Shown here one piece after another: positions 1 through 42,682 of a stretch of DNA of 42,682 nucleotides. The notes beneath the pieces are model-generated. The model worked only from the letters and a program-made list of their open reading frames with translations. It had not been told where the DNA came from and did not search any database. Origin of the DNA: a virus; the IMG/VR virus record IMGVR_UViG_3300031576_000122, positions 1 through 42,682 of that record; one strand, written 5' to 3'. The position numbers were made by a program, and so were the translations under genes. Position 1 is the first letter of the stretch; each line of letters opens with the position of its first letter.

Positions 1-55
1 GCGACTCTCGTTCGAAGAGCAAGAGAAGGTGCTCGACAAAGCGGGAGCGTTCTAG
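1..55 (+). CDS. Scaffold protein, C-terminal fragment (wraps from the window end)
   Basis: Bases 2-55 translate to the last 17 residues of the scaffold protein encoded at 41883-42569, ending with TAG at 53-55. It is partial only because the circular genome was opened inside this gene. The capsid gene follows 19 bases later, the usual scaffold-capsid order. Confidence 0.85.
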   Translation, partial: RLSFEEQEKVLDKAGAF

Positions 56-168
56 CTCCTGAAGGTAGAAAAACATGCCATCGGCACTAGAGACAAATCT
101 TGCGACATCGCAAACACTCGCAGCGGACCTTGTTCCGTTGCACATCAGAGAGCGACTCCTCCAAATCG
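1..168. repeat. Terminal redundancy, left copy (genome closure)
   Basis: The first 168 bases are repeated at 42515-42682. The only difference is base 78 (C here, T at 42592). This is what a circular or circularly permuted phage genome gives when an assembler runs past its own start. It implies a unique length of about 42,514 bp. The overlap contains the end of the scaffold gene and the beginning of the capsid gene, so it is not a physical end placed between modules. Confidence 0.9.
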
Positions 169-1409
169 CGGAGCGGCAGACCGTGTTCTTCGAGATCGGC
201 GATCGGGAGACGTTGCCCGAGGGCCAAGGGAAGACGATTCAGTTCACGCGCTACGAGCGGTTGGCGCTGCCTGGCGCACCGCTACTGGAATCGCAAACAC
301 CGGATGCCACGCCGCTCACGACCTCGGTCGTGCAGGCGGTGGTGGATCAGTGGGGAGCAGTGATTTCGCTCTCCGACATTGCGCAGTTGACCGTACGGCA
401 TCCAGTGCTCCGCGTGGCGCAGGAGCGGCTCGGGACGCAGCATGCAGAGACCATCGACCGGGAGATCCAGAAGACGCTGATGGGCGGGTCGAACGTTACG
501 TTCGCGAACAACAAAGGTACACGGGTCGCACTCGCGGCTGGGGACGTGCTGACCACCGACGATGTCCGCCGTGTCGTCAGCACGCTCCGCAACAACGGCG
601 CCCCGACGATGAACGGCGACTTCATCGGCGTGTTCAACCCATTCGTCGAGATGGACGTGACCAAGGATGGCACGTTCGTCAATGCCGCGTCTTTCTCGCA
701 AGTGCGCCAACTTCTGGTCGCAGAAGTTGGAACATGGATGGGCGTACGCTGGAAGCGCAGCAATCTCATTCCAGTAATCGTGAGGCTCACGACGCCTACG
801 CCCACGGCCGTGGCACCACCCGCGGGCATGACGGGCTTCACGGCGACCACGGGGCATGTATCGTTCAAGCTGACGCGCTTGGATATTACGACGGGCTTCG
901 AGACCGCCATTCTCGATTCGACGAACCTTACATTGGGATCGGCGTTTGCAGCGCAGATCATACTGCCTGCCGACTCGCGGACGTACAACATTTACCTGTC
1001 CGTCGAAGTGGCCAGCGCCAATGCGGGACACGGGCTGGAGACGTTCCAGCTGCAGGTCGCGCAGACGGGAGCAGCGACAACGGTTCGCATTGCCAAGGCG
1101 ATCGGCGCGACAGGCATAGAAACATTCGTCGTCGGCGGCGCAACGGATCGCGTATTGCGTGTGACGGGCAGTGTCGCACCACCAAACGTGACCACCGCAG
1201 GAAACGTGCATCTCTCCTACGTCTTCGGCAAGGAGTCATTCGGTGTGGTCGAGCTGGGTGGACTCACGACCACGATCACGCCCGGAACACCTAGTGAGAG
1301 CGATCCACTCATGCAGCGAAGAAAGGTCGGGTGGAAGCAGCTCTTCAAGGCGGTCTTGAAGAACACAGACTTTTTCCGGCGTATCGAGTCGCTGAGCTCG
1401 TTCAACTAG
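75..1409 (+). CDS. Major capsid protein, N4-gp56 family, with an extra domain
   Basis: 444 aa; forms the head shell. The N-terminal half has the N4-gp56 pattern: GKTIQFTRYERL near residue 52, a TPDATPLT segment near 74, a helix-rich stretch with QKTLMGGSN near 135, then FIGVFNPFVEMDV near 185 and EVGTWMGVRW near 217. The C-terminus returns to the family pattern with YVFGKESFGVVELGG near 382. Between about 238 and 375 lies a Thr/Ala-rich, beta-predicted segment that looks like an inserted Ig-like or decoration domain; this is inference. GAAGG lies 10 nt before the ATG. Scaffold lies directly upstream. Codon 2 is polymorphic between the two ends of the window. Confidence 0.85.
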   Translation: MPSALETNLATSQTLAADLVPLHIRERLLQIAERQTVFFEIGDRETLPEGQGKTIQFTRYERLALPGAPLLESQTPDATPLTTSVVQAVVDQWGAVISLSDIAQLTVRHPVLRVAQERLGTQHAETIDREIQKTLMGGSNVTFANNKGTRVALAAGDVLTTDDVRRVVSTLRNNGAPTMNGDFIGVFNPFVEMDVTKDGTFVNAASFSQVRQLLVAEVGTWMGVRWKRSNLIPVIVRLTTPTPTAVAPPAGMTGFTATTGHVSFKLTRLDITTGFETAILDSTNLTLGSAFAAQIILPADSRTYNIYLSVEVASANAGHGLETFQLQVAQTGAATTVRIAKAIGATGIETFVVGGATDRVLRVTGSVAPPNVTTAGNVHLSYVFGKESFGVVELGGLTTTITPGTPSESDPLMQRRKVGWKQLFKAVLKNTDFFRRIESLSSFN

Positions 1410-1420
1410 ACCTTGAACTG

Positions 1421-1448
1421 GGGGCCGTAGGAATTGGCCTACGGCCCC
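1421..1448 (+). terminator. Strong hairpin after the capsid gene
   Basis: An 11-bp perfect stem (GGGGCCGTAGG / CCTACGGCCCC) with a 6-nt loop starts 12 bases after the capsid stop. No U-run follows, so it may be a processing or stabilising hairpin rather than a classical terminator. Its position after the most strongly expressed virion gene fits either role. Confidence 0.5.
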
Positions 1449-1460
1449 TCTGGAGTATGT

Positions 1461-1877
1461 ATGCGTCCTCAGACACGAGAATATGAGCAGCCTGAACGCT
1501 CACGTCCGGCGCCGTCCGATCGTCTCGCCGAGTACGAACGACTCAACCGTGAGTACAAACTCTGGGAACGGGATCAGTCTCCGCTCGCGCTCGAAAAGCG
1601 CATGGATCTCAAGACGAGGATCGAGCGCTTCACGCATGAAGAGACCCATCCGAACTGTGTATGGCTCGAAATCGACATGCCCACGCCTGCGCAGGGTGGC
1701 GCGTACTCAATCAACGATACGAAGTATGTTGGCGTGGTCCGCGTGCCGACGTGCATCGCGTCTGAGCTGCTCTCCATGATCTCGAAGAATGCCGAGGTCG
1801 AGCGGGAGCGTATGCGCGAGGGTGGACGGATCGTGAATCTTGGTGATATTACGGCGCGCGTGCGCCGCGTTGGGTGA
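1461..1877 (+). CDS. Hypothetical protein after capsid
   Basis: 138 aa from ATG 1461, chosen because TGGAG lies 5 nt upstream; an earlier TTG start would fall inside the hairpin. The first 60 residues are charged and probably helical (RLAEYERLNREYKLWERD). The rest looks globular (PNCVWLEIDMPTP, YVGVVRVPTCIASELLSMI). I do not recognise the family. The position between capsid and adaptor suggests a head-associated or assembly role. Confidence 0.65.
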   Translation: MRPQTREYEQPERSRPAPSDRLAEYERLNREYKLWERDQSPLALEKRMDLKTRIERFTHEETHPNCVWLEIDMPTPAQGGAYSINDTKYVGVVRVPTCIASELLSMISKNAEVERERMREGGRIVNLGDITARVRRVG

Positions 1878-1881
1878 GGTC

Positions 1882-2124
1882 ATGTTCAATTTGCTGAAGC
1901 GCATTCTCTACGGCCGCTACTACGTCGAGATCCTGCGCAAGGTCGCAGACGAGGAGATGACCACAGTGCGCTTCTCCGAGTGGGACGAGGAGGTGTGTAC
2001 GACGCGTATCACACGCATCCTGGAGCATCTCCAAGGCCATGCGCTCCAGTGGAACGCACGCCTGGTCGAATCGAGTGAGCAGATCAAGCAAGAGATGCGC
2101 GAGCGGGCCAATGGCCCGCAGTAG
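1882..2124 (+). CDS. Small hypothetical protein
   Basis: 80 aa from ATG 1882, which follows the previous stop by 4 nt with GTGAGGT as ribosome site. An upstream start would overlap the preceding gene. The protein is amphipathic and mostly helical (MFNLLKRILYGRYYVEILRK at the N-terminus, charged C-terminus). No family recognised. It lies in the head-assembly operon. Confidence 0.6.
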   Translation: MFNLLKRILYGRYYVEILRKVADEEMTTVRFSEWDEEVCTTRITRILEHLQGHALQWNARLVESSEQIKQEMRERANGPQ

Positions 2125-2133
2125 GGAGTTCTC

Positions 2134-2826
2134 GTGGCACAAGTCCCTACAGGCCAGTTCAATCGTGGCACGATCATCGATCTTGCACTCCGCCGTGTGG
2201 GCAATACTGCGATCAAGGTCGATGCACGCTCGTGGCTCGACCAGATCCTGTTTGACCTCTACACACAGTTCACGTGGCCGTTCCTGCTGACGCTCACGAC
2301 GTTTAGCCTGACGGCGCGAACGTTTACGCTCCCGAGTGACTTCCTGCGCGCGCCACATGACCACGCACACCAGATCACGGCGGTGAATGGTGCGACGACG
2401 CGTGGAACGATCTATGAGATTCCACGCGCGGACCTGGAGACGCGCCCATCGGATACGGCTGGGGTCCCGCGTGTGTGGACAGCGAATTTGAGCGCTGGCG
2501 TGGGCATTCTCTGGCCCGTGCCCGATAGTACGACGAGTACGAGCACGCAACTGCTCTATCAGCGTCTCCCGGCGCAGCTCACCGCGGATACGGACGTGCC
2601 CACGTTCCCGTGGTCGCAGTACTTGGTGCAGGCGGTCTACGTCGCGGCACTCGAATACGAACGCGACGGGCGCAGCGTGCAGGAGACCGCACGGCGGGAG
2701 GCACTACTCAACACACTGCGGCAAACGTCCGCACCATGGCGGCAGCACGAACCGACGCTGCCGCTGGATGCGCAAGTGTTCTCGCCAGGATTCCGCGATG
2801 ACTTGGATGGCTGGTCGCGTGGATAG
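2134..2826 (+). CDS. Head-tail adaptor protein (SU10 adaptor-like)
   Basis: 230 aa from GTG 2134 (GGGAG upstream). The order of features matches small podoviral adaptors that sit under the portal: an N-terminal helix (IIDLALRRVG), an aromatic segment with WLDQILFDLYTQFTWPFL near 34, a TFTLPSDFLRAP segment near 64, a beta-rich middle, and a C-terminal helix with AALEYERDGR near 177. Those segments resemble SU10-type adaptors. The next gene is a nozzle candidate, which supports the call. The family assignment is from motif memory only. Confidence 0.55.
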   Translation: MAQVPTGQFNRGTIIDLALRRVGNTAIKVDARSWLDQILFDLYTQFTWPFLLTLTTFSLTARTFTLPSDFLRAPHDHAHQITAVNGATTRGTIYEIPRADLETRPSDTAGVPRVWTANLSAGVGILWPVPDSTTSTSTQLLYQRLPAQLTADTDVPTFPWSQYLVQAVYVAALEYERDGRSVQETARREALLNTLRQTSAPWRQHEPTLPLDAQVFSPGFRDDLDGWSRG

Positions 2827-2831
2827 CTTTG

Positions 2832-2851
2832 GTGCTGGCTAGTGCCAGCAC
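2832..2851 (+). promoter_or_regulatory. 20-nt hairpin, family member A (TAGT loop, GGA flank)
   Basis: Stem arms GTGCTGGC and GCCAGCAC enclose TAGT. The hairpin begins 5 nt after the adaptor stop, is preceded by CTTTG and followed by GGAT. It is the only family member in the left half of the window; seven others lie between 27.8 and 38.4 kb. The function is unknown. Confidence 0.75.
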
Positions 2852-2863
2852 GGATATGCGCAT

Positions 2864-4849
2864 ATGCCAAGTGACGTCGAACGTTCTGTCGCGCTTCGCC
2901 GCTTCAGTGGTGTCAATCGGCAGGTTGATTCTGCGTTCCTGGGTGGCGATGAGCTGCTGCGGGCGGATAACTTCGTGCCGGGGAAGAACTTCCTCATTCG
3001 CAAGCGCTTCGGGAATGCTAATTTCTTGACGAACGCAAGCGCGACAGGAGCAGGCAAGGCTCTTCTGCGCGTCTATGCCGCGAACGGGGACCGTCTCCTG
3101 TATCAGGTCGCGCAGGCATCGGGGCCTGGCTCGGATACGGTCTATCTCAGCACGAATGATGCCGCGTTTGCGGCGATCACGACGGCCAGCACGTTTACGA
3201 CCGTGAGCACGATCTATGGGATTACGCAGTTCAATCGAAAAGTATACATCGGGAACGATACCGATCCCGTTAAGGTCATTGATATTGATAGCGGGCCGAG
3301 TACGGCGACGGATCTTGCTGCGCTGGCAAGTTTTACGGACAACAGTGATGCGCCGGACGTAACCGCTGCCGGCGCGAGCCAAGTGCCTCTCGTCACAGGG
3401 ACATACGCGTTCGCCTGGGCGCGCTACGACAGCGTGCTCAAGCGCTGGACGGGACGTGCCACTGCGCGGACGTTTACGCTCACGGCGCAGAACAGCGTCA
3501 TCACGTTTAACGGGATCACGACTGCACTCGGGGCCAATGAACTGTACCATTTGTTTGTTGCCCCCGTGAACCTCCCTGTCGAGTTTGCGCATGACCACAC
3601 TCCGCAAGGCATTGCCGCTGCCGCAACGACGGCAACGGACGTGTTTGTGCTGAACGAGGTCACGACGAGCAGCGTGCCACTTCCCACATCCAATGCCGTG
3701 CTCCGCCGTGGAAACATCCTCGTGGCGCATCGCGGGCGGCTCTGGCTTGCGGGCAGCAGTGCAGATAGGCGGCTCGTGGCCGCAACCAACGTCATCGTTC
3801 CGGGTACTGAGAGCGCACTTTTCGATCAGGGGGAGTTCTTCCCCGTCAATGCCGTAGGAAAGCTCGTGGACGTGGTCACGGGCATGGGTGTGGGCACGAC
3901 CGGTGCCACGCGGGACTCGCCCGTGGCGCCCATGGTCATGTTCACGCGCACCAAGACGTTCATGTTCTTTGGTGACATCGTGGATGATCCGAGTGCGCTC
4001 CTCGTCGAAGTGAGCGGGAACGTGGGATGCATCTCGCACCGTACGATCGTGAATACGCCCGCAGGGCTTATCTGGGCTGGCGAGCGCAGCGTCTACCTGC
4101 TGCGTGGGGCCAATGCCGAGGTCATCGACATCGGTTGGCCTATTGCACCTGAGATCGAGCAGATCCCAGAATTGGAGCGCATAGGGGCTGCGGCCATTTA
4201 CCATAAGGGCTTCTACAAGCTCTCGTACAGTACGGGAGCTACAGCAGGCCAGAACGACAAGCAACTCTGGCTCGATCTTCGGGTCGGCTTCGAGCCGCCA
4301 TCGTGGTGGGGGCCGCATACAGTGGTTGTGACGCTGGGCATGATGACAAATGCCGAGCGTGACGGGACCGCGTCTGAGACCGATCGGGCATTCGGGCTTC
4401 AACAGTTCTCACCACCGACGCGCGTCGTCGTGCTCGATCAGGAGAATGTCTTTCAGGACGTGAGCAACGGTTATGACAGCGTGCTGGAAACGCCCGCTGT
4501 CGATTTCGGACTGCCATTTGAGCGGAAGATCTTCACGCGCATCCGTTCGATCGGACGCCCGGTCAGTGATGCGGAGACATTGTCGCTGAGCGTTGCAACG
4601 GACGACGGCGTTGCTGCGCAAGCACCCCCGCTCGTCTTCGATAGCGTGTCCGGGGGTGTATGGAATACGGCAGTCTGGGACGTGGCTACGTGGACGGATT
4701 CCCGATTCGTGGAAGCGGAAAGTGTCTTTGCCGATGACCGCCCACGCGGGCAATCCATCCGCGTGATCATGACACACACCGCTGCGCGCGGCATCGAGCT
4801 GCGGGATTTCGAGCTGCGCTATCGGCCGGTCGAGCGCCCCGTGGCATAG
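2864..4849 (+). CDS. Tail nozzle / tubular protein, beta-propeller-like
   Basis: 661 aa, placed right after the adaptor as the nozzle gene is in podoviruses. The N-terminus (SVALRRFSGVNRQ, then LLRADNFVPGKN near 32) resembles the strand that opens gp10/gp12-like nozzle proteins. The body is beta-strand repeats with propeller-type turns such as ITQFNRKVYIGND near 120, HRGRLWLAGSS near 288 and LIWAGERSVYLLRGANAEV near 402. No enzyme motif is visible. The role would be the DNA channel at the end of the short tail. Assigned from context and fold-like repeats, not from a strict signature. Confidence 0.5.
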   Translation: MPSDVERSVALRRFSGVNRQVDSAFLGGDELLRADNFVPGKNFLIRKRFGNANFLTNASATGAGKALLRVYAANGDRLLYQVAQASGPGSDTVYLSTNDAAFAAITTASTFTTVSTIYGITQFNRKVYIGNDTDPVKVIDIDSGPSTATDLAALASFTDNSDAPDVTAAGASQVPLVTGTYAFAWARYDSVLKRWTGRATARTFTLTAQNSVITFNGITTALGANELYHLFVAPVNLPVEFAHDHTPQGIAAAATTATDVFVLNEVTTSSVPLPTSNAVLRRGNILVAHRGRLWLAGSSADRRLVAATNVIVPGTESALFDQGEFFPVNAVGKLVDVVTGMGVGTTGATRDSPVAPMVMFTRTKTFMFFGDIVDDPSALLVEVSGNVGCISHRTIVNTPAGLIWAGERSVYLLRGANAEVIDIGWPIAPEIEQIPELERIGAAAIYHKGFYKLSYSTGATAGQNDKQLWLDLRVGFEPPSWWGPHTVVVTLGMMTNAERDGTASETDRAFGLQQFSPPTRVVVLDQENVFQDVSNGYDSVLETPAVDFGLPFERKIFTRIRSIGRPVSDAETLSLSVATDDGVAAQAPPLVFDSVSGGVWNTAVWDVATWTDSRFVEAESVFADDRPRGQSIRVIMTHTAARGIELRDFELRYRPVERPVA

Positions 4850-4861
4850 GCACGTCGGCAC

Positions 4862-5527
4862 ATGAGCACGATCGTTCGCAGCACGAAAGCATCGGGCGGC
4901 ACGGCGTTCGCCTCGGGCACGACCATCCTCGCTGCAGAAGTGAATACGGATTTCAATACGATCTATGCAGACTACAATGGCAACGTCAGCGCGCCGAATC
5001 TCGCGAGCAACGCGGTCACGGAGGCGAAGATCCTCGACGGTGCGGTGACGATCAACAAGCTCGCAGCCAACAGCGTCAACAGCGGGAAGATCGTCGATCT
5101 GTCGATTGTCGTAGGTGATCTCGCCGTGGGTGCGGGTACGAACAACAGCATCCAGACGTCAGGCGGAGGCGTTCCCGTCATTGATGGCACGGAAGCGGTC
5201 GATATGACCGTGACGCTCACCACACCGCGTGGCGGGAAAGTGCTTCTCATGGGCACGTTCTCAGGAACGATGGTCTCGTCCGGGGCTGCACCCGCGACCG
5301 AGGTCACGATCCGCATCCGGAAGACGAGCCTCGCGGGCGCGATCCTGGCTGAGCAGCGTGCATCGGTCGCGAGCACGGATACGGCGACGCAGCATCCGTG
5401 GTCGATCACGGTGCATGCCACCGTGACGCAGGACGTGACCGTGTACGTGCTGACGACGCAGCGGACGAGCGGCACGGGAACGGTCACGGCAACGACGAGC
5501 GAGGCGAGCACGCTGGAGTTTGCGTAG
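4862..5527 (+). CDS. Tail or head fibre-like structural protein
   Basis: 221 aa, almost without Cys and very rich in Thr, Ala, Ser and Gly. Residues 40-85 contain short repeats typical of trimeric phage fibre shafts (SAPNLASNAVTEAKILDGA, VTINKLAANSVNSGKI). The C-terminal half is a beta sandwich-like stretch (TTPRGGKVLLMGTFSG, VTIRIRKTSL). It follows the nozzle gene by 12 nt. It has no signal peptide, unlike the fibre-like proteins at 30-41 kb. Probably a virion appendage protein. Confidence 0.6.
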   Translation: MSTIVRSTKASGGTAFASGTTILAAEVNTDFNTIYADYNGNVSAPNLASNAVTEAKILDGAVTINKLAANSVNSGKIVDLSIVVGDLAVGAGTNNSIQTSGGGVPVIDGTEAVDMTVTLTTPRGGKVLLMGTFSGTMVSSGAAPATEVTIRIRKTSLAGAILAEQRASVASTDTATQHPWSITVHATVTQDVTVYVLTTQRTSGTGTVTATTSEASTLEFA

Positions 5528-5529
5528 CC

Positions 5530-6054
5530 ATGGCCTACCAGATCCGCGAGGCAACGGTCACTGATCTTCCATGGCTCAGGCGGCTGTACGCTGCACACGT
5601 TGCAGAACTTGCCATTACGTATCCGCGGTATGATGAGGAGGAGCTGGACGCGCTCGTCTGTACGCTGTACGCGCTCATGTGCAACCGACTCGGGCACGAG
5701 GGTGCGGTCATCATCGTAACCGTTGGGCACTCGGTTGTGGGCATGGTCCTTGTCGAGATCGTGCAGCGACCCGTCGGGAAGCCTCGGCAATTTGGCAGCG
5801 CCGACATGCTCTACGTCGTGCCACGCCATCGCGGAAAGGGACTCGGGACGCTGCTCCTCGATGCAGCGTTCACGTGGTTCAGCAAGCACGGCATCTCCAC
5901 GGGGGAGATCACGGCCATGCCAGCATTGGGACCGTTCTGGGAAGCGCGGGGATTCCGCCCGCAGGTCACGCGGTACTACACGACGTCCGACACGTTTACG
6001 GCGCGTGCCGAGACACGGCCGCTGCGGCGTGCGGGAGCGGGCCATGAGCGGTAA
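5530..6054 (+). CDS. GNAT-family N-acetyltransferase
   Basis: 174 aa from ATG 5530, two nt after the previous stop; a longer open frame upstream is ignored because it runs inside the fibre gene. GNAT order is visible: N-terminal REATVTDLPWLRRLY, a central strand (GMVLVEIV near 71), then strand plus acetyl-CoA loop LYVVPRHRGKGLGTLLLD at 94-111 (R/Q-x-x-G-x-G/A site RGKGLG), and FWEARGFRP near 136. It transfers an acetyl group to an unknown acceptor. Its place between virion genes suggests a virion or host-protein substrate; that is inference. The stop overlaps the next gene by 11 nt. Confidence 0.85.
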   Translation: MAYQIREATVTDLPWLRRLYAAHVAELAITYPRYDEEELDALVCTLYALMCNRLGHEGAVIIVTVGHSVVGMVLVEIVQRPVGKPRQFGSADMLYVVPRHRGKGLGTLLLDAAFTWFSKHGISTGEITAMPALGPFWEARGFRPQVTRYYTTSDTFTARAETRPLRRAGAGHER

Positions 6055-6853
6055 TGCATTCCGTGACATCGGGCAGCCAAAACTCGCATACCCGTTCGGA
6101 GGCGAAGCCGCGTTCCGGAACGTGCAAGGCTTCCAGCAACAGTTCGGGCGCCCGCTGCTGTTCGGCTTCGGGCTGGGGGCTGGGCCGCGGGCCGAGCGGT
6201 TTCAGGAACAGCTGCAAAGCGGAGAGTTCGGTGGGCCGCTCGCTCCGCTTATTCGGCAAGGGCAGCAGTTCATTCCCACGTTGTTTCCTGCTGCCCAGCG
6301 GGTCGGAAGTGACATTGCAGCTCGTGCGCCTGCCGCATTCGATCAACTGCGCGCGCAGATTCAGGCAGGGTTGCAGGGCACAGGGCAAGCGCTCGAAGGT
6401 GCGCAGCAGTTCGCAAGTCAGGCGCTCGCGCCGACGCGCGAGAGTGCCATCTTTCAGCGTGCATCGAATAGGCTGCTCGAGGGGATACGGCCAGGGCTTG
6501 CGGGACGCGGGCTGCTAGAGCAGGGCGAAGGGCAGGCAGCAGAAGAGGCGGCGCTGCGGGATCTCTCACTCGATTTCGTATCGCGTGAGGCCGATCTGCA
6601 GACGCAGGCATTGCAGAATCTTCTCAACGCGTCAGGAGCAGGTGCTGGGCTTGCGCAGGCGGAACTGGGCGCGCTACCTGCATTCGGTAATCTGTTGCTC
6701 TCGGGGCAGACGTTGCCACTCCAAGCACTCATGAGCGCGCTCGGCATATCGCAGTTCGGCGCGCAGCCCGCGCTCGACATTGCATCGTTCCTGCAGCCGC
6801 TGCTCGGGCAATTGACGATGGGGCAGAGCACGACGCCGACGAAACTCAAGTAG
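6044..6853 (+). CDS. Internal virion (ejection) protein candidate
   Basis: 269 aa from ATG 6044, overlapping the acetyltransferase end by 11 nt. The protein is rich in Ala, Gln, Gly and Leu, with long helical stretches (FDQLRAQIQAGLQGTGQAL near 108 and EAALRDLSLDFVSREADL near 170). No Cys or catalytic motif. First of five consecutive low-complexity Ala/Gly proteins between the tail genes and the lysis genes, the usual place of podoviral internal core/ejection proteins. Function inferred from composition and position only. Confidence 0.6.
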   Translation: MSGNAFRDIGQPKLAYPFGGEAAFRNVQGFQQQFGRPLLFGFGLGAGPRAERFQEQLQSGEFGGPLAPLIRQGQQFIPTLFPAAQRVGSDIAARAPAAFDQLRAQIQAGLQGTGQALEGAQQFASQALAPTRESAIFQRASNRLLEGIRPGLAGRGLLEQGEGQAAEEAALRDLSLDFVSREADLQTQALQNLLNASGAGAGLAQAELGALPAFGNLLLSGQTLPLQALMSALGISQFGAQPALDIASFLQPLLGQLTMGQSTTPTKLK

Positions 6854-6854
6854 G

Positions 6855-7394
6855 ATGGCGTTCCTTGCTGCACTCCTTGGTGGTGGTGCCGGTGCCGGGG
6901 CTGGCGCTGGTGCTGCTGGTACCGGCGCAGGGCTGGGAGCTGGAACTGGAGCGGCTGCGGGCGCGGGCGCAGCAGGACTTGCGGGAAACGCGCTGCTGGC
7001 GAACAGTGCAGCAGCGCCGTCGATCGCAACCGTTGCTGGACCGAGTGCGCTCGGGAGCGGTCAAGCGCTTGGAGGGGCGAGCGGACTCTCTGCGCTTGGT
7101 CAGGCTGGCACCGATCTGCTTCAGCTTGGGCTCAAGTCGAGCCCACTCGTTCAGAACGTACAGCGACTGCTGACAGCGGCCCGCGGACAAGTTCCAGGGC
7201 AGGCAGTTCCGTCACAGGCATTCGGGCCGGGCAACTTGCCTGACATCGGACTCTTCAACGCGCCTCCAACGACGCTGCCGTTTGCTGAACGCTTCCTCGG
7301 TGCGCAGCAGGCGTTGCGGCCATTTCTCGAACCGCGACAGCGTCAGGGGCCTACCCTGGCGCAGATTCTCATTGCAGCAGGGCAGCGCAGATGA
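6855..7394 (+). CDS. Gly/Ala-rich internal virion protein
   Basis: 179 aa starting one nt after the previous stop. Residues 1-50 are a nearly pure Gly-Ala tract (LLGGGAGAGAGAGAAGTGAG) like glycine-zipper membrane segments. The C-terminal half is more complex (NLPDIGLFNAPPTTLPFAER). Glycine-zipper segments in podoviral ejection proteins can insert in the host envelope; this is the likely role here by analogy. Confidence 0.6.
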   Translation: MAFLAALLGGGAGAGAGAGAAGTGAGLGAGTGAAAGAGAAGLAGNALLANSAAAPSIATVAGPSALGSGQALGGASGLSALGQAGTDLLQLGLKSSPLVQNVQRLLTAARGQVPGQAVPSQAFGPGNLPDIGLFNAPPTTLPFAERFLGAQQALRPFLEPRQRQGPTLAQILIAAGQRR

Positions 7395-7422
7395 CGTCGT
7401 GCTCTCGTGGAAGTAGCTCAGC

Positions 7423-8358
7423 ATGAGCTTCGATCCAGATACGATGAGTACGCTCAACCGTACGCTGACGGGACTCGCGGTCGGCTACGAAGCGCTCCGC
7501 GGCAATCCTGCGCTTGGGCTTCAGATTCTGCGGCAGGGACGGTTTGATCGGCTCGATCCTCAGGTGCGAGCTGCGGCAGCGAGTGATCCGCGCATCGCCG
7601 CGCAGTTCGGGTTCCCGATCGAGCGCATCAGTGGAAGTCAGCCGAGTGAGCTGTCTGCTGCAGGTATTCCTGAGGCATTCGCGCAGGCGCGTGGTCTTCA
7701 GGTACTCGGCCCGCAGGGAACACCAACAGCGCTCCCAGGACCGCGATTCCAAGCACGGCTGCCTGCACTCGATCCAGTCACAGCGATGCAGCAAGGACTT
7801 GCAACGGAACAGTTGCGCGCATTCGAGGGGAGTGACGAGATCGTGAGGAGGCAGCTTGCGGGTGTGCCGCTATCTGGACCGCAGCTGCGGCAGTTCATTA
7901 CCGGCGTTGGTGGAGCTGGGGCGGGTGACTTCCGCCCGACGATCAGTTCGACTGGTCGCGTCAGCTTTGCAGCGCGCACGCCTCGCACAGGCGAGATGAC
8001 GTTCGAGGATGCCACGCGCGCTGTGAGGCAGGCGAAGACCGCGGGGCGTAGCGCGTTCGTGCGGCAGATCCCCGGCACGGATGCGTTCACGGCCGTGGTT
8101 GGGCCGCCGGCACGACGGGCACCCTCGGATGCGTCCCAACGGCTTGCCGCGCGGAAACGCCTCACGACGATTACGATAGCGGTCACGGCAAACCCGTCGC
8201 AGTGGACACCGACGGTGCGTGCGGAGGTCGACGAACTCTCACGGCTCGCGGGGACGCCGCCGTCGCAGGCATTCACGAATCCAGATGGGAGCTTCAATCC
8301 GAATGCGGCTGCGGTATTCGATATGGAGCAGGAGCTGGACGGGTTGCTCGGCCAATAA
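7423..8358 (+). CDS. Hypothetical internal virion protein
   Basis: 311 aa. N-terminus MSFDPDTMSTLNRTLTG, then Ala/Gln/Arg-rich helices, a short beta-rich block near 165-215 (FRPTISSTGRVSFAARTP) and a helical C-terminus. No recognised family or catalytic site. It is preceded by AGTAGCTCAGC, a weak ribosome site. Same composition class as its neighbours, so probably an ejection or core protein. The noncoding stretch after it carries an 11-bp tandem repeat. Confidence 0.55.
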   Translation: MSFDPDTMSTLNRTLTGLAVGYEALRGNPALGLQILRQGRFDRLDPQVRAAAASDPRIAAQFGFPIERISGSQPSELSAAGIPEAFAQARGLQVLGPQGTPTALPGPRFQARLPALDPVTAMQQGLATEQLRAFEGSDEIVRRQLAGVPLSGPQLRQFITGVGGAGAGDFRPTISSTGRVSFAARTPRTGEMTFEDATRAVRQAKTAGRSAFVRQIPGTDAFTAVVGPPARRAPSDASQRLAARKRLTTITIAVTANPSQWTPTVRAEVDELSRLAGTPPSQAFTNPDGSFNPNAAAVFDMEQELDGLLGQ

Positions 8359-8360
8359 TG

Positions 8361-8404
8361 CTAGTAGTATATTAGTACTATATTAGTAGTATACTAGTAG
8401 CATA
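8361..8404. repeat. Four tandem 11-bp YTAGTA-type repeats in a leader
   Basis: Four consecutive 11-mers: CTAGTAGTATA, TTAGTACTATA, TTAGTAGTATA and CTAGTAGCATA. They begin 2 nt after a stop codon and end 25 nt before the next ATG. The period equals about one helical turn, so a protein could bind one face. The block is AT-rich inside GC-rich coding DNA and includes TATACT (8390-8395), so it may carry a promoter; no -35 box is seen. Confidence 0.7.
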
Positions 8405-8429
8405 CGGCATGTGCTACTAGGCGCTCGGC

Positions 8430-9596
8430 ATGGCAGCGGAACCCGTACCACAGCAAGAAGCACAGCAAGCCGCCCGCGCAGGAGCGGGGGGAGTTGCAGC
8501 GCTCCAAGCGCTCGAGGCTGCGCTCGCGAGCGGGGACCCGCAGCGCATCGTCGGCACGGCGCAGCTGTTCGGCCCGTGGACGGTGCAAGCGGTGCAGGTG
8601 GCACCGGAAGAAGCGCTGGCCGCGATCCGCTCGCGGCTACAGGGCATGGGTATGCAGCCTCAGGACGTGCCCATAAGCGGCCCTGGCACGGGGTTCTTCG
8701 AGCAGGCTGGCGCGGGGCTCCAGGAGGGCCTACCTGGGCTCTACATGACGCCGCTGGCGCTGCCTGGGGCTGCTGCTCCACGAGGGCTGCGTGGAACGGC
8801 TGGGAGGCTCGCAGGGGGCGCTGTGGGGCCAGCCTTGGGGATGGTAGGTGGCAGCCTGATGTTGCGTGCAGCTCGCCCTGCGTCTGTGGCGTTGGCACGG
8901 CTGCTCGCAGGGCTCGGGTTTGGAACTGGCGAAGCTGGCACGGTTGCCGCAGGGCAGGCCATGCAGGGCGTGCCACTCGATCCTACGGCCATTGGTACGG
9001 CCGGCGCTCTAGGAGGGCTTCTGGGCGGTGCTGTAATGGCAAGACCACTCGTAGGTCCAATTCGTGCCGGGAGGGCCGCATTCAGGCAGGCAACGCGTCC
9101 TACGGGCATTCCTCAAGGGGTAGATCCACGGCAGCTCGTAGAAATAGCTGGGCAGGGCGTCTTTCGCCCTCCGCCTGGAATGCGGCCAGTTGGCATGCTC
9201 CGCGGCCCAGGGCCGAGGCTCGCGATGGGAAGGCCCGCCAAGGAGTTCAGGCGTGCGCTCAGGGGCGAGGAACGGGCATTTGTACGCAGGGGGATAGAAG
9301 CTGGGCAGCCAGGGCAGGTCTTTCCTCCCCCTCCGCCTGCGAAGCCCCCGAGGCCCGTGAAGGGGCAAGCTCCTGCGCCAGGCACGCAGCTTGCACCAGG
9401 CACGCAGAACGTATCGCTCACGGGCCAAGCCGTTACCCAGACGCAGGCCCGTCAGCCGATTTCCGCGCGCTTGGTAGCGCTACGAGAGCAAACAGCTGCG
9501 GAGAACCTGCGGCGTACGCGTGCGGCTGCGGATCTGGCCGAGCAGAAGCTCAAAGAACGCCTCAGGAGCGTACCGCCTCCACCGCGGAAGCCGTAA
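8430..9596 (+). CDS. Internal virion protein with glycine-zipper segments
   Basis: 388 aa, Ala/Gly/Pro-rich. The N-terminal third is helical (AGAGGVAALQALEAALASG). Two hydrophobic Gly-rich segments near 140-160 (GPALGMVGGSLMLRAARPA) and 190-205 (AGALGGLLGGAVMARPLVG) look membrane-active. A Pro-rich linker (PPPPPAKPPRP) near 300 leads to a charged helical C-terminus. Fits a podoviral ejection protein. It has its own leader with the 11-bp repeats, so it may be expressed apart from the genes before it. Confidence 0.6.
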   Translation: MAAEPVPQQEAQQAARAGAGGVAALQALEAALASGDPQRIVGTAQLFGPWTVQAVQVAPEEALAAIRSRLQGMGMQPQDVPISGPGTGFFEQAGAGLQEGLPGLYMTPLALPGAAAPRGLRGTAGRLAGGAVGPALGMVGGSLMLRAARPASVALARLLAGLGFGTGEAGTVAAGQAMQGVPLDPTAIGTAGALGGLLGGAVMARPLVGPIRAGRAAFRQATRPTGIPQGVDPRQLVEIAGQGVFRPPPGMRPVGMLRGPGPRLAMGRPAKEFRRALRGEERAFVRRGIEAGQPGQVFPPPPPAKPPRPVKGQAPAPGTQLAPGTQNVSLTGQAVTQTQARQPISARLVALREQTAAENLRRTRAAADLAEQKLKERLRSVPPPPRKP

Positions 9597-9603
9597 GAGA
9601 ATT

Positions 9604-11355
9604 ATGGCAGGCATTGGCCCCATTCTCGGTGCGCTTGGACGGCGGGTCGTAGGCCCGACAGGCGCAGTCGTACGCGAGGCAGCGACCCGTGCCGCGTCCC
9701 GTACGCCGTTTCTGCTCGAAGCGCGCATCCCGCTCCGCGTGCTCCAAGAGCAGGGCGGGGAGCATGGCGTGGCGATCGCCCGCGGGATCGAGAGTGCCCG
9801 GAGCACCGTGGAACGGGACCTTGGCCAGCTGCTCGACGATGTACTGCCTGGCGTGCGGTCGCTCCCGCCCGCGGATGCGCAGGCGTTCGGGAACATCCTG
9901 CGCACGGGTACGGGACCAGCAACGGCATCTGTTGCCCAGATCGTCGCCCGCGCGCAGCCGATCTTCCGCGAGGCAGCAGACGTGACCATCCGCGTAGGCA
10001 ATCAGCGCATGCCTGCCACGCCCGATGCACTCTTTGCCCGCGGGAAGCTCACCGGACGCATCACGGATGCGATTGAGCGTGATCCCGCAGCCCTCTTGAG
10101 CGTGCTTGCGGATGAGGCGACGGATCTTCGGCTCACGCGCCAGCTGCGCGCACTCCGCCCGAACGTGGAGGCGCTCCGTGGCCAGAATCAGGCGCTTGGC
10201 CGGTTCGCGGATACGATCCTGCAGCGGATCGCCACGCCGGCGGAGCCAAGCGAGTTCGCCAGCATGCTGCGGAACGTGAACGTTGCTACGCTGCTCGGAC
10301 GCGCGGTCATCCCGAACCTGTCACAGAGTGCGCTCACGGCATTGACCATCGGCATCCGCCCGACCGTGCGCGCCATCCTGGCCTCAGGAGGCGATGACGC
10401 AGCCCGGTTCGCGCTCAGGTCAGGGGCGATCCTGGAGAGCGTACAGGACGAGCTTCTAGGCGGCTTGGCGCGTAGTACTCCTAGTGAGCGTCGCGCCAGG
10501 TTCGTGCTGCGGGTGACGGGCTTCAACGCGGTCGAGCGCTTCAATCGGCGCGTGGGTGCGGTGGCTGCGCGTGAAGCGTTGCCGGAGCTGATCCGTGGCG
10601 CGGCACGCGGCAACGCTCGCGACCGGGCCATGCTCACACGGTTGGGGCTCGACGCGAACGATCTGCTGGCACGTGGGGGTGCGTTCACGGAGGATGAGGC
10701 GCTGCGCGCGGGCCAGCGGCTCTCTCGCCTGACGCAGTTCCGCGTGACACCAGAGGAGCTGCCAGAGTTCGCCACGCGTGGAGACCTCGGGCGCCTGCTC
10801 TTTCAGTTCAAGGGCTTTGCCGTGAAGGCGTTCGAGCTGATCCGCGACCAGGCGCGCCTTGACCCTGTGGGTACGTTCACTCGCGGTCTCGCGGTGCTGC
10901 CGGCCGCGGGCTTTGCCACACGTGCCGCACAAATCGCTGCAAACAACGCGCTGGCGCTCCGTGACCCTGAGCGCTTCCGGCAGCAGACGATGCGTGATTT
11001 CGAGCGTGCATTCGGGACGAACGTCTTCACCTTTCTCTGGGAGACCGTGCTCTCGGTTGGCGCGCTCGGCATCGTCGGCGACGTGCTCCGCTCTGCCGCG
11101 TTCGGTGTCGAGGGCGTGGCCGAGGCGCTTGGCGGACCCACGTTCAGTCTTGGCGCAGAAGCGGTCGTCGGCGCTGTACAGGCAACGACGCCACGGACGC
11201 GCCGCGGCCCGCTCGGCCCGGCGCCCGTACCCGTACAGGAGCGCCTGCGGCCGCTTGCCAAGCAGGTCGTCCGCCGCATACCTGCCTTCGGTCCCACCGT
11301 GTCACGAGAGCTGTTCCCGCCACGCACGCCGAGATCCCCATTCGGCAGGCTCTAG
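9604..11355 (+). CDS. Large internal virion protein
   Basis: 583 aa from ATG 9604; the open frame upstream of it lies within the previous gene. Mostly helical and Arg/Ala-rich. Notable segments: LGRAVIPNLSQSALTALTIG near 237, TGFNAVERFNRRVGAVAAR near 307 and LGRLLFQFKGFAVKAFELIR near 395, which recall large virion-associated or polyvalent proteins of other podoviruses. A hydrophobic stretch lies near 475-500 (FTFLWETVLSVGALGIVGDV). Largest of the internal protein group, directly before the endolysin. Probably the main ejection-core protein; no lytic motif seen inside it. Confidence 0.55.
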   Translation: MAGIGPILGALGRRVVGPTGAVVREAATRAASRTPFLLEARIPLRVLQEQGGEHGVAIARGIESARSTVERDLGQLLDDVLPGVRSLPPADAQAFGNILRTGTGPATASVAQIVARAQPIFREAADVTIRVGNQRMPATPDALFARGKLTGRITDAIERDPAALLSVLADEATDLRLTRQLRALRPNVEALRGQNQALGRFADTILQRIATPAEPSEFASMLRNVNVATLLGRAVIPNLSQSALTALTIGIRPTVRAILASGGDDAARFALRSGAILESVQDELLGGLARSTPSERRARFVLRVTGFNAVERFNRRVGAVAAREALPELIRGAARGNARDRAMLTRLGLDANDLLARGGAFTEDEALRAGQRLSRLTQFRVTPEELPEFATRGDLGRLLFQFKGFAVKAFELIRDQARLDPVGTFTRGLAVLPAAGFATRAAQIAANNALALRDPERFRQQTMRDFERAFGTNVFTFLWETVLSVGALGIVGDVLRSAAFGVEGVAEALGGPTFSLGAEAVVGAVQATTPRTRRGPLGPAPVPVQERLRPLAKQVVRRIPAFGPTVSRELFPPRTPRSPFGRL

Positions 11356-11357
11356 GT

Positions 11358-11750
11358 ATGATGCCTGACAGACACGAGAGCACTGTCACCTTGACACTCG
11401 TCGAGAAGCAGCATCTCTTCACGCAGCTCGTCGCCCGTCTCATCGAGTATGCTGCGGAGCGTGGATACGGCGTTGCGTTCGGCGATGCGTGGCGCTCGCC
11501 CGAGGAAGCAGAGCGGCTGTCGAATGCGGGACGTGGCTCAGCGCGCTCGCTCCATTGCGAGCGACTCGCCATTGATCTCGTGCTGCGCACACGGAACGAG
11601 AACGGTACATGGACGTATTTGAGCGCGACGGAGGACTACGCTATCCTTGGCACGGAATGGAAGCGGCTGCACGACCTCTGCCGATGGGGCGGAGATTTCA
11701 GCAGGCCGGATGGCAACCATTTTGCGCTGACACACGACGGGCGAGCGTAG
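11358..11750 (+). CDS. Endolysin, M15-type D,D/L,D-peptidase
   Basis: 130 aa, two nt after the previous stop. The M15/VanY zinc signature is complete: SLHCERLAIDL at 64-74 gives the first His (66) and the Asp (73), and WGGDFSRPDGNHF at 110-122 gives the second His (121). It would cleave peptide cross-links in peptidoglycan. No signal peptide, so it needs a holin for release. It starts the lysis cluster. Two adjacent ATG codons (11358, 11361) are possible starts. Confidence 0.88.
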   Translation: MMPDRHESTVTLTLVEKQHLFTQLVARLIEYAAERGYGVAFGDAWRSPEEAERLSNAGRGSARSLHCERLAIDLVLRTRNENGTWTYLSATEDYAILGTEWKRLHDLCRWGGDFSRPDGNHFALTHDGRA

Positions 11751-11751
11751 C

Positions 11752-12051
11752 GTGGTAAAGAAAGCGACATCCAACGGCATGGGCGGAGCGCAGATCGTGC
11801 AAATTCTCGTCGGCGTGCTCGTCATGCTGCTCTCGGGTGGTGTCGCATGGATTCGCTCCGACGTGAGTGCGACCGAACACCGCGTCGAGCAGCTCGAGAA
11901 CACGTACCATGAGGTCGATAAGAAGGCGGAGAGCATCAAAAAGGACGTGGACCGCATCGACGAGCGCACCAAGCGCATCGAGCAGCAGCAAGAACAGCAG
12001 CTCAACGTCCTTGAACGCATCGAGCGGAACACTAGCAAGGGAGAGCGGTAG
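11752..12051 (+). CDS. Membrane-anchored coiled-coil protein (possible spanin or holin partner)
   Basis: 99 aa from GTG 11752, one nt after the endolysin stop. One N-terminal membrane helix (residues 14-34, VQILVGVLVMLLSGGVAWI) is followed by a long coiled coil rich in Glu, Lys, Arg and Gln. This is the architecture of an inner-membrane spanin (Rz-like), but small holin-associated proteins look similar. No separate outer spanin was recognised. A protein of similar layout is encoded at 28044-28349. Confidence 0.6.
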   Translation: MVKKATSNGMGGAQIVQILVGVLVMLLSGGVAWIRSDVSATEHRVEQLENTYHEVDKKAESIKKDVDRIDERTKRIEQQQEQQLNVLERIERNTSKGER

Positions 12052-12058
12052 GCTCTCC
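12040..12058 (+). terminator. Hairpin spanning the stop codon
   Basis: GGAGAGC and GCTCTCC form a 7-bp stem with loop GGTAG that contains the stop codon of the coiled-coil gene. No U-run follows. It may limit read-through or stabilise the upstream message; role unproven. Confidence 0.35.
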
Positions 12059-12106
12059 TGGGCGCAGCGTACGGTCGCACGGATCGTCATACGGAGGGTG
12101 CTTCAC

Positions 12107-12269
12107 ATGAATTGGCTCGCAGGAAAGAAGACGTACATCGTATCCGCGGCTGCAGCGGGCATCATCTTCCTGCGTTCTGCAGGCTTCATCGCCGACGGCG
12201 AATACGCTGTTGGCGCTCTTTGGCGCGGCGGGCTTGGCGACGCTGCGTGCAGGCGTGGGGGGCAAGTAG
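12107..12269 (+). CDS. Holin-like small membrane protein, apparent frameshift
   Basis: From ATG 12107 (ACGGAGG upstream) the frame reads MNWLAGKKTYIVSAAAAGI and on to GEYA, a hydrophobic start like small phage holin-like proteins. Near 12205 it then turns into an unrelated Arg/Cys-rich tail. Shifting to the +1 frame gives LALFGAAGLATLRAGVGGK and a stop at 12267-12269, one nt before the next ATG. The LRAG-type ending is the one expected for this family. So the gene is either broken by one extra base (or an assembly error) or uses a programmed +1 shift. The corrected product is about 53 aa. Confidence 0.6.
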
Positions 12270-12270
12270 C

Positions 12271-12807
12271 ATGTGGAAGCTGTTGGGCGCGGTCGCATTC
12301 GTGGGCATGCTGACGCTCTGGGGCGCGGGCGCAGGCGCATCGGGAGAGTACTGTGCAGAATGCGTCGAGCACGTGAAGCAGGTCGATAGCGTGAAATGGG
12401 TCGAGACGTGTGAGCATGCGTGGTACGTACACGATATCGTCGAGCCCGCACTCGGGAAGATTCGCGCTGCATGCGCGGCGGAATGCGCCGCGGAATGCGC
12501 GCAGAGCTGCTCATGTGCGTTTGAGTGCCCTGATTGCACGTGCGAGTGCCCCGAGAGCGTCGAGTGCACGAATCCGCCCGCGTGCCCCGATCCCACGCAG
12601 TTCTACAACGATCTTGCAGTTGGCCTCTACGGCATGGCGTGGGACTGTCAGGGCCGTGGGCTCTTCATGCACTTCCGCACGTCCCGAAGTGGCAAGGGCT
12701 GGCGCGCCTGGTGCGGCAAGAGCGACCGCAACCCGTTCCCCGTCGAGCTGGAGAACATCCGGCAGGTCTTGGACGAGCTGCGGGCACAGGGGTACCCGCT
12801 GCGGTAG
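12271..12807 (+). CDS. Exported cysteine-rich protein
   Basis: 178 aa. N-terminus MWKLLGAVAFVGMLTLWGAG followed by AGASGEYC looks like a Sec signal peptide with cleavage near 23-25. Residues 28-110 are very Cys-rich, with repeated C-A-A-E-C and C-E-C-P patterns, so several disulfides are likely after export. The C-terminal 60 residues are a compact charged domain (GKGWRAWCGKSDRNPFPVE). It lies one nt after the holin-like gene in the lysis cluster. It could act in the periplasm during lysis, or be an outer-surface protein. No family recognised. Confidence 0.6.
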   Translation: MWKLLGAVAFVGMLTLWGAGAGASGEYCAECVEHVKQVDSVKWVETCEHAWYVHDIVEPALGKIRAACAAECAAECAQSCSCAFECPDCTCECPESVECTNPPACPDPTQFYNDLAVGLYGMAWDCQGRGLFMHFRTSRSGKGWRAWCGKSDRNPFPVELENIRQVLDELRAQGYPLR

Positions 12808-12873
12808 GGGATGGAGTAGGCTATCCACCGGCTGCGTACGGCATTCTCAAGAATAGGAATGCTGGAGTACAAA

Positions 12874-13536
12874 ATGGAGCACACGCACCCGAACCAGTTG
12901 AAGCGCGACGAACTGGAGATGGTCCAAGCGAACGCACTACGCTCATGGAAAGCCAACCTGTGGCTCGATCAGATGCGTCCCGCTGAAGCACTGCGTCTCG
13001 AACAGCAGCCCATGGACGAGGTATGGCTCGACCTCACTGCTGGCTCGGAGACGTCAGAGCAGGTGCCGGGAGCATGTGCGGTAGGCCCATTCTCGCCTCC
13101 TGCCTCTCATGGCAACCCGAACGCAATAGCAGGCATTCCTGCGCAGGTGGATATCCCCGAACGTGCCGTGGACATACGCTGGGACATTCGGGATGGCATC
13201 CCAGCTGAAGCACGGACCATTGATCGGGCGTGGATAGGCCGCGGAGCGCTCTCCAAGGGCACGGATCTCTTCCGTGGCATGCTCGCCAAGGAGCTTGGGC
13301 GCACGATCGTCGGGAATGGCATTGTCATGCTGCGGGATACCGAAGAAGGTGTGTCCAAATTTGTACCGCTGCTCGAGGACGTGGGCTTCAGCGTTGAGGG
13401 TACGAGTGCAGGTAAGACGCGTCGCCTTCGCCTCCTTGCTGCGCGTACGCGCCTGGCAGACCTCCAGCTCCCCATCGACCAGCGTGTGTTCGGTGAGCGC
13501 GTCCCGCTCATGCCACGTAGGCCATTCATACCGTAG
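12874..13536 (+). CDS. Hypothetical protein, last rightward gene of the left arm
   Basis: 220 aa from ATG 12874, preferred because TGGAG lies 7 nt upstream; an in-frame ATG at 12859 lacks a well-spaced site. The middle is Pro-rich. The C-terminal half has mixed alpha/beta character (RTIVGNGIVMLRDTEEGVSK near 145). No family recognised. It converges with the leftward operon, with only 3 nt between the two stop codons. Confidence 0.55.
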   Translation: MEHTHPNQLKRDELEMVQANALRSWKANLWLDQMRPAEALRLEQQPMDEVWLDLTAGSETSEQVPGACAVGPFSPPASHGNPNAIAGIPAQVDIPERAVDIRWDIRDGIPAEARTIDRAWIGRGALSKGTDLFRGMLAKELGRTIVGNGIVMLRDTEEGVSKFVPLLEDVGFSVEGTSAGKTRRLRLLAARTRLADLQLPIDQRVFGERVPLMPRRPFIP

Positions 13537-13553
13537 GTCTCAGTACCTCACGG
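13531..13553. terminator. Convergent hairpin between the two transcription directions
   Basis: CCGT-AGGT pairs with ACCT-(C)-ACGG around a 6-nt loop, with one bulged base. It lies exactly where the rightward lysis operon and the leftward early operon meet, so it could end both transcripts. No T-run on either side. Confidence 0.35.
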
Positions 13554-13719
13554 CCCCTTCCTGCGCGCGCAGCCACGCGGCCAGTGCATCCGGTGCGAAG
13601 CGTAAAGCCTTGCCGACCTTCTGGAAGGGGATCTGCCGTCGTGCCACCCACGTGTAGAGGGTCGCGCGCTTGACGCGCAGCAGGTCGGCCGTTTCCTCGA
13701 CGGTGAGCAGACGCTCCAT
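13540..13719 (-). CDS. Excisionase/MerR-like helix-turn-helix protein
   Basis: 59 aa. The sequence LLTVEETADLLRVKRATLYT followed by WVARRQIPFQKVGKALRF is a clear HTH_17 (excisionase, MerR-like winged helix) pattern: recognition helix, W-x-x-R-x-x-I-P wing and R-F basic strand. Binds DNA, probably as a small regulator or recombination directionality factor. No integrase is visible in the genome, so regulation is more likely than excision. It is the last gene of the leftward operon. Confidence 0.8.
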   Translation of the reverse strand: MERLLTVEETADLLRVKRATLYTWVARRQIPFQKVGKALRFAPDALAAWLRAQEGAVRY

Positions 13720-13800
13720 TGCCCCCGTCCTTACCAGACGGCGAGCGATGCGCCTTTCACGGAAACGGGGCGTATTTGGGGGAACGAAGTGGCAGTCGTA

Positions 13801-14097
13801 CTACCCATGTGGCTCCCCCCACGCTGGCATCATTTCGACATCAGGCGTGAGATCCCCGTCCGGTAGGATCACGGCGAGTACATGCTGAAGCCGTGCATAC
13901 TCTGCCGCTTTCATTGCGTAGAGCCCTGGATCAGTCCTGCGCCACATTTCCAGGTCTCTGTTGGCCGTTTTCAGCAACGTATCACGCAGCAGCCGAAGCA
14001 CGCGTGCATCATCAGTCGAGCCGATCGGAATCGTCTGCGTATTCTCGAACCCCATCCCGTGTGGCCGGTATACAAGTACTGCTTCTACGAGCGCCAT
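13801..14097 (-). CDS. Small hypothetical early protein
   Basis: 98 aa; AGGAGGG lies upstream of the ATG. The N-terminus is beta-like (ALVEAVLVYRPHGMGFENT), the middle helical (DARVLRLLRDTLLKTANRD) and the C-terminus Pro/acidic. No family recognised. Part of the leftward early operon. Confidence 0.6.
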   Translation of the reverse strand: MALVEAVLVYRPHGMGFENTQTIPIGSTDDARVLRLLRDTLLKTANRDLEMWRRTDPGLYAMKAAEYARLQHVLAVILPDGDLTPDVEMMPAWGEPHG

Positions 14098-14110
14098 GTC
14101 GCATACCCTC

Positions 14111-14326
14111 CTAGAACTTGAGGCTTAGCTGCTTCCCAGTCCCTGCGTCCTTCTTCACTCGTTGCTCAACGCTGCGCCACATTTCCCTGACCGTTGGCGC
14201 GGTGGTCATGGCAATCGGTCTCCAATGCTCGTCATACGGCTCATAGAGCCAGACGTGCCCGCTTGCATCGAGCCCGAAGAGGTCTCCATGTGCTCCTGCC
14301 AGCTGTATGAAGCATATCCCTTCCAT
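14111..14326 (-). CDS. Small hypothetical early protein
   Basis: 71 aa from ATG 14326, chosen for GAAGGAG upstream. The segment LFGLDASGHVWLYEPYDEHW resembles a small beta-sheet fold seen in many phage proteins of unknown role (a strand with DxxGxVWxY). C-terminus is basic. The start lies 5 nt before the upstream gene's stop region. Function unknown. Confidence 0.6.
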   Translation of the reverse strand: MEGICFIQLAGAHGDLFGLDASGHVWLYEPYDEHWRPIAMTTAPTVREMWRSVEQRVKKDAGTGKQLSLKF

Positions 14327-14331
14327 GCGTG

Positions 14332-14511
14332 CTACTCCTTCCCGTGTCCGTACCACAGTATCGCGTCGTGAATGGCCAGAAGGGCACTGACCATTGCCGT
14401 GCCCAAAACCGCAGCGAGCTGAAGCGCGGCACCTGGGATCGTCAAAGATTCGTTGGCGAAGACCTCGGTGATTCTCTGGTCCAGCACGTCGAGCGCTTCT
14501 TTCGTGTCCAT
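14332..14511 (-). CDS. Small protein with hydrophobic helix
   Basis: 59 aa; GGGAGGAG precedes the ATG by about 6 nt. N-terminal 20 residues are charged (MDTKEALDVLDQRITEVFAN). Residues 26-51 are hydrophobic (GAALQLAAVLGTAMVSALLA) and could cross the membrane. Ends in YGHGKE. Possibly a membrane-associated early protein; no family recognised. Confidence 0.55.
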   Translation of the reverse strand: MDTKEALDVLDQRITEVFANESLTIPGAALQLAAVLGTAMVSALLAIHDAILWYGHGKE

Positions 14512-14536
14512 CTGCTACTCCTCCCAGTTCTGTAGA

Positions 14537-14869
14537 TCACTCGGCTGGCCACAACCGTCCGCTACAGTGGTCCAGCGCCCAGCAGAGATTGCGCTGCGTG
14601 AGACAGTAATCGCGCTCCATCGTGCTCCACGGCAGATCGCACCAGGCGGTCATGAGCCGCCATGTGTCCTGACAGCTCATCCCATCTGGCTCTGTAATAC
14701 CAGACGTTTCTGGTGGGTGATCAACGTTGCAGGCAAACCCATCGCGCCAGAAGTCGCGCGGCTCGAACGTGATCCTTGAGTCTATCTCGATCTCGGCCGA
14801 GCACGCCGGACCCGCTGACAGCAGCAGCACTCCAAGAATCAGAACAACTGGGCACACGGTCGTCGTCAT
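14537..14869 (-). CDS. Small exported Cys-containing protein
   Basis: 110 aa. Signal peptide VVLILGVLLLSAGPACSAE at the N-terminus with likely cleavage after CSA. The mature part has several Cys and the block CQDTWRLMTAWCDLPWST near 65. A similar block occurs in the anchored protein at 20005-20337, so the two are probably related by duplication. ATG overlaps the helicase gene stop (TGATG). Exported early proteins of phages can alter the cell surface, for example in superinfection exclusion; that role is inference. Confidence 0.65.
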   Translation of the reverse strand: MTTTVCPVVLILGVLLLSAGPACSAEIEIDSRITFEPRDFWRDGFACNVDHPPETSGITEPDGMSCQDTWRLMTAWCDLPWSTMERDYCLTQRNLCWALDHCSGRLWPAE

Positions 14870-16149
14870 CAGTGGTCATCCTTCTCCTTTTCGCGTACAC
14901 TCTCTGCCGTTGGAATGCGCCCATCTTCCATGCACTGCTTCACCTGCGCCATCGAGAGCTTCACGCGTGCCGCACGTTTTCCGCGTGCGCCAAAGTCCTT
15001 CAACTGAATCCGATCGTGGAGCTGCAACGTCTCCATGACGATCTTGAACTGCCGCGCGCTCAAGTGCAGCTTCCGCGACACGTCAGACACGAACGCCCAC
15101 CCGCCATTGCGCCAATCCCCATACCGGATGAACGCTTGCTCCACGCGGTCAGCGATCGCGATCTCCGTCTCGCTCGCGAACTCCTTCGTTGCCTGCTTGT
15201 GCCGTGCTTCGACGTCATCCAGCAATGCCAGCGCTGCCTGCGCACGCTCCCGCGTGATCTGCCGATCTCCTTCGGCATGTGTCATAATGCACGCAAGACG
15301 CAGGAGGTGTGCATGCTTCCGCGCGGGCCACCCGCTGTGCTTCACGGCATCGTCGGTGAGCTTCTGCGTGGCCTCAAACTGTACGTGATACCAGGACTCG
15401 TACCACGCGGCTGCATCCTTCGCCAGCTGCACCCGTCCAGAGAACTTGCACATCCGCTCCTGCATGTCCGTGTGCAATGCCTGGCTCAGCTCATACGTCC
15501 ACTTGGGCACGGGACGCACGCCCGGATTCGCATGCCGTGGCCCGGGCTCGTAGACGAGCACGAGCCTCCCCATGAATCCTGCCGTGCGGACGTGATCGGG
15601 TACTTCATGCGCAAGTCCCGTCGGCGTGGTCGCTGCGAGCATGCCCACGCATGCGTTATGCAAATCCGTAATCCCGTGCGTAATCGTGAGCCGTTGCCGG
15701 TCTCCGCTCGGCGCGTCATTCAGCGCTGTGACCGCTGTGGCCATGCCTTCGTTGTATCGTGCCTTCGAGAAGAACACGCCCAGCTCCTCGCTCACGATCA
15801 GCCCAATACAGTCTGGCCGCGGTTCTCCGCGCGGCTGCGCTCGTTCGAGCGAACGGTACAGCCCTTCAGGCGACGTGCCCGTCGGCACGATCTTCGTGTG
15901 CGCCAGCGGCTCGATGAATTCAATGGCGCGGAGCATGGCGCTCGTCTTCCGCGACACGGCACTCTCGCTGACGAGCACGGTCATCACCTGCGCAGGATAG
16001 AGCGTGCTGAAATCCTCCAGCATGAAATAGACCTTCCGGCCGAGTGCATGTCCAAGCACAGCAACCGCAGACCAAAAATGGAAGCTCGTCGGCGCTTCCT
16101 GCCGATCCGTTAAGCGCAAGTACGCAGAGAGCCACGAGAGCCCCTTCAC
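14869..16149 (-). CDS. DUF3987-like replicative ATPase (primase/helicase-type)
   Basis: 426 aa from GTG 16149, which overlaps the polymerase stop as GTGA; an ATG 96 nt earlier would extend over 100 nt into the polymerase gene and adds only an Arg-rich tail. The N-terminus WLSAYLRLTDRQEAPTSFHF then TVLVSESAVSRKTSAMLRA (57-75) matches the DUF3987 pattern, where the P-loop is degenerate. Walker B-like GLIVSEELGVFF near 117. The long helical C-terminus may bind DNA. Its pairing with the polymerase suggests replication. The degenerate P-loop leaves ATPase activity uncertain. Confidence 0.65.
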   Translation of the reverse strand: MKGLSWLSAYLRLTDRQEAPTSFHFWSAVAVLGHALGRKVYFMLEDFSTLYPAQVMTVLVSESAVSRKTSAMLRAIEFIEPLAHTKIVPTGTSPEGLYRSLERAQPRGEPRPDCIGLIVSEELGVFFSKARYNEGMATAVTALNDAPSGDRQRLTITHGITDLHNACVGMLAATTPTGLAHEVPDHVRTAGFMGRLVLVYEPGPRHANPGVRPVPKWTYELSQALHTDMQERMCKFSGRVQLAKDAAAWYESWYHVQFEATQKLTDDAVKHSGWPARKHAHLLRLACIMTHAEGDRQITRERAQAALALLDDVEARHKQATKEFASETEIAIADRVEQAFIRYGDWRNGGWAFVSDVSRKLHLSARQFKIVMETLQLHDRIQLKDFGARGKRAARVKLSMAQVKQCMEDGRIPTAESVREKEKDDH

Positions 16150-18620
16150 CGGCCCTGGGCGATCTGCAAATGGTGTTCCGCGGCGTCGCGCAGCATATTC
16201 GTCGGGGGCATCTCCTTCCACTCTGTCATGCCGTTTTCTGCCCATGAGTGCCCTACTTTCACCGTCACCGGCATGGCAAGCGGCGGTGCCTTGGAATATG
16301 TCCGTGGTGTGCCGATCGACTGCGCGAGAAAGGAGACGCAGGGCGCAACGAGCTTCGGAGGAGCGCTCACCAGGAGCGCATCATGCGCATGGATGTTGAC
16401 GCGTACGGGCATCCGCTGCTTCGCGACCCACGTGACGAAGGGTATCCACCCGCACGCATTCATGAGCCCGGCCAGCTCTGACTGCGGGCCGAAGGCGTAG
16501 CCACGCTTGTACGTGTGCTTCTCCAGCGGCGCGTGCCGCAGATCCAAGAACCGTCCCCACGAGTTGACGAGAATGCGCTCTCGGAGGATCTGCATGCGAA
16601 TCTTCTGTTGCCAGGTAAGAATCGCTGGGAACTTGTGCAGGTACGCCTCGATGAGCTTGGCACACTCCTTCTCATCAAGGAATATGCCCTCTTTCGCGAG
16701 CACGGCGGAGAGCATGTTTCCCTCCATGCCGTAGTTGGATGCGTGCACGGCCCGCTTAGCAAGATACCGCTGCTCTTTCGTCACCTGCTCTTCGCTGACG
16801 CCAAAGAGCATCGTGGCATTGTACGCGTGTACGTCGAACTCAGATGGCGGCGTGCGCGCGAGTTCGCCAAGCGCTGCATCTTCGGTCAGCACGCCCACGA
16901 GTCGCGATTCTCCCTGCGATGCGTCTACTTCCACGAACACACAGCCCACATCCGGCACAAAGATGTCACGGATCTCCCGGTCCTGGTTCTGTGCATTCGA
17001 CCCCGTGCCAAGTGGGTTCGTCTTCGAGCTGAGCCTGCCCGTGTCCGTGTCGATGGCATACGTCGAGCGCATGCGCCCGTCGGCATCAACGCGGGCGTCA
17101 TCGAGGAACTCCGCGAGCTTCTGCGCACGCCGGTACTGCAAGACCAGCTCCCCAACGGGCTTGGCCGCGGGATACTTCCGCATGAGCCTCCGCACGGCGA
17201 CCTCGTCCACGGTGCGCCGTCTGGTCCTCAAATGGACCTGCTCCTTGCACCCGAGCTGCTCGTAGAAGTAGATGCCAAGCTTCTTGTTCGAGAGGCCCTT
17301 GGACGCATGGAGCGGCATCTCCGCTGTTCGGGTCAGCTGCTCTCGGAGCGTGCCAAGATGGGCCTTCTGCTCTGCTGCCCGCGCTTCTCTCCGTGTGGTA
17401 TCTACGCGAACGCCGTGCAGCATGAGCTGCAACAGATGCGGGAACGCCGCGTGGTACGTCCTACGATAGAACTGGTACCTGCCCTCGATCTCTAAGTCGT
17501 CGTGGTACGTTATCGCGAGTTCTGCGGTTACACGTGCATCATTCCCGCACCGAAGCATGATACTCTCGAGGTCATTCCAGTTCGTGTTCTTGAAGGGTGG
17601 GCACCACGCGTCGAGCGACGCGCAGTATTCGAGCGAGTGCTCGTCATTTGGCACCAGACAATGGTGCATGTACATCGTATCATACGTGAAATTACGAATG
17701 TCGATATCCGCGCAGCGCGAGAGCACGTACCAGTCGTAGAGGCCATTATGCAGTGCCTTTTCCAGCACGCTGTTGCAGAGCGTCCGCACTGCATCCCACG
17801 CACGAGCAACTGCGCGTCTCTGCTGTCCCCACGCAGCCATCGTCGTTGGAATGACAAATGATCCGCTGTGTGGTAGGCCAAAGCCGACGCACAATACCTG
17901 TTGGCCTGCGTTCTCAATGTCTATGCCAAGTGGCCAGTCGATATCTTCGAGGCCATCTGCCTTCTGCACTACCTCTTTGACATCGGCATCCGTGCGGCAG
18001 ATCCGTACGGGTGGCGGCTGCTGAAGAGGGAGTGCCAGGTCCGCGCACGCGGCACGCACGCGCCCCATGTCCCGCTCCAGACGATACCGCCATGCCGGCT
18101 GTCGGAGCACGGCCGCGGGATGCATCGTCGGCAGCACGATCGCCATCCCCTGCGAGCGCAGCAGCGTCTGCGGATATCCGCGGAGCGCGGTAATCTTGTA
18201 CTCCCACGTGAACCCTTGCTTGCCCTTCTGGAAGCGTCCACCCAACACGGCATTCAGTGCGACATTGCCAAGCGGCACGATCACGCGTGGATGCAATTCC
18301 TGCATCCGCAGTGCGAAGTCGTCCATCCACTGCTGCATCTGCTCGACGCTCAACGTATCAAGCTTATTCCCAGGTGGGCGTTCCTCGATGACGTTCTCGA
18401 TGCGGCAATCGGCACGCCGAAGACCCGCATGTTCGAGCACGTCATCAAGGAGTTGGCCCGCTTTTCCAACAAACGGAGCACCGAAGCGGGCCTCGTCCGC
18501 GCCCGGTGCTTCGCCGATGAGCAGAATGTCTGCTCCATGTGGGCCAACGCCGCGGACGCGGGATGACATCCGGTTCTGCCTAGACAGGGCGTTTCTTAGT
18601 CTGTTGCGTGCGCCGTACAT
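16146..18620 (-). CDS. Uracil-DNA glycosylase / 3'-5' exonuclease / family A DNA polymerase fusion
   Basis: 824 aa. Residues 30-175 form a family 4-type uracil-DNA glycosylase: GEAPGADE at 36-43, ERPPGN at 80-85 and HPAAVLR at 167-173. Residues 230-370 are a DnaQ-like exonuclease: GIDIEN (D234, E236), HNGLYDW (D296) and CGNDA (D361). The rest is family A polymerase: motif A VEVDASQGESR (D566), motif B RYLAKRAVHASNYG (618-631), motif C IHAHDALLV (D747). Odd points: the four Cys that hold the 4Fe-4S cluster in family 4 glycosylases appear replaced (Glu where K-C-R-P-P normally stands, no N-terminal CxxC), and motif C reads HDA rather than HDE. It copies phage DNA; the glycosylase part may remove uracil at the fork. 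Confidence 0.9.
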   Translation of the reverse strand: MYGARNRLRNALSRQNRMSSRVRGVGPHGADILLIGEAPGADEARFGAPFVGKAGQLLDDVLEHAGLRRADCRIENVIEERPPGNKLDTLSVEQMQQWMDDFALRMQELHPRVIVPLGNVALNAVLGGRFQKGKQGFTWEYKITALRGYPQTLLRSQGMAIVLPTMHPAAVLRQPAWRYRLERDMGRVRAACADLALPLQQPPPVRICRTDADVKEVVQKADGLEDIDWPLGIDIENAGQQVLCVGFGLPHSGSFVIPTTMAAWGQQRRAVARAWDAVRTLCNSVLEKALHNGLYDWYVLSRCADIDIRNFTYDTMYMHHCLVPNDEHSLEYCASLDAWCPPFKNTNWNDLESIMLRCGNDARVTAELAITYHDDLEIEGRYQFYRRTYHAAFPHLLQLMLHGVRVDTTRREARAAEQKAHLGTLREQLTRTAEMPLHASKGLSNKKLGIYFYEQLGCKEQVHLRTRRRTVDEVAVRRLMRKYPAAKPVGELVLQYRRAQKLAEFLDDARVDADGRMRSTYAIDTDTGRLSSKTNPLGTGSNAQNQDREIRDIFVPDVGCVFVEVDASQGESRLVGVLTEDAALGELARTPPSEFDVHAYNATMLFGVSEEQVTKEQRYLAKRAVHASNYGMEGNMLSAVLAKEGIFLDEKECAKLIEAYLHKFPAILTWQQKIRMQILRERILVNSWGRFLDLRHAPLEKHTYKRGYAFGPQSELAGLMNACGWIPFVTWVAKQRMPVRVNIHAHDALLVSAPPKLVAPCVSFLAQSIGTPRTYSKAPPLAMPVTVKVGHSWAENGMTEWKEMPPTNMLRDAAEHHLQIAQGR

Positions 18621-18642
18621 GCCCGCGCATGTCTACGCACAG

Positions 18643-18870
18643 CTATGCCCGCGCCTGAATCTTGCTCAGCACTTCGACGATGATCTCTTGCAACGTGCGG
18701 TGCTCATCGAACGCACGTATCCGCAGTCCGCGATGAAGGGAACGCGGCACACGTACGTTAAGCGACACGAACTCCTCTTCCACCGGCTTGGCCGCGGGCG
18801 CGCCATCGGCCGAGACGCGCACAGCCGGTGCCTGCTTCGGCTTACTCTTCTTCGTTGTGCTCTTGGACAT
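18643..18870 (-). CDS. Ribbon-helix-helix DNA-binding protein
   Basis: 75 aa from ATG 18870 (GGAG ten nt upstream; an earlier GTG is possible). A Lys/Ser/Ala-rich tail leads to FVSLNVRVPRSLHRGLRIRA and TLQEIIVEVL, a beta strand followed by two helices as in Arc/CopG proteins. Likely a dimeric repressor or accessory DNA-binding factor. It overlaps the end of the SSB-like gene by 29 nt and precedes the polymerase gene by 22 nt. Confidence 0.75.
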   Translation of the reverse strand: MSKSTTKKSKPKQAPAVRVSADGAPAAKPVEEEFVSLNVRVPRSLHRGLRIRAFDEHRTLQEIIVEVLSKIQARA

Positions 18871-19489
18871 GTGCTTGGTACTCCTTGGTCGCGACGTTCT
18901 CCCCACAGATGCGGCAGGTCACGTGCGCGGGAGCTGCTGCCCGGCGTACCGTCGTCCCTGCGACGCGCGTCTCTTCAGGCGCACGCGCCTTGGGCGCGCC
19001 ACGGCGCGCTGCCGCCCCCTCCCGTGATGCAGCGCCCGTGGCCACGCCCGCACGCCGATCGCCATTGAGCGGGTAGTACCGCTTGACCTCGTTCTGGTCT
19101 TCCTGCGGCTGCACGACGAATGCGAGCGCCTCGCGCCCGATCGCGCCACGGAGCATCTTCGCCACGCTGCGATTACTCGCCACGCCGAACGCCGTGCACA
19201 TCTCCTTAATGCGCTTGACGGCGAAGCTCTTGTCGCTCCAGCTCTCGGGATCTTCGGCCTCGGGGTCATTGTCAGTGCCGATCGTAAAACGATCGAAGAG
19301 CCGCGCACCCGCGTAATCCTCTGGCTCTAGGATATCGTGCTGCGCAACGTACATGAGACGCGGTGGCTGCTTATTCGTGTACACCGACTCGACCTCGCGC
19401 AGCTTGCAGCGATAGTTACCGCGTGGCACCGCATCACGGATCTCGCTCACTGCATCTGGGTCCCACTGCCTATCTATGAGATTGCCCAT
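18842..19489 (-). CDS. DUF669-like single-strand DNA-binding protein with C2H2 zinc finger
   Basis: 215 aa. Residues 5-140 follow the DUF669 pattern found in phage recombination/replication operons (VPRGNYRCKLREVESVYTN, then LFDRFTIGTDNDPEAEDPES). An Ala/Arg-rich linker follows. The C-terminus carries C192, C195, H207 and H211 (CRIC...H-V-Q-E-H), a C2H2 finger, and ends acidic (NEEE) as SSB tails do. With the Sak4-like ATPase and the nuclease upstream it suggests a recombination and replication set. The zinc finger on this protein type is unusual to me. Confidence 0.7.
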   Translation of the reverse strand: MGNLIDRQWDPDAVSEIRDAVPRGNYRCKLREVESVYTNKQPPRLMYVAQHDILEPEDYAGARLFDRFTIGTDNDPEAEDPESWSDKSFAVKRIKEMCTAFGVASNRSVAKMLRGAIGREALAFVVQPQEDQNEVKRYYPLNGDRRAGVATGAASREGAAARRGAPKARAPEETRVAGTTVRRAAAPAHVTCRICGENVATKEYQAHVQEHNEEE

Positions 19490-19622
19490 CTGTGTCCGCT
19501 CCTTCGTCGCGGAAGACGTGTCCGCGCATTTTTGCTATACACCACGCGCCCATTGTCCGCGATCAGCATCGCGGAAGAGTGCCTCCTGCATCCGTCGGCA
19601 CGGATACGGAAGGAAGAATAGT
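19490..19622. other. Short gap between small paralog 1 and the SSB-like gene
   Basis: 133 bases. A 31-codon leftward frame starting with ATG at 19569 overlaps the SSB start, but its AGGAGG is 14 nt away and the product (LIADNGRVVYSKNARTRLPR and onward) is not convincing. Not called as a gene. Confidence 0.4.
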
Positions 19623-19817
19623 TTAGACGCGTGCCCTCCTTTTGCGTACCAGCGCACGCGGTTCCTGTATGATCACCCGCACGTGCGTGGCGCGTATGTG
19701 GCCCGGCCACGTCTCGTGGTGCAGCACCCATTGCCATCTGCCTCGATCACGGAGGATGTCCATGGGCGTATCCGTTTCTAGTTCTAATACGACACGTACT
19801 CGTCGAATGCTGTTCAT
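19623..19817 (-). CDS. Small paralogous protein 1
   Basis: 64 aa; its ATG overlaps the previous stop as TAATG. It begins MNSIRRVRVVLELETDTPMD, closely matching the next protein upstream (MRVRRVHVSLELDTDMPLRL), and both continue with a W-rich segment, a strand with V-x-V and a basic C-terminus. The pair is a tandem duplication. A compact beta-rich fold is likely. Function unknown; co-transcription with the SSB-like gene suggests replication support. Confidence 0.6.
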   Translation of the reverse strand: MNSIRRVRVVLELETDTPMDILRDRGRWQWVLHHETWPGHIRATHVRVIIQEPRALVRKRRARV

Positions 19818-20008
19818 TACGTGTCTTTCTTTTTGGTACGTCTCTCTCCACTGTACGGTTTCTGCTCCCGCATGACGTTGACCTGCACCTGCATGACCGC
19901 GATGGCTCGGCCTAAGAGCGGTACCCGCCACCATTTGGGATCTTTCAGCAACCTCAGCGGCATATCCGTATCCAGCTCCAGCGACACATGCACCCGTCGT
20001 ACCCTCAT
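19817..20008 (-). CDS. Small paralogous protein 2
   Basis: 63 aa; GGAGG precedes the ATG, and the start overlaps the upstream stop as ATGA. Shares R-R-V-x-V-x-L-E-L-[ED]-T-D with the protein at 19623-19817. C-terminus is strongly basic (GERRTKKKDT). Unknown function. Confidence 0.6.
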   Translation of the reverse strand: MRVRRVHVSLELDTDMPLRLLKDPKWWRVPLLGRAIAVMQVQVNVMREQKPYSGERRTKKKDT

Positions 20009-20337
20009 TTCGTGCCTCCTCCCTGCGCCTGCGGTACCATGATCCGTGTCCCTCCACACTCTGGCCAGTCCGTCCACTGCTCAGTCGTGAGCGTCGAGCA
20101 CGGCAGATCGTTGCACCAAGAGATAGCGACGTACGCGGTGCCTTGACGTTCGTAGCTATCCCGGCAGCGGTTGGGGCATGGCGTCAGCCGTGACACGCGC
20201 AGCTCGTGCGGACCTTCTCCGCATGCGGGAGCAGGTGCGGGCTGCTGTGCGTAGAGCAAGCCTGCAAGTACGACGAGTATGAGCAGTGCGCCCAACACGC
20301 CAAGGAGCACCGGCACGAACCACTCGTCATACTTCAT
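20005..20337 (-). CDS. Membrane-anchored Cys-rich protein
   Basis: 110 aa from ATG 20337; the upstream open frame lies inside the ATPase gene. One membrane helix at 9-29 (VLLGVLGALLILVVLAGLLY) then a Pro linker and a domain with about eight Cys. CRDSYERQGTAYVAISWC followed by NDLPCST matches CQDTWRL..AWC-DLPWST of the exported protein at 14537-14869. Probably faces the periplasm. Two related envelope proteins in an early operon suggest a host-surface role, but none is shown. Confidence 0.65.
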   Translation of the reverse strand: MKYDEWFVPVLLGVLGALLILVVLAGLLYAQQPAPAPACGEGPHELRVSRLTPCPNRCRDSYERQGTAYVAISWCNDLPCSTLTTEQWTDWPECGGTRIMVPQAQGGGTK

Positions 20338-20338
20338 G

Positions 20339-21133
20339 TCAGCCCCGCCACAGTGCAGCATACTGCGGCACGCACGGATCAGGCGCATTGATCTGACTGG
20401 CTGCGTTCCACTCCTGCGACCCGCGCGTTTGCCATACATACTCCGTGCCATCATCCCCCAGCCGTGTATACGCCCGATAGAACTCACCGAACCCGCTCGC
20501 CACGCGCTTCCGCAAGCGTCCCGGGAACGCAGGATTTCGCACCATGTAGCCCATGACCTCGTCGCGGTCCTCGTCCACATGGGCGATAACGACGACGTTC
20601 GTGTGCAGCCCAGCGAGCCGTATCATGCAGAGCTCTTCCAGGCTCTCAGTGCTGGCCGCGTACCACTGCCTGCCGTCTTTGACGTTCGGATTCAGTACGT
20701 ACTGCGCGTACTTGCGCGCCGCCAGCTCGCAGAACGTCACGCTGTCGAGCACGATCGTGGCATATCCGTCATGCCACCCAGATACGCCTAGCCGGTCAAG
20801 GAAGCGCTGATATGCATCAGGGTCTTGCGGGTCACGGTCGATGTAGTACTCTACACGACAGATCACAGTGCCCGCGTCGTCGAACACGTCTCGCGTCTCC
20901 GTGCCCCGTTCGTCCGTTGCCAAGGACGAGGGCGTGCCCAGCTTGAGATAGGGCTTCAGCTTATCGGTAGGGTCAAATGCGAGAACGAGTAGCGGTTGTG
21001 GAAACGTCGCAGCGCTCGTGGACTTTCCTGAGCCTGATTCTCCGTAGAGCAGCCAATGACACGTATCTTGCTGCCCGTTGGCTCTGTCAGGCGCAGTACT
21101 CGTCCCCGAGCGCTGCGATCCGCGCTTTGCCAT
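20339..21133 (-). CDS. Sak4-like recombination ATPase (AAA/RecA-type)
   Basis: 264 aa. Walker A GESGSGKST at 31-39 and Walker B ATIVLDS at 125-131 are intact. LLVLAFDPTDKLKPYL near 48 and VVVIAHVDED near 180 fit phage RecA-like ATPases of the Sak4/AAA_24 type. With the DUF669 protein and the Cas4-like nuclease it would form a single-strand annealing recombination set. No zinc finger or DNA-binding domain was seen. Confidence 0.75.
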   Translation of the reverse strand: MAKRGSQRSGTSTAPDRANGQQDTCHWLLYGESGSGKSTSAATFPQPLLVLAFDPTDKLKPYLKLGTPSSLATDERGTETRDVFDDAGTVICRVEYYIDRDPQDPDAYQRFLDRLGVSGWHDGYATIVLDSVTFCELAARKYAQYVLNPNVKDGRQWYAASTESLEELCMIRLAGLHTNVVVIAHVDEDRDEVMGYMVRNPAFPGRLRKRVASGFGEFYRAYTRLGDDGTEYVWQTRGSQEWNAASQINAPDPCVPQYAALWRG

Positions 21134-21223
21134 AGGTCTCCTCCTCCACCACGACCCAGCCGCACCCCGCTGCCTACAGCTCGGCGCTGCCTGGGAATGG
21201 GTTTATTTCTGCATGGTGCGGTC

Positions 21224-21252
21224 TTCTACTCCTGTAGCTGCAAGCATGTCAA
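21224..21252 (-). promoter_or_regulatory. Candidate leftward promoter before the Sak4-like gene
   Basis: In the 162-base gap 21134-21295, the minus strand has a perfect TTGACA (21252-21247) 17 nt before GTAGAA. The -10 box is weak. A second TTGACA lies nearby on the plus strand (21276-21281 region) with a partly inverted copy of the surrounding CAAGCA sequence, which could be an operator. The rest of the gap shows no gene. Confidence 0.35.
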
Positions 21253-21295
21253 GTGCAACTCTGTCGGTGCTTGCTTGACAGCGAGCTTGGTCGCT

Positions 21296-21541
21296 TTATT
21301 CGCTGTTACGCTTCTTCCACCACCATTTCGTGATGATGAGAACGCCGGAATCGCCTGTGTTGCGCACGCCGCTTCTGCCGTCGATCTGCGACCGCGGCAC
21401 CCATACGGTGCGTGTCTTCATCTGACAGAGTACTGCTCTTGCAGTCATGTGAATCGCTTTCGCTTCGGGAATATAGACCAGCTCTTCGTGGTCTTTCATC
21501 CGTTCGATTTCGTCGTCGCGATAGAGCCTGAATTGTATCAT
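21296..21541 (-). CDS. Small hypothetical protein
   Basis: 81 aa from ATG 21541, overlapping the nuclease stop as ATGA. Contains KAIHMTARAVLCQMKTRTVW followed by VPRSQIDG, a short pattern common in small phage proteins next to recombination genes. C-terminus has four aromatic/basic residues (KWWWKK). Translationally coupled to the nuclease gene. Function unknown. Confidence 0.6.
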   Translation of the reverse strand: MIQFRLYRDDEIERMKDHEELVYIPEAKAIHMTARAVLCQMKTRTVWVPRSQIDGRSGVRNTGDSGVLIITKWWWKKRNSE

Positions 21542-22449
21542 GACACATCCTGTATCGGCTTCCACGGGCTGCGCACGAGCATGCTCTCAATGCGATGCAC
21601 TGGCCGTCCCGCGTCACAGAAGTCTACGAACTGGCAGAACTGGCAGTGGCCGTTGAAGCGTCCCTGTTGCGGGAGGAACTGCACATTCTGCGGGTCCCCG
21701 GCGAGCAGTTGCGAAATGTGGGCGAACGTGACCGCGAGAGAAATAGCATTCGTCTTGAACTCTTCCACTTGCTCCGGCCCGCGGCCATAGAAGTACAGTC
21801 CATGTTTCGCGTGCAGCGTGCCGCATTCGTCATACGTGGTTGCGTGTTCTCTGCATGTACGCGTGGACGTAGGCAGTTGCGAGAACTCGATCGCATTCAC
21901 GTACACGCCTATCGGTTGGTCCCTCCCGAACTCGGCTATGGCAGCAAAGTAGTATCCCGTGAGCTGCGCATGCTGCTGCCACTTCCGTAGCCAGTACGAC
22001 GTGATCCTGCCTGTGGTCTTGTGCTCGATGACAACAGGACGCCCGTTCTGCTTCGAGTAGCCAAGCCCATCGCATACACCAGTGTAGATGATCCCATCCG
22101 CGAGCGGGATGCGGAACTGCACTTCTACTTTCTCTACCGCGAACGGTAGCTTCAGCAGCGGATTTCGCTCGAACCAGTCGAGCATGATGGCGTGTAGGTT
22201 TGGATATGCCAAGCGGTCGGTTGCGGGAATGGTCTCGGCGTAGGCTTCGTACTCGTCAGTGAATTTCCCTGCGGCGCGTGTCGCGCTCTCGCCTTTGAGG
22301 AATACGGCCAATGCCGCGTGCGCAGCACTTCCGGCGCGGAGCGCGGCATGCTCATCTCGGGTCGTGTACCCAAGGGCATACCGCAGTCCCGCCTGCGTAC
22401 TGCACTGCGAGGTTGCGGCCAGCGTGCTAAAATCGACGACTATTCCCAT
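21538..22449 (-). CDS. Cas4/AddB-like PD-(D/E)XK exonuclease with Fe-S cysteines
   Basis: 303 aa from ATG 22449 (GGAGGCG upstream). The nuclease core is clear: GSAAHAAL at 40-47 (His44), D127 in YTGVCDGLG, then VVIEHKTT at 139-146 (E142, K144) and QLTGYYFA at 162-169. Cys16 plus C269, C272 and C278 (CQFCQFVDFC) form the 4Fe-4S site of Cas4/AddB proteins. It degrades DNA ends to give single strands for recombination. No CRISPR array is present, so a role in spacer acquisition is not suggested. Confidence 0.85.
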   Translation of the reverse strand: MGIVVDFSTLAATSQCSTQAGLRYALGYTTRDEHAALRAGSAAHAALAVFLKGESATRAAGKFTDEYEAYAETIPATDRLAYPNLHAIMLDWFERNPLLKLPFAVEKVEVQFRIPLADGIIYTGVCDGLGYSKQNGRPVVIEHKTTGRITSYWLRKWQQHAQLTGYYFAAIAEFGRDQPIGVYVNAIEFSQLPTSTRTCREHATTYDECGTLHAKHGLYFYGRGPEQVEEFKTNAISLAVTFAHISQLLAGDPQNVQFLPQQGRFNGHCQFCQFVDFCDAGRPVHRIESMLVRSPWKPIQDVS

Positions 22450-22948
22450 TGTCGCGCCTCCTTCTCTTGCCATTATCCTGGTACTTGGATGGTGCACCGA
22501 CACGCATGGAATAGTTCTGGGTGCGCGGTCCCACGAATGCACGGCGTGCCAGCACGCACGCTGTTCGCGTCAAGAGCGCGTCCCGGATACGCGCTGGCTC
22601 CACATCGAGCGTCTCACATGCGAGCGCAAACGTCATCCTCCCGGGTGCCCCGGTGATCCAGGCTGCGGCATCGCAACGGATGCACACGACGCGGCGTCTC
22701 TTGGACGTGCTGCACGCACATTGCCGCTGGATATCCACGCAGGCCTGTCCCAGCACCGCACGCACCAGTGCCCGCGTGGGCGTGCTCTGTGCTGTTCGGT
22801 GGTGAGCGCGCCACAGCTCAGCGGCAGCGATGTCTGGCTCTAGCAGATGCGGGAGTGTGCGTGGAGGCGTGCGAAGTTCTGTCGTCTGTGGCGTGTGATG
22901 GTTTCCAGTCCACCCAGATTGCGCGTGCCGACCTTTCCGCTCTTCCAT
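22427..22948 (-). CDS. Hypothetical protein, likely conserved in phages
   Basis: 173 aa from ATG 22948, placed 11 nt after GGGAGGT. The middle (ALVRAVLGQACVDIQRQ near 60, then AAAWITGAPGRMTFALACET near 95 and VEPARIRDALL) resembles a small family of phage proteins with a W-I/F block before a short helix ending in I-R-x-x-L. Strongly basic C-terminus. It overlaps the nuclease start by 23 nt. Function unknown, possibly a nucleic-acid binding early factor. Confidence 0.55.
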   Translation of the reverse strand: MEERKGRHAQSGWTGNHHTPQTTELRTPPRTLPHLLEPDIAAAELWRAHHRTAQSTPTRALVRAVLGQACVDIQRQCACSTSKRRRVVCIRCDAAAWITGAPGRMTFALACETLDVEPARIRDALLTRTACVLARRAFVGPRTQNYSMRVGAPSKYQDNGKRRRRDNGNSRRF

Positions 22949-22966
22949 CCCCACCTCCCTGCCTGC

Positions 22967-23026
22967 GGGGCATGCTCAGGCGTGGTGGACCGGAGTTGCT
23001 GCTGTTGCATACCCTGAGCACGCCCC
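22967..23026 (-). promoter_or_regulatory. Long hairpin in the leader of the 22948 gene
   Basis: Two 14-nt arms (22967-22980 and 23013-23026) are inverse copies with a single A/G difference, which becomes a G-U pair in the leftward RNA. A 32-nt loop separates them. The 3' arm ends about 18 nt before the start codon. It lies between the XRE regulator and the genes it precedes, so it could act as an attenuator or an operator. Confidence 0.5.
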
Positions 23027-23075
23027 GCATTCGGCCGTATTGCACGAGATCGAATGGATTGCAATCTTGGCATGC

Positions 23076-23336
23076 CTACTTTCGTCTGCTGAATGGACGC
23101 TTTCGTCTTTTCCACGGGAACGCTGGCACTGTTCGTCCTTGGAGCGGTACACATTTGTGCAGATCCAGCTCAAGCAGGTCTCTCAGACTGCGGAAATGGC
23201 TTTGAATCGGCCGCGCCAGCCCCTTCTCCCAGCGCGATACGCTGCGTGCGCACACGCCGAGCTGCGCAGCCAGTTCGCCGATGGACAGCGCGCGTGCTGT
23301 GCGCGCTGCCTGAATGTGTTGTCCGAGCGTGCTCAT
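23076..23336 (-). CDS. XRE-family transcriptional regulator
   Basis: 86 aa. Residues 1-55 form a Cro/CI-type helix-turn-helix (TLGQHIQAARTARALSIGEL, then LGVCARSVSRWEKGLARP). C-terminal part is short and basic (KRRKRPFSRRK). Starts inside the previous gene's stop (ATGA). It is the regulator closest to the noncoding control region on the leftward side and may bind palindromes there; that link is inference. Confidence 0.8.
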   Translation of the reverse strand: MSTLGQHIQAARTARALSIGELAAQLGVCARSVSRWEKGLARPIQSHFRSLRDLLELDLHKCVPLQGRTVPAFPWKRRKRPFSRRK

Positions 23337-23629
23337 GCCTCGCCCTTCTCAGCGACGTGCTGCCTCAGAAAAGACAGCGTACGCTCCATTGCGCTCTTGT
23401 ACGTTGCATGGACCGCTGCATCAGGCATGGACGAAAGTACGTGAAGCAGGAACGTTGCACACTCGAGCAGCGCGCTTCGTTGCTGCGTGCTGATCTTCCT
23501 TTCCTTTGCCGCAAGATCCATCACTTCGTTGCATGCTTGTCTGAGGAACCCTCGTATCTGCTTCCCCGTCATCTTGTCGATGATCTGCGTCCAGTCCTCT
23601 GGCATTTCCATTGGCATCCTGCTTTCCAT
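23333..23629 (-). CDS. Hypothetical helical early protein
   Basis: 98 aa, entirely helical and amphipathic (WTQIIDKMTGKQIRGFLRQA, then ERTLSFLRQHVAEKG). Several in-frame ATG codons lie near the start (23629, 23617, 23611). Overlaps the XRE gene by 4 nt. No family recognised. Confidence 0.55.
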   Translation of the reverse strand: MESRMPMEMPEDWTQIIDKMTGKQIRGFLRQACNEVMDLAAKERKISTQQRSALLECATFLLHVLSSMPDAAVHATYKSAMERTLSFLRQHVAEKGEA

Positions 23630-23630
23630 G

Positions 23631-24026
23631 CTACGAGTCCTGGGGGTCTATTTGCCACCCAAACACCGTCGCGTGTGTTGTTCCTGTTGCTACTAGCAAG
23701 GCATCACGGGTATCTTGGGGGCATGGAAACTGGTCGTCGGCTGCTAATATAATATCGTCCACGTCGTGTTGGTCGAGACCAAGCTGTAGACCTACGTCCA
23801 CTGCTTCGTCTAACTGACCGCGTACGCCTGCTATGTTCTCGGCCACGGCCGTTAGTGGGCACATATCCTCGCCATTTCTGTCGAGACGTAGTTGTTTGTG
23901 TCCTTCAAGGTCCTGCTTGAGACCCCAGCCGTCTTGGTCTTGGACCACGTTCAGGAACGCGACCATCGCGGCGGCGCGAAAGAATGCGTTATGATTAACT
24001 TCGGCGCGCTCGTAGTTCACTGCCAT
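23631..24026 (-). CDS. Hypothetical early protein
   Basis: 131 aa, acidic in the middle (LGLDQHDVDDIILAADDQ near 85) with an N-terminal helix (NAFFRAAAMVAFLNVVQDQD). No family recognised. Second gene of the leftward operon. Confidence 0.6.
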   Translation of the reverse strand: MAVNYERAEVNHNAFFRAAAMVAFLNVVQDQDGWGLKQDLEGHKQLRLDRNGEDMCPLTAVAENIAGVRGQLDEAVDVGLQLGLDQHDVDDIILAADDQFPCPQDTRDALLVATGTTHATVFGWQIDPQDS

Positions 24027-24050
24027 GTCAGTTTCGCTCCCTCGGTCCTC

Positions 24051-24425
24051 TCAGTACTTCTCCAGCTCGCGATCCCTTGCCCATTCGTATGCTGCGTCTT
24101 CTGCTTCCGCTTCTGCTTCCTCTGCTGCGGCCGATGCTTCCCATTCGAGCGCGTCGCGGTTTGCCCTGCCGACGCGCACCACGATGGCGTCATCGGTCAT
24201 GGACGCGATCTCCCACGTCAGCACTGTGTCTGCGTACACGCACCAGCCCTCAGCGATCTCCACGAGCTTCTCAAGGCTGGGGAATAGCTCGCCCGGCTCG
24301 CGCTCGACTGTCAGCTCGCCGTCGATGCCGCCGCAGTACGAGTAGCTCGGCACGCGCGGTCCGTCGTGCCCGCCGGGGTCGTCCCAGCGGTCGTAGCTTA
24401 GGCAGAATGTTTCATGGATCTTCAT
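24051..24425 (-). CDS. Acidic hypothetical protein, first gene of the early operon
   Basis: 124 aa; GAGGAGAG before the ATG is a strong ribosome site. Highly acidic, with an Ala/Glu tract near 95-110 (SAAAEEAEAEAEDAAYEW). The N-terminus has aromatic/acidic residues (MKIHETFCLSYDRWDDPGGH). First gene after the noncoding region, so probably the earliest leftward product. Small acidic early phage proteins often inhibit host enzymes or mimic DNA; whether this one does is not shown. Confidence 0.6.
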   Translation of the reverse strand: MKIHETFCLSYDRWDDPGGHDGPRVPSYSYCGGIDGELTVEREPGELFPSLEKLVEIAEGWCVYADTVLTWEIASMTDDAIVVRVGRANRDALEWEASAAAEEAEAEAEDAAYEWARDRELEKY

Positions 24426-24473
24426 GGCGCTCTCCTCCTCGGCTTACGCTTCGCACTCTGCGAGCGTACAAGA

Positions 24474-24503
24474 GTCCTAGCACGATGAATGGACACGTGT
24501 CAA
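24474..24503 (-). promoter_or_regulatory. Candidate early leftward promoter
   Basis: On the minus strand, TTGACA (24503-24498) is followed 18 nt later by TAGGAC, preceded by TGC. The -35 box is perfect and the -10 is poor, and the distance to the first early start (24425) is about 50 nt. CTAG at 24477-24480 overlaps the -10. It is the best visible start for the whole leftward operon. Confidence 0.5.
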
Positions 24504-24686
24504 GTGCCGGCTCATATTTAAGAGCATATCTTCAAGAGTGCTAGATCGGGCACGTGGGCTCAGCGCGGCAAGCGAATCCCTCACGGAGAGAGCACTACTC
24601 TCTTACGGTGGGGCACGTCCAGCGAGGGACGAACGCCTGGCGTGCGGTGCTTCGTCTAGGAGCCACGCACGAGGCGTAGGCCATAC

Positions 24687-24726
24687 CACGGCCCTACGGC
24701 CCCCTGGAAAATGCCAGGCACGGGCA
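24687..24726 (+). ncRNA. Nested hairpin in the noncoding region
   Basis: Nested stems are visible: outer GGCCCC with GGGGCC, inner CCTGG with CCAGG around AAAATG. It lies in a stretch with other short dyads (CGTAGGCC...GGCCCTACG). Could be a small structured RNA or a leader element. No covariation data, so weak. Confidence 0.3.
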
Positions 24727-24886
24727 CGCAGGGGCCTTGGGACGCTCCTCGTAGCTTCTCAGCATCCACACAACCGCACGCTAAAACGCCCGTTTCCTGG
24801 CCTTCAAGATGCACGTACCGTATGCACGCCTTTTGGGCAATAATAGTACTACGTTCTACCCAATAGAAAATATGATCCAGGATTCT

Positions 24887-24920
24887 GTGAATTCTTGTGC
24901 AGGCTTGTGAATGCTCGTGC
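24887..24920. repeat. Imperfect 20-bp tandem repeat
   Basis: GTGAATTCTTGTGC (24887-24900) recurs as GTGAATGCTCGTGC (24907-24920), at exactly 20-nt spacing. It lies at the left edge of the AT-rich part of the control region. Could be a binding site for an initiator. Confidence 0.4.
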
Positions 24921-25119
24921 TAATCTTGGCTGCTTAGTCCTTGATATTGCTACGGAAATATTGCTTGCAATCTTGGCGTACCGGACAAGTGCATACGCTC
25001 AATTGTCCACGACATATTAGCTAAGTGCCCGTACCCGCAGGCGAATCTCAGCAAACTGGTGCTCAAGTTAGCGCGGGTTGTTCCTCCAGGGTCTATTATA
25101 CCCCTAGATATACAGGTAC

Positions 25120-25151
25120 AGCAATATAGCAATAAAGCAACCAAGCAATCT
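25120..25151. repeat. Four tandem 8-bp AGCAA repeats (iteron-like)
   Basis: AGCAATAT, AGCAATAA, AGCAACCA and AGCAATCT lie head to tail. They directly precede the AT-rich ACT microsatellite. Short iterons next to an AT-rich stretch are a standard pattern for origins that bind an initiator protein. Confidence 0.55.
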
Positions 25152-25162
25152 ACTTCCTCAAA

Positions 25163-25210
25163 ACTACAACTACTACTACTACTACTATACTACTACTACT
25201 ATTACTACTA
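25163..25210. repeat. ACT trinucleotide microsatellite
   Basis: About 15 copies of ACT with a few interruptions (CAACT, TACT, ATT). The other strand reads TAG repeats, which resemble the YTAGTA repeats at 8361-8404. AT-rich and repetitive, so it could melt easily. Possible DNA-unwinding element of the origin. Confidence 0.65.
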
Positions 25211-25505
25211 TATATTAGGTACTTAGGGCATATTTACTTGAAATCTGAGCGTATGCACTTGTCCACTGCTGCAAGAGTGCTAGACCGCGTGCGTTCCAGG
25301 TGGTAGCTTAACTATCTATGCACTAGAGGCTCACTATATTATTCACGCTCCCACGGTCGCGAATAGGCCACGATCGATCGCAGCATACTAGTTTGCTAGC
25401 TTTCTATGCCCATGTGTGCGTGCGCGTGGGCGAAAGCGCGTCAAACAGTACGTCACGGGTGGTGCTAAGTGCGGGGCACTATCCCCCGAGCGGAGCGAGG
25501 GGGTA

Positions 25506-25619
25506 CTCACGCTGGCATGGCACGTGTGCTGCTAGAACTCGTTCTACGAGAACGAACAGTATCTCACGCTGGCGTGACACGGACGATGCGAGAACTTGTT
25601 CTATACGGCGGAACGGCAT
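25506..25619. repeat. Two 57-bp direct repeats with AGAAC/GTTCT palindromes
   Basis: Units at 25506-25562 and 25563-25619 share CTCACGCTGG at the start and an AGAAC-2-GTTCT palindrome at 25534-25545 (AGAACTCGTTCT) and 25591-25602 (AGAACTTGTTCT), exactly 57 nt apart. A further GTTCTACGAGAAC dyad lies in the first unit. This looks like a double operator upstream of the LuxR-type gene. Confidence 0.6.
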
Positions 25620-25658
25620 ATCGTATGCGGAGTGGCAAGTGGACTATCGGGCAAGTGC

Positions 25659-25690
25659 GCTAGTATATTTATGTAAGTAAGTATACTAGC
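25659..25690. promoter_or_regulatory. Inverted repeat just before the LuxR-type gene
   Basis: GCTAGTATA (25659-25667) and TATACTAGC (25682-25690) are perfect 9-bp inverted copies around 14 AT-rich bases. They lie 27 nt before the start codon, suited to an operator for the gene's own product. TATACTAG also occurs in the 8361 repeats, so one regulator may read both. Confidence 0.55.
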
Positions 25691-25716
25691 ATGCTAGGAA
25701 CGAACGACTCGTAGAC

Positions 25717-26295
25717 ATGCGGCGGGTCTCGCCACGTCAGCAGCAGCTCTTAGCACTGCTCTGCGCAGGCATGCCGCGTGCCGAGATGGCGCTGGCGCTC
25801 GGCATGCAAGAAAGTTCCGTGCGCAACCTGCAGCGGGAGCTCGCACACTGCATGGGCACCGCAGGACGGCTGACGCGAAGCGCAATCGTGCAACGGGCCG
25901 TGGACATTGGTATAGTCACACAGGACGCCGTGTCGCTGAACGGACCCGCGAATGCGGAAACGATCATGCCACCCTACACAACCGTGCTCATTTGGCGTAC
26001 TGACACGCAGGAACTGACCATAGATGAGCCCTTTTGCCCGAAGTGCGGTGCGGCATATGCTGCGCTGGCGTATGCCGTGGAAGCACGCTTCCCAATCTCC
26101 ATTGAAGATTTGCGCGTCAGCCTTGGCAAGCGGGAAGGGATCGTCCCGCAGTCATTTCCTCCAGGCGGCGTGAGGAATTTCACACTCCTCTGCCCAACAG
26201 GACACGTACGAAAAGCACTGATTCGAGGGCCACGGGCGACGCTCGAAATACCTGGGGATGCAAGCTTGAACGTGCACAGGAGAAGGCAGCTATGA
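25717..26295 (+). CDS. LuxR-type HTH protein with a possible zinc-binding C-terminal domain
   Basis: 192 aa. Residues 4-66 follow the GerE/LuxR helix-turn-helix pattern (VSPRQQQLLALLCAGMPRAE then QESSVRNLQRELAHCMGTAG and RLTRSAIVQRAVDIGIV). After a linker the second domain has CPKC at 107-110 and C159/H163 (CPTGH), a plausible zinc site. No receiver or autoinducer domain. Likely activator or repressor of the rightward operon. It overlaps the terminase small subunit gene by 4 nt (ATGA), so it is co-expressed with packaging. Confidence 0.75.
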   Translation: MRRVSPRQQQLLALLCAGMPRAEMALALGMQESSVRNLQRELAHCMGTAGRLTRSAIVQRAVDIGIVTQDAVSLNGPANAETIMPPYTTVLIWRTDTQELTIDEPFCPKCGAAYAALAYAVEARFPISIEDLRVSLGKREGIVPQSFPPGGVRNFTLLCPTGHVRKALIRGPRATLEIPGDASLNVHRRRQL

Positions 26296-27014
26296 AGACC
26301 ACACCGGCGAACAAGAGCGCGACGCCCCGCGAAGACGTCACCCTCGCAGACCGCGTCACCGCAGATCGGTTCAATCTGGTCGTGGATCGGGAGTATGCCG
26401 CAGCCGCAGCACGCGCCACGCCCGTCTCCGTGCCCTCCCTCTGCGATCGCAGCAAGATCGTCTACGAGGGCGAAGAAGACCGCGGACTCCTCGCACCGGA
26501 CCCAGACAGCATCCACGCGACCCCATCACTCCCCGCATCTGCCGATGCCCGCGTGCTCCTCCTCCTCTTCACCGGGCATACGCCACGTGCCATCAGCGAG
26601 CAGCTCGGGATCAGCCTCGCCCGCGTAACGGCGCTCGCGGACCACCCCACCACGCTTGCTGCCTACCGCACCATGCGCGAGCACATGCGCGAAGACATCC
26701 TCCAGGGCACCCACGGACCCGTTGCCATGGCCCGTGCAGCATCCAACGAAATGCTCGCTGTCATCCTCGGCCATGCCCGCTACAGCGAGCACCCAGAAGT
26801 CAGCCGGAAGAGCGCTATCGACGTGCTCGCCATCGCTGGCTACGGCCCCACACGCAAGGTACAGACCATCAACACGAACGAGTGGTGGTCAAGCATGACC
26901 CCAGCCGAGATCAAGCACTACAACAAGACCCGCGAATGGCCCGCACGGTTTTCCGACTTCATCGTCGCGCCCCGACCCGTCGTCGAACCAGCCAAGAAAG
27001 ACGAGCAGACATAA
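26292..27014 (+). CDS. Terminase small subunit candidate
   Basis: 240 aa. Residues 88-160 contain a helix-turn-helix-like stretch (TGHTPRAISEQLGISLARVT near 94), followed by helices (TMREHMREDILQGT, SRKSAIDVLAIAGYGP). That arrangement and the position just before the large terminase gene fit a small subunit that recognises the packaging site. N- and C-terminal regions are charged. Call by context plus motif. Confidence 0.6.
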   Translation: MKTTPANKSATPREDVTLADRVTADRFNLVVDREYAAAAARATPVSVPSLCDRSKIVYEGEEDRGLLAPDPDSIHATPSLPASADARVLLLLFTGHTPRAISEQLGISLARVTALADHPTTLAAYRTMREHMREDILQGTHGPVAMARAASNEMLAVILGHARYSEHPEVSRKSAIDVLAIAGYGPTRKVQTINTNEWWSSMTPAEIKHYNKTREWPARFSDFIVAPRPVVEPAKKDEQT

Positions 27015-27097
27015 GCCCGCGAGGAGGCTTGCACATCATCCGTACCCCATGCTACAACCACCAGTGGCCAGTGTCGCGGCCATCCTTCTCTTCCACA

Positions 27098-27124
27098 GGG
27101 TGGGGCTCTCCATGAGCCCCATCC
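27098..27124 (+). promoter_or_regulatory. Hairpin before the large terminase gene
   Basis: TGGGGCTC and GAGCCCCA form an 8-bp stem with TCCAT as loop; three more pairs (one G-U) extend it to 11. It ends 10 nt before the ATG of the terminase ATPase gene, where no ribosome site is seen. It could lower expression of that gene. It lacks the GGA flank of the 20-nt hairpin family. Confidence 0.45.
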
Positions 27125-27134
27125 GCCTCCGCCC

Positions 27135-27863
27135 ATGACCCGCGCTGGTGACGCGCCCCAATCCGCAGATGACCTCGGCGAAGAAGACGTACTCGAGCTG
27201 CGCTCCCACTTGACGGACGAGCAAGCTGAGAACGTCGAACGCTACACCCCGCACGACCCATCACCCGAGTCCCACGCCCGCGCCGCATGGAACTTCCTCG
27301 CAGAGGCCTGCTGGACGTTTGACCAGATCGAAGGCAAGAAGCGCAAGTTCCCCGCGCACCTCGACTACCTTCACGAGTTGACGAATATGTGGTGCGGGGC
27401 ACGTCTGCTGCTCATTCCCAAATCCAGGCGCATGCTCGTCACCTGGACCATGTGCGCACTCCACTACTGGCTCGCCCGCTTTGGGCACCCCGGTGCCAAA
27501 GTCGCACTCGTCTCCCGTAAAGAGGGCCGCAGCGAATCCGAGGGCAGCGCTGAACTCGTCTGGCGCTGCAAATTCATCCACGACCACGTCCCGCGGAACG
27601 TTGTCGACTGCCCGACTGAATACACGTTCTGCCGGCTCCGGTTCCCGCAAACGAACAGCGAGATCATCGGCGTCGGGCAGGGCGCAGATCAACTGCGCCA
27701 GCACACACTCACCGCCATCTTCGCCGACGAGATGGCGTTCTGGGAATCCGCCCGCGAGACGTACATCGCGAGCCGCCCTACGATCGAGGGCGGGGGGCGC
27801 TTCACAGGCGTCAGCAGCGCGCACCCCGGCTTCTTCAAGATGCTCGTCTACGACGAGATTTAG
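27135..27863 (+). CDS. Terminase large subunit, ATPase half (split gene)
   Basis: 242 aa. It carries the motor half: Walker A-like LLIPKSRRMLVTW at 92-104, Walker B TAIFADEMAFW at 193-203 (D198, E199) and the coupling motif GVSSAHP at 225-231. It stops at TAG right after the ATPase core, with no nuclease domain. The missing nuclease half is encoded at 29197-30003. The upstream region has no recognisable ribosome site (CGCCTCCGCCC before ATG), unlike most neighbours. The two products together have about 510 aa, a normal terminase size, so they probably act as one enzyme in DNA packaging. Confidence 0.85.
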   Translation: MTRAGDAPQSADDLGEEDVLELRSHLTDEQAENVERYTPHDPSPESHARAAWNFLAEACWTFDQIEGKKRKFPAHLDYLHELTNMWCGARLLLIPKSRRMLVTWTMCALHYWLARFGHPGAKVALVSRKEGRSESEGSAELVWRCKFIHDHVPRNVVDCPTEYTFCRLRFPQTNSEIIGVGQGADQLRQHTLTAIFADEMAFWESARETYIASRPTIEGGGRFTGVSSAHPGFFKMLVYDEI

Positions 27864-27882
27864 TTGCCGCTAGTGCGGCAAC
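27863..27882 (+). promoter_or_regulatory. 20-nt hairpin, family member B
   Basis: Arms GTTGCCGC and GCGGCAAC around TAGT; followed by GGAG. The first stem base is the last base of the terminase ATPase stop codon. Member F (31413-31432) shares both arms but has loop TAAT. Confidence 0.75.
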
Positions 27883-27937
27883 GGAGTTACTGTACACGTG
27901 ATATCGTAGACGTATCCACGCTACGAGGGCTCTATGC

Positions 27938-28051
27938 ATGCTTCCCCCCTGGTTCACGCTCCTCGACGAGATCCTCGATCCCGTCGTCACGCTGGCACTC
28001 CTCTGCATCTGCCTGCTCATCCTGCATCGCACGAGGAAGCGCGATGGATGA
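27938..28051 (+). CDS. Small single-pass membrane peptide
   Basis: 37 aa, ATG 27938, with GAGGG upstream. Mostly one hydrophobic helix (PVVTLALLCICLLILHRTRK) followed by a basic tail, so N-out/C-in insertion is expected. Its stop overlaps the next start (ATGGATGA). It resembles mini-holins or regulatory peptides. First gene inside the split terminase. Holin function is only a guess. Confidence 0.5.
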   Translation: MLPPWFTLLDEILDPVVTLALLCICLLILHRTRKRDG

Positions 28052-28349
28052 ATCAGGCGTCTACACCGCGCTGCAGACCATCGTGCAGCTCGTCCAGCTC
28101 ATTGCGGCACCGCTCATTGCCTACGGCGCGTTCATCCTGACCGACATCCGCCGTCAAGTACGCGACATCGGCGAACGCGTCGAAGAACTCGGCGCCGAAG
28201 TCGCCAAAATCAACGGGCGCGTGATCCGCGCAGAGCAGTGGCAGCAGAGCCACGAAGCGTTCGATCAGAGCCAACACGCCCGAACCACCCGCGAGATCGA
28301 GCGCCTGGAGAACATCTTCCGCGGGCGACCTGAGCCCCGCCGGCGGTAG
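28044..28349 (+). CDS. Membrane-anchored coiled-coil protein (second copy type)
   Basis: 101 aa. Membrane helix at about 12-31 (IVQLVQLIAAPLIAYGAFIL) then a charged coiled coil (DIRRQVRDIGERVEELGAEV). Same layout as the protein at 11752-12051 in the lysis cluster, though the sequences differ. Could be a spanin-type or membrane scaffold. Overlaps the preceding peptide gene by 8 nt. Confidence 0.6.
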   Translation: MDESGVYTALQTIVQLVQLIAAPLIAYGAFILTDIRRQVRDIGERVEELGAEVAKINGRVIRAEQWQQSHEAFDQSQHARTTREIERLENIFRGRPEPRRR

Positions 28350-28354
28350 TTTTG

Positions 28355-28374
28355 TTTGCTGCTTCCGCAGCAAA
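28355..28374 (+). promoter_or_regulatory. 20-nt hairpin, family member C
   Basis: Arms TTTGCTGC and GCAGCAAA around TTCC, 5 nt after the stop of the coiled-coil gene, preceded by TTTTG and followed by GGGC. It departs from the TAGT loop and GGA flank but keeps 8+4+8 geometry. Confidence 0.65.
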
Positions 28375-28405
28375 GGGCGGCGTATCGCGCTGCTCCCGTA
28401 ACCCC

Positions 28406-28434
28406 TTTGCACTCCCCGCATCTCATGCTATGCT
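28406..28434 (+). promoter_or_regulatory. Candidate rightward promoter inside the split terminase
   Basis: TTTGCA and TATGCT at 17-nt spacing, with TGC before the -10 (extended -10 feature). It lies 60 nt before the gene at 28496. If real, it would drive the two small genes and the nuclease half of the terminase separately from the ATPase half. Confidence 0.5.
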
Positions 28435-28450
28435 CGCCCTGGGTGGGAAG

Positions 28451-28495
28451 ATAGCATAGCACATAGCTAGCGTAGCGCATAGCTAGGAGCGTAGC
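28451..28495. repeat. TAGC/CATAGC tandem leader repeat
   Basis: Two longer units that begin TAGC(A/G)CATAGCTAG, at 28457 and 28473 (16-nt period), plus shorter TAGCAT copies at both ends. They fill the leader between the promoter candidate and the ATG at 28496, which has AGGAG at 28485-28489. Same leader style as 8361-8404 and 28817-28865. Confidence 0.5.
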
Positions 28496-28816
28496 ATGCC
28501 AGCAGTTCTCAGCTCTACCGGAACGTGGACGGCGTTGAATAGTCCGAACACGGGCATGTCCCGCGCCACGCACGACAACGTACCCGGCATGGCCAATATC
28601 CATTCTGGGACCAGCACGGGCGAGTTCGGGAACATCTCGGATGAGACGCTGCAGTTTCTCGGCATGATGGCGAATGCGCTCGGCCTGCACTTCTGGCAAG
28701 CGCATGCCATCGTCATGGCTGAGCTGACAGCGCTCCGCAGCTACGGAGCGCCATCGCGAAAGGATGAGTCGGGCGCGCTCGCGCCCATTGGATCTGGCAC
28801 GGCCGTGCTCGCGTAA
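28496..28816 (+). CDS. Hypothetical protein inside the split terminase (1)
   Basis: 106 aa. AGGAG lies 6 nt upstream. The N-terminus is Ser/Thr/Asn-rich (LSSTGTWTALNSPNTGMSRA), with a central helix (ETLQFLGMMANALGLHFWQA) and a helix near 72 (HAIVMAELTALRSYG). No signal peptide or catalytic motif. Probably a small structural or assembly protein. No family recognised. Confidence 0.55.
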   Translation: MPAVLSSTGTWTALNSPNTGMSRATHDNVPGMANIHSGTSTGEFGNISDETLQFLGMMANALGLHFWQAHAIVMAELTALRSYGAPSRKDESGALAPIGSGTAVLA

Positions 28817-28865
28817 ACGAGTACGCAGACGAGTAGTATGTTCGTATTTGTACATTCGTAGCATG
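28817..28865. repeat. ACGAGTA/TTCGTA leader repeat
   Basis: ACGAGTACGCAG, ACGAGTAGTATG, TTCGTATTTGTAC and ATTCGTAGCATG follow each other. They lie between the stop at 28816 and the ribosome site AGGGAGG of the next gene. Period about 12-13 nt. Together with the 8361 and 28451 blocks this makes a third tandem-repeat leader before a rightward gene. Confidence 0.45.
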
Positions 28866-28879
28866 CAGGGAGGTTCATC

Positions 28880-29188
28880 ATGGCATTCACAGTGACGCTG
28901 ACAGGTGGTCCGAAGGATGCGCTCGCTGTCAACCAGCGTGACGCGGGACGAACCGTGCTGCAGGATGCAGCCTACGGCCAAACCGACCTCGACTACGAGA
29001 ACCAGGTCAGCACGCTCGGAAGCCAGGAGATGGTGAGCGAAGTGCATCAGTTCATTCAGGAGATGACGCGTGGCTACGGTGTGCAGGACGTGAACCTTGC
29101 CGGTGCCATTTTCACGCCGCGAGCCATCATCACGCGGATCCACGCGATCACGAGCGGGATGCTCCGTGACTCCCGACGCGTCGCGTAG
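28880..29188 (+). CDS. Hypothetical protein inside the split terminase (2)
   Basis: 102 aa; AGGGAGG precedes the ATG. The N-terminus is beta-like (AFTVTLTGGPKDALAVNQRD), the middle helical (SQEMVSEVHQFIQEMTRGYG). No family recognised. Its stop is 8 nt before the nuclease half of the terminase, so the two are probably translated together. Confidence 0.55.
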   Translation: MAFTVTLTGGPKDALAVNQRDAGRTVLQDAAYGQTDLDYENQVSTLGSQEMVSEVHQFIQEMTRGYGVQDVNLAGAIFTPRAIITRIHAITSGMLRDSRRVA

Positions 29189-29196
29189 CATGTCCC

Positions 29197-30003
29197 ATGG
29201 ACGGGTTCCGCCTCTGGCACAACCCGCGGAACAACTTCGATGTCCTGCGTCTGCACTACCTGGCCGATCCGCGGAAGCGGACCAACGCCTGGCTCAGCGA
29301 CGCGAGAGCGGGCATGCCGTCCCGCGGCTGGCGGCGCGAGTACGAGATCGACTGGACGGCACCCGAGGGCGATCCGGTCATTCCCGAGTACGCAGCGTCC
29401 ATCCACTGCGTGGAGATTTCCGCCCGCGAGGTGCGATTGCTCCGCGGATGGGACTTCGGCTTCGTCACGCCTGCCGTGGTCTTCTGCCAGCTCGACACAT
29501 ACGGCCGCCTCCTCGTGCTCGCCGAATGCGTCCCCTTCAACGTGCCGTTGGATGACCTGGTAGACATGGTCCGTGCCCAGACGGCAGAGCTTGTCGGTAC
29601 GCACACACCCGTGTTCGATGCGGGCGACCCGGCTGCGGATAACACGACGGATCTCGGGAACGTGCAGCAGGTGCTCCGCCAGAAGGGCATCATGCTGCAC
29701 ACGCACCGCCCCGGCACGGATTTGAGCTACCAGTCGCTCCGTCACCGGTTCCTCGACCGCGTACTCATCCCTGGCGAAGGACAGCAGCCGCGGATTCTCA
29801 TCCATCCGCGCTGCCATCACCTGAACGAAGCGCTCGCGGGCGCGTTCCACTTGAGCACGCACCCGCCATACAAGCCCGTCAAGCTTCATCCGTACAAGGA
29901 CGTGGTGGATGCACTCCGCTACCTGCACGACAACCTGAGCGCGGTGACGGGAGAGTACCGAGCGAAGATGCAGAAGATGGCCACGGCAGATTGCGTCTGG
30001 TAA
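29197..30003 (+). CDS. Terminase large subunit, nuclease half (split gene)
   Basis: 268 aa. RNase H-like nuclease: GWDFGFVTP at 84-92 (D86), FDAGDPAA at 140-147 and HPYKDVVDALRYL at 231-243. The N-terminus (MDGFRLWHNPRNNFDVLRLH) is the linker normally found right after the ATPase core in a one-piece terminase. No ribosome site before ATG 29197, so expression may depend on coupling to the previous stop. It cuts concatemeric DNA during packaging, in complex with the ATPase half. Confidence 0.85.
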   Translation: MDGFRLWHNPRNNFDVLRLHYLADPRKRTNAWLSDARAGMPSRGWRREYEIDWTAPEGDPVIPEYAASIHCVEISAREVRLLRGWDFGFVTPAVVFCQLDTYGRLLVLAECVPFNVPLDDLVDMVRAQTAELVGTHTPVFDAGDPAADNTTDLGNVQQVLRQKGIMLHTHRPGTDLSYQSLRHRFLDRVLIPGEGQQPRILIHPRCHHLNEALAGAFHLSTHPPYKPVKLHPYKDVVDALRYLHDNLSAVTGEYRAKMQKMATADCVW

Positions 30004-30006
30004 TTG

Positions 30007-30026
30007 TTCGCTCCACTAGGAGCGAA
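30007..30026 (+). promoter_or_regulatory. 20-nt hairpin, family member D
   Basis: Arms TTCGCTCC and GGAGCGAA around ACTA, 3 nt after the terminase nuclease stop, preceded by ATTG and followed by GGAG. That GGAG also looks like the ribosome site of the next gene (ATG 30038). Confidence 0.75.
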
Positions 30027-30037
30027 GGAGAGAGTGT

Positions 30038-30466
30038 ATGCGAAAGATAGTTCTCATGCTTGCGGCGCTTGGCATCCTCAGTGGTGTGGCCTACGCGCAG
30101 TTGCGGAGCGACACACTGTTCCCATGGTCATCTGGGCTTGCCATTCCGGGATTGCAAATTGGCATCCAGGGTCCGAACGCGGCGAATGGAACGCCTATGG
30201 CAATCGTGCTGCATGGAACCTGTGGAGTGACGTTCGGCTCTGTCGGTGTTGGACTCTGCACGACCGGGAGCTGCGCGGCAGCCGGCGTTGCCACAACGGA
30301 TCGCGTCTTTGCGCAACTGACGACGGACTTCCCGACGGCAAGCGTTGCGACGTGTGGACAATCCGCGGTTCTGGCGAACGCCATCACGATCAAATGCTGC
30401 AATCCGTCTGCAGGTGCCATTACGCCTGGAACTGGCACGTTCGGATGGATGGCCATCCGTCCGTAG
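30038..30466 (+). CDS. Exported small virion or surface protein
   Basis: 142 aa; GGAG upstream. Signal peptide VLMLAALGILSGVAYAQ with cleavage after A-Y-A. The mature part is beta-rich with four to six Cys (VLHGTCGVTFGSVGVGLC), which suggests disulfides after export. First gene of the exported set behind the terminase. No family recognised. Confidence 0.65.
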   Translation: MRKIVLMLAALGILSGVAYAQLRSDTLFPWSSGLAIPGLQIGIQGPNAANGTPMAIVLHGTCGVTFGSVGVGLCTTGSCAAAGVATTDRVFAQLTTDFPTASVATCGQSAVLANAITIKCCNPSAGAITPGTGTFGWMAIRP

Positions 30467-30475
30467 TCCGCTGTG

Positions 30476-30495
30476 TCCGCGTCTGGTGACGCGGA
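30476..30495 (+). promoter_or_regulatory. 20-nt hairpin, family member H
   Basis: Arms TCCGCGTC and GACGCGGA around TGGT, 9 nt after the stop at 30466, followed by GGAT. The 3' arm plus flank (GCGGAGGA) can also serve as ribosome site for the gene at 30508, so pairing could hide it. Confidence 0.65.
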
Positions 30496-30507
30496 GGATG
30501 ACAACGC

Positions 30508-30876
30508 ATGGATGCTGCACCGCTTGCCTCGCTTCCCGTTGGCGCACTCTCGATCGTGCGAACGGCGACGGCTGCAATCGCCAATCTCTATGCGCAGACC
30601 AGCGGCCGTGTGCTGCATATCACCGGCATCTGGATCAGCGGAAAGAACGCCGCCGCATTCGGGACGGTCACCGTGACAGTCACCCCACGTTTCGGGGTCG
30701 CAACCGTTGTCATGGAAACGCAGTTCCCGACACTGGCCGTGAACAGCCAAGAGGTCAACACGTATCTCCATGTTGGAGACCTCCCGACCGTGAGCGACGT
30801 GGCTGTTGCGACGACTGGAACGGCACCGACGTCGTTCCGCGTCGTGCTCATTGGCTGGGAGGAGACGCTTCCATGA
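30508..30876 (+). CDS. Hypothetical structural protein
   Basis: 122 aa without signal peptide. Beta-strand rich (VLHITGIWISGKNAAAFGTV, then VTPRFGVATVVMETQF), like small head or tail decoration proteins. Ends with a short overlap (ATGA) with the next small gene. Function not proven. Confidence 0.55.
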   Translation: MDAAPLASLPVGALSIVRTATAAIANLYAQTSGRVLHITGIWISGKNAAAFGTVTVTVTPRFGVATVVMETQFPTLAVNSQEVNTYLHVGDLPTVSDVAVATTGTAPTSFRVVLIGWEETLP

Positions 30877-30959
30877 TCGCACTCGTCGGCATTGCCGTCA
30901 TGGTCGCGATCATTGGAATCGTCTGGTGGATGATCACGCGTGATAGCGGCGAGCCGTAG
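30873..30959 (+). CDS. 28-residue membrane peptide
   Basis: 28 aa starting inside the previous stop (ATGA), with GGGAGGAG upstream. One hydrophobic helix (MIALVGIAVMVAIIGIVWWM) and a short charged tail. The good ribosome site and coupling support a real gene despite its size. Role unknown. Confidence 0.5.
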   Translation: MIALVGIAVMVAIIGIVWWMITRDSGEP

Positions 30960-30964
30960 CTTTG

Positions 30965-30984
30965 TGTGCTGCTAGTGCAACACA
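30965..30984 (+). promoter_or_regulatory. 20-nt hairpin, family member E
   Basis: Arms TGTGCTGC and GCAACACA around TAGT, with one C-A mismatch; 5 nt after the stop at 30959, preceded by CTTTG and followed by GGAC. The only family member with an imperfect stem. Confidence 0.6.
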
Positions 30985-31011
30985 GGACGTGGAGTAGAGA
31001 GCACCCGAGCC

Positions 31012-31413
31012 ATGTCAGACGTGTGGTCCCGCGACGGGTTGACGCCTCCCTCACCTATTGCCGGGCTGCCGGCTATGGGGCGGACGGCCGCTGGCATCGT
31101 CCGCATCATGCTGCTCGACGCGGACGGGAACCTGCTGCAGCGCAAGCTCACGACCGCGACGATGTCCAATTCCGCGGTCTCAGTCACGACCAACACGGTC
31201 ATTCTCTCGTCGAGTACGGCACGCATCGCCTGGGCGATCATTCACGAATCTGCCGCGGACACGCTCTACATCGGCGCAGCAGGCGTGACCGCGGCGAACG
31301 GCTTCCCGCTCCTCTCGAATCAGCCATTCGTCTCAGGAGACTTCCATGGCGAACTCCGCGGCACGTCCTCAGGCGGAGCAATCTCCGTCCGCGTGCTGGA
31401 ATGGACCATTTAG
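31012..31413 (+). CDS. Hypothetical structural protein
   Basis: 133 aa, no signal peptide. Beta-strand composition with blocks such as RIMLLDADGNLLQRKLTT and AWAIIHESAADTLYIGAAGV that resemble small phage decoration/fibre-base proteins. GGAG lies upstream. Sits among exported genes. Function not proven. Confidence 0.55.
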   Translation: MSDVWSRDGLTPPSPIAGLPAMGRTAAGIVRIMLLDADGNLLQRKLTTATMSNSAVSVTTNTVILSSSTARIAWAIIHESAADTLYIGAAGVTAANGFPLLSNQPFVSGDFHGELRGTSSGGAISVRVLEWTI

Positions 31414-31432
31414 TTGCCGCTAATGCGGCAAC
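31413..31432 (+). promoter_or_regulatory. 20-nt hairpin, family member F
   Basis: Arms GTTGCCGC and GCGGCAAC around TAAT; followed by GGAC. The first stem base is the last base of the stop codon. Same arms as member B. Confidence 0.75.
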
Positions 31433-31478
31433 GGACGCAGGCAACGGGGAGAGGAACATTAACGGGCATTAGACGCAA

Positions 31479-31583
31479 ATGAACATTCTCAGTACAGCGA
31501 TGGCAGCGCTCGCGGACATGGTCTTTGATGCGTTCATTGAGGGTGTGGCATGGGTCATTTCCTGCTTGTTGCGCTTGTTCTAG
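31479..31583 (+). CDS. 34-residue hydrophobic peptide (possible)
   Basis: 34 aa, ATG 31479 with no good ribosome site. It is hydrophobic and amphipathic (DAFIEGVAWVISCLLRLF at the end) and overlaps the start of the next gene by 34 nt. Could be a real small gene coupled to its neighbour, or only a leader frame. Confidence 0.3.
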   Translation: MNILSTAMAALADMVFDAFIEGVAWVISCLLRLF

Positions 31584-32185
31584 GGCTGCTCTGCCCTGCG
31601 GCAGCGTCAGCGCAGCCCGCAATCGGGACACCGCCTGGCTATCTCGAAGTTCGAGATAATGGAACTCCGGAAACACGCCGCCGTAGGCTGAATTTGATCT
31701 CTGGGAGTGGTGCCACGGTCTCCTGCCTCGATAATGGTGGAACTGGCGCAACAGATTGTACAGTGAGCGCTACCGGCGCTACAGCAGGCATCTCAATGTT
31801 GCAGGGAACGCCTGTCAGTCCTGTGGTTCCTGGTGGTGTTGCCCAGACCGTGTTCGTTCCGTTATCTGGTTCTGACATGTCGCCGACGCAGTTGGAAGTG
31901 CGAACACATATCCAAGGGATCACGACACTGAACAATCTCCGCTGTTTTGTCACGACCGCACCTGGCGTTGGTCAAACGGTTACGATTACGGTGCAGACGA
32001 GTGGCGGCTGTATGACGGCGCCAGCCGATACCACGCTGGTGTGTACCATTACCGGGACCGCGACAGAATCCTCCGTCGTGGTTGCACCGCAGACAGTGGC
32101 GAGCGGGAATTGCGCAGCGGTGAAAGTTGGGTACACCGCTGGCGCGGCAACGTCGTTTCCGAGGTTTGTCGTGGCAGGATCATGA
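31550..32185 (+). CDS. Exported beta-rich protein
   Basis: 211 aa; TTGAGGG lies upstream. Signal peptide LVALVLGLLCPAAASAQ, cleavage after A-S-A. The mature chain is Thr/Gly/Val-rich with paired Cys (CLDNGGTGATDC, LVCTITGTATESSVVV) and fits a trimeric or beta-sandwich fibre segment. Lower GC than the early operon. Part of the exported fibre-like cassette. Confidence 0.65.
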   Translation: MGHFLLVALVLGLLCPAAASAQPAIGTPPGYLEVRDNGTPETRRRRLNLISGSGATVSCLDNGGTGATDCTVSATGATAGISMLQGTPVSPVVPGGVAQTVFVPLSGSDMSPTQLEVRTHIQGITTLNNLRCFVTTAPGVGQTVTITVQTSGGCMTAPADTTLVCTITGTATESSVVVAPQTVASGNCAAVKVGYTAGAATSFPRFVVAGS

Positions 32186-32538
32186 TTGTGGTTGTGCTAT
32201 TGAGCGCCGTCTTCCTCTCGGCTGGGAACGCCAATGCCGCATCAACGAAGGTCTGTGGGCATCAGATAGCGCGGAGTATTGAGGACGCACTTGCGAGATC
32301 TGCAACAGCGGTGACGATGCCTCCAGGATGTACACGAGCACGACTGAATCCGTTTCGCTGGATCGTCCAGCAAACGTCATACGGATATTTGGTACTGCAC
32401 CAACGTTCGGGACGAAGTGTGGCGTTGATCGCGCAACAGCCACCACCACCAGATGGAACAGTGCGAGAATCACAGGGACGGCATGAACTATGGCAGAATG
32501 GAGGGGTAGTCGGATGGGTACAGCAGCTCGAAGAGTAG
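32182..32538 (+). CDS. Exported small protein
   Basis: 118 aa, starting inside the previous stop (ATGA). Signal peptide MIVVVLLSAVFLSAGNANA. The mature part has two or three Cys and a compact fold (YGYLVLHQRSGRSVALIAQQ). Its stop overlaps the next gene by 25 nt. No family recognised. Confidence 0.6.
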   Translation: MIVVVLLSAVFLSAGNANAASTKVCGHQIARSIEDALARSATAVTMPPGCTRARLNPFRWIVQQTSYGYLVLHQRSGRSVALIAQQPPPPDGTVRESQGRHELWQNGGVVGWVQQLEE

Positions 32539-33215
32539 CACTGGTCGTGTTCGTGTTTCTTGTGGTGTCTGTCGCACGCGTTGATGCGTTTACTGGAACA
32601 ACCGACGAGATCCAAATTCAGAATGGTATCATCGGCTTTGATACTATTCCCATTCCGGTTGTGAAGGGCGGAACCAACCAAACGACATCGCCAGACGACA
32701 ACCTGCTCGTTGGCAATGGCACGACCTGGGAGCTGAAGACAGTTCCAAACTGTATCGCAGCGAACAGTTTCTTACAGTATACCGCTGCAACGAATACGTT
32801 TTCCTGCGGAACAGTAGCAACGTCGTCCACCCTCGGCTTCTCGACGAATGGAGAGATTGTTGGCGCGGTGACGACGTTCATGGGTCCGAGTGTGACTGAG
32901 AGCACGGAAACCCGTGGACAGACGATTACAGACGTCGCCGCAACATTTGACAATCTCGAGTGCATCTCAACGGCGCTGCCAGGTGCGGCACAGACCTATA
33001 CGATCACCATGCGAGATGGTGCCTGCACCGCTGCATTAACCGCGTCCGTTGGGCAGACGTGTGTCATTAGCAACGTCGGACGGCGTTGTCAGGATGGAAC
33101 GCCTGAAGGGGCTGCGGAATCTGTCCTTGCGAATGAGTGCTTCACCTGGTCGATCTTGCCAACAGCGGGAGCAGCAACGGCGGTCGTGAGCTGCACAGTC
33201 GTTCGTACCAGCTAA
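32514..33215 (+). CDS. Exported fibre-like protein
   Basis: 233 aa from ATG 32514 (GAGGGG upstream). Signal peptide RVALVVFVFLVVSVARVDA. Segment VVKGGTNQTTSPDDNLLVGN followed by TWELKTVPNC is the G-G-T-N-x-x-x...D-x-x-L-V-G-N-G pattern seen in phage fibre shafts. Several Cys pairs. Likely part of a host-binding or decoration fibre exported across the inner membrane. Confidence 0.65.
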   Translation: MGTAARRVALVVFVFLVVSVARVDAFTGTTDEIQIQNGIIGFDTIPIPVVKGGTNQTTSPDDNLLVGNGTTWELKTVPNCIAANSFLQYTAATNTFSCGTVATSSTLGFSTNGEIVGAVTTFMGPSVTESTETRGQTITDVAATFDNLECISTALPGAAQTYTITMRDGACTAALTASVGQTCVISNVGRRCQDGTPEGAAESVLANECFTWSILPTAGAATAVVSCTVVRTS

Positions 33216-33238
33216 TTACGCTCGCGCTGTTTCGTCTG

Positions 33239-36200
33239 ATGCGCGGACGTGGAGTACTTCTTGCCTTCGTGCTCTGCTGCGTATTCGCAGCACCGAGAGA
33301 CGTGTGCGCGTTTGATGCAGGCACCGGCATAGATGTGCAGAATGCCACGGTCGATCTCGATGAAACAGAAGTCAACAGCACCACCTGGGGAAACGGTACC
33401 ATCGACCCCATCCAATGGACGTTCAATACCAGCGGTGCCGTCGATCCAGTGATCAACTTCACGAGTACCGAGGTCCTGTTTGGTGGCAGCGTCCCGCGAA
33501 TCACGCACATTTTCACCACGCCGCAATTTCGATTCGACGACTCCGATGAGCCGCAGGGCAATGATGGGCTGATCCTCGTAGATTGCCCCGACGTCGTGGC
33601 GCCAGAAAACTGTTCAATGACGATCTCGAGTGTGCTGAACGGGGTGGGCTCTCAAGGATGGTTACAAGCTGTTGGTGCGACGGACAATCGCAACGATATC
33701 ACGCTTGGGGACGGTACGTGTTCCGTTGGTGTTCAATGTACGGACACGATCACGCTTGCAACAGATTCCACTGGGGATGCAGAAGTCACGCTGCCAGCAC
33801 AGTCCATTTCGGGGACAGAGATCACGAACGATACGATAGGCCCTACACAAGTAGATGAGACAGCGAACTATACGTGGACGGGGGATCATAGCTGGGAGAC
33901 GGGCAATATCCTGGTCCGTCGGGAGGCGACATGCTTGGCTGCTGCATGTGACGCTGCCGGCGAGCGCGGTCGCCTCTGTGTCCAGACTAGCGCCACGTTG
34001 GCGCACGAGCTGCGCTACTGCGCAGGCGCTAGCGGCTGGGTCGAGCCCGCGGGTACTGGCGGCACGCCCGCATTGAGCGCCATCACCGCCGCCATCGCGA
34101 CGAACAGTATCACGAACGCCGAGTTCCCGCAGACGTGGACGTGGGATACAGCCGCGACCACGGTCGCGTTTGATCCGTTCACGTTCGCGCTCATCAACGA
34201 TTCAACAACTGACGGGCTTACACAGGAAGTCCTGATGATCCAGCGCACGGCGTCTGCAGGGACGCAGCCGGTCGAGGCGCTCGTCCATCTCGCGAACCTG
34301 GATACGGATGGCCTCGTGAATGACGCCCTGCTCATCGACGCGGACGCGGGTGCCATCACGGATGCGGTGGATGCTTCCGACCCCGAAATTGTTAATGCGA
34401 TCAGCCTTGGGGCGAATTCAATTGCGTTGACAGGTGGGGACGGCAGCCTAAGTAACACGGATCTCCTGTTGCTCGCGGATGGATCTATCACGCTGCCGAC
34501 AGAAACAGATGGAGTCTATGTCGGTGATGTAGCAGCTGGCACCGGCATCGCAGTAACAGGAACCCCAGCGGAGAACTACACGGAGACTGTCGCATTTGAC
34601 TTCTCAGATGCAGGGACGGATCCCGCACTTGGAGCCGAGGAATGTCGCTTCTCGAACGAGGGTGTGAGCGCGGGTGGCTGGGTATGTGAGGGAACAGCCG
34701 ATCTCATCGAGACACGCTTTCGAGTGACCGATCCAACGACGACAGATAAGGTTATTACGTTCCCAAATGAGACCGGTACGGTCTGTGTCGGCCAAACAGG
34801 CGCGGGCTGTCCAACGACAACCGCATTGAGCAGCATTACAGCTGCGGTGGCGACCAATTCCATCAACAACGCGGAGTTCGGGCAAGTATGGACATGGGAC
34901 TCGGCAGCAGCGGCTGCCGCCTTGGATGGTATGACCTTTGGGTTCAACCACGATGCGACGTCAGAAACTGCAAACCCGCAGCAAGGCGTTGTTGTTCGGC
35001 GGAATGCTACTGCAGGGACACAGGTCTTTGATGCGTTGGTGGTAGTGGACAACGCGGACACCGATGGGTTGGTGACTGACGGTGTTCTGGTCACAGCTGC
35101 TGCTGGAGCCATCACGGATGCCCTCGATGTAGCTGATCCTGAGGTGGTGAATGGGCTCAACCTCGGCAATAACAACTTCGTCTTTGGGTCATCTACGTGG
35201 GGCAATGGGGGTGCGTTCACGCTCACCTTTGATGCCGGTGCAAGCGATCCGCTGATCTCGTTTGGGAGTGGTTTCATGCAGCTGGAGGATGGCGTTACAG
35301 CGGGCGCAGCCACGTTTGGGGACAACCTGGATGCGAGCATGACTTGGACCTATGACACCTCCGGCGGGAGCAATCCTGCGCTCACGTTTTCATCTGGGGT
35401 GATTCAGCTCTCGACGGGCGTGGCAAGCGGGAATGCAGCGCTTGTCGTTCCTGCAACATCCATTGGGCAGAGTGAAATCGCTACGACGACGTTTAACGAT
35501 ACCACGTGGGGGGATAATACAGACGCGGCACTCACATGGACATTCGATAGTTCGACGGCGAATAATCCAGCGTTCGAGTTTAACTCGAATGGTGATGTCT
35601 CAGTCGTGTTTGGGGCAGGGGCGAATTCGCTTATTATGCGAGATACGCAGACCAACCTGAGATTTGATGATACCGACGCAGCCGGAGCAGAACCAGAGGG
35701 TTCTCTTGTTACGTTCTGCTCAGACACCGTCGCCCCGATCAATTGCGATATTCAGCTTGGTGTTATGAACAATGGCAGCATATCCGGCATACTTGTGGGT
35801 TCTGCAGATGCCACTGCGAATGCTACGGATGTGACGCTCGGTGATGCAGCCGGTACGGATTCTCTAGCACTCTTGACGAACGGCGTCGATGTGCAGATCG
35901 ACGTGACGGCTGGCGTGGTCGAGTTCTTAACCGGTACCGCCGGCATTATCCGTGTGAGCGATGCCCTGCCCGTTTGGGAGTGGAACGATACGAATTTCGC
36001 CTCGTTCACTGATGAGGCCAGATTCGCTTTAGATTGTACTAGTGATGGCGATTGTGGCCTTCAATTTAGCGTGCGAAACAATGGCGTCCTCGATGCCGTG
36101 TTTGATGTGATCGACACTGCAGACGATCACTCGATCGAGATCGGGGACACGACGGGCACCGATGCAATCACGCTTCAGACTACTGGGGACAGTGGGTCCA

Positions 36201-36799
36201 CGATCACGCTCACCAACATGACCACAGGCGTCGAGCTGACCAGCCTGGTCAGCGATTTGCCTTTTGAGTGTGTCATGTTGGACGCGACGGCTGCTATCCC
36301 AGATGACACCGCAGGCTGCGGCCCGGCAAGCAAAAATGGCACGAACTTTAGTTACCGGACCTGTGACTTTGACACTGGTGCAACAGAGGAGATTGCCAAC
36401 TTTGTGTTTGAACTGCCGGTCAACTTGACTAGCACAACGGGAACCATTCAGTTGGTCTGGAGTACGGCAACGACCTGCACGGATCCCAGCGATGATGTGT
36501 GTTGGACGGTGGATGGTGCGAGCTTCGCTCCTGACGCGGCGTTCAACACGGGCGCGCTCGGCGGGACGCTCTTCGGTGTCACACAGGACTGCAGCGCGGC
36601 GGGGAATATCCTCTACACCACATCCACAACGTTTACGCACGGTATGGCTCCTAGCCAGCGTGCGGTGATCCAGGTCAGTCGCGATACGAATGGAACGAAT
36701 TGTGCTGGTGGGACCGCCGATGATGACCTCGGCGGAGACGCCTTTCTGCATGCGGTACGGTTTTGCTACCGTGTGAACAATCTAGCATCGGGGGAATAA
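33239..36799 (+). CDS. Giant exported fibre-like protein with duplicated module
   Basis: 1186 aa from ATG 33239. No ribosome site is seen, so the start is less certain. Signal peptide RGVLLAFVLCCVFAAPRDVC and on to A-F. The chain is Asp/Thr/Gly/Asn-rich beta repeats. A module of about 120 residues occurs twice, opening with ITAAIATNSITNAEFPQTWT (DNA about 34080) and ITAAVATNSINNAEFGQVWT (about 34840), each followed by AGAITDA and PE-V-N. Blocks such as STWGNG...LTF and TTWGDN...LTWTFD recur. The Cys-containing end (TCDFDTGATEE and onward) looks globular. Best guess: the main tip-bearing fibre, reaching the virion or cell surface through Sec export. Confidence 0.7.
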   Translation: MRGRGVLLAFVLCCVFAAPRDVCAFDAGTGIDVQNATVDLDETEVNSTTWGNGTIDPIQWTFNTSGAVDPVINFTSTEVLFGGSVPRITHIFTTPQFRFDDSDEPQGNDGLILVDCPDVVAPENCSMTISSVLNGVGSQGWLQAVGATDNRNDITLGDGTCSVGVQCTDTITLATDSTGDAEVTLPAQSISGTEITNDTIGPTQVDETANYTWTGDHSWETGNILVRREATCLAAACDAAGERGRLCVQTSATLAHELRYCAGASGWVEPAGTGGTPALSAITAAIATNSITNAEFPQTWTWDTAATTVAFDPFTFALINDSTTDGLTQEVLMIQRTASAGTQPVEALVHLANLDTDGLVNDALLIDADAGAITDAVDASDPEIVNAISLGANSIALTGGDGSLSNTDLLLLADGSITLPTETDGVYVGDVAAGTGIAVTGTPAENYTETVAFDFSDAGTDPALGAEECRFSNEGVSAGGWVCEGTADLIETRFRVTDPTTTDKVITFPNETGTVCVGQTGAGCPTTTALSSITAAVATNSINNAEFGQVWTWDSAAAAAALDGMTFGFNHDATSETANPQQGVVVRRNATAGTQVFDALVVVDNADTDGLVTDGVLVTAAAGAITDALDVADPEVVNGLNLGNNNFVFGSSTWGNGGAFTLTFDAGASDPLISFGSGFMQLEDGVTAGAATFGDNLDASMTWTYDTSGGSNPALTFSSGVIQLSTGVASGNAALVVPATSIGQSEIATTTFNDTTWGDNTDAALTWTFDSSTANNPAFEFNSNGDVSVVFGAGANSLIMRDTQTNLRFDDTDAAGAEPEGSLVTFCSDTVAPINCDIQLGVMNNGSISGILVGSADATANATDVTLGDAAGTDSLALLTNGVDVQIDVTAGVVEFLTGTAGIIRVSDALPVWEWNDTNFASFTDEARFALDCTSDGDCGLQFSVRNNGVLDAVFDVIDTADDHSIEIGDTTGTDAITLQTTGDSGSTITLTNMTTGVELTSLVSDLPFECVMLDATAAIPDDTAGCGPASKNGTNFSYRTCDFDTGATEEIANFVFELPVNLTSTTGTIQLVWSTATTCTDPSDDVCWTVDGASFAPDAAFNTGALGGTLFGVTQDCSAAGNILYTTSTTFTHGMAPSQRAVIQVSRDTNGTNCAGGTADDDLGGDAFLHAVRFCYRVNNLASGE

Positions 36800-36928
36800 A
36801 CGCTTTGACGGGGCCGTTCCACGTATCCAATAGCGCGCATGAAGGGCTAACGTGAGTGCTTTTTCGATGGGCGAACTGTTGTGTGGAATGTCAAGAAGAA
36901 CGGTGAATAGAGAGGTCGGGGATCTCGC

Positions 36929-37876
36929 ATGAACGCGCTTACCATGGTTCTCATGGGCTTCTGGTTCGTGCCGCCCGCGGCGATCAAGGTGGAGCACGTG
37001 CGGGCACCGCTCGTGGAGCTGGCGCAGAACTATGGCAGCGGGCTGCCCCATCTGTGGAGCATACAGGGCTTGACCACGCCACCAGATGAGTCCGCGTTGT
37101 TCGTGGCAATCTGGTCCTTGAATGAAGCGTCTGGGACGCGAGCAAATCGGACGGGCACGACGTGTGCGGCAGATACATCGTGCGATCTCACGGAATCTGC
37201 AGGCGATACGGTCGTCAACAGCACGACGAACGTTCGTGAAGGTACCGCGTCAGCCAGTTTCGTGCGCGCGGACAACGAATGGCTGCAATGTACGGATGCG
37301 ACCTGCAACGAGTTAGATACGACGGGGAGCATGTCGTGGGGCTTCTGGCTCCGCCCGCAATCAACGGGCATTCAGCATAACACGATGGTTAGTCTCGACG
37401 CGAGTGCCACGGATGGGTGGTACAGTCTCATCACGACGACCAATCTGCACCAATGCTTCGGGAGCGCAGTCCTGGTGGACAGCTTTTCGCTCAACTCGAC
37501 GAGTACGATCACGGCGAACACGTTCATGCACGGGGCGTGCACGTTTGATGAGCCAGCCGACACGGCGCGCAACTACTTCAATGCCATCAACGAGGCATCG
37601 GACACCGCGTTTACGGGCAATCTTGACGACGCTAACCAATTTGACATTGGCAACTGGAATCTCAGCAACAATGGTGTGGATGGGCAAGTGGATGAGGCCT
37701 TCGTGATCTTCCAGGCGCTCTCGGCCGCGGAGGTGTGCCACATCTGTTCCTGTCAGATTGACGGCACCCGTGGGCAGTGCCGCTGTGATGGGACAGCGTA
37801 CTTCGATCGAGGGCTGAATGTATCCAACTGCGGGACTTGTACGTTGCCGGCAAGTTGTGCTGATCCCATAAGCTGA
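36929..37876 (+). CDS. Exported LamG-like (concanavalin fold) protein
   Basis: 315 aa; GAGAGG upstream. N-terminus [18 protein letters not shown] is hydrophobic and could export it. Residues 60-280 show a laminin-G/concanavalin pattern: [14 protein letters not shown], then [30 protein letters not shown] and [17 protein letters not shown]. Such folds bind carbohydrate. The C-terminus has a Cys-rich segment ([17 protein letters not shown]). Likely receptor- or surface-binding. Confidence 0.7.
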
Positions 37877-37886
37877 GGAGGATAGG

Positions 37887-38336
37887 ATGAAGCGCTGGGC
37901 ATTGCTGCTGCTCTTACTGGCCACGTCAGCCAGCGCAGCTGAAGTGTGTTTTACCATCCCACTTGCTGGTGAACCGGAAGCTGCGGCATGCCTCACGCAA
38001 CACCAGGCCACGTATGGCGGCGGTCTCACCCAGCCGCAGCTGGTACAGATCCTCTACGAGCGGGCCTGCAAAGGCGTGCTGGTGCAGAAAGCGGCGGATG
38101 CTGAGCTGGCGACCGTCTCCGCGACGGAGAACTGGGTGAAGTGTGGCGACGGCTTCGTTCACAAGGATGAGGCGTGTGACGATAAGAACACGCTTGCGGG
38201 TGATGGCTGCAACGCAACCTGTACGTCGGACGAGACGTGCGGCAATGGTGTTCTCGATCCAGGTGAAGCGTGTGATGACGGCAATTTACTCTTGGGAGAT
38301 GGCTGCGGCCTGACGTGTACGATCGAGCTGCCATAG
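37887..38336 (+). CDS. Exported protein with two myxobacterial cysteine-rich repeats
   Basis: 149 aa. Signal peptide [20 protein letters not shown]. Two repeats at 86-112 and 118-144 match the DUF4215-type consensus C-G-(N/D)-G-x-x-x-x-x-E-x-C-D-D-x-N-x-x-x-G-D-G-C-x-x-x-C. That family is abundant in secreted Myxococcota proteins. A mid-section helix ([17 protein letters not shown]) precedes them. It suggests an exported disulfide-bonded surface protein and a myxobacterial-type host. GGAGG upstream. Confidence 0.8.
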
Positions 38337-38341
38337 CCTTG

Positions 38342-38361
38342 TTCGTTGCTAGTGCAACGAA
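38342..38361 (+). promoter_or_regulatory. 20-nt hairpin, family member G
   Basis: Arms TTCGTTGC and GCAACGAA around TAGT, 5 nt after the stop at 38336, preceded by CCTTG and followed by GGAA. Separates the exported cassette from the portal gene. Confidence 0.75.
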
Positions 38362-38414
38362 GGAACGTACCGCGACGTCTTCCCTTCGCATTTACGGGTA
38401 TATCTGGTAATTAG

Positions 38415-40580
38415 ATGGCCTCGCACACACTCTTCCCGAACCGTGCCCGCGAGCTGCCCGTGCAGGAGAAGATCGAGCGCGATCTGCTGCCCGCACTCTC
38501 CCGCATCCGTACCGAGCGCGCGATCATGCGCGAGCGCTGGCTGCGGTACTACCGCATCTTCGATTCCACGCCCGACCAAGAACGCTACCATGGCCGCATC
38601 CAGAGCTACATTCCCGTTGGCCGCCGCCTGATTGAGAATTGGGTGCAGAAGGTCAAGCGGGACCTCTTCCCGACCGATGACGTGTTCGGGGTCGAGGCGC
38701 TTCGCGATAGCGATCGCGACCGCGCGCTGGCCGCGAAAGCTCTCCTGCGCACGTTCTTCGAGAAGTACACGCAGGTGCGCCGCCAGTCCACGCCGTTCCT
38801 GCGCCAGCTCGTCACCTATGGCAGCTCTCCCGTGCACGTCACGTGGAAGTTTGATCAGTGCACGCTCGACGTGTTGGAGAACGTGCTCGAAGATGGCCGC
38901 GTGACAGAAAAGACGGTGAAGCGCCAGCGCGAACTGATCCGCTACATCGGCCCGACATTCCGCGTCGTGGATCTGTTTGCCTGGTATGCCTGGCCAGTGA
39001 CCGTAACGAATGTGCTCGATCTCTCACTCATGTTCGAGGACATGCTGATCGAACGCCAGCGGGTACTCGATCTTGCACGCACGCCCATCTCCGCGAAGCG
39101 TCCCGAACTGGGCATGCAGTGGGAGAATGCCGACCGCGTGCTCGAATCCATGGCCAAGGCCGCGGAAGCAGCACAGGCGTCTTCTACGCGTGACGCGAAG
39201 GACAAATTCAACGCACTCCGCCGCCGGCTCAACGACAAGGGCTTCACGATGCGCTTCGAAGGGAGCGATCCCGCACGCGTGACGGATGTAACGGATGTCT
39301 ACTGGCGTACGCGGTTCGAGGATGACGACTGCGTTGACTGGTGGCGGGTCACGATCGCGCAGGACGACGTTCCCGTCCGTGTGCAGCGGAACCCGTTCTG
39401 GCACGGGATGCCTCCGTGGCTCTGCGGCAAGTTTGTGGAAGTGCAAAACGAGTTCTACGGCCGCGGACTGCCCGAGACGTTCGATCGACTGCAGTACTTT
39501 CTGAACGACGTGGCCAATCAGGCGTCGGACGCGCTCGTCTGGAGCATGAATCCCATTGCCGTGGTGGACTCGTACCGCGTGCAGGACGTGGACTCGATCC
39601 GCATGCGCCCCGGTGCCCGTTGGCTCGCCGATCCTGCTGGCGTGAGTTTCACCGAACCCCCGAAGGAGAGTGCGACTGTAGGCTTTGCCGCGGTCGGGCA
39701 GATCATTGCCCTCATGAACGATACGGCGAACGTCGCGCCGTTCCTCGGCCCCAGTCCCGCGGGCAAGGGGCGCGGACGTGCTGCGAGCACAGCCACGGGC
39801 GCGCAGATCCTACTCAGCGAGTCGCTCCTGCAAATTCGGGACGTGGTAGAAAACTTGGAAGATCAGGTCTACACGCCGTTTCTGCGCATGTCGCATGCCC
39901 TTGCCATGCAGTGCATGTCGAAGGCCATGATCTTGAAGGTTACGGGCATCGAGGGCGTGTCGTTCGTCGAGCGGCGCATCTCTCCAGAGGACATTGCGGG
40001 TGACTTCGAGTTCCGCTGGCTCGGCAGCACGACCAACGTGAACCATCAGGTGCGGGCGCAGCAGATGGTGAACTTCCTGCAGATGGTTGCCCGCATCCCG
40101 CCTGAGGTCCTGCAGGCGCAGGGCATTCAGATTGACTTGGGTTTTATCCTGCGCGCGATCTGGGAAGATGGATTCTCGCTGCGGGACGGGGACCGCATCA
40201 TCAAGAACACGAATCAGGTGAAGGCCATCGATGCCCGCATCGAGAATGACCTCTTCCGTGCAGGACGTGGCGCGGAAGTAGACGTCTCACCCATCGACGA
40301 TGACCGCCAGCATATCGAGATTCATCGCGACCTGCTCTTTGATCGAAAGCTCGATGAACAGGCCCGCGTGGACGTGGCCGCGCACATTCAGGCGCACGTG
40401 GCCGCAGCGATGGCCAAAGTCATCATGCAGCAGCAGGCCGAGCAGCAGCAGATGCTGGCCGCGCCCAACGGAAGTACGCCGGGTGTGCCCGCACCAGCGA
40501 ACCCAGGACGCCCCGACCAGAGCACGGGTTTCGATGAGCTCTTGCGCGGGCTCCCGCGTGGGGGTATGGGAGGGACGTGA
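38415..40580 (+). CDS. Portal protein
   Basis: 721 aa, the size of SU10/N4-like portals. The N-terminus is helical (KIERDLLPALSRIRTERAIM) then SYIPVGRRLIENWVQKVKRD, followed by the wing and stem domains with WRVTIAQDDVPVRVQRNPFW near 310 and YGRGLPETFDRLQYFLNDVA near 350. QILLSESLLQIRDVVENLED near 465 fits the crown region. The C-terminus is Gln/Pro-rich. Forms the head vertex that carries the packaging motor; adaptor and nozzle genes lie in the same layout downstream in the circle. Confidence 0.85.
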   Translation: MASHTLFPNRARELPVQEKIERDLLPALSRIRTERAIMRERWLRYYRIFDSTPDQERYHGRIQSYIPVGRRLIENWVQKVKRDLFPTDDVFGVEALRDSDRDRALAAKALLRTFFEKYTQVRRQSTPFLRQLVTYGSSPVHVTWKFDQCTLDVLENVLEDGRVTEKTVKRQRELIRYIGPTFRVVDLFAWYAWPVTVTNVLDLSLMFEDMLIERQRVLDLARTPISAKRPELGMQWENADRVLESMAKAAEAAQASSTRDAKDKFNALRRRLNDKGFTMRFEGSDPARVTDVTDVYWRTRFEDDDCVDWWRVTIAQDDVPVRVQRNPFWHGMPPWLCGKFVEVQNEFYGRGLPETFDRLQYFLNDVANQASDALVWSMNPIAVVDSYRVQDVDSIRMRPGARWLADPAGVSFTEPPKESATVGFAAVGQIIALMNDTANVAPFLGPSPAGKGRGRAASTATGAQILLSESLLQIRDVVENLEDQVYTPFLRMSHALAMQCMSKAMILKVTGIEGVSFVERRISPEDIAGDFEFRWLGSTTNVNHQVRAQQMVNFLQMVARIPPEVLQAQGIQIDLGFILRAIWEDGFSLRDGDRIIKNTNQVKAIDARIENDLFRAGRGAEVDVSPIDDDRQHIEIHRDLLFDRKLDEQARVDVAAHIQAHVAAAMAKVIMQQQAEQQQMLAAPNGSTPGVPAPANPGRPDQSTGFDELLRGLPRGGMGGT

Positions 40581-41191
40581 TGCGGCTACTTCTAGGCTTC
40601 TTGCTAGGCACTATGCTAGCTACCGCGCTCTCTCTGAACGCTGTGGACAGCCCATTCCTCTTCGAGAATGGCAACGTCGTCCTCGATGGGCATGACTTCA
40701 TCGTGCGGAACGGCAACGTCATCATCGGCGATGCGACCGTGTCCGGTGTCCACAACCTGGCTGTGGGCAGTGGGCACGTTCTTCTTGGCGGGAGCAATGT
40801 CGCGTTTGGCGAGGGCCATTATCTCGTGGGTGACGAGAACGTCGCGCTCGGTGGGAAGCAGCACTACCTCTCGGGAACGTATTTTGCCGCACTCGGCGGA
40901 TACCGGTCGCAGATCTCCGACACGGCACAGTACGCTACCATCGCCGGCGGGATCTTGAATCGCATCATAGGTGGCTCGTACGGCACGATCGCTGGCGGGT
41001 ATCAGAACCTGTCCACGGGATCGTACACGTTCCAAGGCGGCGGGAACCATAGCCACGCGACGGGGACGCTTGCCGTGACGCTGAACGGCCTCTTTGGGCG
41101 GGCGAGTGCCGCACGCGCAACGGCGATCGGTGGTTACAACCCCGTTGCCGACGAGCGGGACGAGATCACGCTCGGTGCGCCGCTCCCGTAG
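40580..41191 (+). CDS. Exported YadA-head-like trimeric adhesin
   Basis: 203 aa from ATG 40580 (GGAGGG upstream, overlapping the portal stop by 1 nt). Signal peptide RLLLGFLLGTMLATALSLN. Residues 42-185 are short repeats (NLAVGSGHVLLGGSNVAFG, ALGGYRSQISDTAQYATIAG and GSYGTIAGGYQNLSTGS) like the left-handed beta-roll of YadA/Hia head domains. No membrane anchor or barrel follows. The signal-peptide codons contain three CTAG sites exactly 12 nt apart (40592, 40604, 40616). A phage-encoded trimeric adhesin next to the portal is unusual. Confidence 0.7.
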   Translation: MRLLLGFLLGTMLATALSLNAVDSPFLFENGNVVLDGHDFIVRNGNVIIGDATVSGVHNLAVGSGHVLLGGSNVAFGEGHYLVGDENVALGGKQHYLSGTYFAALGGYRSQISDTAQYATIAGGILNRIIGGSYGTIAGGYQNLSTGSYTFQGGGNHSHATGTLAVTLNGLFGRASAARATAIGGYNPVADERDEITLGAPLP

Positions 41192-41200
41192 GAGCATGCC

Positions 41201-41392
41201 ATGCCGCTTCCCCGTGTGCCAAAAGGGCCTACAGCGAAACGGAAGATCCACACGGTCTTGCGTGAATTCAAAGCAGGCGCACTGCGTTCTGGTTCTGGGA
41301 GCAAGGTGACGAGCAAGAAACAGGCCGTAGCTATCGCGCTCAGCAAAGCGCGACGCGCGCGGGGAGGGCCGCATGGCAGGAAAAAGAGGTAA
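41201..41392 (+). CDS. DUF6496-like small basic protein
   Basis: 63 aa, Arg/Lys-rich. The block SKVTSKKQAVAIALSKARRA is the pattern of a small phage family (DUF6496) in structural clusters. GGAGCATGCC precedes the ATG. Could be a nucleic-acid-bound packaging or scaffold-related factor. Function unknown. Confidence 0.65.
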   Translation: MPLPRVPKGPTAKRKIHTVLREFKAGALRSGSGSKVTSKKQAVAIALSKARRARGGPHGRKKR

Positions 41393-41504
41393 ACGGGTGA
41401 GCACGCCAAAGAAACGCGCGCCCAAGAGCACGAAGACGGTTGCGAAGACTCGCGGCGGGAAGCGCACCGTAGACAGAAAGCACGACGCGTTCGGGGATCT
41501 CTAG
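41373..41504 (+). CDS. Very basic 43-residue protein
   Basis: 43 aa from ATG 41373, with GGGGAGGG upstream. Nearly all Lys, Arg, Thr and Ser (STPKKRAPKSTKTVAKTRGG). Overlaps the previous gene by 20 nt. Likely DNA- or RNA-binding, as its charge suggests. No family recognised. Confidence 0.5.
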   Translation: MAGKRGKRVSTPKKRAPKSTKTVAKTRGGKRTVDRKHDAFGDL

Positions 41505-41534
41505 TCGTGGCGAGTCCCGCGACGGATGTAGCGC

Positions 41535-41834
41535 ATGGACGAGCGCGAGCAGCAGGAGCTGCAAACCCTGCTCCGTTCCCGGTACTGGAAATGGACGCAG
41601 GCATACTTGCTCGCTCGCCGCGAGGCACTGTTCCAACACGAGAGCAAGAGTACGGAAGACCTCTGGCGTCGAGAGGGCGCGCTCCAAGAAGTGAACCGGC
41701 TTCTCCGCGCGCCTCAACTTGTGCTAGAGTGGTACCGCAAGCAGAAGAAACCTAGTGATCTAGGTAACGAGTACATCGCCGATGGCGAGGCCGGCGCAAC
41801 AGCCATGCCGCATGGGCCAGCACTATTCGAGTGA
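41535..41834 (+). CDS. Hypothetical protein before scaffold
   Basis: 99 aa. N-terminal half is helical and charged (RYWKWTQAYLLARREALFQH), the C-terminus acidic. A short palindrome CCTAG/CTAGG (41751-41764) lies in its codons. Weak ribosome site. Probably an assembly factor. No family recognised. Confidence 0.6.
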   Translation: MDEREQQELQTLLRSRYWKWTQAYLLARREALFQHESKSTEDLWRREGALQEVNRLLRAPQLVLEWYRKQKKPSDLGNEYIADGEAGATAMPHGPALFE

Positions 41835-41882
41835 TGGTCCTGCACCACGCACGCGACAGCGGAAATGTCGCATGAGGGACTC

Positions 41883-42569
41883 ATGGCAGAGGAGCAGGTG
41901 AAGGATACGGGAAGCGCCACGCAGGGCGACACGCAGCCCGAGAAAGCTGCCCCGCCCCGCGAGGAGATGGTGCCGAAGAAGCGTCTGGACGAGACGATGG
42001 AGCGGCTGCGTCAGATGGAGCTGACGCTCCAAGCATTGCAGACGAATGCACAACGTACGCAGGCACCGGCGACGGGAAGCCCCGATGACATCGCCACGAT
42101 CGCGCAGGCGATGGGCATGGAACAGGGTGACGTCGAGACATGGGATCGGTTCTTCAACCTGCTGCTCACCCGCAATGCGAAGCCGTATGTAAATGCACTC
42201 GGCACGCTCGCAGACGGCTTCGATGAGATCAAGACGCGTACGGCCATCAAGGACTATGGAGACTTCGAGCAGCTGATCCAGCACGAGCGAGAGACCGCGG
42301 CACGTAATGCGAAGTACCTTTCCCGCGAGGAGGCGTACCACATCGTGCGGTCGCGGAACTTGGAGAAGATCCTGGAGAAAGAGCGGGCAGCGGTAGCAGG
42401 GCGGCAGCAAGCGGATGAGCAAGCCCACGCGGTTGAGGGCGAGCAGTCCATTTCCACGCCCGGTCCTACGCATGCCGCAGAGCCATTCCGTATTCCAAGC
42501 CGGGAAGCATTCTCGCGACTCTCGTTCGAAGAGCAAGAGAAGGTGCTCGACAAAGCGGGAGCGTTCTAG
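41883..42569 (+). CDS. Scaffold protein
   Basis: 228 aa from ATG 41883 (GAGGG 5 nt upstream; an in-frame ATG at 41865 is also possible). Charged, low in aromatic residues. Residues 25-60 are a predicted coiled coil (RLDETMERLRQMELTLQALQ), with a helical middle (GDFEQLIQHERETAARNAKY) and a C-terminal helix with SFEEQEKVLDKAGAF. That C-terminus is repeated at 1-55. Immediately before the capsid gene, as expected for a scaffold. Confidence 0.8.
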   Translation: MAEEQVKDTGSATQGDTQPEKAAPPREEMVPKKRLDETMERLRQMELTLQALQTNAQRTQAPATGSPDDIATIAQAMGMEQGDVETWDRFFNLLLTRNAKPYVNALGTLADGFDEIKTRTAIKDYGDFEQLIQHERETAARNAKYLSREEAYHIVRSRNLEKILEKERAAVAGRQQADEQAHAVEGEQSISTPGPTHAAEPFRIPSREAFSRLSFEEQEKVLDKAGAF

Positions 42570-42682
42570 CTCCTGAAGGTAGAAAAACATGTCATCGGCA
42601 CTAGAGACAAATCTTGCGACATCGCAAACACTCGCAGCGGACCTTGTTCCGTTGCACATCAGAGAGCGACTCCTCCAAATCG
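42515..42682. repeat. Terminal redundancy, right copy
   Basis: Second copy of the 168-base overlap. It includes the last codons of the scaffold gene and the first 92 bases of a second capsid gene start (ATG at 42589). The T at 42592 changes capsid codon 2 from Pro to Ser relative to the left copy, so the two copies come from different genomes in the population or one carries an error. Confidence 0.9.

Follow-up and report, generated by a model that had tools for sequence, protein, structure and literature searches.

Terminase ATPase and nuclease encoded by two genes in an uncultured phage and its relatives, with the break between the ATPase core and the lid subdomain

The large terminase (TerL) is treated as one conserved protein and is widely used as a marker of tailed phages. 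Models of the packaging motor assume that the core, the lid and the nuclease move as parts of one chain. In the DNA analysed here, a 42,682-bp IMG/VR virus record from an uncultured phage with podovirus-like features (IMGVR_UViG_3300031576_000122; the window), the ATPase and the nuclease are encoded by two independent genes, and the same split recurs at a conserved position across a broad range of related terminases. Our conclusion is that the large terminase consists of these two proteins, which would function jointly. With a probability of roughly 0.83, the enzyme is made as two polypeptides, the protein with the lid and the nuclease completes the ATPase site in trans, and a region of accessory genes lies between the two genes. 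Evolution has cut the chain between core and lid and moved the pieces apart, even onto opposite strands. Because the cut is inside the ATP-driven motor, the two proteins probably must assemble into one engine, and core-lid coupling could be studied in this natural system by mixing two proteins.

The two proteins and the position of the break

The first gene (27135..27863, plus strand) encodes the ATPase (ASCE) core, a protein of 242 aa with a deviant Walker A (PKSRRMLVTW), a Walker B (IFADE) and a coupling motif (VSSA), all invariant across the ATPase alignments. Searched by itself, the ATPase half of the window has no match in PHROG or Pfam. A profile of this half and 12 relatives matches T4 gp17 residues 163-314 with E 6e-4 to 0.013, and the relatives match terminase PHROGs. 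The stop codon directly follows the core. The dN/dS of this half is 0.04-0.08 among relatives, which is purifying selection, with dS near saturation in several pairs.

The second gene (29197..30003, plus strand) encodes 268 aa, with the lid subdomain in residues 1-53 and an RNase H-like nuclease in residues 54-268. It matches terminase phrog_2 (E 2.6e-4), and D86, D141, D144, D235 and D238 are invariant in the nuclease alignment. The AlphaFold model (pLDDT 72.6) matches D6E TerL with a Foldseek E of 4e-7 and a Z of 18.7 over 172 residues; model residues 54-250 superpose on D6E 232-417, residue 54 falling on 232. The next structural matches are the P22, SPP1, G20c and HK97 terminases, all of them terminase nucleases. 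Purifying selection is seen here too (dN/dS 0.10-0.23 among relatives, dS near saturation in several pairs). The lengths and coordinates of both halves in the preliminary description are exact, and its identification of a terminase motor core and a terminase nuclease is upheld by these matches and by the invariant motifs.

In one-chain terminases the lid couples the ATP site to the nuclease. In solved TerL structures it packs on the ATP site (PMC5727402). Aligned with D6E TerL, the ATPase part of the window ends at residue 187 and the nuclease part starts at 188. In D6E the lid residues Y213, M216 and R224 precede the linker at 230-241 (PMC5727402), and all of these lie beyond the break. Since residue 54 of the nuclease model corresponds to D6E 232, the first ~53 residues of the nuclease protein occupy the place of the lid subdomain, and REYEI is a conserved motif of this lid. 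The break is therefore between the ATPase core and the lid, and the nuclease protein also carries the lid. The nuclease half had been described as starting with the linker; that the break follows the core is right, and the stretch that follows it is the ATPase lid subdomain, more than a linker. Confidence in the model of residues 1-57 is low, with block means of pLDDT 42-63, which would fit a lid dependent on its partner. A working ATP site should then span two chains. The two proteins would associate at the portal, the lid of the second would close over the ATP site of the first in trans, as the structures of one-chain homologues suggest, and ATP hydrolysis would then drive movement of lid and nuclease as in one-chain TerL.

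Fused relatives (L076, L080, L100, L112, L116, L173 and L194) align across the break, with a variable stretch of 17-25 residues separating core and lid. In 5/6 fused relatives a Met is found exactly at the start position of the split nuclease, which hints that some fused forms may derive from split ones. In the window, ATPase and nuclease are not in one polypeptide, the two ORFs lying 1,333 bp apart, and on homology we refer to them as putative TerL parts, not as a canonical TerL. A full-length terminase elsewhere had been named as an argument against the split. No second or intact TerL is found in the window record, and the profile of each half matches it once.

A candidate for the small subunit (TerS) lies at 26292..27014 on the plus strand (phrog_2538, E 0.002). 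Where the contigs of relatives reach far enough, a TerS homologue directly precedes the ATPase gene in most of them. The portal or head-tail connector gene is at 38415..40580 (plus strand; phrog_332, E 5.7e-20; phrog_1216, E 5.3e-15), and a portal homologue is also downstream of the nuclease gene in relatives. The major head protein (MCP) is encoded at 75..1409 (plus strand; phrog_1357, E 1.7e-36) and an internal virion protein with an endolysin domain at 9520-11355; the DNA polymerase and primase genes are on the minus strand. The order TerS, ATPase, insert, nuclease, variable region, portal and MCP is conserved in same-strand relatives with sufficiently long contigs.

Distribution of the split among related terminases

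IMG/VR was searched separately with each half, for a close group first and then for a broad group, and the loci were scored with both profiles. Removal of near-copies at 95% identity and addition of five opposite-strand loci gave 93 terminases with both domains. Split at the same point are 81 of these and fused are 12 (IMG/VR, best 80 loci per scan, plus one genome-collection locus), a ratio that is not an unbiased frequency or a census, as the queries were split proteins. An insertion confined to this phage is not borne out by these counts. On the sequences compared, the split is old and widespread within a large group of terminases.

The spacing of the two genes varies widely. Among the best 80 loci per scan, the same-strand gap from the ATPase stop to the nuclease match ranges from -8 nt to 7,429 nt, with 20 gaps below 100 nt and 21 above 1.3 kb. 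In adjacent two-gene relatives the first stop is often overlapped or directly followed by the second start (ATGA, TAATG), in a frame that varies between phages; these junctions look like ordinary operon overlap. In six contigs from five metagenomes, the ATPase and nuclease genes are on opposite strands, 4.7-10.9 kb apart. All six fall within the clade of the window in both trees. With 19 members, every one of them split, this clade forms one group with SH-aLRT support of 95 (ATPase tree) and 99 (nuclease tree). The unrooted ATPase tree rejects one common origin of the split (AU p 0.0003), so splitting, re-fusion or both occurred more than once, in a direction that the unrooted tree does not give.

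A scan of bacterial and archaeal genomes gives one relative (L053), a Nitrospirota MAG in which the split halves are adjacent and frameshifted. No phage record matches the region in BLASTN, and tblastn gives only weak matches to phage records; those checked by annotation are one-chain TerL.

Alternative explanations and known systems

In Jug phages, terL is split by group I introns and RNA reads show the joined fragments (PMC12363816), and in herpesviruses the packaging ATPase/nuclease gene UL15 is interrupted by an intron that contains other virion and packaging genes, UL16/UL17 (PMC3079670). The insert of the window could likewise be an intron, self-splicing or other, that gives one joined TerL, but this is very unlikely. 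The insert had been described as showing no self-splicing signature, and indeed no Rfam group I or group II intron matches at the gathering score in seven loci, nor even at E <= 5 in the window insert. Endonucleases, which are common in Jug inserts, are not recognised here. The nuclease ORF begins with a start codon of its own, and relatives show a conserved N-terminus that belongs to the nuclease itself; the inserts range from 0.7 to 7.4 kb and are made of genes. Unlike UL15, in which eukaryotic splicing joins the exons and the intron genes run opposite, the window has two independent same-strand genes in a phage. In the six same-clade relatives with halves on opposite strands, a cis-spliced intron is ruled out by the arrangement, and two proteins are made at least there. 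For the window itself, where both genes are on the same strand, an undescribed intron is excluded only by analogy, through these relatives and the lack of matches. Joining after translation by a split intein (a fractured gene) is even harder to accept and we regard it as extremely unlikely. Some distant relatives (L030, L031 and L067) do have full inteins within the nuclease gene. Among the best 80 loci per scan, nearly all split relatives have an ATPase ORF that stops 0-15 residues past the core, leaving no room for an N-intein; the extra N-terminus of the nuclease is about 0-30 aa in close relatives and has no intein C-terminal motif, and no N- or C-intein pieces are found in the sequence at the two edges of the split. 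The preliminary preference for a gene-level split, with both products acting as one enzyme, over an intron gains from the overlapping two-gene forms, the opposite-strand forms, the lack of Rfam intron matches and the intein-free edges.

The window is a single metagenome contig, so a misassembly or a broken terminase (pseudogene) has to be considered. It is about as improbable as the split intein: the same split is found in dozens of independent contigs, which rejects misassembly, and in relatives both halves are under strong purifying selection with the catalytic residues kept. A programmed frameshift is also rejected: the frame is not the same from one adjacent relative to the next, their start codons overlap, and in the window 1.3 kb separates the parts. 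The alternative that retains somewhat more weight, and is still improbable, is two functionally separate enzymes, with the ATPase alone as the motor and the nuclease cutting concatemers without a complex. The genes are indeed separate, and in one subclade they are on different strands and far apart. But the lid is part of the nuclease protein; in solved TerL structures it packs on the ATP site (PMC5727402), and it would be useless without the ATPase core.

Two-gene terminases are already known. In most Arthrobacter cluster AY phages the ATPase and the nuclease are in two consecutive genes (PMC11920828), and in phage BillyTP of this cluster (PP978841) they have TerS before and the portal after, as in the window. 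The BillyTP genes overlap by 17 nt (600-1679 and 1663-2259), whereas 1.3 kb of genes separate those of the window. BillyTP is cut after the lid, into 359 + 198 aa, and its ATPase protein, as read from sequence, retains a lid-like stretch; the window is cut before the lid, into 242 + 268 aa. With the lid on the nuclease protein and four genes intervening, the terminase of the window is not a split terminase of the cluster AY type. The one-chain TerL of D6E, T4 gp17 and BcepC6B have the same two domains in the same order with the same catalytic motifs; unlike in the window, each of the three is one polypeptide, of 427 aa in D6E and 473 aa in BcepC6B. In the open-licence papers searched, no terminase is described whose cut separates core from lid and whose parts have genes between them or are on opposite strands, and as far as these papers go this arrangement is new here. 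Taken singly, each half is close to the limit of detection or under it, so annotation pipelines may take such phages to have no terminase, and full-length TerL searches will miss phages with a split terminase.

The region between the halves and its translation signals

The four ORFs described between the halves are all present, on the plus strand, and the first two encode membrane proteins. The ORF at 27938..28051 encodes a 37-aa peptide, a membrane peptide as read from sequence, and overlaps the next gene. That gene (28044..28349) encodes 101 aa with one membrane segment and a coiled coil, a predicted holin-like topology; the protein has no confident family in PHROG or Pfam, and the inserts of relatives hold topologically similar proteins. 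The remaining two, PAR-a (28496..28816; family profile E 1.5e-24) and PAR-b (28880..29188; family profile E 2.5e-19), align as copies of one paralogous ~100-aa family, with a consensus start of MAATITATGTWT. The family has no confident Pfam or PHROG match, and its AlphaFold model is poor (pLDDT 66, pTM 0.50).

All 13 same-strand members of the clade carry at least one copy, and usually two, in the insert. In the fetched DNA the family is found only between the halves, or beside one half in truncated contigs, and in opposite-strand members no copy is detected in the vicinity of the nuclease gene. The earlier term gene-cassette insertion is thus apt for the gene-level split and too generic for the content, as one or two copies of the family are always present in same-strand members. 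The pair may encode accessory subunits dedicated to packaging, which bridge the halves or regulate them; the packaging motor would then be obligately multi-protein, with an ATP site across two chains, and the insert would be part of the terminase operon and not cargo. We offer this proposal tentatively and consider it rather doubtful.

Neither terminase start (ATPase 27135, nuclease 29197) has a Shine-Dalgarno sequence, and the inserted genes at 28496 (AGGAG) and 28880 (GGGAGG) do, in agreement with the preliminary description. An 8-codon leader ORF, read from sequence at 27112..27138 on the plus strand, ends in a TGA that overlaps the ATPase start codon (ATGA) and may act in its translation. 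The 28880 gene stops 8 nt before the nuclease start, and in most relatives this start is about -11 to +13 nt from the preceding stop. Such overlap or close spacing means that translational coupling could account for the missing ribosome site, and coupled translation may replace the Shine-Dalgarno at both starts. Translation of the nuclease probably depends on coupling to the gene in front of it, whichever that is. Some upstream ORFs in this GC-rich DNA may be spurious, and the strongest cases for coupling are those with a recognised homologue as the upstream gene (the window, L044, L026, L036, L017 and L038).

Of the two hairpins reported earlier, the one directly after the ATPase stop (27863..27882, plus strand) is strong, with a fold z of -4.5 and no T-run, and the other (28355-28374) does not exceed shuffled sequence over the folded stretch (z -0.5). 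The tandem-repeat leader is present at 28449-28480; in the leader of the 28496 gene (28425..28497, plus strand), direct repeats are enclosed by an inverted repeat that extends to the start codon. A sigma-70 search of the insert lends no support to the promoter candidate (0 found vs 0.7 expected).

Because the break tolerates insertion, the space between the halves would have become a site for accessory genes. The smallest insert in the clade (L079, about 720 bp) holds just the paralogous pair. Larger ones add membrane, lysis-like and adhesin-like genes; seen in them are small membrane proteins, collagen-like and Laminin_G_3 proteins and a weakly GH19-like protein (E 2e-5, slightly below the Pfam cut-off). 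The Laminin_G_3 gene of the window is outside the insert (36929-37876) and its homologues in L016 and L017 are inside, so accessory genes appear to move between both regions.

Repeated 9-mer and Laminin_G_3 gene of the window

The window contains exactly four copies of the 9-mer CGTAGCATG, and three of them lie at or just upstream of gene starts, at 28490-28498 and 28857-28865 for the two paralogous genes of about 100 aa between the terminase halves and at 29184-29192 for the nuclease gene. The Laminin_G_3 (ConA-like) gene at 36929-37876 is outside the insert that separates the ATPase and nuclease genes, while in the related loci L016 and L017 its homologues are located within the insert.

Nuclease and break point in related terminases

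In five terminases encoded as a single ORF (L076, L100, L112, L116 and L173), a methionine is found exactly at the position where the split nuclease starts, and therefore the fused forms may have derived from split ones, or an internal start may be used. The separate nuclease protein of L029 (1480-2760) carries an N-terminal extension of about 100 aa that reads as helix-turn-helix-like (GRVLAEIIGVSDRTIRNYKRRM). This extension has no Pfam match and may represent a DNA-binding domain joined to the nuclease portion. Among distant relatives, the separate nuclease genes of L030 (2548-4431), L031 (3247-5205) and L067 (886-2724) contain full inteins within the nuclease domain (Pfam Intein_splicing / HINT).

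ATPase gene and a bacterial locus

In several contigs of other relatives (L153/L154, 5788-6738; L166; L198; L204), the match to the ATPase profile stops at position 134 of the profile, suggesting a further interruption within the ATPase gene by an intein, an intron or a frameshift. An adjacent split terminase is present on a contig of a Nitrospirota MAG (L053, 9135-10444). Its nuclease carries frameshifts, and the locus is probably a decaying prophage; its presence in this MAG hints at the hosts of the distant relatives.
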